DNA of 50,000 bases, from positions 1-50,000 of the forward strand of contig QBYL01000002.1 in assembly GCA_003282835.1 (NCBI GenBank), given 5' to 3'. Positions 1-50,000 of this stretch are shown piece by piece; the stretch's first letter is position 1, and every line of letters starts with the position of its first letter. The notes beneath the pieces were generated by a model. The model was not told the origin of the DNA and searched no databases. It worked only from the letters and a program-made list of their open reading frames with translations. Source of the stretch: Pelagibacteraceae bacterium AG-325-J13. Its GTDB lineage: Bacteria > Pseudomonadota > Alphaproteobacteria > Pelagibacterales > Pelagibacteraceae. The position numbers and the translations under genes were made by a program.

Positions 1-902
1 TTGCATCAAGTTTAAATAAAATCAAAGATGACTTAACCACTCAAATTGAAAAAAAGCTAATAGAAATTGAAAATACAGAAATAAATGAAAAATTAAAAAA
101 TGAAAAAATTGATGTAACCTTACCAATAAGACCGTACCAGACAGGCAAGATACATCCTGTTTCACAAGTTATAGATGAAATTTCCTCAATATTTTCAGAA
201 ATTGGGTTTTCAGTTGCTGAAGGACCTGATGTAGAGACTGAATATAATAATTTTACTGCTCTTAATACTCCTGAAGATCATCCAGCAAGAGACATGCATG
301 ATACGTTTTATTTAGAAAAAAATAAAAAATTACTTTTGAGAACACACACGTCACCAGTTCAAATTAGGACAATGTTAAATGGAAAACCTCCATTTAAGAT
401 CATTGTTCCAGGAAGAACATATCGCTGTGATAGTGATCAAACTCACGCCCCCATGTTTCATCAACTTGAGGGATTACATATAGATAAAGATATCACTATG
501 GGACATTTAAAAGGTTGTTTAGATTACTTTATAAAAGAATTCTTCGAAGTAAAAAATGTAAAAATGAGATTTAGACCAAGCCATTTTCCATTTACCGAAC
601 CATCAGCAGAAGTAGATATTGGTTACAAGATTGAAAATAAAAAAATTATTATTGGAGAAGGAGATAAATGGCTTGAGGTTTTAGGATGTGGCATGGTCCA
701 TCCAAATGTTTTAAAAAATTCAAAAGTTGATCCAAAAAAATATCAAGGATATGCTTTTGGAATGGGCATAGATCGACTTGCAATGCTTAAGTATGGAATA
801 AATGATCTAAGGGCTTTTTTTGAAACAGATTTCCGTTGGCTTAGCCACTTTGGATTTGATCCTTTGGATGTACCAACAAATTATCGAGGATTAAGCAAAT
901 GA
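1..902 (+). CDS. pheS: Phenylalanyl-tRNA synthetase alpha subunit, 5' end missing
   Basis: Catalytic subunit of the heterotetrameric class II PheRS, which charges tRNA-Phe in the cytoplasm. The frame is open from base 3 to the TGA at 900-902, giving 299 residues; the N-terminal part of the family's usual 330-360 residues lies outside the window. The visible part begins in the coiled-coil tRNA-binding arm and then carries the class II core: the RDMHDTFY segment, the THTSPVQ substrate-pocket motif and the C-terminal [10 protein letters not shown] motif 3. It overlaps pheT by four bases (ATGA), indicating translational coupling of the two subunits. The first ATG in the visible part, at 294, is internal. 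Confidence 0.97.
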
Positions 903-3301
903 TCATAACTCTTCCTTGGTTGAAGGAACATCTTAGTACTAAAGCTAAACAAAATGAAATTATTGAAAAACTTACGAATATAGGTTTAGAAGTTGAGGGT
1001 ATAAAAGAAAATTCTTCAGGCCTCAAAGAGTTTAAGATAGCCAAAATTATCAAGACAGAAAAACATCCCAATGCAGATAAATTAAAAGTTTGTGATGTTA
1101 GTGTGGGAGGAAAAGAGATATTAAAAGTTGTTTGCGGGGCGCCAAATGCTAGAGATGGGCTTTACACAATTTATGCTCCACCTGGAGCAACAATTCCTAA
1201 AAATAATTTTAAATTGAAAATAGCTAAAATTAGAGGAGTTGAATCAAGAGGAATGTTGTGCTCTGAAAGCGAGCTAAATTTATCCGAGGAAAGCGATGGA
1301 ATAATTGAGCTTAAAAATAGAGAGAGTGACATTGGAAAAAGTTATTTTAATAATAAAACAGAAAAATCTATTGATATTTCAATTACACCAAATAGAGCTG
1401 ATTGTCTGGGTATAAGAGGAATAGCAAGAGATTTATCTTCTTCTGGTATTGGAAAATTATTACCGCTCAAAAAGAAAAAGGTTAAACAATCTATAAAACA
1501 TTTAATAAAAACATCAATAAAGAAAGACCCTAATCAAGGATGCATAACTTTTGGAAGCTGTTACATAAAGAATATTAAAAATAAAGAAAGCCCAGACTGG
1601 CTTAAAAATAAATTAACTGCCATAGGTCTAAAGCCTATCTCTGCAGTTGTAGATATCACAAATTATGTAATGTTTGATTTAAATCGTCCTTTACATGCTT
1701 ATGATGCTGATAAAATTGATGGTGAAATTATAATCAGAGACTCAAAAGATGGAGAGGAGTTTGAAGCTTTAGATAATAAAAAATATAAACTCAAAAAAGG
1801 AATGTGTGTTATTGCTGATAAGTCGAGCATTTTAGGATTAGGAGGTATTATTGGAGGAACAAAAACATCCACTGAGCTTGATACAGAAAATATTCTTTTA
1901 GAGTCTGCTTATTTTTCCCCAAATTCAATTAGAAAAACAGCTCGTGAACTTATAATAGATACTGATGCAAAATATAGATTTGAAAGAGGAGTAGATCCCA
2001 ATTCAATTGCAGAAGGACTAGAAATAGCTACTGAACTGATCATAAAGATATGTGGAGGTCAAGCTAGTAAATTTATTATTTCGGGAACAAAATCTCAAAA
2101 AAAAAACATAATTAGCTTTGAACTTGATAAGTTTGAAAGTGTGATAGGTATACCTATTTCAATAAATGAGGCACAAAAAATACTATCATCTTTAGGATTT
2201 AAATGTAAAAAAAATAAGAAGGATTTAAAAATAGAAATACCTTCTTGGAGACCTGATATAATTCAGGATGTAGATATAATAGAAGAATTAATTAGAATTA
2301 AAGGTTTTAACAAGATTAAGTTAATAACACCTGAGAGAAAACGTGATCAAGAAACTCTAAATTTTAAACAAAAGTTATTTCATTTATCTCAAAGATCTCT
2401 AGCATCAAATGGGTATCTAGAAACAGTTACTTGGTCATTTACAGACTCTAAAATAGATGAACAATTTACAAAAGGAGAAAAAGAAATTCCAATTTTTAAT
2501 CCAATTTCTTCAGATTTAGATGTTTTAAGAAGATCAATATTTTCTAATTTAGCAATACATTTAAAAAAAAACCAAGATAGAGGATATACAGACTTATCCT
2601 TATTTGAGATAGGTCCGACTTTTTTTGGAAAAAATCCTGGCGAACAACAAATAGTTGTAGGTGCATTAAAATCAGGAAAAGTGGGTAGAAAAAGCTGGAT
2701 AGAAAAAGAGAGAGCATTAGACGTATTTGATATTAAAAGTGATGCTATAAAAACATTAATTCAACTTGGAATTACTGAACACAGTTTGTGTGTGAGTGAT
2801 AATACCAAACAAAGTTACCATCCAGGCAGATCTGGCTCTATAACGTTAAAAACTGAAAAAGGACCTTTATTAGCATATTTTGGAGAGATACATCCTGGAA
2901 TTATACAAAAAATAGATTTTAAAGAGTCTAACGTATATGGGCTTGAAATTTTTCTTAATAATTTTCCTGAACCCAAAAAAAAAGTAAGACAAAGCAAAAA
3001 AAGTTTTCAGGCATCAGACTTTCAAAAATCTGAACGAGATTTTGCTTTTATAATTGATAAGATTTTTAAAATTGGACTGCTCGAACAAATAATAAGAGAA
3101 ATTGATGACTCAATAATACAGAAAGTGACTACATTTGATGTTTATGAAGGTGAGAATATTCCGAAGGACAAAAAATCAGTCGCTTTAAGCGTGACACTTC
3201 AAGCTTTAGATAAAACCTTAAGCGAAAAAGATTTAGATCAGATAAGTAAAAAAATCATTGAAGTAGTTAAAGATAAAACTGGTGCTATAATTAGGTCCTA
3301 A
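899..3301 (+). CDS. pheT: Phenylalanyl-tRNA synthetase beta subunit
   Basis: Structural, tRNA-binding and editing subunit of PheRS, 800 residues, the normal full length for bacterial PheT. Domain order matches the family: an OB-fold tRNA-binding domain at about residues 40-155 (HPNADKL segment near 57), the B3/B4 editing domain, the B5 domain at about 404-470 (PSWRPDI followed by [11 protein letters not shown]), a class II-like core without catalytic motifs, and the C-terminal FDX-ACB anticodon-binding domain at about 705-798 ([10 protein letters not shown]). The ATG overlaps the pheS stop, and the TAA stop shares its last A with the lepA ATG, so pheS-pheT-lepA are probably co-transcribed. 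Confidence 0.97.
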
Positions 3302-5109
3302 TGTCAGAAACAAAAAGAATACGTAATTTTTCTATAATTGCGCATATAGATCATGGAAAATCAACTATTGCGGATAGAATTATACATAAATGTGGCGGTT
3401 TGACAGATCGTGAAATGAAACAACAAGTTCTTGACTCTATGGATATTGAAAGAGAGCGTGGTATTACAATTAAAGCACAGACAGTAAAATTAAAATATAA
3501 AGCTAAAGACGGAAATAATTATATTTTAAATATTATCGATACACCTGGACACGTTGATTTTGGGTATGAGGTTAGCCGATCTTTATCAGCATGTGAGGGT
3601 TCGTTATTAATAGTTGATAGCACCCAAGGAGTTGAAGCCCAAACTCTAGCTAATGTTTACCAAGCTTTGGAAATTAATCATGAGGTTATACCAATTTTAA
3701 ATAAAATTGACTTACCAGCCTCTGATATTGAAAAAACAAAAACAGAAATTGAAGATGTGGTTGGAATAGATACATCTAATGCAATAGCTTGTTCAGGCAA
3801 AACTGGAGAGGGTGTCGATGAGATTTTAGAAGCTATAATTAATAATTTGCCTGCTCCTTCAGGTGACAAAAATGAAAAACTTAAATCTCTTCTTGTTGAT
3901 AGCTGGTATGACAGCTACCTTGGGGTAGTTGTGTTAGTTCGTATTATTAACGGGAAAATAAAAAAAAATATGAAAATAAAATTAATGTCAAACAACCAAG
4001 AACACATTATTGAAAAAGTAGGAGTTTTCACCCCTAAACCAACAGATATTGACGAGCTTAATGCAGGTGAAATAGGGTTTATTATAACAGGTATTAAATC
4101 TTTATCAGAAACAAAGGTTGGAGACACTATATGTGATGCTACAAATCCATTAGAAACTCCTCTGCCAGGATACAAACCAAGTAAGCCAGTGGTATTTTGT
4201 GGATTGTTTCCGGTAGATAGCTCTGAGTATCAAAAATTAAAGGATGGATTAGCAAAATTAAAATTAAATGATGCAAGCTTTTCTTACGAACCTGAGTCTT
4301 CAAGCGCCCTAGGATTAGGGTTCAGATGTGGCTTTTTAGGATTGTTACATCTTGAAATAATTACAGAAAGACTAGAAAGAGAATTTGATGTTAATCTTAT
4401 TACAACAACACCTGGCGTAATTTATAAAGTTCATAAAATTAAGGGAGATATTCTTGATCTACAAAATCCTACTAACATGCCTGATCCTTCTCAAATTACA
4501 AAAATTGAGGAACCATGGATTAAATCCACAATAATTACGCCTGATGAGTATTTAGGGTCAATCATAAAGATATGCCAAGATAAAAGAGGCATACAAACTA
4601 ATTTAAGTTATTCTGGTAAACGAGCAGTTTTATCTTATGACCTTCCACTCAATGAAGTTGTGTTTGATTTTAACGATCGATTAAAATCAGTTTCTAGCGG
4701 ATACGCAAGCTTTGACTATGAAATATCGGGATATAGAGAAGGAGATTTAGTAAAGCTCGGAATTTTAGTCAATGCAGAACCTGTAGATGCGTTGGCAATG
4801 ATTATTCATAAAGATTTTGCTCAAAAAACCGGAAGACAAGTTTGTGAAAAATTAAAAGATTTAATTCCAAGACATAATTTTATGATACCTGTCCAAGCTG
4901 CAATTGGAGGGAAAATTGTAGCTAGAGAGTCGATAAAAGGTTTTAAAAAAGATGTACTAACTAAAATACACGGGGGTGGCGCTACAGATAGAAAAAGAAA
5001 ACTTTTAGAAAAACAAAAAAAAGGAAAATCTAGGTCTAAACAATTTGGCAAAGTAGAAATTCCCCAGGAGGCCTTTATTGGGGTTCTAAAGATCAACAAA
5101 GAATCTTAA
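3301..5109 (+). CDS. lepA: Elongation factor 4 (LepA), ribosome-associated GTPase
   Basis: Translational GTPase that acts on stalled or mis-translocated ribosomes and in 30S assembly. At 602 residues it matches the family length. G motifs are clear: G1 AHIDHGKST (residues 14-22), G2 [10 protein letters not shown]3 DTPGHVDF (about 80-87) and G4 NKID (about 134). The G5 position reads CSGKTG rather than the usual SAK-type core. EF-G-like domains II, III and V and the basic LepA C-terminal domain ([10 protein letters not shown] segment) follow. TAATG junctions on both sides, with pheT and with the glycosyltransferase, overlap by one base each, so translation is likely coupled. Confidence 0.97.
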
Positions 5110-6131
5110 TGAAGAAAAAGTTATTTATTTTTTCAAATGAAAGCATCTTTAATCACAAAGGTAAATTTCATTGTGATAACTTAGACTTGAAATCAACACC
5201 AGAAGGTTTAAATAAAAAATTTGATATTAATTTATTAGGTAGAAAATCACATAAAAAGAGGTCACATGAAATTAAAGTTAAGAATATAAGTATTTTTAGT
5301 AATATTTTTTCATATATATCTGCTGCTATAAAAGCTTCAAAAATACCTGAGACGAAATATCTAATTATTTCAATTTCTCCATACACTTTTATAGCCAGTT
5401 TATTTATTAAATTATTTGGAAAAAAACCTATAGTTTATTTACGAAGCGATGGTTTTGGGGAATATAAAGCTATCCTCGGAAAATTTGGTCCAGTTTTATA
5501 TTATTTAATGTTTATTATTACCTCTTCTATTTCAAATTTAATAAGTTGCAGAAAATATATTCTTAAGGGTAAAAATGGAATAGTTATAAATCCTTCTCAG
5601 CTAGATTCCGCTTGGTTAAGAAAATCAAAGACACCTGATTTAAAAAAATTTAAGTTATTATATGTTGGAAGAATAAGAGTGGAGAAAGGAATTAATTCTT
5701 TTGTTGATTTGATTAAAAATAAAAGAGATATTTCACTAACTATTGTTGGAGCTGAAAAAGAAACTTCGTATAATATTAATCAAAGCAATGTTTATATTTA
5801 TCCTAATCAAACTAATAAGAACAAATTAATAAAATTCTATGATGATCACAATATTTTCATCTTACCTTCATTTACCGAAGGACATCCAATGGTATTATTA
5901 GAGGCATTAGCTAGACGAAGACCCGTGGTTATATTTGAAGATATAGAACACGTTATCGGAAAAAAAAAGGGAGTTTTTGTTTCTAAAAGAAATTTTTCTA
6001 ACCTCTTGGGTACGTTAAATCATATTAGAAAAAACTACAAAAAGATTCAAAAAGAAATGATTAAAAATAAACTTCCGACTAATAAAGAGTTTATTGAAAA
6101 ATTTACTCAATCTATAAATGATTTTTCGTAG
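5109..6131 (+). CDS. GT4-like glycosyltransferase
   Basis: A 340-residue GT-B fold glycosyltransferase, probably transferring a sugar from a nucleotide donor to a surface glycan or lipid at the inner membrane; donor and acceptor cannot be told from sequence. The C-terminal half has the family-1/GT4 donor-site signatures: [12 protein letters not shown] near residue 181 and [15 protein letters not shown] near 252, which holds the E-x7-E region. The N-terminal half is Lys-rich with hydrophobic stretches, as in membrane-associated enzymes. The ATG overlaps the lepA TAA by one base. The TAG stop supplies the first nucleotide of tRNA-Ser. No other polysaccharide genes are beside it. Confidence 0.85.
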
Positions 6132-6220
6132 GAGAGGTGGCCGAGTGGTTGAAGGCGCACGCTTGGAAAGCGTGTAAACGGGAAACCGTTTCGAGGGTTC
6201 GAATCCCTCTCTCTCCGCCA
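6131..6220 (+). tRNA. tRNA-Ser(GGA), CCA encoded
   Basis: A 90-nt class II tRNA. Acceptor stem 6131-6137 pairs with 6210-6216 (the last pair is G-U), followed by discriminator G and an encoded CCA. The anticodon stem CACGC/GCGTG closes the loop TTGGAAA, giving anticodon GGA for UCU/UCC. The long variable arm AAACGG-GAAA-CCGTTT is typical of tRNA-Ser, and the T arm GAGGG-TTCGAAT-CCCTC is canonical. G1 is the third base of the upstream TAG stop codon. Bases 6147-6223 are repeated perfectly at 6836-6912, so the 3' part of this gene appears to have been an integration site. Confidence 0.97.
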
Positions 6221-6223
6221 TTT
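6147..6223 (+). repeat. 77-bp direct repeat, copy 1 (attL-like, inside tRNA-Ser)
   Basis: This segment runs from the tRNA-Ser D loop through the CCA plus three T residues and is identical to 6836-6912, with a period of 689 bp. Duplication of a tRNA 3' end around foreign DNA is the standard footprint of tyrosine-recombinase integration. This copy keeps the gene intact; the distal copy is the displaced fragment. Confidence 0.9.
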
Positions 6224-6262
6224 TTTAAAAAACTTGCATAACTTATAGTTTATAATAAAATG

Positions 6263-6289
6263 ATATGGGCGTCATATGGGCGTCAACAG
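6263..6289 (+). repeat. Tandem ATATGGGCGTC repeat, 11-bp period
   Basis: Two copies of ATATGGGCGTC(A) start at 6263 and 6274, exactly 11 bp apart, about one helical turn. A related element, ATGGGCGCCAGCAG (6762-6775), matches ATGGGCGTCAACAG (6276-6289) at 12 of 14 bases and sits just past the end of the islet's gene. GC-rich iterated sites next to a tRNA attachment site resemble integrase arm-type binding sites; this role is inferred. Confidence 0.6.
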
Positions 6290-6751
6290 ATGAAAAAATT
6301 TATATTAATTTTTCTAAGTAGCTTCATTTTAGTTTCATGCGCATCGACAGGTGTTAAAGATGAGTCTCAATTAAGACCCGACTCTAAAGATATGGCTAAT
6401 GTTTATATTAAGAGACAGAGTGGATTTTTATATAGTGCGGTAAGAACAATTATAAAATTAAATGGACAAGATGTTGCTTCAATTTATTCGAAAGAGTTTA
6501 CTAAGATTTATGTTCCGCCCGGCGATAATATGCTTACAATAAAAGCTGATCCTTTGTCAGGAGTTTTTGGTAAAGTTGATATAATACTTAAATTTGAAAG
6601 GGGCAAAAATTATTATTTCATTACAGGCGTGGATCCAAAAAATGTGGCTTCAGCCTTTTTAGGTGGAATGATAGGAACAGCTATTGCAGGTGGACCATTT
6701 CCAACCCAGCAAGTTACTGAGGAACTTTTTAATAAATTGAAATACAATTAA
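6290..6751 (+). CDS. DUF2846-like lipoprotein carried by the tRNA-Ser islet
   Basis: Small predicted lipoprotein of 153 residues. The ATG at 6290 is preferred to the in-frame ATG at 6260 because it opens directly onto a lipoprotein signal peptide (MKKFILIFLSSFILVSC, lipobox LVSC), and the 6260 start would translate through the GGGCGTC repeats. The mature part has VYIKRQSGF, an IKLNGQDVASI segment, a VPPGDNMLTI strand and a KFERGKNYYFITG strand, which fits DUF2846-type lipoproteins from memory. It is the only gene inside the 77-bp repeat-bounded islet. No good Shine-Dalgarno is visible. Its role is unknown; surface or periplasmic display is inferred from the lipobox. Confidence 0.75.
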   Translation: MKKFILIFLSSFILVSCASTGVKDESQLRPDSKDMANVYIKRQSGFLYSAVRTIIKLNGQDVASIYSKEFTKIYVPPGDNMLTIKADPLSGVFGKVDIILKFERGKNYYFITGVDPKNVASAFLGGMIGTAIAGGPFPTQQVTEELFNKLKYN

Positions 6752-6761
6752 TTGACTCCGC

Positions 6762-6775
6762 ATGGGCGCCAGCAG
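6762..6775 (+). repeat. Degenerate third copy of the GGGCGYCARCAG element
   Basis: ATGGGCGCCAGCAG matches 12 of 14 bases of the element at 6276-6289 in the same orientation. The lipoprotein gene therefore lies between direct repeats of this motif, themselves nested inside the 77-bp tRNA repeats. Confidence 0.5.
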
Positions 6776-6835
6776 CTCAACTTTTTCAAAATCTTATAAA
6801 TTTATATAGTGCTAATCAATAATTCTAGAAGGCTA

Positions 6836-6912
6836 GGTTGAAGGCGCACGCTTGGAAAGCGTGTAAACGGGAAACCGTTTCGAGGGTTCGAATCCCTCTC
6901 TCTCCGCCATTT
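6836..6912 (+). pseudogene. tRNA-Ser 3' fragment (attR-like direct repeat, copy 2)
   Basis: Perfect copy of the last 74 nt of tRNA-Ser(GGA), including anticodon arm, variable arm, T arm and CCA, plus three T residues. The 5' acceptor strand and most of the D arm are missing: the preceding bases (TTCTAGAAGGCTA) cannot pair with TCTCTCC. It therefore cannot fold into a functional tRNA and is best read as the displaced 3' end left after an integration event. Confidence 0.9.
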
Positions 6913-7061
6913 ATTTAATCTTGTGAATCATTTAATATTTACTAAGATGTTTTAGTAATGTTATTATCCACATACAACTAAAAAGAGTCTTAAGCTGAAA
7001 GCTAGAATCAATTACATTGGTATCAAGGGCAGTGGAGGGAGACTGAAGCTGCCTTTGCCTT
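6913..7061. other. Non-coding stretch between tRNA-Ser fragment and the NlpC/P60 gene
   Basis: No convincing reading frame. With 6752-6835 and the tRNA fragment it makes a 310-bp gap without a protein gene. The only structure seen is an imperfect hairpin at 7025-7056 (AAGGGCAG pairing with CTGCCTTT around a 16-nt loop) followed by a T-rich run, which could be a weak terminator for + strand transcription from the islet. Confidence 0.5.
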
Positions 7062-7070
7062 TTATAATCT
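7025..7070 (+). terminator. Possible weak rho-independent terminator
   Basis: Stem AAGGGCAG (7025-7032) with CTGCCTTT (7049-7056), with one bulge and a long loop, then TTGCCTTTTATAATCTTTT. It lies between the + strand islet and the convergent 3' end of the NlpC/P60 gene. The long loop and interrupted T-tract make it uncertain. Confidence 0.3.
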
Positions 7071-7802
7071 TTTAATTCCTATCACCTTTAATTTGGCTGT
7101 TTTCTTAATTATTCTAATTGTTTGATTAATTCCCATAATTATAACTTTTTTCTTTGGTCCATAAGCATGGATTAATTTTTTTTTGGATAAAGCAACAGCA
7201 ACATGGCCTTTCCAAAAAATTATATCATTCTTTTTTACATCTTTTAATTTAACATTCTTTTTGAAATATTTGTGCTGATCTTTTGCATCGCGTGGACAAA
7301 ATATATTATTAAAATTTAAAAAAATTTGAACTAACGCAGAACAATCTATTCCTCTAAAAGATTTTCCACCCCACTTATATTTAATATTTTTAAAGATAGT
7401 TATTTTTTTAAAAGGGTTTTTTTCTTTATAATTAATACGTTTTACATCTTTTTTATTAATCCATCCTTCTGAAAACTTTAAAAAATTCGATTTTTTACCT
7501 ATTACTTTAATTTTTGAACCAAATGTTATTTCACGCAATCTATTTTTCTTATTAGAGTATTTATATACCTTTGCTTTTAGAATATTAATTTTGTGTGTTG
7601 GTTTTAAAAAATTAGGAAGGTCTTTATTTTTGATAAAACCTTTATAACCATCTTCTTTAATTTTTATTTTTAGCCAATTTCTTTTTCTTTGAAATATTGA
7701 GAACGAGTCTCCAAAAATTATTTGCGTAACAATTTCAGATTTAAGTGAAGGTTTTTTATAAAGATTCAAAACTGTAAAATTATTTGTGAAATATTTTGTC
7801 AT
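7062..7802 (-). CDS. NlpC/P60 family cell-wall peptidase with SH3-like domains
   Basis: Cys peptidase expected to cut peptide stems of peptidoglycan. Of 246 residues, about 1-125 form two bacterial SH3-like segments (VLNLYKKPSLKSEIV, and KVYKYSNKKNRLREI to SEGWI), and 130-246 form the NlpC/P60 domain. The catalytic Cys154 lies in GIDCSAL, His200 in KGHVAVAL, and His212 is a plausible third residue. No signal peptide is seen, so export is unclear. The gene follows the ampG-like gene by nine bases on the same strand. An AmpG-type muropeptide permease beside a cell-wall amidase suggests peptidoglycan turnover and recycling, which is inference from context. Confidence 0.87.
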   Translation of the reverse strand: MTKYFTNNFTVLNLYKKPSLKSEIVTQIIFGDSFSIFQRKRNWLKIKIKEDGYKGFIKNKDLPNFLKPTHKINILKAKVYKYSNKKNRLREITFGSKIKVIGKKSNFLKFSEGWINKKDVKRINYKEKNPFKKITIFKNIKYKWGGKSFRGIDCSALVQIFLNFNNIFCPRDAKDQHKYFKKNVKLKDVKKNDIIFWKGHVAVALSKKKLIHAYGPKKKVIIMGINQTIRIIKKTAKLKVIGIKRL

Positions 7803-7811
7803 TAACGTTTA

Positions 7812-9269
7812 CTAATCTTTAACCGGTGCGATTTTAGCAATCCAAATAATTAATAACAATACAGGAATACCAATTATTGCTGTAAAAATATAAAAATTTG
7901 CATACCCCATTTGATCAACTATTGCCCCCGAGTATCCTGCTAGTACTTTTGGCAAAAAAAGCATTAAAGAGCTAAAAAGTGCGTACTGAGTCGCTGTAAA
8001 TTTTATAGATGTCAATGCTGATAGATATACTACGAACGCAGCACCTGCAAAGCCGCTTGAAATATTGTCTGCGGTGATGACTATTATTAAAGTTTTGATA
8101 TTTGGGTCTGAGATAGCTAACCAAGCGAATAGTAAATTACTTGCGGCTGCGATTAAAGCTCCAAAAAATAATGCCTTTAAGGTTCCAACTTTTATTGCAG
8201 AATAGCCACCAATAATTCCTCCAACTATTGTTGCAAAAACTCCAAAAAATTTTGAGTAAGTAGCTATTTCTTTTACATTATATCCTCTATCTAAATAAAA
8301 AATGTTGGCTACTACGCCCATGACTATGTCTGCTATCCTATATAAACCAATAAGCAAAAGTATTAAAACTGCAGTTTTTCCATATCTATTAATAAAATTT
8401 GTGACAGGCTCAACATAAGCAATAGATGCAGAATTTTTTTTAATATAATTTATACTTATTAGAAGATAAACTATAAATCCTGAGCCTAAAAAACATAGAC
8501 TTATTTTTATCAACGCAAAAAGAAAATTTATTAATGGGTCCTCATTAATAAATGGATTTTCCAAAAGTGAGTAAATAACAACAAATATTATTATCGCTAA
8601 GATAAATACAACGAGAAATCTAAGTTGATCCTGGAAACTTAAATTGGAAACTTTTCTTTTTATATTTGGCTCCGGAGAGCTTAGAGTAGTAAAAATCCCG
8701 ACTAACATTAAAGAAGCCATTATTAGATAAACTTTCCTCCAAACATTCACATCATATACTTCTACTCCAAAGAAAGAGGCCAAGTACAAACTACCAGCCC
8801 CAGCTATTAACATCGCAATTCGATAACCAGCAATATACATAGAGGATAATGCTCCTTGCATTTTTTGGGGGGCTGACTCTATTCTGTAAGCATCAATAAT
8901 TATATCTTGCGAAGCGCTTGAAAAAGCTATTAAGACAGATCCGATTGCAGTTAAAATTAATGTTTTACTAGGATCTGTAAAAGATATGAAAATCAAACTA
9001 AAAGTTATCATTAATTGCGAAATCAATAACCAACTTTTTCTATGACCAAGATCTTTTATTGGAATTTTTAAATTATCAATAACTGGAGACCAAATAAATT
9101 TAAATGAGTATGCTAAAGCTGCCCAACTGAACATAGTAATAGTGCTTCTACTTACGCCAGCTTTGACTAACCAAACAGATAATGTTGAAAATACAAGAAG
9201 AATTGGTAGGCCAGAGGAGAAACCTAACAAAAGCATTCTCACAGATTTAATATTCAGAAAAATATTCAT
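7812..9269 (-). CDS. ampG: AmpG-like MFS muropeptide permease
   Basis: Major facilitator superfamily inner-membrane transporter of 485 residues. The N-terminus carries the AmpG pattern: GFSSGLPILLVFSTLSVWL, then a SWAALAYSFKFIWSPVIDN segment and GHRKSWLL. AmpG imports GlcNAc-anhydroMurNAc peptides for wall recycling. About 12-14 hydrophobic helices can be counted. It sits between trkH (seven-base gap upstream) and the NlpC/P60 gene downstream, all on the minus strand. Substrate assignment rests on motif memory and on the neighbouring hydrolase; another MFS substrate cannot be excluded. Confidence 0.82.
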   Translation of the reverse strand: MNIFLNIKSVRMLLLGFSSGLPILLVFSTLSVWLVKAGVSRSTITMFSWAALAYSFKFIWSPVIDNLKIPIKDLGHRKSWLLISQLMITFSLIFISFTDPSKTLILTAIGSVLIAFSSASQDIIIDAYRIESAPQKMQGALSSMYIAGYRIAMLIAGAGSLYLASFFGVEVYDVNVWRKVYLIMASLMLVGIFTTLSSPEPNIKRKVSNLSFQDQLRFLVVFILAIIIFVVIYSLLENPFINEDPLINFLFALIKISLCFLGSGFIVYLLISINYIKKNSASIAYVEPVTNFINRYGKTAVLILLLIGLYRIADIVMGVVANIFYLDRGYNVKEIATYSKFFGVFATIVGGIIGGYSAIKVGTLKALFFGALIAAASNLLFAWLAISDPNIKTLIIVITADNISSGFAGAAFVVYLSALTSIKFTATQYALFSSLMLFLPKVLAGYSGAIVDQMGYANFYIFTAIIGIPVLLLIIWIAKIAPVKD

Positions 9270-9276
9270 AAAATAA

Positions 9277-10725
9277 TTAATTTCTCCAAAATGAGGGAAA
9301 AAATAAAACTAAAACAGCAAATAGTTCAAGTCTCCCTAGCAACATCCCAATTGACAAAATCCACTTCGACACGTCGGGTATATCTTTATAATTTCCATTA
9401 GGTCCAATCATATCTCCAAGTCCAGGTCCAACATTAGATATTGCACTAGCTGCTCCTGAAATAGCAGTAAGGAAATCTAATCCTGTAATTGTTAACAACA
9501 TTGAAATTATAAAAAATATAAAGAGAAATGAAAAAATAAAAATTATTACAGACTTAAAAAAATCATCAGTAATTTTTTGATTATTATATTTGGTTATAAT
9601 TATACTATTTGGGTAAATTAATTTTTTAATTTGATTTTTTAAAAAAATAATTAGCATTTGTAGTCTAAAAATTTTAATACCACACGCTGTTGACCCCGCA
9701 CAACCCCCAATAAACATTAAAAATAAAAAAAAGATTAAAGAAAATTTACCCCACAATCCAAAATCATCTGTGACGTATCCTGTTCCAGATAAAATAGAAA
9801 TAACATTAAAAGATGAAATTCTAATGTTATCAAAGATATTTTTTTCATAATTAATGAATAGTAAGTATATAAACATTATGATTACTGAAATTAAAATAAT
9901 ATAAATAAGGCCTTTAATTTGACTGTCTTCAATAAAAATCTTTTTGTTTCCTTGTAAGAATTTTAAATAGGAAATAAAAGGAATGCTCCCTAGAATAATG
10001 AAAATACTAGCAATGATTTCTATATTGGAGTTTTTAAAAAAACCAATTGACTCGTTATGAGTTGAAAACCCGCCAGTTGCTATTGTGGTCATGGCATGAG
10101 ATATACTATCAAATACAGACATTCCGAATAACCAATAGAAAAATCCACAAAATAAAGTCAATGCAAAATACGTAGATATAATAATTGTGGCAACCTCAAT
10201 AGTTCTGGGTAAAATCTTTTCTGTACTATCTGGACCTTCCATTTTGAATAATTGCATTCCCCCAACTTTCAATAACGGTAATACAGTTATAGCCATTACT
10301 ACTATTCCGATTCCACCAAGCCATTGCATTATTGCTCTCCACAACAAAATACTTTTTGGACTATTGTCTAAGTCAGTGATAATTGTTGCACCAGTGGTTG
10401 TTATTCCTGACATGCTTTCGAAAAAAGCTTCACTAAAAGAAAATTCTTTAGGCGATAGTAAAAATGGTAAACTTCCAAAAATTGCTACCATTACCCAAGC
10501 TAAAGTTGAAAACAAAAATGTTTGTCTCAAATTTAATCTAAATTCTTTCTCTAAGTTAGCAAGAATAAATAAAATTCCTACAAAAATAGTAATAAATGCA
10601 GATGATACAAAACTATGACTGTTCTCATTATATACTAATTGCATACTGTATGGAGCTAACATTGAAATTCCAAGGACAATAAGCAAAATACCAAGAATGA
10701 AGAAAACAGTTTTGTTTGCAATCAT
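9277..10725 (-). CDS. trkH: Trk-type potassium uptake protein TrkH
   Basis: Inner-membrane K+ channel/transporter subunit of 482 residues with four pore repeats. The selectivity-filter segments are visible in order: SGITTTGATII (near residue 107), TTIATGGFST, LSGTGYVTDDFG and ISNVGPGLGD. TrkH normally works with the cytoplasmic NAD-binding regulator TrkA, which is not in this window. It is the first gene of a three-gene minus-strand run with ampG and the NlpC/P60 gene, and is divergent from lysK across a 92-bp AT-rich spacer that must hold both promoters. Confidence 0.94.
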   Translation of the reverse strand: MIANKTVFFILGILLIVLGISMLAPYSMQLVYNENSHSFVSSAFITIFVGILFILANLEKEFRLNLRQTFLFSTLAWVMVAIFGSLPFLLSPKEFSFSEAFFESMSGITTTGATIITDLDNSPKSILLWRAIMQWLGGIGIVVMAITVLPLLKVGGMQLFKMEGPDSTEKILPRTIEVATIIISTYFALTLFCGFFYWLFGMSVFDSISHAMTTIATGGFSTHNESIGFFKNSNIEIIASIFIILGSIPFISYLKFLQGNKKIFIEDSQIKGLIYIILISVIIMFIYLLFINYEKNIFDNIRISSFNVISILSGTGYVTDDFGLWGKFSLIFFLFLMFIGGCAGSTACGIKIFRLQMLIIFLKNQIKKLIYPNSIIITKYNNQKITDDFFKSVIIFIFSFLFIFFIISMLLTITGLDFLTAISGAASAISNVGPGLGDMIGPNGNYKDIPDVSKWILSIGMLLGRLELFAVLVLFFPSFWRN

Positions 10726-10817
10726 AGAATTGAGATTATTTAAATAGTTACAAAATTCAACTTAATATCATGTAATTATATCTGTATTTTACGTATAAAA
10801 TTTAATAAACCATAGTT

Positions 10818-12380
10818 ATGCTTAATAACGACTTAATTCAATCAACTTCTTCCTGGCCGCTAGTGGAGATCAGAAAACTTTTGAAAGAAAGAAAAGATAT
10901 TATTAAAGCAAATAAAAGAATAATTTTTCAAACAGGATATGGACCAAGTGGGTTGCCTCACATTGGAACATTCGGAGAGGTTGCGAGAACATCAATGATG
11001 ATTAATGCATTGAATCATATTGAAAAAATTGACAGTGAGTTAATAACTTTTTCTGACGATATGGATGGATTGAGAAAAGTACCAGATAATATACCCAACG
11101 ATGAAATATTAAAAAATAACTTAGGTAAACCCCTAACTGATATTCCTGATCCATTTAAAAAATTCAAAAGTTTTGGAGAACATAATAATCAAATGCTAAT
11201 CGAATTTTTAAAAAAATTCAATTTTAGATTTAACTTTCAAAGTTCAACAGAAAATTACAAATCTGGTAAATTTAATAATTCATTAATGAGAGTTTTAGAA
11301 AAGTACGAAGATATTATGAATATTATTTTACCTACTTTAAGAGAAGAAAGACGAAAAACATATTGTCCTTTTTTACCAATTTGTCCAAAGACAGGAAAAG
11401 TGCTGGAGGTGCCTTTGGTTGAAATGAATAAAAAAGATGGAACAGTTATATTTAAAAGCAATAATGATAAGATAGAAACTAATATCTTAAATGGAAATTG
11501 TAAGTTACAATGGAAAGTTGATTGGGCAATGCGTTGGTTTACCTTTAACGTTGATTTTGAAATGTATGGTAAAGATTTGACAGAGAGTGCCATCTTATCA
11601 AATAAAATTTGTAAAACATTGGGAAAAAAACCTCCAAATGGTTTTGCGTATGAATTATTTTTAGATGAAAAAGGAGAAAAAATTTCAAAATCAAAAGGTA
11701 ATGGAATCTCAATTGAGGAATGGCTTAGATATGCTTCTCCAGAAAGTCTTGCATTATATATGTATCCAAATCCTAAGCGTGCAAAAAAACTTTATTCAGA
11801 TGTAGTTCCAAAAACTGTAGACGAGTATCTATCTTTGATAGAAAAATACCCAACCCAAGAAGATAAGCAAAAAATTCTAAATCCAGTTTGGCATATCCAT
11901 AACGGAAACCCCCCTGAAGAGCGAGTTATAATGTCTTTTTCAATGTTACTCAATTTGGCTGGCTCAAGTAACGCAAACAACAAGGAAATATTGTGGAAAT
12001 TTATAAACAGATTTCATAAGGACATTAGCCCTGAGAAACAACCGATACTTGATAACCTTACTGAGAACGCAATAAATTATTTTAAAGATAAAGTTGAACC
12101 AAATAAAAAGTTTAAAAAACCAAATGAGAAGGAAAAAAAAGCTTTAAGCAGCTTGATTGATAGACTAAATAAAACTGATGAGTCCTTGAGTCCTGAAGAA
12201 ATTCAAACTTTTGTTTATACCGTTGGCAAGGAAAATGGTTATGAAAAAAACCTTAGAGATTGGTTTAAATTAATATATGAAGTGGTATTTGGTGAAGAAA
12301 ATGGACCAAGAATGGGTTTTTTTATAAAATTTTTTGGACTTAAAGAGACAATTGCATTAATAAAAGAAAAAATAAATTAA
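10818..12380 (+). CDS. lysK: Lysyl-tRNA synthetase, class I
   Basis: Charges tRNA-Lys. Unlike the class II enzyme of most bacteria, this 520-residue protein is the class I type found in archaea and many alphaproteobacteria. It has a Rossmann catalytic core with the HIGH-type motif in GYGPSGLPHIGTFGE (residues about 41-55) and the KMSKS-type loop EKISKSKGN (about 287-295). The C-terminal part is helical and Lys-rich, as in the anticodon-binding cage. The next gene, pyrD, starts three bases after the stop, so the two are probably co-transcribed. Confidence 0.96.
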   Translation: MLNNDLIQSTSSWPLVEIRKLLKERKDIIKANKRIIFQTGYGPSGLPHIGTFGEVARTSMMINALNHIEKIDSELITFSDDMDGLRKVPDNIPNDEILKNNLGKPLTDIPDPFKKFKSFGEHNNQMLIEFLKKFNFRFNFQSSTENYKSGKFNNSLMRVLEKYEDIMNIILPTLREERRKTYCPFLPICPKTGKVLEVPLVEMNKKDGTVIFKSNNDKIETNILNGNCKLQWKVDWAMRWFTFNVDFEMYGKDLTESAILSNKICKTLGKKPPNGFAYELFLDEKGEKISKSKGNGISIEEWLRYASPESLALYMYPNPKRAKKLYSDVVPKTVDEYLSLIEKYPTQEDKQKILNPVWHIHNGNPPEERVIMSFSMLLNLAGSSNANNKEILWKFINRFHKDISPEKQPILDNLTENAINYFKDKVEPNKKFKKPNEKEKKALSSLIDRLNKTDESLSPEEIQTFVYTVGKENGYEKNLRDWFKLIYEVVFGEENGPRMGFFIKFFGLKETIALIKEKIN

Positions 12381-12383
12381 AAG

Positions 12384-13430
12384 ATGTTTTCTTTTTTAAG
12401 ACCGTACATATTTAATATCGATCCAGAAACAGCACATGATTTAGCTATCAAATCATTAAAATTTAACATTCTTCCAAAAGGCTTTTTTGATGTTAAAGAC
12501 GAGGAAGTTTTAGAGACTAAATTATTTGATAAAAAAATACCAAATCCCATTGGATTAGCAGCCGGATTTGATAAAAGTGCAGAGGTTTATAACTCTTTAT
12601 TTAAATTAGGTTTTGGATTTGTAGAAATTGGAACCGTGACTCCTAAAAAACAATTGGGAAACTTAAAACCAAGAATATTTCGTCTAGAAAAAGACCAGGC
12701 ATTAATAAATCGTTTAGGATTTAACAATCAAGGTTTAGAAATTATTTCCAGACGAATTTCTGAAAATATCCCACAAGGGTATTTAGGAGTAAACATAGGT
12801 CCTAATAAAGATACAGTGAATAAAGCTGAGGATTATTTTGTTTGTTTATCGAAACTTTATTCGCACGCAGATTATCTAACTATAAATATATCCTCACCCA
12901 ACACAGAAGGTCTCAGAGATTTTCATGACCATAAACAAATGGATAATTTGCTAATTGGAATTAATAAAATTAGAAAAGCAAAAAATATCAATAAATCAAT
13001 CGTAATCAAAATTTCCCCTGATATTGATGATAGTCAGATAAGTGGACTAATAGAATTGATAACGAAATATAATATTCAGGGTATAATTATTTCAAATACG
13101 ACCGACAGAAATAGAAGTAAATTAGAAGATAAGAATAAGAATGAAAAAGGTGGTTTATCTGGATTACCTTTAAAAGATATCTCTACAAATATGATAAAAA
13201 AATTCTACAAAGATACAAAAGGTAAAATAAAAATTTTTGGTGTGGGTGGAGTAGATTCTGGGAAAAGTGCCTTTGAAAAAATCACTGCAGGTGCAAATGT
13301 AATTCAATTATATACAGGTATGGTTTACAAAGGTCCAGGAGTTGTAAAAGAAATAAAATCAGAATTAATATCTATTATAAAAAAAGAAAATCTTAAAAAT
13401 ATTGAACAAGCGGTCGGAATTAATACTTGA
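12384..13430 (+). CDS. pyrD: Dihydroorotate dehydrogenase, class 2 (quinone)
   Basis: Membrane-associated flavoenzyme that oxidises dihydroorotate to orotate with quinone as acceptor, the fourth step of pyrimidine synthesis. At 348 residues it is the class 2 length. The amphipathic N-terminus (MFSFLRPYIFNIDPETAHDL) is the membrane/quinone segment. FMN and substrate motifs are NPIGLAAGFDKSAE (about 54-67), LTINISSPNTEGLR (about 165-178, with the class 2 catalytic Ser position) and IIISNTT (about 234). It starts three bases after lysK, with rpmB downstream. Confidence 0.96.
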   Translation: MFSFLRPYIFNIDPETAHDLAIKSLKFNILPKGFFDVKDEEVLETKLFDKKIPNPIGLAAGFDKSAEVYNSLFKLGFGFVEIGTVTPKKQLGNLKPRIFRLEKDQALINRLGFNNQGLEIISRRISENIPQGYLGVNIGPNKDTVNKAEDYFVCLSKLYSHADYLTINISSPNTEGLRDFHDHKQMDNLLIGINKIRKAKNINKSIVIKISPDIDDSQISGLIELITKYNIQGIIISNTTDRNRSKLEDKNKNEKGGLSGLPLKDISTNMIKKFYKDTKGKIKIFGVGGVDSGKSAFEKITAGANVIQLYTGMVYKGPGVVKEIKSELISIIKKENLKNIEQAVGINT

Positions 13431-13466
13431 CCAGCGTTATTTCAAGAACTATATAAAGAGGAAATT

Positions 13467-13745
13467 ATGTCTAAAAGATGCGAACTAACAGGAAAATCAC
13501 CTCTAAAGGGTCATAACGTAAGTCATGCGAAAAATAAGACTAAGAGAAGGTTCTTACCAAATTTAAAAAAAGTGTCGTTTAAAAGTGATATTTTAAAAAG
13601 AAATATCAAATTAAATGTTTCTAACTCAGCATTAAGGACTGTAGATTTTAAAGGCGGATTAGATAAATTTTTATTATCAGCAAAAACATCAAAACTTTCA
13701 AATAAAGTTAAAAAACTTAAAGCATCTATCAGCTCAAAAGCTTAA
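13467..13745 (+). CDS. rpmB: 50S ribosomal protein L28
   Basis: Large-subunit ribosomal protein of 92 residues. The N-terminus (MSKRCELTGKSPLKGHNVSH) and the following KTKRRFLPNLKKVSF are diagnostic of bL28. Only one N-terminal Cys of the zinc-ribbon form is present, so this is the zinc-free type. An AAGAGG Shine-Dalgarno lies about eight bases before the ATG, stronger than most starts here. The stop TAA overlaps the ATG of the next gene by one base. Confidence 0.97.
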   Translation: MSKRCELTGKSPLKGHNVSHAKNKTKRRFLPNLKKVSFKSDILKRNIKLNVSNSALRTVDFKGGLDKFLLSAKTSKLSNKVKKLKASISSKA

Positions 13746-14308
13746 TGAATTTATTCTATAAATTAGCACTTTTAATGGGAGCTATAGTTGTCTTGTCTAA
13801 CTATCTAGTTCAGTTTCCAATCAACTACATCGGGTTGAATGAAATTTTAACTTATGGCGCATTTAGTTATCCTATCACATTTTTAATTACTGACTTAGCT
13901 AACAGAGCGTATGGAGTACAGGTAGCGAGAAAAATTGTTTATATAGGATTTTTTATTGGAGTCCTTTTAACCTTAATAATCTCGACAAATTTTTCAGATT
14001 TAATTTCTATTAGAATAGCAATTGGATCTGGAGTAGCGTTTTTTATTGCTCAAAATTTAGATGTAAATATTTTTGATAAACTTAGGAAAAAATTGTGGTA
14101 CATAGCACCACTTACTTCTTCAGTAATAGGTTCAACAGTTGATACTTTTTTATTTTTTTCTATAGCTTTTTATGGAACAAATGTACCTTGGCTGACTTTA
14201 GCTGTTGGAGATTTGATTGTTAAATTATTTATAGCACTAACAATGCTGATACCGTTTAGACTTTTACTAACAAGCGTTAAAGAATTTTCTCAATTAAAAA
14301 GAAATTGA
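13745..14308 (+). CDS. yhhQ: Queuosine precursor transporter, YhhQ/DUF165 family
   Basis: Small inner-membrane protein of 187 residues with about six hydrophobic helices, in the VUT family that imports preQ0/preQ1 or related 7-deazaguanine precursors for tRNA queuosine synthesis. The family core YPITFLITDLANRAYGVQVARKIVYIG is present around residues 42-68, and a second conserved region VGDLIVKLFIALTMLIPFRLL near the C-terminus. It overlaps rpmB by one base. It ends one base before the stop of cobT on the opposite strand, so there is no room for a dedicated terminator. Confidence 0.9.
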   Translation: MNLFYKLALLMGAIVVLSNYLVQFPINYIGLNEILTYGAFSYPITFLITDLANRAYGVQVARKIVYIGFFIGVLLTLIISTNFSDLISIRIAIGSGVAFFIAQNLDVNIFDKLRKKLWYIAPLTSSVIGSTVDTFLFFSIAFYGTNVPWLTLAVGDLIVKLFIALTMLIPFRLLLTSVKEFSQLKRN

Positions 14309-14309
14309 A

Positions 14310-16106
14310 TTAGTGTAAAGTTTTTTTTCCTTTTTGAACAAAGAGGTCAGTAAGTTGATTTATCATTACATCTCCTAAGTCGTGTACATCAGTAATTTTA
14401 ATCGCTTGTTTATAATATCTCGTCACGTCGTGTCCAATCCCTATCGCCAAAAGCTCAATATCAGTTTTATTTTCAATCCATTTAACTGTATTTTTCAAAT
14501 TAGCCTCTAAATAGTCGCTAGAATTAGTCGACAATGTTGAGTCATCAACAGGCGCTCCATCAGATATAACCATTAATATTTTTCTTTCTTCTTTACGTTT
14601 AAACATCTTACCATATGCCCATTTCAAAGCTTCTCCATCAATATTTTCTTTTAACAAACCTTCTTTGAGCATTAGACCCATATTATTTTTACCCTGCCTC
14701 CAAGGAGTATCAGCCGATTTATAAATAATATGTCTCAGATCATTAAGTCTACCTGGTATACTTGGTTTATTATTTTTCATCCATTTTTCTCTAGAAGACC
14801 CACCTTTCCAATGTTTTGTTGTAAATCCTAAAATTTCAACTTTGACTGAACATCGTTCCAAAGTCCTAGATAAGATGTCAGCACAAATTGCTGCTACGGA
14901 TATTGGTTTACCTCTCATTGAACCTGAGTTATCAATTAAAATGGTAACTAAAGTATCTTTAAATTCAATATCTTTTTCTTTTTTGAAAGACAATGAATTA
15001 AATGGATCCATAATTATTCTTGGTAATTTAGATGTATCAAGCAAACCCTCCTCTAAATCAAAATTCCAAGATCTATTTTGTTTTGCTAAAAGTTTTCTTT
15101 GGAGTTTATTCGCCAATTTAGAAATAAAATTTTTTAATTGAAGAAGTTGTTGATCTAAATTTTTTCTTAATCTATTTAATTCTTCTTCGCTCTCTAAGTT
15201 TTCAGCTTTAATAATTTCATCAAATTCTTCTGTGTAAACTTTGTATTTTGAGTCTCCTAAATTATTTTTTATATTTTTTCTAAAATCTTTCTTAGAATTA
15301 TCTTCGATTTGGATTTCCTCTCCGTCTTGATCAGATTCTTTAGTCTGTTGTTCTAAATCTGGAACACCGGACTCAATTGACATTTCTTGTTGCTCCTGCT
15401 CCTGCTTATCAGTTTTCTGTTCTTGATTTTGAGGTTTTTGTGGCTTTTCATCTTTGTTTTCCTCATTCTTTTTTTCGTCATCCTTTAATGACTCATCAAG
15501 ATTCATTTTGGATATTAGACTGGAAATTAAAGAATTATATTTTTTTTGATCAATAGTTAGATTATTTAATTCTTTTATCTTATTTTTAAAATTTTCATTT
15601 AAATCTTTTTTATATATTTTTAACCTCTTATTTAAATCTTTATTATTTTTAAAATTAAAGAAATTTTCCCTTAAAAAATTTTCAAATGACTCAGTAATTT
15701 TATCCTCACTACTTTTTAAATCTAATGAATTTAATCTTTCTTCGTAATATTGTTGAATATTATTTTTTACTCCAATAAATTTATCTGAACCCAATTTTTC
15801 GTATCTAATTTTCTCTGCTATTTTATAAAGTTTTTTTGAAATATTACCTTTCGGTTCATATAACTTGTAAGTCTTTAAATTACTGAATCTTATTTTGAGA
15901 GATTCAGAGTCTGCCAACGCTCTAATTTGTTTGAAATTTACCTTGTTATCTATTTTTTCAATATCGGGAAGTCTAATTGTATTTTTTTTGATTTTTGTAT
16001 TTTGATTTCCAAAAATTATCTCGATATTTTCAGAATTCGATAAAGATTTTACAGTTGAACCGATAGCTGTTTTAAAGTGTTCTAATGTTTCAGTTTTTTT
16101 TTCCAC
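14310..16106 (-). CDS. cobT: CobT-like cobaltochelatase subunit (VWA domain)
   Basis: VWA-domain partner of the AAA+ protein CobS. In cobalamin-making bacteria CobT, CobS and CobN insert cobalt into hydrogenobyrinate diamide. This one is 598 residues: an N-terminal helical domain, a very acidic Lys/Gln/Glu-rich linker at about 209-275, and a C-terminal VWA domain whose MIDAS motif IDNSGSM is near residue 392. It starts with GTG and follows cobS after five bases. No other cobalamin gene is in the window, and SAR11 is not known to make cobalamin, so it may assist another metal or protein substrate. Confidence 0.93.
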
Positions 16107-16111
16107 TTTTT

Positions 16112-17089
16112 TTACAAAGTAACATTTATAGAGGACTCAGGGAGATCTTCACCAAAGCATCTTTGGTAGTACTCTGAGATAATTTTTTTTTCTAAGTCAT
16201 CACATTTATTTAAAAATGTTAATCTAAAGGCATAACCTTTGTCTTTAAAAATAGATGTATTTTCTGCCCAGTGCATTACAGTTCTAGGACTCATGACAGT
16301 TGATATATCTCCGTTCATAAATCCTTTTCTAGTTAAATCAGCAACTTTAATCATATTTGATAAAATTTCTTTTCCCTCTTTATTATTAAAACTTTTATTT
16401 TTTACTAAAATAATTTCTAATTCTTTTTCGAATGGTAGATAATTTAAAGTAGAAACAATATTCCACCTGTCCATTTGACCTTGGTTTATTTGTTGTGTGC
16501 CGTGATAAAGACCTGATGTATCTCCAAGACCTACTGTATTAGTTGTAGCAAAAATTCTAAAAAAATCATGTTGTTCTAAAACTTTATTTTTATCTAGCAA
16601 AGTAAAGTTACCTTCACTTTCTAAAACTCGTTGTATAACGAACATTACATCTGGTCTTCCTGCATCGTATTCATCAAAAACTAATGCAATAGGATTTTGT
16701 ATGGACCACGGTAGTATTCCCTCTTTAAACTCGGTGATTTGTTTATTGTCTTTTAAAACAATTGCGTCTTTACCTATCAAATCTATTCTACTTATATGGC
16801 TATCTAAATTTACTCTCACGCAAGGCCAATTTAATCTCGCAGCAACTTGTTCTATGTGAGTAGACTTACCTGTTCCATGATATCCTTGTATCAAAACTCT
16901 TTTATTGAAAGAAAAACCAGCAAGTATTGCCAAAGTTGTGTCTTTATCAAATTTATAATCGGCGTCAATTTTTGGCACGTACTCATTTTTCTTAGAAAAT
17001 GCATTAATTTGCATTTCACTGTCTATACCAAATGTTTGTTTAACAGAGATCTTTATATCAGGTTTAGTTAAAAATTGTTCAGTACTCAT
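16112..17089 (-). CDS. cobS: CobS-like cobaltochelatase AAA+ subunit
   Basis: MoxR-like AAA+ ATPase of 325 residues that forms a ring with CobT. Walker A is GYHGTGKST (about residues 69-77), Walker B is ALVFDEYD (about 137-144), and an ATTNTVG sensor-1 segment follows. The N-terminus (VKQTFGID) matches CobS proteins. The ATG overlaps the stop of the J-domain gene by four bases, and cobT follows after five bases, so the three genes form one minus-strand unit. Confidence 0.94.
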
Positions 17090-17601
17090 TTTTTTCCCAA
17101 CGTTTTTTTTAATTGACTATATGCAAGTGTTATTTTCTTTAGTTTATCTTCAAATTTTTTATTACCTTGGTTTTTATCAGGATGGTATTTTTTAACAAGA
17201 GTTTTAAATTTTAAATGAATTTCCTCCCATTTTGCCGCATCATTTAGATCCATAACCTCTAGGGCATCTTTATCTGTTTGGGATAGTTTTGTTTTTTTGA
17301 ATTCTTTAAAATTAGAACTTTTGAAGATATTAAGTTTGTCATCAAGTGCATTATTCCACAATATACTAAAAAAATTGTCCGAAGATCCGAAATTTTTGGT
17401 TGATTTATGCCATGTTAAATCAGATTTTATAAAAAACTCAATTTCGTGGTCATTCATATTTTCGAAATAGTTCCAATTTTTGTTGAAAATTTTAATATGT
17501 TGAAGGCATAACAGCCTAAACTTTTTGCTATTATCTTTTTCGATAGGCGCTTTATAGGAACCAATTTCTTTACAATTTTCCCAATCACAGATTGTTTTCA
17601 T
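17086..17601 (-). CDS. J-domain protein with N-terminal Cys/His cluster
   Basis: A 171-residue co-chaperone-like protein. The J domain is C-terminal (about 112-171) with the catalytic HPD at residues 140-142. The N-terminal region has C5, C10, C32 and H35 spaced like a small zinc site (CDWENC, later CLQH), then a KNWNYFENM segment. This architecture is the reverse of DnaJ itself and matches an alphaproteobacterial family typically found by cobS from memory. It is the first gene of the J-domain-cobS-cobT unit and may recruit Hsp70 to CobST assembly; that is inference. It is divergent from bolA across 34 bp. Confidence 0.87.
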
Positions 17602-17635
17602 ATCAATTATATTTCTATATATTAAATTTACTTAA

Positions 17636-17890
17636 ATGGAAAATTATTTTAAAGAGATTGAAAAAAAACTAGAGAAAAAAATTAAATTTGAAAAATTAGA
17701 AATTATTGATAATTCTAATAAACATCGTGGTCATAAATTTTTCTCTGAAGATAGATATCACCTCCATCTAAAGATAAAATCAATATATTTAAAATCTATT
17801 TCTAGAATAAACGCCCAGAAAATAATTATGAATATTTTAAAAGAGGATTTAAAAAATAAAATTCATGCTTTGGAAATTAGTATTGAGTAA
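17636..17890 (+). CDS. bolA: BolA family protein
   Basis: Small 84-residue BolA/IbaG-type protein, usually a partner of monothiol glutaredoxins in Fe-S and iron regulation. Family positions visible are NSNKHRGHKFF (about 26-36), HLHLKIKSIYLKSISRINAQKII, and a C-terminal KIHALEI (about 76-82). It is divergent from the J-domain gene with 34 bp between the starts. Its 3' end overlaps the 3' end of aroB on the other strand by 14 bases. Confidence 0.9.
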   Translation: MENYFKEIEKKLEKKIKFEKLEIIDNSNKHRGHKFFSEDRYHLHLKIKSIYLKSISRINAQKIIMNILKEDLKNKIHALEISIE

Positions 17891-18989
17891 TTTTTTTAAT
17901 ATCTTTTTTAAAACTAGTTAAGGTTATTTTATAATTATTTGGTTTTGTAGTTTGACCAATTCTCTTAAGTAGTATAAAATTAATTTTTTCATCATTATTT
18001 TTTTTATCATTTTTTAAAAAGGGGACTAAATTTAATATTTGCCTAAAATTGTTATATTTTTTGTATGTATAATCTAAATTATTTTCTTTATATATATTTA
18101 AAATATCTTCTAAAGTTTTTTTACTACATGTTTTTTTAACAATTGACAACTTCGTAGCAAGTATCATTCCAGCTAAAACAGCTTCACCGTGAGTAAAAGA
18201 TTTGGAGTAGTTATTTTTTACTTCTATGGCGTGAGCAAATGTATGACCAAAATTTAAGATCATTCTTAAATTCTTTTCATTTACATCCTTATTAACAACA
18301 TGTAATTTTATTTTACAACTTTTTTTAATTGCATAAATTAAATTTTTTGCTTTTTTTGATAATATGAATTTAGTATTGCTTTTTAACCAATTAAAAAATT
18401 TTGTATCTTTTATTATTGCATGTTTTAAAATTTCTGCATATCCACTTACCATTTCTTTTCTTTTAAGACTTTTTAGAAAGTAAGTGTCACTTATTACAAA
18501 TTTTGGTTGAGAGAAAGTACCAATTAAATTTTTACCATGTGGAGAGTTTACGCCGGTTTTCCCTCCAACTGCTGCATCAACTTGTGCTAACAAAGTAGTT
18601 GGAATGCTTACATAATTTATCCCCCTTTTAAAAATACTTGCAACGAAGCCAGACAAATCACCTGTAATACCACCACCAATCCCAATAATTATATCAGATC
18701 TATGAAAATTATTTGATAATAGTTTGTTTAAAATTGAAGATACAGATTTTATAGATTTTGTTTTTTCATTAGCATCAAAATTAATAATTGTTAATTCATA
18801 TTTTTTAACCTTATTAATCAGTGTCTTTTTGAATTTGTTTGGAATATTTTTATCAAATATTAATGCAATCTTATTTGCGCCAGGACACAACAATTTTAAT
18901 TTAGAAGGTAAAATTTTTAAAATTTTTTCACCAATGTAGATGGAATAATTCTTTTCTTTATTTTTAAATTCTATCTTTTGAAGTTTCAT
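17877..18989 (-). CDS. aroB: 3-dehydroquinate synthase
   Basis: NAD- and metal-dependent enzyme of the shikimate pathway converting DAHP to 3-dehydroquinate. At 370 residues it matches the family. The nucleotide-binding segment GIGGGITGDLSGFVAS, the ISIPTTLLAQVDAAVGGKTGVN stretch (which is interrupted by no gaps) and the metal-ligand region LNFGHTFAHAIE are clear. It overlaps aroK by 26 bases, with aroK upstream, and converges on bolA with a 14-base overlap. Confidence 0.96.
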   Translation of the reverse strand: MKLQKIEFKNKEKNYSIYIGEKILKILPSKLKLLCPGANKIALIFDKNIPNKFKKTLINKVKKYELTIINFDANEKTKSIKSVSSILNKLLSNNFHRSDIIIGIGGGITGDLSGFVASIFKRGINYVSIPTTLLAQVDAAVGGKTGVNSPHGKNLIGTFSQPKFVISDTYFLKSLKRKEMVSGYAEILKHAIIKDTKFFNWLKSNTKFILSKKAKNLIYAIKKSCKIKLHVVNKDVNEKNLRMILNFGHTFAHAIEVKNNYSKSFTHGEAVLAGMILATKLSIVKKTCSKKTLEDILNIYKENNLDYTYKKYNNFRQILNLVPFLKNDKKNNDEKINFILLKRIGQTTKPNNYKITLTSFKKDIKKITQY

Positions 18990-19497
18990 ACAATTTTATA
19001 ATCTTGTTTGTAATTTCATCAATATCTAATGCATTGCACTTTATTTTATAATTAGCTTCATTATAAAATTTCTTTCTATCTGAGTAAATTTTATTTACAG
19101 TTTCCTCTAAATTATTTTGTGATAATAAAGGTCTTTTATTAACATTTTTAAGTCTTTTTAAAAGAAATTTTGTATCTAAATCTAACCAAAAACTTATACT
19201 TTTGTTTTTAACCTCTTTTCTAACTACGCTGTTAACAATTGAACCTCCACCTAAAGCTAATACAATTTTATTTTTTTTTAGCTCCTCTATAGTGATTCTT
19301 TTCTCCAATTTTCGAAAATAGTTTTCACCTTTTTTCTGAAAAATATCTTTTATTTTGCTTTTTTCTTTTTCTTGAATAACCCTGTCAATATCTACAAATT
19401 TGAGTTTTAGCTTTTGAGCAAGCTTTTTGCCTATAGTCGATTTACCAACACCCATCATTCCAGTTAATACAAGGTTTTTTTCCAATAATCTTACCAA
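18964..19497 (-). CDS. aroK: Shikimate kinase
   Basis: Phosphorylates shikimate at O3, the fifth step of chorismate synthesis; 177 residues. The P-loop GMMGVGKST is at residues 13-21. The shikimate-binding FVDIDRVIQ, the ALGGGSI motif and an RPLLS lid follow. The start given is a TTG at 19497; no in-frame ATG exists before the P-loop back to an upstream stop at 19540-19542, so a non-ATG start is required. The aroK-aroB order with overlap is the common proteobacterial arrangement. Confidence 0.94.
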   Translation of the reverse strand: MVRLLEKNLVLTGMMGVGKSTIGKKLAQKLKLKFVDIDRVIQEKEKSKIKDIFQKKGENYFRKLEKRITIEELKKNKIVLALGGGSIVNSVVRKEVKNKSISFWLDLDTKFLLKRLKNVNKRPLLSQNNLEETVNKIYSDRKKFYNEANYKIKCNALDIDEITNKIIKLYETSKDRI

Positions 19498-19558
19498 TTT
19501 TAAATTTGATTTATCACAAATATGTCTTATTTTTTGAGTTTAAATATATTTTTTAACT

Positions 19559-19741
19559 ATGCAACTTAAATACAATCGACAACAATCTATCGGAAGTTCC
19601 ATCGTACGGATACTTATCAAATTATTGCTCGTTTTTGTTCTTTTTATAGTTGCAATTTTTTTAATAGAAAAAATAACTTTTCCAAGCCCTGAAAAAAATT
19701 ACAAAATTGATATTACAGATGAAATTAAAAAGCTTAAATAA
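19559..19741 (+). CDS. Small single-pass membrane protein, unknown function
   Basis: A 60-residue protein: basic N-terminus (MQLKYNRQQSIG), one strong transmembrane helix at about residues 17-40 (IVRILIKLLLVFVLFIVAIF), and a charged C-terminal tail. It is divergent from aroK and overlaps the next gene by 23 bases, so the two are probably translated together. I do not recognise a family; it looks like a genuine gene because of the clean membrane topology and position. Confidence 0.6.
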   Translation: MQLKYNRQQSIGSSIVRILIKLLLVFVLFIVAIFLIEKITFPSPEKNYKIDITDEIKKLK

Positions 19742-21452
19742 AATACTAAGCTTAATTTTTTTCTTCTCAATTATTTTGCCAGTTTTAGCAGACGAAAAAA
19801 TTGATATTTGGAATAAAGAAAAAAAAGAAAAAACCACAAATGATATCTCTGAATCAGATAACAAAAATAACAATCAAGCACCTAAAGGATTAAAAATAGA
19901 AAGTTTAAATAATGATATTGAAATTCAAGATAAAGCATTAGAGCCCTCAAAAGAAATTAAAATTTTTGGAATTTATGATCCTGCTGAAAATGATTTTAAT
20001 TTGAATATGTGGTCAAAAACTGACTCAGATAATGTAAAATCAATAATTAAAAGAATAAATAAAATAAAACTTTCGAGCACTGCAGAAAAATTATTTGAAA
20101 ATACTCTTCTATCTTTTGCATACCCTCCTAAGGGTATGAGTGAAAGTGATTTTTTAAACTTAAAAATTAACTGGATGATTAATAATAAAAAAACTGGACT
20201 TATAGAAAAATTTTTAAATCAGAATAGTACGTTTCCAAATAAAAAAAAACTCATTCAACATCTGATTGACAACAATATTGCTAAGGCAAATATAAAAGAG
20301 GGATGTGAAAAAATAAATTTTTTAGACAAGGACATAAAAGACAATTACCTAGATAAATTTAAAGTTTATTGTTTAGTTTACAATAAAAAGAACAATGAAG
20401 CTCAATTACAATTAGATATTTTAAGAGAAGAGAAAAGATCTGATAGTTTTTTTGATAATAAAATAGATTTTCTTTTAGGGGTTACAAACAAAACAACTAA
20501 AAAGATTAATGAGAAAAACTTACTAAATTTTTATTTATCTAGTGTTACAATAGAAAATTTTGAATTTGAGCCAAAAGAAAATACAAAAAAAGTCATATGG
20601 GAATATTTGAATGCTGCTAATTTAATTAAACTTGATAACATAGATAAAGAAAAATTAGATAGTTTAGAAAAAGCAGCTAATTCAAATCAATTGGATAAAG
20701 AAAAGATTTTTAAAATTTATTCCAATATTTCTTTTGACTTAAATAATTTAATTAAAGCTGAAGATATTTATCAAACATTGGATAGCGTAGATGCTAGAGC
20801 GCTAATCTATCAAAAGTATCTTTTATCAGATAATGAAGAAAATAAAATAAAATTACTATTTACTCTAAAAGATCTATTTCAAAAAGATGATTTATCGAAT
20901 GTGTACACGAAGTTCTTAAGTGATAGATTGAAAGAAATTGATACTGAAAATCTTTCAAAATCATATAAAGAAATAGTTAAAAATAACATAGTTACTGAGG
21001 AGGAAATTAAATTAGGAAAAATAAAATATAATGATAAGATTTTGCATCAATCAAGACTATTAAAGTATTTTAAAAAAGAAATAGATCAAAAAAAAGCTCA
21101 GAAGGATTTTATTAAAATATTTAAAAAGATTAAAAAAAATAGAAAATATTTCTTTTCTGCAAAAGATGTTGCCTTGGTAGAGTCATTAATACAAGATGGC
21201 TTTCAGCTTCCAAAAGAATTAAATTTTAAAGAAATCTCTAAAGATTATGACATCCCATCAAATTTATTACAACTTGCTAAGAGAGAAGAGTCTGCATTTT
21301 TAACTTTAAAGTTAGTTGAAATTATTGGTGAAGACGAGGCATACAATTTAGATCCTGAAACTATTTATTTTATTACCCATCTTTTAAATCAAAATAATTT
21401 AAAAAAGATAAGAAATGATATTTTGATATCAGCCCTTCCACAACGTTCTTAA
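19719..21452 (+). CDS. Large secreted Lys/Glu/Asn-rich protein, unknown function
   Basis: About 577 residues from the ATG at 19719, chosen over the in-frame ATG at 19707 because it opens directly onto a signal peptide (KILSLIFFFSIILPVLA, cleavage likely before DEKID). After a low-complexity charged linker the rest is largely helical, with regular Leu/Ile spacing that suggests an alpha-solenoid of repeated helices, though no named repeat is recognised. It follows the small membrane protein (23-base overlap) and precedes def by 16 bases. A periplasmic location is inferred from the signal peptide; the function is not known. Confidence 0.75.
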   Translation: MKLKSLNKILSLIFFFSIILPVLADEKIDIWNKEKKEKTTNDISESDNKNNNQAPKGLKIESLNNDIEIQDKALEPSKEIKIFGIYDPAENDFNLNMWSKTDSDNVKSIIKRINKIKLSSTAEKLFENTLLSFAYPPKGMSESDFLNLKINWMINNKKTGLIEKFLNQNSTFPNKKKLIQHLIDNNIAKANIKEGCEKINFLDKDIKDNYLDKFKVYCLVYNKKNNEAQLQLDILREEKRSDSFFDNKIDFLLGVTNKTTKKINEKNLLNFYLSSVTIENFEFEPKENTKKVIWEYLNAANLIKLDNIDKEKLDSLEKAANSNQLDKEKIFKIYSNISFDLNNLIKAEDIYQTLDSVDARALIYQKYLLSDNEENKIKLLFTLKDLFQKDDLSNVYTKFLSDRLKEIDTENLSKSYKEIVKNNIVTEEEIKLGKIKYNDKILHQSRLLKYFKKEIDQKKAQKDFIKIFKKIKKNRKYFFSAKDVALVESLIQDGFQLPKELNFKEISKDYDIPSNLLQLAKREESAFLTLKLVEIIGEDEAYNLDPETIYFITHLLNQNNLKKIRNDILISALPQRS

Positions 21453-21468
21453 TTACAATATAAATTAT

Positions 21469-21993
21469 ATGATGATTAGAAAAATTCTTATTGAACCTGA
21501 TCCGATTTTGAGAAAAAAGTGCTCAAATTTGGAAATAGTCAATGATGATGTTAGAAAATTAATGGATCAAATGTTAGCTACTATGTATAACGCCCCTGGC
21601 ATTGGATTAGCTGCAATACAAATAGGAATATTAAAAAGAGTAGTAGTCATTGATATTTCCAAGGATCAAGAGAAAAAAAATCCTATTTTTTTAGTTAATC
21701 CTGTAATCTTAAATAAATCAAAATCAACATCTGTATATGAGGAAGGATGTCTCTCTCTACCAGGTCAGTTTGCAGAAATAGAAAGGCCAGCTGAGTGTGT
21801 TATAAAGTATATAGATTATAACGGTAAAGAGAAAAAGTTAGAAGCTAAAGGTCTATTAGCTACATGTGTCCAACATGAAGTAGACCATCTTGATGGAATA
21901 CTATTTATTGATTATCTATCTAAATTAAAGAAAGATATGATAATTAAAAAACTTATTAAACAAAAAAAAGAAATCAAGAGAATTGTAGTCTAA
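21469..21993 (+). CDS. def: Peptide deformylase
   Basis: Metalloenzyme that removes the N-formyl group from nascent proteins; 174 residues. All three active-site motifs are present: GIGLAAIQIG (G-x-G-x-A-A-x-Q), EGCLSLPG with the metal-binding Cys, and QHEVDHLDG with the HExxH ligands. Translation may start at either of two adjacent ATGs (21469 or 21472). fmt follows after four bases, the usual def-fmt pairing of formyl addition and removal. Confidence 0.97.
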   Translation: MMIRKILIEPDPILRKKCSNLEIVNDDVRKLMDQMLATMYNAPGIGLAAIQIGILKRVVVIDISKDQEKKNPIFLVNPVILNKSKSTSVYEEGCLSLPGQFAEIERPAECVIKYIDYNGKEKKLEAKGLLATCVQHEVDHLDGILFIDYLSKLKKDMIIKKLIKQKKEIKRIVV

Positions 21994-21997
21994 ATTA

Positions 21998-22918
21998 ATG
22001 TCACAAAAAATTGTATTTATGGGAACTCCTGAGTTCTCAATTCCTACATTAGAACTATTGATTAATTCGAAGTATGATATTGCGGCTGTTTACACTCAAC
22101 CTCCATCAAAAGCTAATCGTGGACAAAAAACTATTCCGTCAAGCATAGAAATTTTTTCAAAAAAAAAGTTACTAAATGTAAAAACACCAGAGAGTTTAAA
22201 TAATGACGGTGAATTTGAATATTTTAAAAGTTTAAAGCCAGATCTTGTCGTTGTTGTTGCTTATGGAAAAATAATACCCAAAAAATTTTTAGATTTACCC
22301 AAATTTGGTTTTATCAATTTACATGCATCTCTTCTACCTAAATGGCGTGGAGCTGCTCCTATTCAAAGATCAATTATGAATTTGGATACTCAGACTGGTA
22401 TAAGCATAATGAAAATTATAGAAAAGTTAGATGCTGGCCCAGTTATGCATAAAGAGATAATTAAAATTAATGAAAACGTTGATACTTTTACTTTATCTAA
22501 AGTTTTATCTAACTTAGGTGCAAAATCTATGATTAATGCTTTGCAAAAAGTATTTAATAGCCAAGCTGTTTTTAATGAACAGGACCATAGTAAAGCTACT
22601 TATGCAAAAAAAATTACTAAACAGGAAGGTCAAATAAATTGGAACGAAAGCGCAAACAAGATTGTAGCGAAGATAAATGGTTTAAATCCAAATCCAGGAG
22701 CATGGTTTAAATTCAAAGGTGAAAGAATAAAGATTTGGAAGGGTATAGTAGCCAATAAAGAGGGTAAACCAGGAGAAATAATTGACTCTAATCTAACTAT
22801 TGCATGTAGTGAAAAATCAATAAAAATTATTGAAATTCAAAAGGAAGGAAAGACAAGACAGACAGCTGAAAAATTCTTATTAGGAAGTAAATTAAAACAA
22901 GGAGAGATTATAAGCTAA
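21998..22918 (+). CDS. fmt: Methionyl-tRNA formyltransferase
   Basis: Formylates initiator Met-tRNA using 10-formyl-THF; 306 residues. The N-terminus (IVFMGTPEFSIPTLELL) and the active site NLHASLLPKWRGAAPIQRS, with catalytic Asn/His and the following D near DTQTGIS, are canonical. The C-terminal OB-fold tRNA-binding domain is at about 205-306 (INGLNPNPGAW). Its stop overlaps the truA ATG by one base. Confidence 0.97.
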   Translation: MSQKIVFMGTPEFSIPTLELLINSKYDIAAVYTQPPSKANRGQKTIPSSIEIFSKKKLLNVKTPESLNNDGEFEYFKSLKPDLVVVVAYGKIIPKKFLDLPKFGFINLHASLLPKWRGAAPIQRSIMNLDTQTGISIMKIIEKLDAGPVMHKEIIKINENVDTFTLSKVLSNLGAKSMINALQKVFNSQAVFNEQDHSKATYAKKITKQEGQINWNESANKIVAKINGLNPNPGAWFKFKGERIKIWKGIVANKEGKPGEIIDSNLTIACSEKSIKIIEIQKEGKTRQTAEKFLLGSKLKQGEIIS

Positions 22919-23658
22919 TGTTTACTTACCAAATCCTAATTGAGTATTCGGGAACCAAGTTTTTTGGATGGCAAAAACAAAAAAAAGGCAAAACAGTACA
23001 AGGCACATTAGAAAGTGCTTTATCAAAATTTTTAAAAGAGAAGATTAAATTAGTAGGATCTGGTCGTACAGACTCGGGAGTGCATGCTTTGGCTCAATCG
23101 GCTCATTTTAAATCAAAAATTGACATTAAAAATAAAGATAATTTTATTAATTCTGCAAATTACTTTTTAAAAAAAAATCCGATATCTATTTTAAGTTTGA
23201 AAAAGAGGTCTTCCAGATTCCATGCACGACATAGTGCAGTAGAAAGATCCTATCAATACGTTATTATTAATAGACAGTCATCTTTGATATTGGAAAAAAA
23301 TAAAGCATGGCATGTTAAAAAAGAACTCAATTTAAACGTAATGAAAAAAGGTGCTGAAATTTTGAGAGGGACACATAATTTTTCGACATTTCGTGCATCT
23401 TCATGTCAAGCGAAATCTCCGATTAGAAATTTAAAAAAAATTTCAATAAAAAAAAATAAAAATAAAATAATTTTATTTTTTAAATCTCAATCTTTCTTAC
23501 AGCAACAGGTAAGATCGATGGTTGGTTCTTTAAAATATCTTGGTGAAGGTAGGTGGGATATAGATAAATTCACAAAAAATTTTAAATCAAAAAAAAGATC
23601 AAATTGTGCTCCTCCCGCTCCACCTCAAGGATTATACCTTTTTAAAGTATGTTACTGA
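22918..23658 (+). CDS. truA: tRNA pseudouridine(38-40) synthase
   Basis: Modifies U38-U40 in the anticodon arm of many tRNAs; 246 residues. The catalytic Asp lies in GSGRTDSGVHAL (about 47-58). YSGTKFFGWQKQ is at the N-terminus, and GTHNFSTFRAS and FLQQQVRSMVG further on. It is the last gene of the def-fmt-truA unit and ends five bases before the stop of a convergent glycosyltransferase gene. Confidence 0.97.
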   Translation: MFTYQILIEYSGTKFFGWQKQKKGKTVQGTLESALSKFLKEKIKLVGSGRTDSGVHALAQSAHFKSKIDIKNKDNFINSANYFLKKNPISILSLKKRSSRFHARHSAVERSYQYVIINRQSSLILEKNKAWHVKKELNLNVMKKGAEILRGTHNFSTFRASSCQAKSPIRNLKKISIKKNKNKIILFFKSQSFLQQQVRSMVGSLKYLGEGRWDIDKFTKNFKSKKRSNCAPPAPPQGLYLFKVCY

Positions 23659-23663
23659 AAAAT

Positions 23664-24809
23664 TTAAATTTTGTCTAAAAAACTTAAAATGTTTTCCCAT
23701 CTTAATCTTTTTATATTTATTAAGCTCCTTTTTGACGCAGAAATACTAAAATTTTTATTATTCTTTAATTTGATAATTTTTGTAATTAATTCTTGATTAT
23801 TTTTGTAGTAGATAATTTTGCTATTTTTAATTGCATCAAAATTTTTTGCAACTTGTCTACTACTAATGCTTGGTATTCCAAAAGACATATATGTTAATAG
23901 TTTAGTTTGAATTCCAGATGAGATATCTAAATTTGCTAATCCACATATTACTTTTTCTAAGTATGGCTCTAATTTATTTATTTGACCAAGTACCTTGACG
24001 TTTTTTTTATTTTTTAAAACTAATTTATCAAATTTTGCAATTTCACCTATAATATGAAATTCTATATCAGGATACTTTTTGTTAATTAAAGGAAGGATTT
24101 TATTTGAAAAATCATAACATGCTTTCTTATTTGGGATGTATCTTATATTTCCAATGAATATAATCTTGTAATTTTTCTTACTAAATTTGTATTTTTTTTT
24201 AATCTGATCTACACCAAATGGATATTGAATTATCTTTTTATGATATGATTTTTTTGTAATTTTTATCTCTTTTTTGGAATGTAGAAGAATTTTATGAAAT
24301 GTACTGAAACAATAGTCTTCATACTTTTTAAGAAGCAAGGACTCGAAAAAATAAATTAACTTTGCTGGGTTTAAAAAAAATAATTGTTTACTTGTTTGAT
24401 TATAATTTGCTGATACTAAATCAGCCATATCTAAAATTTTTTTGTTATTAACATTATTTGGTAAATATTGTACTGTTCTAAATGATTGGAAGAATAATAT
24501 ATCATACTTATAATAATTATCTTTTACGTAATCTTTGATTTTTGATGAAAAAAAATAACCTAGTTGCATAGGTTTAAAATTAATTAGTGATAAAATAATT
24601 TTAAAAATTTTAAAAAGCAAATTTTCATTACGAAATCCCTGATAACTTAATCTACTATACTTCTTTTTTATATTTGATTCATTTATACTGACAACTTTTA
24701 CAAAATTATTTTTACTTAAATAATTAACAATTTTTTTTGCCCTTATAACGTCCCCGGAATATCTCCCTGAAAAAGGATTTCTGTTGGATACAAATAATAT
24801 TTTTTTCAT
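23664..24809 (-). CDS. GT-B fold glycosyltransferase (GT4-like)
   Basis: A 381-residue glycosyltransferase of unknown acceptor. The N-terminus (FVSNRNPFSGRYSGDVIRAKKIVNYL) is a typical GT-B acceptor-domain start, and YKIIFIGNIRYIPNKKACYDF near residue 215 opens the donor-binding domain. A CGLANLDISSGIQTKLLTYMSFGIPSIS-type region near 290-315 fills the place of the usual E-x7-E segment, with less conserved acidic residues. It is the last gene of the long rpmH-led minus-strand run, one base after the SET gene. Confidence 0.78.
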   Translation of the reverse strand: MKKILFVSNRNPFSGRYSGDVIRAKKIVNYLSKNNFVKVVSINESNIKKKYSRLSYQGFRNENLLFKIFKIILSLINFKPMQLGYFFSSKIKDYVKDNYYKYDILFFQSFRTVQYLPNNVNNKKILDMADLVSANYNQTSKQLFFLNPAKLIYFFESLLLKKYEDYCFSTFHKILLHSKKEIKITKKSYHKKIIQYPFGVDQIKKKYKFSKKNYKIIFIGNIRYIPNKKACYDFSNKILPLINKKYPDIEFHIIGEIAKFDKLVLKNKKNVKVLGQINKLEPYLEKVICGLANLDISSGIQTKLLTYMSFGIPSISSRQVAKNFDAIKNSKIIYYKNNQELITKIIKLKNNKNFSISASKRSLINIKRLRWENILSFLDKI

Positions 24810-24810
24810 T

Positions 24811-25269
24811 CTATCTAATTTTATTTTTTGATTTTTTAATTCTCCACCTAGACTCGGATCTTACTATAAAACCAACGCAGTTTTTTGATCCACATCTACA
24901 AGGAAAATCTTTATAATCTTCATCGTATCCAAACCCGTAATCATAGGTTAATTCCTCACCTTTTTTAATATTTCTTATTGCGAAAACCCAAACTTTTAGA
25001 CCCGTCCCATAAACTTCACAATTTGGATCACAAGAATGATTTATTAATCTTGCAGTATTATATTTGAAATCACCATCCAGATCATATTTCTTATTGATAT
25101 TAAATAAATAGATTGCTTTCTCGTTGTCAAACTTAGGATTTTTCTCTACCTGTTCTTTTGTTAGAATTTTTCCCTTATATTCAATTATTTTTGTATGATC
25201 TCTTATATCACAGTTTGCATACAAACCTTTATTATCTATTTTTGAATTTCTAATTTTATATAACTTCAC
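24811..25269 (-). CDS. Stand-alone SET/post-SET domain protein
   Basis: A 152-residue protein consisting almost only of a SET lysine-methyltransferase fold. Hallmarks are RLINHSCDPNCEV (N77-H78-S79-C80 motif), GEELTYDYGF (about 105-113) and a post-SET cluster C124-x-C126-x4-C131 that, with C84, could hold one zinc as in eukaryotic SET enzymes. Bacterial SET proteins are known, but the substrate here is not predictable. It starts with GTG, overlaps dapE by four bases, and is followed one base later by a glycosyltransferase. Protein Lys methylation is inferred from the intact motifs. Confidence 0.9.
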   Translation of the reverse strand: MKLYKIRNSKIDNKGLYANCDIRDHTKIIEYKGKILTKEQVEKNPKFDNEKAIYLFNINKKYDLDGDFKYNTARLINHSCDPNCEVYGTGLKVWVFAIRNIKKGEELTYDYGFGYDEDYKDFPCRCGSKNCVGFIVRSESRWRIKKSKNKIR

Positions 25270-26423
25270 TTAAAATACTCTATTAAGATAAGTTTATAAA
25301 TTTCAGTAAGTTTTCTAAGATCAGATATTGAAACACATTCATCAACTTTATGCATAGTTTTATTCACCAAACCAAATTCCAAACAAGGTGATATTTTCCT
25401 TATAAATCTTGCATCAGATGTGCCACCTGTAGTAGAGAATTTAGGACTTATTCGCGTAACTTTTTTAATTATTTGTTTTGCTAAAATAATAGTCTTATTG
25501 GGCTTAGTAAGGAAGGACTCACCATTAACTGTGTAATTTATTTTAAATTTACATTTGTTTTTTTTACAAATTTTTTTAACAACTAGGTTTATTTTCTTTT
25601 TTAAAGAAAGTGCTGTATGTAAATTATTAAATCTAATATTAAATTGAGCTTTAGCACTTCCAGGTATTACATTATATGCTTTATTATTCACATCCACACT
25701 CGTGAATTCGAGATTAGACGGTTGAAAATTTTTATTTCCTTTGTCTAATTTTTTATCTTTAAGCTTCTTACAGACGCTTACAAGCGTATTTATTGGATTG
25801 TTTACTAGGTGTGGGTAAGCAACATGTCCTTGAATTCCATATATTTCAATAGTGCCAGACATACTACCTCTTCTACCTATTTTTATCATCTCACCCAATT
25901 TATTTGGATTTGTAGGTTCACCAACTATACAAAAATTTATTTTTTCATTCTTCTTTTTTAAATATTCAACAACTTTTTTGGTACCATTGATTGCATAACC
26001 TTCTTCATCGCCAGTTATTAGAAAACTTATAGACCCATTGAATTTTGGTTTTTTTTTAATAAATTTGCTCACAGCAGAAACAAAGCAAGCAATAGAACTT
26101 TTCATATCATTTGCACCTCTTCCTATTAAATGATTTTTTTTAATTCTAGGTTTGAAAGGGTTTACAGTCCAATTATTGATATTACCTGGGGGGACTACAT
26201 CTGTATGTCCAGCATAACATAAGTTTGGTTGTTTAGACCCAAACTTTGCATATAAATTTTTTATAGGTTTACTATTTTTATCTCTGAATTCTAAAATTTT
26301 ACATTTAAAACCTAATGACTTTAATTTTTTGCTTAAAAAATTTATCGCTCCAGCATCTTTAGGTGTAACACTTGGAAAGGTAATAAGCTCTTTAGCTAAA
26401 TGTAATTCATCTATATTTTGCAT
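25266..26423 (-). CDS. dapE: Succinyl-diaminopimelate desuccinylase
   Basis: Di-zinc M20-family hydrolase that releases LL-diaminopimelate in the succinylase branch of lysine/DAP synthesis; 385 residues. Metal ligands are visible in YAGHTDVVPPG and GRGANDMKSS, the catalytic and ligand Glu pair in TGDEEGYAING, and a C-terminal His in VNKTMHKVDE. It abuts dapD with a one-base overlap and overlaps the SET gene by four bases. Confidence 0.96.
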   Translation of the reverse strand: MQNIDELHLAKELITFPSVTPKDAGAINFLSKKLKSLGFKCKILEFRDKNSKPIKNLYAKFGSKQPNLCYAGHTDVVPPGNINNWTVNPFKPRIKKNHLIGRGANDMKSSIACFVSAVSKFIKKKPKFNGSISFLITGDEEGYAINGTKKVVEYLKKKNEKINFCIVGEPTNPNKLGEMIKIGRRGSMSGTIEIYGIQGHVAYPHLVNNPINTLVSVCKKLKDKKLDKGNKNFQPSNLEFTSVDVNNKAYNVIPGSAKAQFNIRFNNLHTALSLKKKINLVVKKICKKNKCKFKINYTVNGESFLTKPNKTIILAKQIIKKVTRISPKFSTTGGTSDARFIRKISPCLEFGLVNKTMHKVDECVSISDLRKLTEIYKLILIEYFK

Positions 26424-27250
26424 TAATCTCTTAATAAATCATTAATTGACGTTTTGCTTCTTGTTTTTTCATCAACTTTTTTCACGATAACAGCACAATA
26501 TAACGAAGGTCCATCAGGATTTTTTTTGTTAGGTACAGTGCCTGGAACCACAACTGAATATGCTGGAACTTTTCCATAAGTTATTTTTCCTGTTTCCCTA
26601 TCTACAATTTTAGTTGAAGCTCCAATATAAACACCCATTGATATTACTGCACCTTCCTCAATAAGCACCCCCTCAGCAATTTCTGACCTAGCTCCTATAA
26701 AACAATTGTCTTCAATAATTACTGGTCCGGCTTGTAGAGGTTCAAGAACACCTCCTATGCCTGCGCCTCCGGAAACATGACAATTTTTTCCAACTTGTGC
26801 GCATGATCCAACGGAAGCCCAAGTATCAATCATAGTTCCACTATCAACATAAGCTCCTAAATTAACGAAACAGGGCATTAAAACAACTCCTTTAGCTATG
26901 AACGATCCTTTTCTAACTACGCCATTAGGAACGTGTCTGTAGCCAGCTTTTTTCCAATCTCCCTCATCCCATAAAACTGATTTGCCTGGAACTTTGTCAT
27001 ACCAAGTAGTGTACGGCCCCTTAGACATTTTCATCTTGTTGACTTTAAAGCTTAACAAAATTGCTTTTTTAACCCATTGGTTGACTGTCCAATTGCCATT
27101 TTGCTTTTCTGCAACACGCACCTCACCTTTGTCAGTTAACTCTATAGTTTCATTAATCGCAGATAAGATTTTAATATCAGATTTTTCAGAAACATTTTCT
27201 TTTTCTTCAAAAGCTTTATTGATTATACTTTCAAGTTCGTTTAATTTCAT
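26423..27250 (-). CDS. dapD: Tetrahydrodipicolinate N-succinyltransferase
   Basis: Trimeric left-handed beta-helix enzyme that succinylates tetrahydrodipicolinate using succinyl-CoA; 275 residues, full length. Hexapeptide repeats run from about residue 110 to 205 ([20 protein letters not shown], then [10 protein letters not shown] and [15 protein letters not shown]). The 5' end overlaps the HAD gene by 20 bases, and the stop overlaps dapE by one. Together with dapE and the distant lysC it gives DAP for the cell wall and lysine. Confidence 0.97.
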
Positions 27251-27902
27251 TTATCTCCTTTAAAAAATTAGCAAGTTTATCCGTTTTATAATTTACAAAA
27301 TTAGCATCAGAAAATTTTGCAGCCCATGGCTCATTATTTTTGATCCAAACAGTTTTCATACCCATCTCAAAAGCCGGCTTTAAATTTCTGGCTATATCCT
27401 CAAAGAATATACAATATTCTGGCTCAATTTTGTAATTTTCTACAATTTTTTTATAGGGTTCTTCTGACGGTTTAGGAATAAACTCAGAATCTCTTATATC
27501 AAAAATTCCGTCAAAAAGCATATCAATTCCAATTCTTTTTGTAACATTAAGCGCATGTGCTCTAGAGCCATTTGTAAATATTATCTTCTTACCATTTAAT
27601 TTTTCTATTTCTTTTTTCAAATATTCGTCTTTATCCAAAAAACTAAGATCAACATCGTGCACAAACTCTAAAAATTCATCAGCATCAATCTTATGATGTT
27701 TTATCATTCCGTTTAACGTTGTATTGTATTCCTGAAAATAGTTTTTCTGAATTTTTCTTGCTTCTTCTGGACCTACATTGAGTTTTTCAGAAATAAATTT
27801 GGTCATTTTTTTATCCACTTGTTCAAACACTTTAGTAGCTCCATCATAAAGCGTATTGTCTAAATCAAATAACCAATATTTTATATCTAAAAGGTTTTTC
27901 AT
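27231..27902 (-). CDS. HAD-family hydrolase, pyrimidine 5'-nucleotidase type
   Basis: Cytoplasmic phosphatase of 223 residues. HAD motif I is [11 protein letters not shown] (nucleophile and acid/base Asp near 14-16), motif II is IFTNGSR, motif III is the KPSEEPYKK Lys, and motif IV is [13 protein letters not shown]. The DLDNTLY form and cap pattern match the pyrimidine 5'-nucleotidase (SDT1-like) subgroup commonly seen beside argB or dapD in alphaproteobacteria. It overlaps argB by four bases and dapD by 20. The true substrate is uncertain. Confidence 0.87.
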
Positions 27903-28768
27903 TTTCTTATTAGCGTTCCAGCTCCCTTGTCTGAAAATATTTCATGAAGTATTGAATGTGGTTTTCTTCCATCAAGAATGACAACACCTCTAACGCCATT
28001 TTCAACAGCATCAACACAATTTTTAATTTTGGGTATCATTCCGCCTTGTACGACTTTCCATTCAATGAGATTTTTAAGGTCAAAAGGTTTAATTTCAGAA
28101 ATTAACTTTTTATTATCATCATACACACCCTCAACATTTGTCATTAATAATAATCTCCTAGATTTAAGTTTCTTAGCAATGGCGTTAGCTGCAGTATCTC
28201 CATTGATATTGTATGATTGATTATTTTCGTCTAGGCCTAACGGAGCTACTACAGGAATTTTGTTCTGATTTATCATTTCTTCAATAATATCAGAATTAAT
28301 TTTTTTTGGAATTCCCACATATCCAAGTTCTTTTTGTTCTGGATTAACATAAATTATATTATTTTTTTTTGTATTAATTGAAATTGCATTTGATCCTTGT
28401 TTATTTAAAGAGCTCACAATATCGTTGTTAAAGTCAATTAAAACTTCCTCAACGATCTTAATAACTTTTTTATCAGTAACTCTTAGACCATTAATGAATT
28501 TAGTTTCAATATTTTCCTCGTCTAATCTTTTTTTTATTCTTGGACCTCCCCCGTGTACAACAATTATTGATAGACCAAGTTTATTAAGTATATTGATATC
28601 CTCAATAAAATTATTGAAGATGCTTCTATCTATTAAAACATTACCACCATATTTAATTACTATTTTTTCTTTTTTATATTTTGAAACATATTTTGCGACA
28701 TTACTAATGTTTGGAGCATCCAAAGGCCAAAACTTTTCGATTTCCTTTAAATTTAAATCTTTTGACAT
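27899..28768 (-). CDS. argB: Acetylglutamate kinase
   Basis: Phosphorylates N-acetylglutamate, the second step of arginine synthesis; 289 residues of the amino-acid kinase fold. Visible motifs are KYGGNVLID (about 39-47), VVHGGGPRIKKRLD, the NGDTAANAIAKKLK substrate/ATP segment and GGMIPKIKNCVDAV. It directly abuts yidC upstream and overlaps the HAD gene by four bases downstream. Its pathway partner argJ is at 40496-41800. Confidence 0.96.
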   Translation of the reverse strand: MSKDLNLKEIEKFWPLDAPNISNVAKYVSKYKKEKIVIKYGGNVLIDRSIFNNFIEDINILNKLGLSIIVVHGGGPRIKKRLDEENIETKFINGLRVTDKKVIKIVEEVLIDFNNDIVSSLNKQGSNAISINTKKNNIIYVNPEQKELGYVGIPKKINSDIIEEMINQNKIPVVAPLGLDENNQSYNINGDTAANAIAKKLKSRRLLLMTNVEGVYDDNKKLISEIKPFDLKNLIEWKVVQGGMIPKIKNCVDAVENGVRGVVILDGRKPHSILHEIFSDKGAGTLIRK

Positions 28769-30451
28769 TTAATTTGTTTTAACTTTTGTCTTTCTCATTA
28801 TTACCCACTGTTGTGCAATGGTTAAGATATTATTTACTGTCCAATAAACTACTAATCCTGAAGGGAATGAGGCTAGGATTATTGTCAAAAAGACTGGAAA
28901 GAATGCAAAAATTTTTGCTTGAATTGGATCAGCTGGAGCAGGATTTAATTTTTGTTGAACCCACATTGATAGACCCATTAGAATTGGCCATATTCCAATA
29001 ATTAAAAAGCTAGGTGGATCCCACGGAATCAAACCAAATAAGTTAAATATTGAAGTGGGGTCTTTATCTGAAAGATCTTTTATCCAACCAAAAAAAGGTT
29101 GATGTCTCATTTCTAGTGATATGAAAAGCATTTTGTAAATAGCAAAAAAGAAGGGTATTTGTATTAATACCGGCAGACAACCTGAAGCAGGGTTAATCTT
29201 CTCTTTTCTGTAAAGAGCCATCATAGCTTGTTGAAGTTTAACTTTATCATCTTTGTGTAATTCTTTTAATCTTACCATTTCAGGCTGAACAGCTTTCATT
29301 TTTGCCATAGATCTAAATGAATAATTAGCTAGAGGAAAGAAAATTAATCTTATTCCAATGGTTATAATGACAATTGCGATTCCAAAATTACCTGAATATT
29401 TAAATAGATAATCTATTATGAAGAAAAGAGGCTTTGTAAAAAAGTAAAACCAACCCCAATCTATTACTAAATCAAACTTATCAATATTTTGATTGGCAGC
29501 GTAACTATCTATAGTGTCTACTTCTTTAGCTGCAACGAAGAGCTGCACGTCATTAGTATTATTAGAATTTGGCTTAACTGTTGTAGGATTATTTAAAATA
29601 TAATTCGCCTTAAATGCATCTTTGTATAAAAATGTTGACTTAAAATTTTCCCCTTTTTTTGGAACTAATGCTGCTATCCAGTATTTGTCAGTAATACCAA
29701 GCCAACCATTGTTGGCTTCTCTAATTAATTTACTATCTTTTATATCGTCATAGTCGTCTTCTTTGAGTTCTTCGTCGAATACACCAATAAATCCCTCATG
29801 AGAGATATAAAAATTTTGAATATCTTCAGGAATCTTATTTCTAGTAATTTGAGCATATGGATATAACTCAATAGTATCTTTGGTATTATTTTGTACTTTT
29901 TGAGTAATCTTGAATAAATATTTATCATCTAACTCAATTATCTTATTGAAAATAATCCCATTATTATTATTCCATTCTAAAATAATTGGTTGGTTGGCAT
30001 TTAATATTTTATTACCCTTAATTTTCCATAAAGATTTTTTATTTGGAACTACAATCTTATTATTTATGCTTGTCCATCCAGTCTCAACGTAAAATCCATT
30101 TTTTGTTTCTGCAGGATTTAAAAATTCTACATTTTTATTATTTTCAATATTCTGTTTGTGATTTTTAAAAGATATGTCATCAATTAATCCTCCTTCAAGA
30201 GATAGAGAACCAATGATACTATCATTTTCAACTTTTATTCTTGTAGATTTGTTTAGAGACTCATCTCTGGTAATTTTTTTTATCTTTAAAGTTTCGTTTA
30301 TATTTGGTGTAATTTTATTCTCATTTTTTTCTTTATTTGAAATTTGGGAAGTATCTTTATTTACTGGTTTTGGTGCTTCAAAAAAAATTGACCATAAAAT
30401 TAAGATAGCTAAAGATAGAGATAATGCAGCTATTAAATTTTTATTATCCAT
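28769..30451 (-). CDS. yidC: Membrane protein insertase YidC
   Basis: Inner-membrane insertase working with or without SecYEG; 560 residues, the Gram-negative length. It has an N-terminal signal-anchor helix (about 6-24), a large periplasmic beta domain (about 60-330), and a C-terminal core of five helices with the functional Arg in TIGIRLIFFPL, FFAIYKMLF, and a final helix SGLVVYWTVNNILTIAQQW. It overlaps yidD by eight bases and is followed immediately by argB. The engB (yihA) gene often found here in other alphaproteobacteria is absent. Confidence 0.97.
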   Translation of the reverse strand: MDNKNLIAALSLSLAILILWSIFFEAPKPVNKDTSQISNKEKNENKITPNINETLKIKKITRDESLNKSTRIKVENDSIIGSLSLEGGLIDDISFKNHKQNIENNKNVEFLNPAETKNGFYVETGWTSINNKIVVPNKKSLWKIKGNKILNANQPIILEWNNNNGIIFNKIIELDDKYLFKITQKVQNNTKDTIELYPYAQITRNKIPEDIQNFYISHEGFIGVFDEELKEDDYDDIKDSKLIREANNGWLGITDKYWIAALVPKKGENFKSTFLYKDAFKANYILNNPTTVKPNSNNTNDVQLFVAAKEVDTIDSYAANQNIDKFDLVIDWGWFYFFTKPLFFIIDYLFKYSGNFGIAIVIITIGIRLIFFPLANYSFRSMAKMKAVQPEMVRLKELHKDDKVKLQQAMMALYRKEKINPASGCLPVLIQIPFFFAIYKMLFISLEMRHQPFFGWIKDLSDKDPTSIFNLFGLIPWDPPSFLIIGIWPILMGLSMWVQQKLNPAPADPIQAKIFAFFPVFLTIILASFPSGLVVYWTVNNILTIAQQWVIMRKTKVKTN

Positions 30452-30767
30452 TTTTGCTTCCCTTTTTATTTTCTAATTTCCAACCAGCATTTTGCAAACC
30501 TTCTACAACTTTTTTTAATCTTTCCTGTCTATCAATATTTTTTGGAATAGGGACAAAGTCAACACCATGAGTACCACCTAGTTTTTTAAATGGGTGACAT
30601 TTTAAAATTCTCATTGTTCCCAATTTGAGTCCTCTGATTAAGCCATGAGCATTTAAAGCTTCAATAAAATACTCTGAACATGTTGGTAAAAATCTACATC
30701 TATTTCCTAACAATGGAGAAATAAAATATTGATAAATCTTAATAATGAAAATTAAAAATTTTGTCAT
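30444..30767 (-). CDS. yidD: Membrane protein insertion efficiency factor YidD
   Basis: Small 107-residue protein that helps YidC-dependent insertion. An amphipathic N-terminus (FLIFIIKIYQYFISPLLG) is followed by the conserved NRCRFLPTCSEYFIEAL with the two Cys, then GLKLGTMRILKCHPF and GGTHGVDFVP. Located between rnpA (one-base gap) and yidC (eight-base overlap), as in most bacteria. Confidence 0.96.
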   Translation of the reverse strand: MTKFLIFIIKIYQYFISPLLGNRCRFLPTCSEYFIEALNAHGLIRGLKLGTMRILKCHPFKKLGGTHGVDFVPIPKNIDRQERLKKVVEGLQNAGWKLENKKGSKNG

Positions 30768-30768
30768 T

Positions 30769-31119
30769 TTATTTTTTTAGTTTACTAAAACTTTTCTCCA
30801 TTAATGGCAAAAGCACATCTTGTTTTTGAGCATAAGCATTAGACTTACCGAAAACTATATAAGTGTAATCTTTATTAATTGCACCCCTTTTTTTTAATAA
30901 TTTTTGTACAATTGCTTTTAATTTTCTTCTTATTTTGTTTCTTTTGACTGCATTTCCAATTTTTTTTTTCATAACAAAACTAATTAGAAGATTTGTTTTA
31001 TATTTAGGTTTAAAAAAATTTTTAGCTGAAAAAATTGAAAAATAGTCTGTGTGTATTTTTTTTTCTTTTAAAGCTTTTTTAAATTGGTTGCTTTTTTTTA
31101 AACTTTCAAGCTTAACCAT
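30769..31119 (-). CDS. rnpA: Ribonuclease P protein component
   Basis: Protein subunit of RNase P, which matures tRNA 5' ends; 116 residues, basic. The RNR signature is KKKIGNAVKRNKIRRKLKA near residues 50-68, and an N-terminal LKKSNQFKKAL segment matches the family. It follows rpmH by ten bases. Its activity matters for the two tRNAs in this window whose first base is shared with an upstream stop codon. Confidence 0.95.
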   Translation of the reverse strand: MVKLESLKKSNQFKKALKEKKIHTDYFSIFSAKNFFKPKYKTNLLISFVMKKKIGNAVKRNKIRRKLKAIVQKLLKKRGAINKDYTYIVFGKSNAYAQKQDVLLPLMEKSFSKLKK

Positions 31120-31129
31120 CGGAATATAA

Positions 31130-31264
31130 CTATGTTGAAATTGTTTTTCGCCCTTTGGCTCTTCTTCTTGCTATTAGTTGTCTACCCGTCTTAGTCGACA
31201 TTCTAGCTCTAAAACCGTGTCTTCTTTTTCTTACTAAATTACTTGGCTGATAAGTTCTTTTCAT
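31130..31264 (-). CDS. rpmH: 50S ribosomal protein L34
   Basis: Ribosomal protein bL34 of 44 residues. The translation of the minus strand starts [20 protein letters not shown] and continues with [20 protein letters not shown], which is diagnostic. It is the first gene of the ten-gene minus-strand run and stands divergent from the VTT-domain gene, with 50 bp between the starts. Confidence 0.97.
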
Positions 31265-31314
31265 AAATATTTAAAGGTATATATTTTAATTGTTGTCTGT
31301 TGTACAGGTAAATA

Positions 31315-32043
31315 ATGAGTAGTAAATTAAAAATTTTTTTAGGCATTTCATATTTAGCCATTTTACTAATATTTCTCTATTTAATTTTTTCTTATGTAGA
31401 AATTAATAGACTTAATGAATTTTCGTATTATAAAGAAATCCAATTTAATCTAGAAAGCTTGATTGGAGAAAATATCTATCTTAACTTGTCGTTATTTTTT
31501 TTATTTTCTATTATTTGGATTACACTACTAGGTTTTGGATCACCTTTATTAATTATCTCTGGTATTTTGTTTGGTAAATGGCTTGGAACAATTATTTCAG
31601 TTGTTTCGATTTCAATCGGAACTTTAATTTTATATACGATAGCTGGTTTTTTCTTCTCTAGTTTAGTTCAAAAAATTTTAGGAGAAAAATTTTCAAGATA
31701 TATAAATCTTTTTAAAAGAAATGAATTTTATTATTTTTTTATTTTTAGATTCATGGGAGGGCTTGGAACTCCTTTTTTTATACAAAATATTCTTCCAATT
31801 ATATTTCGTATGAAAAAATCTAATTATTTTTTTTCAAGCTTTTTAGGTTTTATACCTGGGTTTTTCATAATTAACACTATAGGAGCTGGGCTAAACAAGT
31901 ATATAAAGCAAGCTGAAAATTTTAATTTAATAAGTTTAATTTCAACAAAAGAAGTGTATTTGCCTATCATTTTTTTTATAGCTATTATCTTTACATCAGC
32001 GATTATTAAGAAAAAAATATTTGATCAAAGTAATTCTCGCTGA
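31315..32043 (+). CDS. TVP38/TMEM64 (VTT/DedA-related) membrane protein
   Basis: Polytopic inner-membrane protein of 242 residues with about six hydrophobic segments. The VTT core is recognisable: GFGSPLLIISGILFGKWLG (about 73-91), FRFMGGLGTPFFIQN (about 143-157) and SSFLGFIPGFFIINTIGAGL. Related DedA/TMEM41 proteins move lipids across membranes; a flippase-like role is possible but not demonstrated for this group. It is divergent from rpmH. Confidence 0.85.
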   Translation: MSSKLKIFLGISYLAILLIFLYLIFSYVEINRLNEFSYYKEIQFNLESLIGENIYLNLSLFFLFSIIWITLLGFGSPLLIISGILFGKWLGTIISVVSISIGTLILYTIAGFFFSSLVQKILGEKFSRYINLFKRNEFYYFFIFRFMGGLGTPFFIQNILPIIFRMKKSNYFFSSFLGFIPGFFIINTIGAGLNKYIKQAENFNLISLISTKEVYLPIIFFIAIIFTSAIIKKKIFDQSNSR

Positions 32044-32064
32044 TTATTAAAAAAGGTCTAAGAT

Positions 32065-32253
32065 ATGTTTGAAAAATTTAATTGGATAGTATGGTTAATT
32101 TTAGTAATTTTGTGGAACTATGGTTTTCCAAATGCTTCACCATTTCAAGACGTTGTAGTTGCCGTAATTCTGTCTTTATTGTTTATAATTATCAAATTAA
32201 TTAGATCAAGATACTTGCATAAAACTAATTCAAGAAGTAAAAATAGTATCTAA
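32065..32253 (+). CDS. Small two-helix membrane protein, unknown function
   Basis: A 62-residue protein with two hydrophobic segments (about 7-20 and 27-46) around the loop GFPNASPFQD, and a basic tail. An AAAGGT sequence precedes the ATG. It lies 21 bases after the VTT-domain gene and 16 before the next small gene, in a + strand series. No family is recognised; it is supported by its topology and spacing. Confidence 0.6.
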   Translation: MFEKFNWIVWLILVILWNYGFPNASPFQDVVVAVILSLLFIIIKLIRSRYLHKTNSRSKNSI

Positions 32254-32269
32254 TGAAGGAGCTGTTAAT

Positions 32270-32464
32270 ATGGGAATCCACTATGACTATAAATCTACTC
32301 GTGGCGATAAAGCTATGAAAAAGGAAGCTAAACGTAAAGCGAGAATTGAACAGCGTAGAGCGAAAAGATCTAGCAATAATCCTAAATCATCCGAGGAAAA
32401 AGAAATGCACGATATTGACAAGCCAATCACGCTTGAAGATTTAACTAATCCAGATAAAGACTAG
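32270..32464 (+). CDS. Small charged protein (64 aa), unknown function
   Basis: A soluble, very charged 64-residue protein: basic N-terminal half (GDKAMKKEAKRKARIEQRRA) and an acidic end (DIDKPITLEDLTNPDKD). A clear GAAGGAG Shine-Dalgarno lies about nine bases before the ATG, one of the best in the window, so expression is likely. The basic stretch could bind nucleic acid, which is only a guess. No family name can be given. Confidence 0.65.
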   Translation: MGIHYDYKSTRGDKAMKKEAKRKARIEQRRAKRSSNNPKSSEEKEMHDIDKPITLEDLTNPDKD

Positions 32465-32471
32465 TTATTTT

Positions 32472-32597
32472 ATGAAATCTTTTGTAAAAAAAGATTCCTT
32501 AATGAAAATTCGCGAGTCTTCATTAAAAAAAAATTTAAAAAAAAGAAAAAAATTTAAGAATAACATTAAAAAGAAACATGACGGTTCTATCAGATAA
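32472..32597 (+). CDS. Very small basic protein upstream of dcd
   Basis: A 41-codon frame beginning [20 protein letters not shown] and ending in HDGSIR, overlapping the dcd start by 20 bases. The [11 protein letters not shown] core resembles a short alphaproteobacterial protein often placed before murA that ends in an ENLKRRKAQAR-like motif (from memory). It follows the previous small gene by seven bases. It could instead be a chance Lys-rich frame in A-rich DNA. Confidence 0.42.
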
Positions 32598-33129
32598 TTG
32601 GATTAAAAAAGCTGCACTTAAAGGAATGATTAAACCTTTTGTGAATAAACAAGTTAGAAAAGGAAAAATATCTTATGGACTTTCATCGTACGGTTATGAT
32701 GCTCGAGTTTCAAATGAATTTAAAATTTTTACTAATGTAAACTCAGGTATCGTAGATCCTAAAGTTTTCAAAAAAGAAAGTTTTGTTACTAAAATAGGAA
32801 AAGAATGTGTAATACCTCCAAATTCTTTTGCCCTAGCTCGAACTATGGAATATTTTAAAATACCTGAGAATGTTTTAGTAATCTGTTTAGGAAAATCTAC
32901 CTACGCAAGATGTGGCATTATTGTTAATGTGACTCCACTGGAACCAGGTTGGGAAGGTCACGTTACTTTAGAATTTTCAAATACCACTCCATTACCAGCA
33001 AAAATTTACGCCAATGAAGGAGTTGCTCAATTCATATTTATTAAAGGAAACGAAAAACCAAATATTTCTTATGCCAAAAGAAAAGGCAAATATATGAAAC
33101 AAAAAGGCGTGACACTCCCAAAGATTTAA
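32578..33129 (+). CDS. dcd: dCTP deaminase
   Basis: Deaminates dCTP to dUTP for thymidylate synthesis; 183 residues, homotrimer of the dUTPase fold. Visible motifs are [13 protein letters not shown] (about 37-49), [11 protein letters not shown] with catalytic Ser/Arg, the catalytic Glu in [17 protein letters not shown], and a C-terminal [19 protein letters not shown] lid. murA starts eight bases after the stop. Confidence 0.96.
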
Positions 33130-33137
33130 AAGTCTTA

Positions 33138-34394
33138 ATGCAAAAATTATTTATCAACGGAAAAAAAGAATTATCGGGCAAGATTTCAATATCAGGATCC
33201 AAAAATGCTTCTTTGGCAATTTTAGCAGCAACAATTTTATCCTCTACCTCAAAACTAGTAAATGTACCTTTAGTTGAGGACATATTTACTATGATCAAGT
33301 TGTTAAAATTTATAGGATTAAAAATTAGTATTAAAAAAGATAAAAATGAAATTAATATTAATAATACAAATAAAAAAATAAAAACTTTAGCGCCATATAA
33401 TTTAGTTAAGACAATGAGAGCAGGGGTGTTAGTGCTTGGTCCACTATTATCAAAATATAAAAAAGCAAAAATTTCTCTTCCAGGAGGGTGCGCTATAGGA
33501 ACACGACCTGTTGACCTTCACTTGTTTGCATTAAAAAAGCTTGGAGCAAAAATTAAAATTAAAAATGGATATATTGTTGCAGACGCAAAAAACGGATTAA
33601 AAGGTGCTAATATTAATTTTCCTAAAATCTCAGTCGGAGCCACAGAAAATGCTCTACTAGCAGCATTTAGTGCAGAAGGAAAAACTACTATAAACAATTG
33701 CGCAATTGAACCCGAGATAAAAGACCTTGTTAAATTCTTAAATAAATTAGGAGGTAAAATTAAAATAGTTAAAAGAAAAATATTTGTTAATTGTGCAAAA
33801 AGTATAAATAGAAGAATAAGTCATAAAGTTATTTTAGATAGAATTGAACTTGGTACTTACTTGATAGCAGCAGCTTTAGTAGGTAAAAAAATTATTATAA
33901 ATAAGATAAATCCAAGTTTCATTAAAAGCGAAATTCAAATTTTAAAAAAGATGGGGGTAAGAATTAGTGTTAAGGGAGAGACGGTAATAATTTTAAAAAG
34001 CGATAAAATTAAAAAGATTAATGTTTCAACTCAACCTTACCCAGGATTTCCAACTGACCTTCAAGCACAATTAATGGTTTTGATGACACGTGCCAAAGGT
34101 CAATCGAAGATTACTGAAAAAATTTTTGAGAATAGGTTTATGCATGTACCTGAGCTAAAAAGAATGGGAGCTAACATAGAAATTATTAATAAAACTGCTA
34201 TTATTAGTGGACCAACAAATTTGACTGGGGCGGAGGTAATGGCAACTGATTTGAGGGCATCAGTAAGTCTTGTATTAGCAGGTCTAGTGGCAGATAATAG
34301 AACAGTAATTAATAGGATTTATCATTTAGATAGAGGTTATGAATTATTAGAAAAAAAATTGAAAAATTGTAAGGCACGTATTAAAAGAGTCTAA
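33138..34394 (+). CDS. murA: UDP-N-acetylglucosamine 1-carboxyvinyltransferase
   Basis: First committed enzyme of peptidoglycan precursor synthesis, adding enolpyruvate to UDP-GlcNAc; 418 residues. The N-terminal SGSKNASLAILAAT, TMRAGVLVLGPLL, and the active-site loop LPGGCAIGTRPVDLH with the fosfomycin-target Cys near 117 are all present, as is YPGFPTDLQAQ near 303. DUF2948 follows one base after the stop, as in other alphaproteobacteria. Confidence 0.97.
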   Translation: MQKLFINGKKELSGKISISGSKNASLAILAATILSSTSKLVNVPLVEDIFTMIKLLKFIGLKISIKKDKNEININNTNKKIKTLAPYNLVKTMRAGVLVLGPLLSKYKKAKISLPGGCAIGTRPVDLHLFALKKLGAKIKIKNGYIVADAKNGLKGANINFPKISVGATENALLAAFSAEGKTTINNCAIEPEIKDLVKFLNKLGGKIKIVKRKIFVNCAKSINRRISHKVILDRIELGTYLIAAALVGKKIIINKINPSFIKSEIQILKKMGVRISVKGETVIILKSDKIKKINVSTQPYPGFPTDLQAQLMVLMTRAKGQSKITEKIFENRFMHVPELKRMGANIEIINKTAIISGPTNLTGAEVMATDLRASVSLVLAGLVADNRTVINRIYHLDRGYELLEKKLKNCKARIKRV

Positions 34395-34395
34395 A

Positions 34396-34839
34396 GTGGA
34401 GACTAAAAATTTAAAACTCATAGCTAGAACAGATGAAGATTTGAGAGTTGTGTCGGCACATTTACAAGACTCAATCGTAGCAACGAAGGACATAGCTCAT
34501 TTAAAATCAAATAGAATTTTCTTAATGCAACTTAATAGATTTATGTGGGAAGATGTTGAGAAGGGAGTATTTAGAAAAAATAAAAGAATTAGAACCATAC
34601 TAAAGTTTGAAAATGTAATTGATGTGATCTCAAAAAATATTAATCACACTGATAAAGACAAGTTTTTAGATTTTTTAGCAATAGAGAGCAACCAAAAACC
34701 TGATAATAATGTAGAGTTGAAATTAATATTTTCTGGAGATTCCGTAATTAAAGTTATATCAGAAGTAATTGAGGTAGCTTTAGATGATCAGGGTGAGCCT
34801 TGGATAACAAAAAATAAACCAAAACATAAAGTTTTATAA
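34396..34839 (+). CDS. DUF2948 family protein
   Basis: A 147-residue protein of unknown function that is a regular murA neighbour in alphaproteobacteria. The N-terminus LKLIARTDEDLRVVSAHLQDSIV and the IFLMQLNRFMWEDVEKG segment match DUF2948 from memory. It starts with GTG one base after murA, so it depends on coupling to murA translation. It is Lys-rich and soluble, with no catalytic motif seen. Confidence 0.85.
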   Translation: METKNLKLIARTDEDLRVVSAHLQDSIVATKDIAHLKSNRIFLMQLNRFMWEDVEKGVFRKNKRIRTILKFENVIDVISKNINHTDKDKFLDFLAIESNQKPDNNVELKLIFSGDSVIKVISEVIEVALDDQGEPWITKNKPKHKVL

Positions 34840-34866
34840 TAATTATATATTTAAAGATGAATAAAA

Positions 34867-34956
34867 ATGTTAAAAATAGATATTGAAAGATTTTACTCTT
34901 TAGCTATAAATTCTAAAGAAATAAATTTAAAGCTAAACTTTAAAAAAGGTATTTAA
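34867..34956 (+). CDS. Possible 29-codon upstream ORF of infA
   Basis: An ATG frame (MLKIDIERFYSLAINSKEIN and nine more residues) whose TAA ends on the base just before the TTG start of infA. It could be a leader peptide coupling ribosomes to the weak infA start, a remnant of genes lost between DUF2948 and infA, or chance. No Shine-Dalgarno of quality is visible. Confidence 0.25.
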   Translation: MLKIDIERFYSLAINSKEINLKLNFKKGI

Positions 34957-35172
34957 TTGGCAAAACAAGAAACTTTGGAATTTAAGGGTAAAGTGACTGA
35001 ATTATTACCAAATGCTATGTTTAGGGTAAAACTTGAGAACAATCACGAAATATTAGCCCACACAGCTGGAAAATTAAGGAAGAATAGAATAAGAGTTCTA
35101 GCCGGCGATAATGTTATGGTAGAGATGACTCCATATGATTTAACTAAAGGTAGAATAACTTTTAGATTTTAG
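34957..35172 (+). CDS. infA: Translation initiation factor IF-1
   Basis: Essential 71-residue OB-fold protein that fills the ribosomal A site during initiation. The sequence [20 protein letters not shown] and the segments [20 protein letters not shown] and [17 protein letters not shown] are diagnostic. The start is TTG, because the family's MAKQE N-terminus falls there and no ATG is nearby. AAAAAAGGT lies about seven bases upstream. The third base of the TAG stop is also G1 of tRNA-Phe. Confidence 0.96.
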
Positions 35173-35246
35173 GCCTTGTAGCTCAGTAGTAGAGCAGTAC
35201 CCTGAAAAGGTATGTGTCGTAAGTGCGATTCTTACCAAGGCCACCA
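35172..35246 (+). tRNA. tRNA-Phe(GAA), CCA encoded, unusual D and T loops
   Basis: 75 nt. Acceptor GGCCTTG pairs fully with CAAGGCC, with discriminator A and CCA. The D stem GCTC/GAGC, anticodon stem GTACC/GGTAT with loop CTGAAAA (anticodon GAA) and T stem GTAAG/CTTAC are all paired. The D loop is only AGTAGTA, without the usual GG pair, and the T loop is TGCGATT, with G at the near-invariant U55. Both changes affect the same elbow contact. The first base is the last base of the infA stop codon. Confidence 0.93.
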
Positions 35247-35298
35247 CCTCATAATTATTCTGGACATGAACTAAAAATAGTTGATATATCCAAATTAG

Positions 35299-36036
35299 AT
35301 GAAGTTTTCTTTAGAAATAACTATGAAGACAGATTTATCTGTTTTACCAAAATTAAAAGATGTCTATATCACAATGCTACCAGGCGATGATTATAGGCAG
35401 GTCGCTCAAAAGGCTAAGGAACTTGTTCAATTTGGTTATAATCCAATCCCACATTTTCCAGCGAGATCAATTAAAGATTTATCGCAACTAAAAGAATATG
35501 TATCAATGTGTAAGGATTTTGGTGTAAAACAAGCCCTAGTCATCGGCGGAAGTGCAGAACCTCTGGGAAATTACCACTGCTCGTTGCAAATTTTGGAGAC
35601 AGGATTATTTAAGGGGATGAAAATAGGAATTGCTGGACACCCAGATGGGTCCCCTGATATATCGGACTCAGAATTAGAAAAAGCTATGAAAGATAAATTA
35701 CCATTTGCTGATTACATAGTTACTCAATGGTTACTAGATGCCAAGTCTATAGCTAAATTTATTTCGAAACAAACATTACCAGTTCATGTGGGGATTACTG
35801 GGCCTTTAAAAATAAGCAGCTTAATTAAGTTTGCTAGTATTGTTGGAGCAAAAAATTCTTTCAATTTTCTTAAATCTAATGCGACAAAAGCTGTTGACTT
35901 ACTAAGACCAAAAGATCCAAATGATTTAATTAATAGTCTAAAGACGTCCACAGAAAATTTTCATATTTATACTTTTGGAGGGTTAAAGGAAACAAACAAA
36001 TGGTTACTTAAAAATAATTATGCCAAAGAAAAGTAA
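35299..36036 (+). CDS. MetF-like methylenetetrahydrofolate reductase family protein
   Basis: TIM-barrel flavoprotein family that interconverts methylene-THF and methyl-THF. At 245 residues it is shorter than MetF (about 290). The catalytic Glu region is retained as FSLEITMKT (Glu6, equivalent to FEFFPPKT), as is AGHPDGSPD (112-120). The flavin-contacting Asp of the usual RGD or GGD is replaced by Ser in VIGGSAEP (81-88). It overlaps the DmdA/GcvT-like methyltransferase gene by 17 bases, so the pair may work as methyl transfer to THF followed by oxidation of methyl-THF, as in known O-demethylase systems. The direction is inferred. Confidence 0.85.
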   Translation: MKFSLEITMKTDLSVLPKLKDVYITMLPGDDYRQVAQKAKELVQFGYNPIPHFPARSIKDLSQLKEYVSMCKDFGVKQALVIGGSAEPLGNYHCSLQILETGLFKGMKIGIAGHPDGSPDISDSELEKAMKDKLPFADYIVTQWLLDAKSIAKFISKQTLPVHVGITGPLKISSLIKFASIVGAKNSFNFLKSNATKAVDLLRPKDPNDLINSLKTSTENFHIYTFGGLKETNKWLLKNNYAKEK

Positions 36037-37420
36037 AAAGATTAAAAAAAATAAAAAATTTAAGTTAATTTCGTTTAAACCTGAAAAAGTTGATTATAGT
36101 AAAGTTCGACACGAAACATCTGTAGATCAGTCAGATAGAAATGTTCCCTACAATTTAAGGCAAAGTGGTCCGACAAAAGTGGAAATGTTAATTTCAACAC
36201 GAGTAAGAAAATCACCATATTGGCATTTATCAATGCAAGCAGGTTGTTGGAGAGCCACAGTTTATAATCGTATTTATCATCCTAGAGGATATGTTAGACC
36301 TGAAAAAGGTGGGGCAATGGTTGAATATGAAGCTATAAAAAAACATGTAACTATGTGGAATGTAGCAGTTGAAAGACAAATTCGAGTAAAAGGACCTGAT
36401 GCAGAAAAATTTACCGATTTTGTAATTACAAGAGATGCCACCAAGATTTCAACAATGAGAGGAAGGTATGTGATTCTTTGCAATTATAAAGGTGGGGTTT
36501 TAAACGATCCAGTTTTATTAAGAGTAGCCGAAGACGAATTTTGGTTTAGTTTATCTGACTCTGATATTGGACTATATTTACAGGGTGTTAATGCGGATAA
36601 AAGATTTAATGTTGAAATAGATGAAATAGACGCATGCCCAGTTCAAATTCAGGGACCTAAATCCAAAGCTCTGATGAAAGATTTGATTGGAGATCAAGTC
36701 GATTTAGATAAAATGCCTTTTTATGGTTTAGCGGAAGCTAAAGTGGGAGGCAGAAGTTGCGTAATATCTCAATCTGGATTTTCAGGAGAAGCTGGGTACG
36801 AAATTTATCTTAGAAATGCTACCCTTTATGCAGAGGATATGTGGAATGCAGTTCTCAAAGCAGGTAAAAAACACAAGTTAATGGTTATAGCACCTGCTCA
36901 TCATAGAAGAATACAGGCAGGAATATTATCTTGGGGTCAAGATATGGATAATGAACACAATCCATTTCAATGTAATTTAGGTTATCAAGTTTCTTTATCT
37001 GGAAAAGGCGAATGGAACAAACAAACAGATTATGTTGGCAAAGAAGCTCTTGAAAAAATGAAGAAACAAATAACGAATAAAGAGAAACCTTATAAACTTC
37101 AACTTGTTGGTTTAGAACTTGGAGGAAAACCAATAGAAGATTATGCAAATGATTTTTGGTTAGTATCAAATGCGACTGGCGGTAAACCCGTGGGTTATAT
37201 TACTTCACCATGGTATCACCCTGAGAAAGGAAAAAATATCGCAATGGGCTATGTTCCTTACGAAGGCAATGTGAATGCAAACGGTTTTCCAACAGGTAAT
37301 TATGGAAAAAAATATAAAGTTCACTTACCAAAAAAATACTCAAGTAAACCTGTTGATGCTGTAGTAGTGCCATTACCTTTTACTCAGTCTTACAATGCAA
37401 ACACTAGAGAAATTAAATAG
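36020..37420 (+). CDS. DmdA/GcvT-like folate-dependent methyltransferase
   Basis: A 466-residue member of the aminomethyltransferase (GcvT) superfamily, longer than glycine-cleavage T protein or DMSP demethylase DmdA (about 370). Shared features are VEYEAIKKHVTMWNVAVERQ, RVKGPDAEKF, a TRDATKISTMRGRY segment, GVLNDPVLLRVAEDEFWFSLSDSD, VQIQGPKSK, and a DmdA-like QAGILSWGQDMDNEHNPFQC near residue 300. The spacing of the last motif is closer to DmdA than to GcvT. It has an extra basic N-terminal tail (PKKSKKIKKNKKFKL). The likely role is moving a methyl group from an S-, N- or O-methyl substrate to THF; the substrate is unknown. Confidence 0.85.
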   Translation: MPKKSKKIKKNKKFKLISFKPEKVDYSKVRHETSVDQSDRNVPYNLRQSGPTKVEMLISTRVRKSPYWHLSMQAGCWRATVYNRIYHPRGYVRPEKGGAMVEYEAIKKHVTMWNVAVERQIRVKGPDAEKFTDFVITRDATKISTMRGRYVILCNYKGGVLNDPVLLRVAEDEFWFSLSDSDIGLYLQGVNADKRFNVEIDEIDACPVQIQGPKSKALMKDLIGDQVDLDKMPFYGLAEAKVGGRSCVISQSGFSGEAGYEIYLRNATLYAEDMWNAVLKAGKKHKLMVIAPAHHRRIQAGILSWGQDMDNEHNPFQCNLGYQVSLSGKGEWNKQTDYVGKEALEKMKKQITNKEKPYKLQLVGLELGGKPIEDYANDFWLVSNATGGKPVGYITSPWYHPEKGKNIAMGYVPYEGNVNANGFPTGNYGKKYKVHLPKKYSSKPVDAVVVPLPFTQSYNANTREIK

Positions 37421-37445
37421 GCCTTTAAATTTCTAATTAAGCCCA

Positions 37446-37892
37446 ATGAGGACCGATAAAGAGATATATAAAATATTTAAACCTCAGCTAACTCCAAAAA
37501 AAATGATGGAACTCGGTGTGTTTGGAGGATCCTATTTTACTGATGGAGATACTAGTGAATTTCCTAAATCTTGGTTTGTAAAAGCCAAAGTTAGTAAAGA
37601 ATTTAATGTAAGTTTAAATCGATTTAAAATAGCTTCTGGTTTATCAAGAAAAGAATGGATAGATAAAGGATGGATTTTTAAGGAAGATCCTCTTGGATGG
37701 TTTCAGTGGTATTGCAGATTTAAGAATGGTCGAAGAATTATTGAAATAGATACTATTCAAATTAAAAGATGGAAAGCTTTTGGCGACCGGCACGGACCAG
37801 CAGTTAAAAAGAATTGTGAACCTGGCGACTTAGAATGTAGAAAAAGACAAAGACAGGCGCTATTGCAGTGGGCTTATGATCCTATCTTTTAA
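37446..37892 (+). CDS. Conserved protein of unknown function (148 aa)
   Basis: A 148-residue soluble protein, rich in aromatic residues: GVFGGSYFTDG (24-34), EFPKSWFVKAKV, then DPLGWFQWYCRF (81-92), GRR, QIKRWKAF (105-112) and a C-terminal CRKRQRQALLQWAYD (131-145). I recall the same motif order in uncharacterised proteins of other bacteria and of fungi and plants. No catalytic motif is recognised; conserved Cys90, C124 and C131, and Arg/Trp clusters, suggest ligand or nucleic-acid binding at most. It is 25 bases after the methyltransferase gene, so a link to that pathway is possible, and it ends exactly beside the secA stop. Confidence 0.75.
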   Translation: MRTDKEIYKIFKPQLTPKKMMELGVFGGSYFTDGDTSEFPKSWFVKAKVSKEFNVSLNRFKIASGLSRKEWIDKGWIFKEDPLGWFQWYCRFKNGRRIIEIDTIQIKRWKAFGDRHGPAVKKNCEPGDLECRKRQRQALLQWAYDPIF

Positions 37893-40451
37893 TTAAATTA
37901 AACCACAACAATGCTTATACTTTTTTTCTGATCCGCACGGGCATTTTTCGTTTCTTCCAATTTTTTTATTCTCTATAATCTTATCTTCTTGTTTAATTTG
38001 TTCCTTTTGATCTGGAGCAGTAAGCACAATATTTAAATTAAGTAAAAATTTAATTACATCGTTCTTAATTTTTTCCAATAACCCTTCAAATAAAGTAAAT
38101 GCTTCTTTTTTAAATTCAGATAAAGGATCTTTTTGTCCATAAGATCTCAGACCTATTACCTGCCTAAGTTGTTCGAGGTACTGTAAATGTGATCTCCAGG
38201 TAAAATCTATAATTTGTAAAAATATTTTTTTTTCTAAAATATTATTTTCTTTCTCTCCAACAATTTTAATTCTATCATTCTTTTTTGATAAGTATGTTTT
38301 TTTTATTTTTTCAGCAAATTGTTGTTTAGATAGTGTCGCCATAGATATTAGCTCTTCGTCACCAATTGCGTTTCCCATCGCGTTTTTAATTGAAGCTAAA
38401 TAAACTTTTTTATCATTTGATGTTTGATAAAGATTTTTTACATTTTCTAGTTTGTTTGCTATTTCTTGTAAAAAATCATCTAAAATTTCATCAATATTTG
38501 TATTTTTTAAAATTTTAAGTCTTTGTGAAAATATTACTTGTCTCTGATCGTTCATCACATCATCGAACTTAATCAATGTTTTTCGAATATCAAAATTTCT
38601 TGTCTCTACCTTCTTTTGTGCCCTTTCCATTGCTTTATTTATCCAAGGATGATCAATTGACTCATTTTCTTTTAAACCAAGTTTTTTAAGCATTCCATCG
38701 ATAGAGTCACCTCCGAAAATTCTCATCAATTCATCTTGAAGACTTATAAAAAATATTGAGCTGCCAGGATCACCTTGTCTACCGGCTCTACCCCTTAATT
38801 GATTATCAATTCTTCTACTTTCATGTCTTTCAGTTCCAACTATAAAAAGACCTCCCAGCTTTTTGACTTTAGACTCATCAATTTTTATTTGATTTTTATC
38901 AGCAACTTGTCCCTCTCCTTCATAGTCTTTGTTGCCTCCTAATTTAATATCTGTGCCTCTACCAGCCATGTTGGTAGCTATGGTAACAGCTCCAATTTTT
39001 CCAGCTTCAGCAATTATTTTTGCTTCCTGTTCATGGTGTTTAGCATTGAGAACATTATGTTTAATATTTTGTCTTTGAAGTAATGAAGATATTTTTTCTG
39101 ACTTTTCAATGCTAGTTGTACCAACCAATACAGGTTGACCTTTATCATTACACTCAATAATTTTATTTGTTATAGCGTTATATTTTTCTGGTTCAGTTCT
39201 AAAAATTTGGTCATTTAAATCTTTTCTTTTCATTTCTTTGTTTGTAGGTATGGAAACTACATTCAGTTTATAAATATCAAAAAATTCTTCTGACTCTGTA
39301 ATAGCCGTACCGGTCATTCCAGATAATTTATCATAAAGTCTAAAATAATTTTGATAAGTAATGGAGGCCAACGTTTGATTTTCCTCCTCGATTTGTACAT
39401 TTTCTTTTGCCTCTAAAGCTTGATGTAATCCATCAGAAAACCTTCTTCCGTCTAAAACTCTTCCTGTAAATTCATCAATAATTTGAACTTTTCCGCTCTT
39501 TACAATGTAGTCAGTATCTTTTCTAAATAATAAATTAGCTTTCAAAGCTTGATTAACATGGTGAACTAAACTTAAGTTTTCAGGATCATAAAAATTATTA
39601 TTTTTAAGTAACTTTTTTTGTAAAGATAATTTTTCAATTTTATCTATTCCAACATCTGTTAAAATTGCATTTCTATTTTTTTCGTCTAATTCAAAATCAT
39701 TTTTATTAAGGTGTTTAATAAATTCATTTGATATAGAATATAAATTAGTTTTATCTTCTAATTTACCAGAAATTATAAGGGGTGTTCTAGACTCATCAAT
39801 TAGAATACTATCCACTTCATCAACAATACAATAGTTGTGATCTCTTTGAACCATGTCTTTAAGCTCATACTTCATATTATCTCGAAGATAATCAAAGCCA
39901 AGTTCATTATTAGTTGCGTATGTTACATCACAGTCATAGTTTTTTTTTCTTAGACCATCTTCTAAATCACTGGTAATACATCCTGTAGTAATACCTAAAA
40001 AATTGTAGATTTTTCCCATCCATTCGGAGTCTCTTTTCGCTAAATAATCATTTACAGTTACAATGTGCACTCCTTTACCTCTCAATGAATTTAGATATGC
40101 TGGAAGAGTAGAAACTAACGTTTTACCTTCACCAGTTTTCATCTCTGTGATTTTACCCTGGTGCAAAATAATCCCTCCGGCCAATTGAACGTCGTAATGT
40201 CTTTCACCTAATGTTCTTCTTGCAGCTTCTCTAACAAGGGAAAAGCTCTCTGGTATTACCTTGTCTATAGATCTGCCCTCTTTTAATGATCGTTTTAGGT
40301 TTTGTGTTCTCTCTTTAAACTCTCCATCAGACAGTAGTTTTATCGATTCTTCCTTATTATTTATCGCAGAAACTAGTTCTTTTGTTTTATCTAATTCTTG
40401 TTGATTAGAACTTTTAAATATTTTACTAAAAGTTCTTGTAAATATATTCAT
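37893..40451 (-). CDS. secA: Preprotein translocase ATPase SecA
   Basis: Motor of Sec export, 852 residues. Walker A is MKTGEGKTLVSTL (about residues 103-115), the DEAD-like box is IVDEVDSILIDESRTPL, and motif VI is QLRGRAGRQGDPG. The preprotein cross-linking and helical scaffold domains follow. The C-terminus has the zinc/SecB-binding CPCGSEKKYKHCCG. Divergent from argJ with 44 bp between the starts, an order common in alphaproteobacteria. It converges on the 148-residue gene with no bases between stops. Confidence 0.98.
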   Translation of the reverse strand: MNIFTRTFSKIFKSSNQQELDKTKELVSAINNKEESIKLLSDGEFKERTQNLKRSLKEGRSIDKVIPESFSLVREAARRTLGERHYDVQLAGGIILHQGKITEMKTGEGKTLVSTLPAYLNSLRGKGVHIVTVNDYLAKRDSEWMGKIYNFLGITTGCITSDLEDGLRKKNYDCDVTYATNNELGFDYLRDNMKYELKDMVQRDHNYCIVDEVDSILIDESRTPLIISGKLEDKTNLYSISNEFIKHLNKNDFELDEKNRNAILTDVGIDKIEKLSLQKKLLKNNNFYDPENLSLVHHVNQALKANLLFRKDTDYIVKSGKVQIIDEFTGRVLDGRRFSDGLHQALEAKENVQIEEENQTLASITYQNYFRLYDKLSGMTGTAITESEEFFDIYKLNVVSIPTNKEMKRKDLNDQIFRTEPEKYNAITNKIIECNDKGQPVLVGTTSIEKSEKISSLLQRQNIKHNVLNAKHHEQEAKIIAEAGKIGAVTIATNMAGRGTDIKLGGNKDYEGEGQVADKNQIKIDESKVKKLGGLFIVGTERHESRRIDNQLRGRAGRQGDPGSSIFFISLQDELMRIFGGDSIDGMLKKLGLKENESIDHPWINKAMERAQKKVETRNFDIRKTLIKFDDVMNDQRQVIFSQRLKILKNTNIDEILDDFLQEIANKLENVKNLYQTSNDKKVYLASIKNAMGNAIGDEELISMATLSKQQFAEKIKKTYLSKKNDRIKIVGEKENNILEKKIFLQIIDFTWRSHLQYLEQLRQVIGLRSYGQKDPLSEFKKEAFTLFEGLLEKIKNDVIKFLLNLNIVLTAPDQKEQIKQEDKIIENKKIGRNEKCPCGSEKKYKHCCGLI

Positions 40452-40495
40452 TATACTTCTATATATGTATTTATAATCTAAATTAAATAGTAATT

Positions 40496-41800
40496 ATGAC
40501 GATAAATTTAAAAAATTTTCTTAACAACAAAAACAAAATGTCGAAAATGGGTGAGTTTCAAACACTTAAACAAATTGAAGGTCTCGAAATGTCATCAATA
40601 TCAGCAGATTTATATGGTAATGGCAGAGATGATTTGACACTTTTCTATTTTAGCAAGGGAGCAAATTATGCAACGGTAGCTACAACAAACACTATAACCT
40701 CAGAGTCTATTTTGTGGAACAATAGTTCTCATAAAAAATTAATTAAAGGATTGCTAGTAAATACTAAGAATGCGAATACCTTCACAGGAAAACAAGGAAA
40801 AGAAAGTTTAGATATTTTAGCTAAAAATTTGTCAAGAATATTAACAATTAGAGAGTCAAAATCAGAAGGTGGAACGTCTGAAACTGTTAAAATTAAAGAT
40901 TTAATTTTCGCGTCTACTGGAGTAATTGGAGAACAGTTTCCAGTTGAAAAAATAAAAGATACCCTACCAGATCTTGTTGAAAAATTAAAAAGTCAGCATA
41001 ATAAATTATTTTGGTTAAAAGTTGCATCTGGAATGATGACGACTGATACAAAACCAAAATTAGCTTACGAAGAAATTATTGTAAACGATGAATTAATTAA
41101 AATTTGTGGAATAGCAAAGGGATCAGGGATGATTGCTCCAAATTTAGCAACGATGTTATCTTTTATTTTTACTAATGCTGATATCAATTCTAATTTGCTT
41201 AAGTCTCTTTTGAAAAGAGCAGTGGCAAATTCTTTTAACGCAATTACAGTTGATAGCGATCAATCAACTAATGATATGGTTTCAATTTTTTCAACGAGGG
41301 ATTTAAAGATAGGGCAAAATCTTTCCTTAAATGATAAAGTCATTCAAAAATTTGAATTAGCTTTAAAAAAGTTATGTTTAAACCTAGCTAAACAAGTTGT
41401 TGTTGATGGTGAGGGAGCAAAAAAATTTTTAACAGTTAAAGTAATAAATGCAAAATCTTTAGGTAGCGCTAAGAAAATTGCATTTTCTATCGCTAATTCT
41501 CCCCTTGTTAAAACAGCAGTAGCAGGTGAAGATCCAAACTGGGGAAGAGTTGTAATGGGTATTGGAAAGTCTGGCGAAGCTATAGATTTGAAAAAGTTAA
41601 GAATTAAATTTGGAGATTTTATTGTAGCTGAAAATGGAAAAATTTCAGATAGTTATAATGAGGAAAAATTAAAAACTTACATGCAATGGGACTCAATAGT
41701 AGTTGAAGTTAATTTGAAATTAGGCAATGATGCATTTGAGTGTTACACTTGTGACTTTACTCATGACTATATTGATATTAATGCTGATTATAGAAATTAA
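40496..41800 (+). CDS. argJ: Bifunctional ornithine acetyltransferase / N-acetylglutamate synthase
   Basis: Recycles the acetyl group in arginine synthesis; 434 residues. The self-cleavage site is in KGSGMIAPNLATMLSFIFTNA, before the Thr of ATML. Further family features are FASTGVIGEQFP, DSDQSTNDM and AGEDPNWGRVVMGIGKSGE, and the C-terminal DFTHDYIDINADYRN. With argB in this window it indicates the cyclic acetyl pathway. DUF1178 starts five bases after its stop. Confidence 0.96.
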   Translation: MTINLKNFLNNKNKMSKMGEFQTLKQIEGLEMSSISADLYGNGRDDLTLFYFSKGANYATVATTNTITSESILWNNSSHKKLIKGLLVNTKNANTFTGKQGKESLDILAKNLSRILTIRESKSEGGTSETVKIKDLIFASTGVIGEQFPVEKIKDTLPDLVEKLKSQHNKLFWLKVASGMMTTDTKPKLAYEEIIVNDELIKICGIAKGSGMIAPNLATMLSFIFTNADINSNLLKSLLKRAVANSFNAITVDSDQSTNDMVSIFSTRDLKIGQNLSLNDKVIQKFELALKKLCLNLAKQVVVDGEGAKKFLTVKVINAKSLGSAKKIAFSIANSPLVKTAVAGEDPNWGRVVMGIGKSGEAIDLKKLRIKFGDFIVAENGKISDSYNEEKLKTYMQWDSIVVEVNLKLGNDAFECYTCDFTHDYIDINADYRN

Positions 41801-41805
41801 TAATA

Positions 41806-42228
41806 ATGATTAAATATAATTTAAAATGCAATCACGAACATGAATTTGAAAGTTGGTTTTCAGATTCCAATGAATTTGAAAAGTTAAAAAAGAAAAAATT
41901 ACTCGAGTGTATTTATTGTTCATCTACAGATATTCAAAAATCTATAATGTCTCCAATGGTAACGAGCACTAATATCACTAAAGAAAGTCTTGAAAAAATT
42001 GACAATAGAAAAATTAAAGAAAAAAATAATCTTATAAAATTAAGAAAATATGTTGAAAAAAATTTTGAATTTGTTGGTGATAATTTTGCAGGAAAGGTCA
42101 GAGATGTTTATTATAATAAAGAAAAAAATAAAGCTATTTATGGTACTGCAACCCCTGAGGAAAGAAAAGAATTAGCCGACGAAGGAATTGATCTTTTAAG
42201 TATACCTTGGGTAAGTAAAGACAATTAA
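41806..42228 (+). CDS. DUF1178 family protein
   Basis: A 140-residue protein of unknown function, frequent next to argJ or a carbon-nitrogen hydrolase in alphaproteobacteria. The N-terminus has a zinc-ribbon-like pair: MIKYNLKCNHEHEFESWFSDS (Cys8) and LLECIYCSS (Cys44 and Cys47 region). The C-terminus has the GTATPEERKELADEGIDLLSIPW stretch typical of the family. It overlaps the 3' end of ubiG on the opposite strand by four bases. Confidence 0.9.
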   Translation: MIKYNLKCNHEHEFESWFSDSNEFEKLKKKKLLECIYCSSTDIQKSIMSPMVTSTNITKESLEKIDNRKIKEKNNLIKLRKYVEKNFEFVGDNFAGKVRDVYYNKEKNKAIYGTATPEERKELADEGIDLLSIPWVSKDN

Positions 42229-42950
42229 TTCTTTGAACTACAAATAATGTAATTTACAGACAAATTTTCAGATTTTTTCCATTTTCTCAAAATAGGATTA
42301 AATTCTAATCCTTTAATATCTACGAATGTGAAACTAATATCAGATAATTTTTTTTGTAGTTCTTCAGGTTTAACAAATTTATTCCAGTCGTGAGTACCTA
42401 TAGGTAGCCATCTTAAGATATATTCAGCTCCTATAATTGCTTTAATATAGGATGAAAATGTTCTATTTATTGTGGCAGTAAACATTAATCCATCTTTCTT
42501 TAATAAGTTGAAGCAAGAGTGAAGATATAAATCTATATTGTCAACATGTTCGACAATTTCTAAATTTAATATTATATCAAATTTTTCTTTCTCCATAAGC
42601 TGTTCAGGTGATTTGTTAATATAATTAATTTCAAGATTATTTTTTTTACTATGAACTGAAGCAACTTTTATATTTTTTTCTGAAGCATCAATACCAGTCA
42701 CACTAGCACCTAAGTTTGCCATTGGTTCACTAATCAATCCTCCTCCACATCCAATGTCTAGTATTTTAAGCTTTTTTAAAAATTGCTTATCATTACGATC
42801 TATTTTGAAATGTTTCGAAATTTCTTCTAAGATATAATCAATCCTAATAGGGTTAAACATATGCAAAGGTTTAAATTTACCATTAACATCCCACCATTCA
42901 TCTGCTAGATTTGAAAACTTTTGAATTTCGTCTTTATTTATTGTACTCAT
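42225..42950 (-). CDS. ubiG: Ubiquinone biosynthesis O-methyltransferase
   Basis: SAM-dependent methyltransferase for both O-methylation steps of ubiquinone synthesis; 241 residues. The N-terminal FSNLADEWWDVNGKFKPLHMFNPIR is the UbiG signature, and the SAM motif I is LDIGCGGGLISEPMANLGASV (about 67-87, written here in two overlapping parts in the protein). FVKPEEL and GTHDWNKF follow. It is divergent from lysC across 61 AT-rich bases, a typical alphaproteobacterial pairing. Confidence 0.96.
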   Translation of the reverse strand: MSTINKDEIQKFSNLADEWWDVNGKFKPLHMFNPIRIDYILEEISKHFKIDRNDKQFLKKLKILDIGCGGGLISEPMANLGASVTGIDASEKNIKVASVHSKKNNLEINYINKSPEQLMEKEKFDIILNLEIVEHVDNIDLYLHSCFNLLKKDGLMFTATINRTFSSYIKAIIGAEYILRWLPIGTHDWNKFVKPEELQKKLSDISFTFVDIKGLEFNPILRKWKKSENLSVNYIICSSKN

Positions 42951-43011
42951 ATAATTTAAAAATATTAATAATACATTATAAAACTCAATTTATATTATAT
43001 AAAATCTATTA

Positions 43012-44223
43012 ATGGCAAAAAAAATATTAAAATTTGGTGGCACTTCTGTTGGTTCTATTGAGAGAATTCAACATGTGGCAAAAATAATTAAAAAAGAACA
43101 TGCTGCTAATAACGAAATCATAGCAGTTGTTTCTGCAATGTCAGGCAAGACCAATGAACTATTAAAGTATTCTGAGGATGTCTCTAAAAATTTTGACAAA
43201 AGAGAACTTGATGTACTTTTATCCTCAGGCGAACAAGTGACTAGTGCTCTTCTGGCGGGTGCCTTAATTGAATTAGGCATAAAAGCAAAATCCTGGTTAA
43301 ATTGGCAAATACCAATTTTAACAGAAGGTGATCACTCTAATGCAAGAATTATTAATATGAATATTGTTAAGATTAATAATTTCCTATCAGAGAATGGAGT
43401 TGTAATAATTCCAGGATTTCAAGGAATTTCTAAAGAAGGCAACATAACCACTATTGGTAGAGGTGGTTCCGATGCTACAGCAGTGGCTGTTGCTAAGATA
43501 TTAAATGCAGACTCGTGTGAAATTTATACAGACGTAGATGGAGTTTTTTCTACAGATCCAAATAAAATACCATTAGCAAAAAAAATAGATAAAATTTCCT
43601 ATAACGAAATGCTTGAGCTATCGTCTTTAGGTGCCAAAGTTATGCAGTCTTCAGCAGTTCAAACAGCAATGATGTATAATATACCGCTTGAGGTAAAATC
43701 AACTTTCACAGATAGAGTTGGCACTAAAATATTTGATCAAGAAAATATTGATTATACAAAAAGTGTTACTGGAGTTGCCTACTCTAAAGATGATGCTAAA
43801 ATTACTTTAGTTGGAGTAAAAGACAAACCTGGAGTAGCCGCTAGTATATTTGAACCATTAAGTAAAAATAATGTTAATGTGGACATGGTAATACAAAATA
43901 TATCTTCTGATCAAAAAACAACTGATTTAACGTTCACAGTCAAAAGAACTGATCTATCAAAAGCTATTGAATTAATTAAAAGCAATAAAAAGATAGAGTA
44001 TTTAAATATGCATCATAAAGATCAAGTTTCGAAAGTTTCAATTGTAGGTGCTGGAATGGTTTCTACTCCAGGGATAACTTTTAAAATGTTTAAAGGTTTA
44101 GCTGAAGAAAAAATTAACATTTTAGCCATATCTACCTCAGAAATTAAACTATCGGTTATTATTGATGAAGATGATACATTAAATGCTGTAAAAAAATTAC
44201 ATACAGTGTTTAATTTGGATTAA
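43012..44223 (+). CDS. lysC: Aspartate kinase
   Basis: First enzyme of the aspartate family, feeding lysine/DAP, threonine and methionine; 403 residues. The catalytic KFGGTSVGS (residues 5-13), the GRGGSDATA motif and [12 protein letters not shown] are intact. Two C-terminal ACT domains (about 265-330 and 345-403) indicate feedback control by amino acids. It opens a five-gene + strand unit; ispG starts two bases after its stop. The 61-bp spacer before it holds TATATTATATAAAATC, a plausible -10 region. Confidence 0.97.
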
Positions 44224-44225
44224 AA

Positions 44226-45320
44226 ATGGAAGTTCGACCACATAGAAAGATATCAAGAAAAAAAACAAAAAAAATTAAAGTTGGAACTGTTTTTGTAGGA
44301 GGAGACTCAGCAATAACGGTTCAGTCAATGACAAATACACTTACTACAGACATTAAAGCTACAATAAATCAAGTTCATGATTTAGAAGAAGCCGGCGCAG
44401 ATATTGTGAGAATTTCATGTCCTGATGAAGACTCAACAAAATCGTTAAAAGAAATAGTTAAAGAGGTCAAAACTCCAATAGTTGCAGATATTCATTTCCA
44501 TTACAAACGAGCAATTGAAGCTGCGGAAATGGGAGCTAGCTGTCTAAGAATCAACCCAGGGAATATAGGATCAAGAGATAGAGTTCTTGAAGTTGTTAAA
44601 GCAGCAAAAGATAACGACTGCTCGATAAGGATAGGTGTTAACGCAGGATCATTGAACAAAAAATTACTTGAAAAATATAAAGAACCATGTCCAGAAGCTC
44701 TAGTAGAAAGCGCTTTAAATAACATAAAACTTCTAGAAGACAATGATTTTTTTAATTTCAAAATAAGTGTTAAGTCATCAGATGTTTTTCTGACAGTAAA
44801 ATCATATAAAAAATTATCTGAAGTGTGTGATTACCCTTTACATCTCGGTGTTACCGAAGCAGGAGGTTTATTATCTGGAAGTATTAGGTCTTCTATAGGA
44901 ATAGGCCAGCTATTGATGCAAGGTATTGGAGATACAATAAGAGTATCTCTTTCTTCAGACCCAACTGACGAAATTAAATCTGGCTTTGAAATATTAAAAT
45001 CACTAGGACTACGATCAAGAGGAGTTAATATCATTTCATGTCCTTCATGTGCAAGACAAGCGTTTCCAGTTATAGAGACTGTAAAAAAACTTGAAGAAAA
45101 ATTATCACATATTAAGAAACCGATTACATTATCAATAATTGGGTGTGTGGTGAACGGTCCAGGCGAAGCTTCTCAAACTGAAATTGGATTAACGGGCGGT
45201 GGTCAAGATAATAACTTATTATATATTTCAGGAATTCCACACAAAAGAGTAGCTAGCGCAGAAATCATAGATAAAGTTGTTCAGCTTGTAGAAAATAAAG
45301 TAAATAGTAAAAAACTTTAA
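44226..45320 (+). CDS. ispG: 4-hydroxy-3-methylbut-2-enyl diphosphate synthase
   Basis: [4Fe-4S] enzyme of the MEP isoprenoid pathway; 364 residues. Visible motifs are [43 protein letters not shown], and the cluster ligands in [11 protein letters not shown] and [12 protein letters not shown]. It sits between lysC and prfA with spacers of two bases on each side; in many other alphaproteobacteria ptsP occupies this position, by memory. Confidence 0.97.
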
Positions 45321-45322
45321 CA

Positions 45323-46396
45323 ATGATACCAATAGAAAAAGTGCAAGATTTAATTGCAAGACACGATAATTTAGAGAGAGAACTATCCTCAGGGAATATT
45401 GATCCAAAGCTTTATGCTCAAAAATCTAAAGAGTATTCTAACTTAGGAAATATTATAACAATAGCGAAAAATTATCTTAAATTTGAAAAAGAAAAAAAAG
45501 ATTTAGAACAAATTATTCAAGATAAAGATAGTGATAATGAAATTACAAAAATGGCTGAAAAAGATTTAGATGATTTAAAATTACGTAAACAAAATTACGA
45601 AAGTAAGCTTAAGATATTCCTCCTACCGAAAGATGCAGATGATGATAAAAATGCCATTGTTGAAATAAGAGCAGGTACAGGAGGTCTTGAAGCATCCCTA
45701 TTTTGTTCTGATTTATTTAAGATGTATGAGAAAGTTTGTTCAAAAAAGAAATGGAAATTAGAAATTATTAGCATTTCTAAAAGTGAAGCAGGTGGTTTTA
45801 AAGAGGTTATATTTTCTGTTAGTGGTAACGATATATATTCCTACTTAAAATATGAATCTGGGGTACACAGAGTACAAAGAATTCCAAAAACTGAAACTCA
45901 AGGTAGAGTTCACACTTCAGCAGCTACAGTTGCAGTTCTGCCTGAAGCAGAGGAAGTTGATATACAAATAAAAGAAACTGACTTAAGAATTGATGTATTT
46001 AGAGCTGGCGGTCCGGGAGGACAATCTGTTAATACGACTGATAGTGCGGTTAGGATAACCCATATCCCAACAGGAGTTGTTGTTAGTCAACAAGATGAAA
46101 AATCTCAACATAAAAATAAAGCCAAAGCATTAAAAATTTTGAGATCCAGGGTTTATGAGTCTGAAAAAAGAAAGAAGGATAAAGAAAGATCAGAAAATAG
46201 AAGAAGTCAAATTGGAACTGGCGATAGATCTGAACGAATTAGAACTTATAATTTTCCTCAAGGCAGAATAACGGATCATAGAATTAATTTGACCTTACAT
46301 AAACTAAGTGATTTTTTGAATGGTGAAATTCATGAAGAAATGAATGATGAGTTAAGACTGCAAGAACAAGATTTAAAACTAAAGAATTTAAATTAA
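45323..46396 (+). CDS. prfA: Peptide chain release factor 1
   Basis: Terminates translation at UAA and UAG; 357 residues. The GGQ motif is in [19 protein letters not shown] (near residue 232). The codon-reading PxT tripeptide is PKT in [28 protein letters not shown] in domain 2 is also canonical. Its stop overlaps the ATG of prmC by one base; PrmC methylates the GGQ Gln, so the two are functionally as well as physically coupled. Confidence 0.97.
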
Positions 46397-47238
46397 TGGA
46401 AATTTTTAAACTTATAAATGATGGTTCAAAAATTCTTGAAAAAAGAAATATTTCTTCTCACAAGCTAGACTCAGAAATTTTACTTTCAAAGGCTTTAAAA
46501 AAAGATAGAAGCAGACTTTTGTTGAACCTTAATCAATTTGTTCAAGAAAAAGATATTGAAAATTTTAATGCCCTCATTAGAAGAAGGTCTCAAAGAGAGC
46601 CAATAGCTTATATTTTAAGAGAAAAAGAATTCTGGAGTAAAAACTTTTATGTCTGCAAAGACGCCTTAATTCCTCGACCAGAAACCGAACTGCTAGTAGA
46701 AAATATAGTAAAGCAATTTAAGAACAAGAATATTTCTATATTAGATGTTGGAACAGGGTCAGGATGCATTCTGTTAAGTATTTTGAGTGAATTGAAGAAT
46801 TCAAGAGGTATAGGTATTGATATAAGCCAAAAAGCTATTAAAGTTGCGAAAAATAACCAAATTAAGCAAAATTTATCTAACAGAAGTCAGTTTTTGCTTA
46901 GATCGATAGATAGAATTTATGGTTACAAGTTTGATCTTATTGTTTCAAATCCACCTTATATAACTCAAAAGGACTACAACAATTTAGATGACGATATTAA
47001 AAAATTTGAACCAAAAATAGCATTAGACGGTGGAAATGATGGGCTTGACGTAATCAAAAAAGTTATCTACAAATCCAAGAGTATTTTAAAAAATAATGGT
47101 ACGCTCGCAATAGAAATTGGATACGGGCAATATAAAAAAGTTTCAAAAATATTAAAAGAGAAAAAATTTAAAACTAAATTTTTAGTTAGAGATTATCGAG
47201 AAAATATCAGATGTATATTGTCAACTTTACAAAAATAA
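46396..47238 (+). CDS. prmC: Release factor glutamine methyltransferase
   Basis: SAM-dependent enzyme modifying the GGQ Gln of release factors; 280 residues. The N-terminal helical domain ends near LIPRPETELLVE; motif I is ILDVGTGSGCILLSIL (about 115-130), and the substrate-binding NPPY lies in IVSNPPYIT (about 182-190). It overlaps prfA by one base. Confidence 0.96.
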   Translation: MEIFKLINDGSKILEKRNISSHKLDSEILLSKALKKDRSRLLLNLNQFVQEKDIENFNALIRRRSQREPIAYILREKEFWSKNFYVCKDALIPRPETELLVENIVKQFKNKNISILDVGTGSGCILLSILSELKNSRGIGIDISQKAIKVAKNNQIKQNLSNRSQFLLRSIDRIYGYKFDLIVSNPPYITQKDYNNLDDDIKKFEPKIALDGGNDGLDVIKKVIYKSKSILKNNGTLAIEIGYGQYKKVSKILKEKKFKTKFLVRDYRENIRCILSTLQK

Positions 47239-47257
47239 CATTAATTTTTAAATTAAC

Positions 47258-47617
47258 ATGAATAATAGAAGAAGAAATTTTAGACCTAGAACGCAAAAAA
47301 ATAATTTTAGAAGAAGAAGCGCCTCGTTGAATTCTACTAATGTGAGCAATTTTAATAATGGAAACAGAGGTTTCAGCAGAAATGGCTCAATGACCAACCC
47401 ACGTAATGTTGAGAAGACTATTCAAAAGTTTCAAGAGTTAGCCAAGGATGCACAAAGTAGTGGGGATCCAGTTTTAGTAGAAAACTATCTGCAACACGCT
47501 GATCACTATTCAAGGAGACTTGCGGAATTAAATGGCAAAGAAAAGAGCAACTCTGAAAAAAACAGCTTGAGCAATCAAGAAGCCGATGAAGTTAAAGATA
47601 TTTCATCAAATACTTAG
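47258..47617 (+). CDS. DUF4167 domain protein
   Basis: A 119-residue protein with an Arg/Asn-rich, disordered N-terminus (NNRRRNFRPRTQKNNFRRR) and a compact conserved domain at about 47-95 (TIQKFQELAKDAQSSGDPV, then ENYLQHADHYSRRL). This is the alphaproteobacterial family usually placed after prmC. The basic Arg-Asn region suggests RNA binding, but the role is unknown. It ends ten bases before the convergent M23 gene's stop. Confidence 0.9.
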   Translation: MNNRRRNFRPRTQKNNFRRRSASLNSTNVSNFNNGNRGFSRNGSMTNPRNVEKTIQKFQELAKDAQSSGDPVLVENYLQHADHYSRRLAELNGKEKSNSEKNSLSNQEADEVKDISSNT

Positions 47618-47627
47618 GTAGCGATTA

Positions 47628-48968
47628 TTATCTTAGATTAGATAGCTTTAAATCAATTTTAATTCTTTCCAATTCAAATTTTTCTCTATTTTGCCCTTTT
47701 AATATTTTCCCCGAAGGTAATTTGAGTTTTTGTGAATTAACTTTTTTACCATTTACAATTACCTCATAATGTAAATGAGGTCCCGTAGATAAACCTGTCG
47801 ATCCAACGTATCCAATTATTTGACCTTGTCTTACTCTTCTGCCTTCTTTAACTCCCTTAGCAAAATTTTTCATGTGTGCATAAACAGTTTCATAAGTCGA
47901 ATTATGTTTTATTTTAACACAATTTCCTCCACCACCGCACCACCTTGCTCTAGTAATTTTTCCAGCCCCAGATGCCATGATAGGTGTTCCGCTCGGAGCT
48001 GCAAAGTCAGTTCCTCTATGCATCTTATTGTATCCTAGAATTGGGTGTTTTCTCATTCCATATGAGGATGAAAGACGTGCACCATTAATTGGAGTCTTCA
48101 TTAAAGATTTTACAATACTTTTTCCATTAATATCGTAAAAACCAATTTCCTTTCCATCTTTATAACTATAAAGATTAATTTCTTCCCCATTAACAAACAT
48201 TGAGGCATAAATTATTTTTCCAGTATCTTTTACAATATTATTGTCATCTAAAAACTTTTCGTAAAGAATTTCATACCAGTCACCTTTTCTTATATCTCTT
48301 TGAAAATCGACTTCAAAACCGAATACTCTTGCAAATTCTACAATTATATTTGGTTCAATCCCAGTTTCTACAGCTGAAGAGTATAGATTATTTTTAATTT
48401 CACCTTTTAGCACAACCTCTTTTTTATTTAATTTAATAAAATTTTCTTTCAGAATAAAGCTGTCTTTATTTTTTCTTATTTCTATACTCAAAGTATTATT
48501 TACTGGATAGATGAGGTTGACTACTGAATTAGTCTTAGTATCATTTTTTTTGATAATTAAAGAGAGTTTTCTACCTGCATAAATGTTAGCTAATTTTTTT
48601 TCTTTTAAAATTTTTGATATATTATTAGTATCGATTGAATTAATCTTAAACTTTTTTAAAATTTTTTCGACAGAATCATTATTTTGAATTAAATATTCTA
48701 TTTCAGTATAAGGACTATTAATTTTAGAAAATAAAAAATTTCCCAAATTTTTAAATTCAGTGGATTCTATTACAGTGTTAAGATTTTCAATTTCTGACCT
48801 TTTTTTCTGATCAAAAGTGTTAGATAAAACCATAAAAATGATCAAAAAGATTACTATAATGGAGGTATATAAAAAATAACTGAAGTATGAAGGCTTGAAA
48901 CTTTCGTCTTTTAATCTAAAAATGACCTGAAACTTGGGAAAACGGTTAAAAAAATCATTTAACGTCAT
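47628..48968 (-). CDS. M23 family peptidase (cell-wall endopeptidase)
   Basis: Membrane-anchored LytM-type zinc peptidase of 446 residues acting on peptidoglycan cross-links. One N-terminal transmembrane helix (about 28-49), a LysM/OapA-like middle region (IEYLIQNNDSVEKILKKF), then the M23 domain at about 290-415 with zinc/catalytic residues in MHRGTDFAAPSGTPI and HLHYEVIVNG. The His and Asp of HRGTDF and the final HxH are intact, so it is probably active rather than an EnvC-like activator. Confidence 0.93.
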   Translation of the reverse strand: MTLNDFFNRFPKFQVIFRLKDESFKPSYFSYFLYTSIIVIFLIIFMVLSNTFDQKKRSEIENLNTVIESTEFKNLGNFLFSKINSPYTEIEYLIQNNDSVEKILKKFKINSIDTNNISKILKEKKLANIYAGRKLSLIIKKNDTKTNSVVNLIYPVNNTLSIEIRKNKDSFILKENFIKLNKKEVVLKGEIKNNLYSSAVETGIEPNIIVEFARVFGFEVDFQRDIRKGDWYEILYEKFLDDNNIVKDTGKIIYASMFVNGEEINLYSYKDGKEIGFYDINGKSIVKSLMKTPINGARLSSSYGMRKHPILGYNKMHRGTDFAAPSGTPIMASGAGKITRARWCGGGGNCVKIKHNSTYETVYAHMKNFAKGVKEGRRVRQGQIIGYVGSTGLSTGPHLHYEVIVNGKKVNSQKLKLPSGKILKGQNREKFELERIKIDLKLSNLR

Positions 48969-49057
48969 AGTTGTTTTCTATTAAAATTAAGTGATGTTTG
49001 CAATAACTAACAGCAAAAAAGTCCAATATTTACTTGGTTTTATAGTCAATATACGCC

Positions 49058-49085
49058 TTGACTTATAACAGAATTGTAATAAAAC
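49058..49085 (+). promoter_or_regulatory. Candidate rRNA promoter
   Basis: TTGACT at 49058-49063 and TAAAAC at 49080-49085, spacing 16. The -35 matches five of six consensus bases and the -10 four of six. Transcription would start just before the 49093 hairpin. Confidence 0.4.
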
Positions 49086-49225
49086 CACCGTTCACCTCAA
49101 CGTTAATATTTTTCAGTAACGCCAGAGGTGTGTAGATTTTATTGTTAAAATCTTAGCTTTTTTAAATTGTAAATTTTTAAGAAGAGAAGTGTGGACGGCT
49201 AGGTTAATTAAGAAATTGTCGTACA

Positions 49226-49234
49226 CGCTTTAAC
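49226..49234 (+). promoter_or_regulatory. boxA-like antitermination element
   Basis: CGCTTTAAC resembles the core of the rRNA boxA (GCTCTTTAAC in E. coli) bound by NusB/S10. It is immediately upstream of the 12-bp pre-16S stem, the usual location. Confidence 0.5.
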
Positions 49235-49238
49235 GAAA

Positions 49239-49266
49239 AATAACTTTAAGTTACCTTAAAGTTATT
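49239..49266 (+). other. Pre-16S leader hairpin, 12-bp perfect stem
   Basis: AATAACTTTAAG, loop TTAC, CTTAAAGTTATT. Flanking CGCTTTAA and TTAAAGC, and ACGGC (from 49196) with GCCGT (49280-49284), can extend the pairing outward. This is likely part of the RNase processing structure ahead of 16S rRNA. Confidence 0.6.
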
Positions 49267-49288
49267 AAAGCTAGTGTGCGCCGTTATT

Positions 49289-50000
<712 letters not shown>

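Follow-up and report, generated by a model that had tools for sequence, protein, structure and literature searches.

Gene locus

The analysed DNA is a 50,000-nucleotide stretch (the window) of contig QBYL01000002.1 from Pelagibacteraceae bacterium AG-325-J13. It contains a MetF-like gene whose frame runs into that of a GcvT-superfamily methyltransferase (AMT), followed by a short open reading frame (Table 1). The initial annotation had described the overlapping pair correctly, and the arrangement extends across SAR11: in the best 80 of 174 relatives, with start codons called mechanically, a MetF homologue reaches into the AMT frame at 80/80 SAR11 loci, by 8–98 bases and most often by 8. The overlapping arrangement is conserved and not due to chance, and the overlap makes translational coupling of the two genes likely. 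The neighbours are IF-1, DUF2948, SecA and ArgJ; no gcvH or gcvP partner is found among them, and nothing next to the two genes was recognised as a glycine betaine transporter.

Table 1. Features of the metF-AMT locus (window coordinates)
Feature	Position	Strand	Details
MetF-like gene	35299..36036	+	245 aa; short S6MTHFR kind
metF/AMT frame overlap	36020..36036	+	17 bases; from ORF coordinates
AMT, GcvT-superfamily methyltransferase	36020..37420	+	466 aa; THF-dependent demethylation of glycine betaine proposed
N-terminal motif specific to the AMT clade, residues 35-50: VDQSDRNVPYNLRQSG	36122..36169	+	from alignment
AMT D163	36506..36508	+	counterparts: D108 in DmdA, second residue of the Asp pair in T. 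maritima GcvT; 20/20
148-aa protein	37446..37892	+	ORF; function unassigned, judged outside the module

The third gene had been counted as a cluster member, which we reject. It follows AMT at only 5/80 SAR11 loci (L006-L009, L011; best 80 of 174 relatives), and at E 1e-5 neither MetF nor AMT was detected at any of 17 loci around its homologues in other alphaproteobacteria, some of them on short contigs. Its product has no match in Pfam or NCBIfam at E 0.1, and the structure model (pLDDT 39) is unusable.

The core observation is already in print. SAR11_1264 (metF) and SAR11_1265 (AMT) of Ca. Pelagibacter ubique HTCC1062, published in 2011, are an adjacent pair of the same kind, given there as of unknown substrate with a guess at the second DMSP demethylation (PMC3160333). 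The pair in the window matches their published description, which suggests orthology; this is a match to the description rather than to the HTCC1062 sequence.

Family assignment of AMT

AMT passes the Pfam gathering scores of both domains of the GCV_T superfamily: GCV_T (PF01571) at 137.7 bits (cut-off 25.6) and GCV_T_C (PF08669) at 31.7 bits (cut-off 25.9). Its best curated model is the DMSP demethylase DmdA (NF009133), which it matches at 244.1 bits, under the cut-off of 410. It also misses the GcvT models NF001567 (158.2 bits; cut-off 300) and TIGR00528 (133.7 bits; cut-off 235.85), LigM (33.4 bits; cut-off 580) and DesA (43 bits; cut-off 800). In a tree built without LigM and DesA, AMT falls in a clade of its own (support 97/96), far from GcvT and sister to a group of DmdA and DmdA-like proteins. 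Members of the AMT clade come from SAR11, 11 other sampled alphaproteobacteria and haloarchaeal megaplasmids; viral contigs yielded one relative, on a 4-kb fragment.

Five residues (D163, S177, E261, Y263 and R297) are kept in 20/20 clade members. The first four align with D108, S122, E204 and Y206 of the DmdA structure 3tfh, whose folate or catalytic role we in part presume. In T. maritima GcvT, the counterpart of D163 is the second residue of the Asp pair, which we take to be catalytic. For the four DmdA residues, the rest of the assignment comes from PMC7487153.

Relative to DmdA 3tfh (369 aa), the nearest solved structure, AMT is 97 residues longer, in line with the roughly 100 extra residues noted earlier. 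Most of this length lies in a conserved N-terminal segment (residues 35-50) and a C-terminal extension. The segment follows the pattern V-D-Q-x-D-R-x-x-P-x-N-L-R-Q-x-G. Of its 16 positions, at least 11 are shared by 19-20 of 20 clade members, and within SAR11 the segment is invariant or nearly so. It is a gap in the four DmdA rows of the alignment, of which the 3tfh row begins at residue 9. The basic tail, which had been read as a hint to the substrate, is discarded as such: it comprises only about the first 20 residues, is variable, and precedes the matches of the 80 relatives, which start at query residue 14-23.

At position 254, 19/20 clade members have Phe, while the four DmdA rows have Tyr (three) or Trp (one). 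A single DMSP-specific Trp was considered as a marker and dropped, as three roseobacter DmdA rows show Tyr at 3tfh position 197; by our own mapping, this position may be the W171/F171 residue discussed in PMC7487153. The AMT structure model, from an alignment of SAR11 sequences only, has a mean pLDDT of 52.9 and does not resolve the pocket. Foldseek with this poor model returns DmdA 3tfh first, but the rmsd of about 16 makes the result of little value.

The genome has five GCV_T matches: GcvT, dimethylglycine dehydrogenase (DMGDH), SoxA, AMT and a short weak match in a 291-aa frame, which may be YgfZ. No stand-alone DmdA was recognised among them (the genome is 81% complete). The GcvT-GcvH-GcvP cluster lies elsewhere, on C1 at about 320 kb.

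The MetF-like protein

The MetF-like protein scores 15.7 bits against Pfam MTHFR, under the 24-bit cut-off. Against solved chains, phmmer finds the 5,10-methylenetetrahydrofolate reductase 7xg9 at E 3.9e-34, with all others at E 0.05 or worse. We take 7xg9 to be S6MTHFR, and on this identification the protein is, by sequence, nearer S6MTHFR than classical MetF. S6MTHFR of Sphingobium SYK-6 is reported to oxidise the methyl-THF made by LigM (PMC12585457). A MetH B12 domain is absent from 63/63 SAR11 genomes searched. We propose that MetF likewise runs as a 5-methyl-THF oxidase.

The initial annotation had suggested a folate-linked demethylase coupled to a methyl-THF-oxidising MetF, as opposed to a glycine-cleavage T protein. 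Scores, tree, conserved residues and the absence of the MetH domain support this: AMT neither places with GcvT nor has glycine-cleavage partners nearby, and its folate residues are intact throughout the clade. The suspicion that the substrate may not be DMSP is probably right too, supported by the DmdA model score and by the position of AMT outside the DmdA group.

Gene neighbourhoods and co-occurrence

Outside the SAR11 order, a DMGDH-like or SoxB (sarcosine oxidase) gene lies at most 10 kb from AMT in 8/11 alphaproteobacterial genomes (0.40 expected, P 3e-10) and, counted per family, in 6/9 (0.33 expected, P 1.5e-7), the 10-kb limit having been chosen after the loci were inspected. The other three genomes (G028, G120, G016) have neither gene within that distance. 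MetF was undetected at E 1e-15 in G184, G120 and G258. Polyamine-type and branched-chain-type ABC transporters lie near AMT in G184 and G258, and a DmdA-like gene is directly downstream of AMT in G327.

On haloarchaeal megaplasmids, MetF is near AMT in 7/8 regions read and a DMGDH-like gene in 6/8. Several of these regions also carry folate genes and serine hydroxymethyltransferase, and one has a BCCT transporter. Creatininase-family genes are present in 4/8, and because of them the sarcosine enzymes in haloarchaeal regions could be explained without glycine betaine. Within SAR11, a clear DMGDH orthologue (>1000 bits) appears in the roughly 6-kb flanks of 7/80 loci (best 80 of 174 relatives); in the window's genome, DMGDH is on a different contig from AMT. 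Taken together, the neighbours of AMT point to one substrate; in themselves they show an N-methyl pathway rather than its exact substrate.

Across 37 genomes of the genus, DMGDH is present in 10/10 genomes with AMT versus 2/27 without, and SoxB shows the same counts (Fisher P 1.9e-7, ignoring relatedness; the ten may be one subclade). MetF occurs in exactly the same ten genomes as AMT. The family containing BhmT, MmuM and MetH (PF02574) has the reverse distribution: one of the ten AMT genomes has a partial hit and the other nine have none, versus 20/27 genomes lacking AMT that have it. NCBIfam models could not type these proteins as BhmT or MmuM, since 0/6 scanned reached a cut-off. GbcA exceeded its cut-off in 0/74 genomes, and also in 0/14 control genomes, so this search had no positive control.

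Exceptions to the pairing exist. G329 (93% complete) has AMT and is missing both DMGDH and SoxB; G340 has only an AMT fragment and neither partner; G341 has DMGDH without AMT. In family f159, PF02574 proteins occur in 22/24 genomes and a weak GbcA relative in 21/24, and on this account glycine betaine could be demethylated by other means there.

Proposed reaction and alternatives

From gene context, we propose with a probability of about 0.63 that AMT demethylates glycine betaine, as its main substrate, in a THF-dependent reaction and that MetF re-oxidises the methyl-THF formed. With AMT, the quaternary nitrogen of glycine betaine would give up a single methyl group to N5 of THF, yielding dimethylglycine and 5-methyl-THF, in a redox-neutral onium-methyl transfer like that of DmdA on the DMSP sulfonium. 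MetF from the overlapping gene would convert 5-methyl-THF to 5,10-methylene-THF; the pair would thus strip a methyl group from glycine betaine onto folate and then burn it for energy. HTCC1062 is reported to oxidise the methyl groups of glycine betaine (PMC3160333). The observations behind the proposal are gene structure, family, folate-residue conservation, clade, neighbourhoods, co-occurrence and the absence of the MetH domain; from these we infer which reaction takes place, on which substrate, and in which direction MetF works. The initial annotation had listed methylated sulfur, nitrogen and methoxy compounds as candidates. Gene context narrows this list to a quaternary amine, most likely glycine betaine.

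The proposed pair can be compared with four known systems. AMT keeps the folate residues of DmdA (3tfh; NF009133), so THF is the expected methyl acceptor; it differs in its separate clade, its conserved N- and C-terminal extensions, Phe254 and its gene neighbours. LigM and S6MTHFR of SYK-6 are a close parallel: a GcvT-superfamily demethylase passes the methyl group to THF, and a short MTHFR oxidises the resulting 5-methyl-THF. The substrate of LigM is vanillate, however, and it is in SAR11 that the metF and AMT genes overlap. MtgBCD and MetF2 of Ruegeria pomeroyi similarly pass a glycine betaine methyl group to THF for proposed oxidation by MetF, but they depend on cobalamin and on a protein of the MTTB family (PMC12478193); MTTB was found in one of 74 genomes searched and is missing from the other 73, the window's genome included. 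BhmT (betaine-homocysteine methyltransferase), to which the SAR11 route is now assigned, also demethylates glycine betaine; it belongs to PF02574 and uses homocysteine as methyl acceptor. None of the open-licence papers that our literature searches listed names a glycine betaine demethylase of the GcvT type, which does not prove that none exists.

Another quaternary or N-methylated amine (such as choline, carnitine, proline betaine or homarine), with a breakdown that feeds into these folate and sarcosine enzymes, has a small but real chance of being the substrate. It would suit neighbourhoods that mark an N-methyl pathway without its exact substrate, and the transporters in G184 and G258 do not name glycine betaine. 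Only a substrate that yields dimethylglycine, however, directly explains the pairing with DMGDH. To our knowledge, flavin enzymes are unable to oxidise a quaternary nitrogen, which would make glycine betaine the missing upstream step. We consider it unlikely that AMT instead demethylates a sulfonium or other methylated sulfur compound, be it the second DMSP methyl (Sun et al. 2011; PMC3160333) or DMSP itself as a second DmdA. That view has in its favour the published suggestion, DmdA as best model and nearest structure, the sister position of the clades and the DmdA-like gene in G327. It is opposed by the score of 244 against a cut-off of 410, the position outside the DmdA group, neighbours for N-methylglycine breakdown even in haloarchaea, and the lack of a recognised stand-alone DmdA among the five GCV_T matches of this 81% complete genome. 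A later paper, moreover, routes methylmercaptopropionate via DmdB and DmdC to methanethiol (PMC5069961). On the evidence here, glycine betaine is favoured over the second DMSP methyl.

More improbable still is that SAR11_1303 performs the glycine betaine step while SAR11_1265 does something else, or that BhmT does all of it. Sun et al. proposed SAR11_1303 for this step on account of its position near opuABC (PMC3160333), and according to the proposal of Mausz et al. 2025, SAR11 has BhmT as its only enzyme for it (PMC12478193). Yet the window's genome offers nothing beyond the five GCV_T matches above, PF02574 proteins are missing from nine of the ten AMT genomes of the genus, and BhmT is regulated by a SAM riboswitch and linked to methionine (PMC5069961). 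Least probable, and very improbable, is that AMT acts as a conventional T protein of glycine cleavage or as a LigM/DesA-type aryl O-demethylase. Such proteins share the GCV_T and GCV_T_C domains, and LigM too is partnered with a MetF; against them stand all four missed cut-offs and, for GcvT, the GcvT-GcvH-GcvP cluster elsewhere in the genome and the distance in the tree.

Returning to AMT as a glycine betaine demethylase, we see about even odds for a broader version: an oxygen- and cobalamin-independent folate enzyme, shared by SAR11, several other alphaproteobacteria and haloarchaea through inter-domain gene transfer, that in place of BhmT would be the chief point at which methyl groups of glycine betaine enter SAR11 energy metabolism, with the overlapping MetF as a dedicated methyl-THF oxidase.

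Implications

Glycine betaine is an important marine osmolyte and nutrient, and SAR11 outnumber all other marine heterotrophs (PMC12478193, PMC3160333). The proposal bears on how glycine betaine breakdown starts in SAR11, a step presently credited to BhmT, with which every demethylation is coupled to methionine (PMC12478193). A folate-dependent enzyme, if real, would uncouple glycine betaine demethylation from methionine and would account for those SAR11 genomes in which enzymes for dimethylglycine and sarcosine occur without a PF02574 protein. It would also be a fourth chemistry for glycine betaine demethylation, beside the Rieske oxygenase, the cobalamin methyltransferase and BhmT.

Protein family and phylogeny

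The initial annotation placed three open reading frames here, the first two (MetF and AMT) overlapping by 17 bases, and their coordinates were confirmed (see table). AMT has GCV_T and GCV_T_C domains. Its top curated model is DMSP demethylase (244 bits, cut-off 410), it falls under the curated cut-offs of GcvT, LigM, DesA and TMAO demethylase, and DmdA (3tfh) is the closest solved chain. A maximum-likelihood tree of 46 proteins (LigM, DesA and TMAO demethylase left out; several long branches flagged) joins AMT with 12 other alphaproteobacterial and 7 haloarchaeal proteins in a single clade (support 97/96). A group containing DmdA and DmdA-like proteins lies beside it (93/92), and the GcvT, dimethylglycine dehydrogenase (DMGDH) and SoxA domains are distant; AMT is placed in its own clade, outside both DmdA and GcvT. 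The haloarchaeal proteins are nested inside the clade beside that of the alphaproteobacterium G258 (99/96), which suggests, on the tree, that the gene moved between domains.

Folate and catalytic residues are retained, as the proposed THF-dependent demethylase implied: positions aligned with those of DmdA and GcvT are invariant across the 20 clade members. AMT had also been described as about 100 residues longer than DmdA with a basic tail. The extra length stands; the basic part, at the start of the protein, is lysine-rich but variable, and the rest of the extra residues make up an N-terminal motif and a C-terminal stretch, both conserved.

Coordinates of features in the window and in sampled loci (L) and genomes (G)
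Feature	Location	Coordinates
MetF-like gene, 245 aa	window	35299-36036
AMT, 466 aa	window	36020-37420
Third gene, 148 aa	window	37446-37892
DmdA-like gene immediately downstream of AMT	L223 (G327)	10760-11893
Rieske-type ring-hydroxylating oxygenase adjoining MetF	L209 (G207)	11461-12687
Rieske-type ring-hydroxylating oxygenase adjoining MetF	L224 (G016)	5033-6250
2-Hydroxyacyl-CoA lyase	L214 (G184)	2115-3848
2-Hydroxyacyl-CoA lyase	L216 (G120)	6699-8306
PF02574 gene	L270 (G326:C3:165500-170500)	916-1947
Second DMGDH paralogue	L270 (G326:C3:165500-170500)	1953-4358
Weak GbcA relative	G330:C1	61406-62617

Gene neighbourhoods

The window's SAR11 genome has 921,506 bases and is 81% complete. Among the best matches listed, the closest AMT relatives are in Pelagibacteraceae single-cell genomes, with identities reaching 93%. 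A 4-kb viral-collection contig (IMGVR_UViG_3300006315_000185), probably a host fragment, ends within an AMT that shares 93% identity with that of the window. Housekeeping genes flank the pair: an EPSP-synthase-family gene, DUF2948 and IF-1 precede it, and SecA and ArgJ lie on the downstream side.

The SAR11 loci of the 80 best-matching AMT relatives (out of at least 174) all have MetF overlapping AMT. In these 80 the pair mostly lacks pathway neighbours: formate-THF ligase lies upstream in 9, 7 carry a clear DMGDH orthologue (>1000 bits), and another 4 have a DMGDH-like gene that is less close (456-576 bits). The third gene, first counted as a cluster member, is incidental: it directly follows AMT in 5 of the 80, and the stretches fetched around its homologues in 17 other genomes hold no MetF or AMT match. 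Of 190 alphaproteobacterial genomes, 18 carry a homologue, counting that of the window. The protein matches no Pfam or NCBIfam model and is rich in invariant Trp, Arg and Gly.

In a sample of 289 alphaproteobacterial genomes, AMT of the clade (at least 55% identity) was found in 13: that of the window, another member of its family (G207), and 11 outside the order, from 9 families. Recurrent neighbours are DMGDH-like genes, sarcosine oxidase (SoxB/D/A/G), formate-THF ligase and MetF, which adjoins AMT directly in G030, G259 and G247 and lies 16 kb away in G161. With a 10-kb limit picked after seeing the loci, a DMGDH-like or SoxB gene is near AMT in 8 of the 11 genomes outside the order (G161, G030, G259, G184, G075, G286, G258, G247) where random placement predicts 0.40; by family the count is 6 of 9, with 0.33 predicted. 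G028, G120 and G016 have neither within 10 kb. Both G207 and G161 have EtfB/EtfA after DMGDH; in the window's genome the gene after DMGDH is EtfB-like and has 65% identity to its G161 counterpart.

Three further arrangements were seen. In G327 the DmdA-like gene (372 bits, cut-off 410) comes directly after AMT, and DMGDH, SoxB and formate-THF ligase belong to the same cluster. Of the two Rieske-type genes, that of G016 is weakly GbcA-like (145 bits, cut-off 670). The 2-hydroxyacyl-CoA lyase genes lie about 6 kb or less from AMT in two families; that of G184 is above cut-off, and BLAST groups that of G120 with it.

A plasmid tblastn search with AMT gave 213 records, the top 16 haloarchaeal (50-57% identity). 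Eight of these 16 regions were read. MetF is near AMT in 7 and a DMGDH-like gene, checked by tblastn, is present in 6; serine hydroxymethyltransferase and creatininase-family genes occur in 4 each, dihydrofolate reductase in 3, formate-THF ligase, FolD and dihydropteroate synthase in 2 each, and a BCCT transporter in 1. The Haloarcula halophila region has no MetF, DMGDH-like, serine hydroxymethyltransferase, folate, BCCT or creatininase-family gene. A 2011 comparison of 10 haloarchaea reports that 4 have dimethylglycine-oxidase-like genes near BCCT transporters and mentions possible glycine betaine use; it also notes that betaine gave H. walsbyi no benefit and did not support growth of H. utahensis (PMC3102087).

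Presence and absence of pathway genes

We compared 37 genomes of the genus (57-94% complete), 10 with AMT and 27 without. DMGDH is found in 10/10 against 2/27 (G289 and G315, 60% and 72% complete), and SoxB in the same 12 genomes (Fisher P 1.9e-7 for each, ignoring relatedness). PF02574 (the BhmT/MmuM/MetH family) shows the reverse, 1/10 (a partial match, G293) against 20/27 (P 7e-4, ignoring relatedness). Of 74 genomes searched, one (G247) has an MTTB match, this search being positive in 1 of 14 controls, and none has GbcA above cut-off, with 0 of 14 controls positive. Some SAR11 genomes therefore have the lower glycine betaine pathway and none of the three known upper enzymes, which leaves AMT as the remaining candidate for the upper step. 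Outside the order, the 100% complete G120 has AMT, DMGDH and SoxB, with no PF02574, MTTB or GbcA match.

Two cases run counter to this pattern. G329 (93% complete) has AMT and lacks both DMGDH and SoxB, and in f159, another family of the same order, 22 of 24 genomes also have PF02574 proteins. Many f159 genomes carry a BhmT/MmuM-like PF02574 gene immediately upstream of a second DMGDH paralogue, possibly a parallel glycine betaine route. Weak GbcA relatives (275-307 bits, cut-off 670) occur in 21 of the 24.

Proposed methyl-THF oxidation

MetF scores under the Pfam MTHFR cut-off and matches 7xg9 (E 3.9e-34; remaining chains 0.05 or worse). S6MTHFR of SYK-6 reportedly runs backwards, oxidising 5-methyl-THF supplied by LigM (PMC12585457). 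The MetH B12 domain, which is blind to split methionine synthases, is absent from all 63 SAR11 genomes searched; two papers describe SAR11 as lacking MetE and MetH, and one adds the split enzyme (PMC5069961, PMC12478193). Within the genus, MetF occurs in the same 10 genomes as AMT and in 0 of the other 27. Together, the precedent, the absences and the co-occurrence fit MetF as a methyl-THF oxidase serving AMT, not methionine synthesis.

Proposed role

The pair, which matches SAR11_1264/1265, has already been published with its substrate listed as unknown. According to Sun et al., HTCC1062 oxidises glycine betaine methyl groups; in their scheme BhmT comes first, SAR11_1303 is proposed for glycine betaine and SAR11_1265 is left open (PMC3160333). 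In stationary phase, both with and without DMSP limitation, SAR11_1264/1265 transcripts drop about 5- to 10-fold, as read from a flattened table, a pattern that does not point to DMSP in particular (PMC5069961). A 2020 paper describes some 'non-DmdA' homologues as a subgroup whose modelled structure is odd (PMC7487153). Judging by the owners of a few accessions, this subgroup may be the AMT clade. The literature searched gave no account of the AMT clade with its neighbourhoods, haloarchaeal link, BhmT-family absence or glycine betaine assignment.

Flavin enzymes are not known to oxidise quaternary nitrogens, so removal of the first glycine betaine methyl has to proceed by methyl transfer or through an oxygenase. 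AMT is best read as a THF-dependent demethylase within the GcvT superfamily, one whose substrate is probably new to the group. DmdA moves a methyl from a sulfonium to THF; AMT would act on glycine betaine, the nitrogen counterpart of DMSP, yielding dimethylglycine and 5-methyl-THF. MetF would return the latter to methylene-THF, and DMGDH and SoxBDAG would complete the breakdown.
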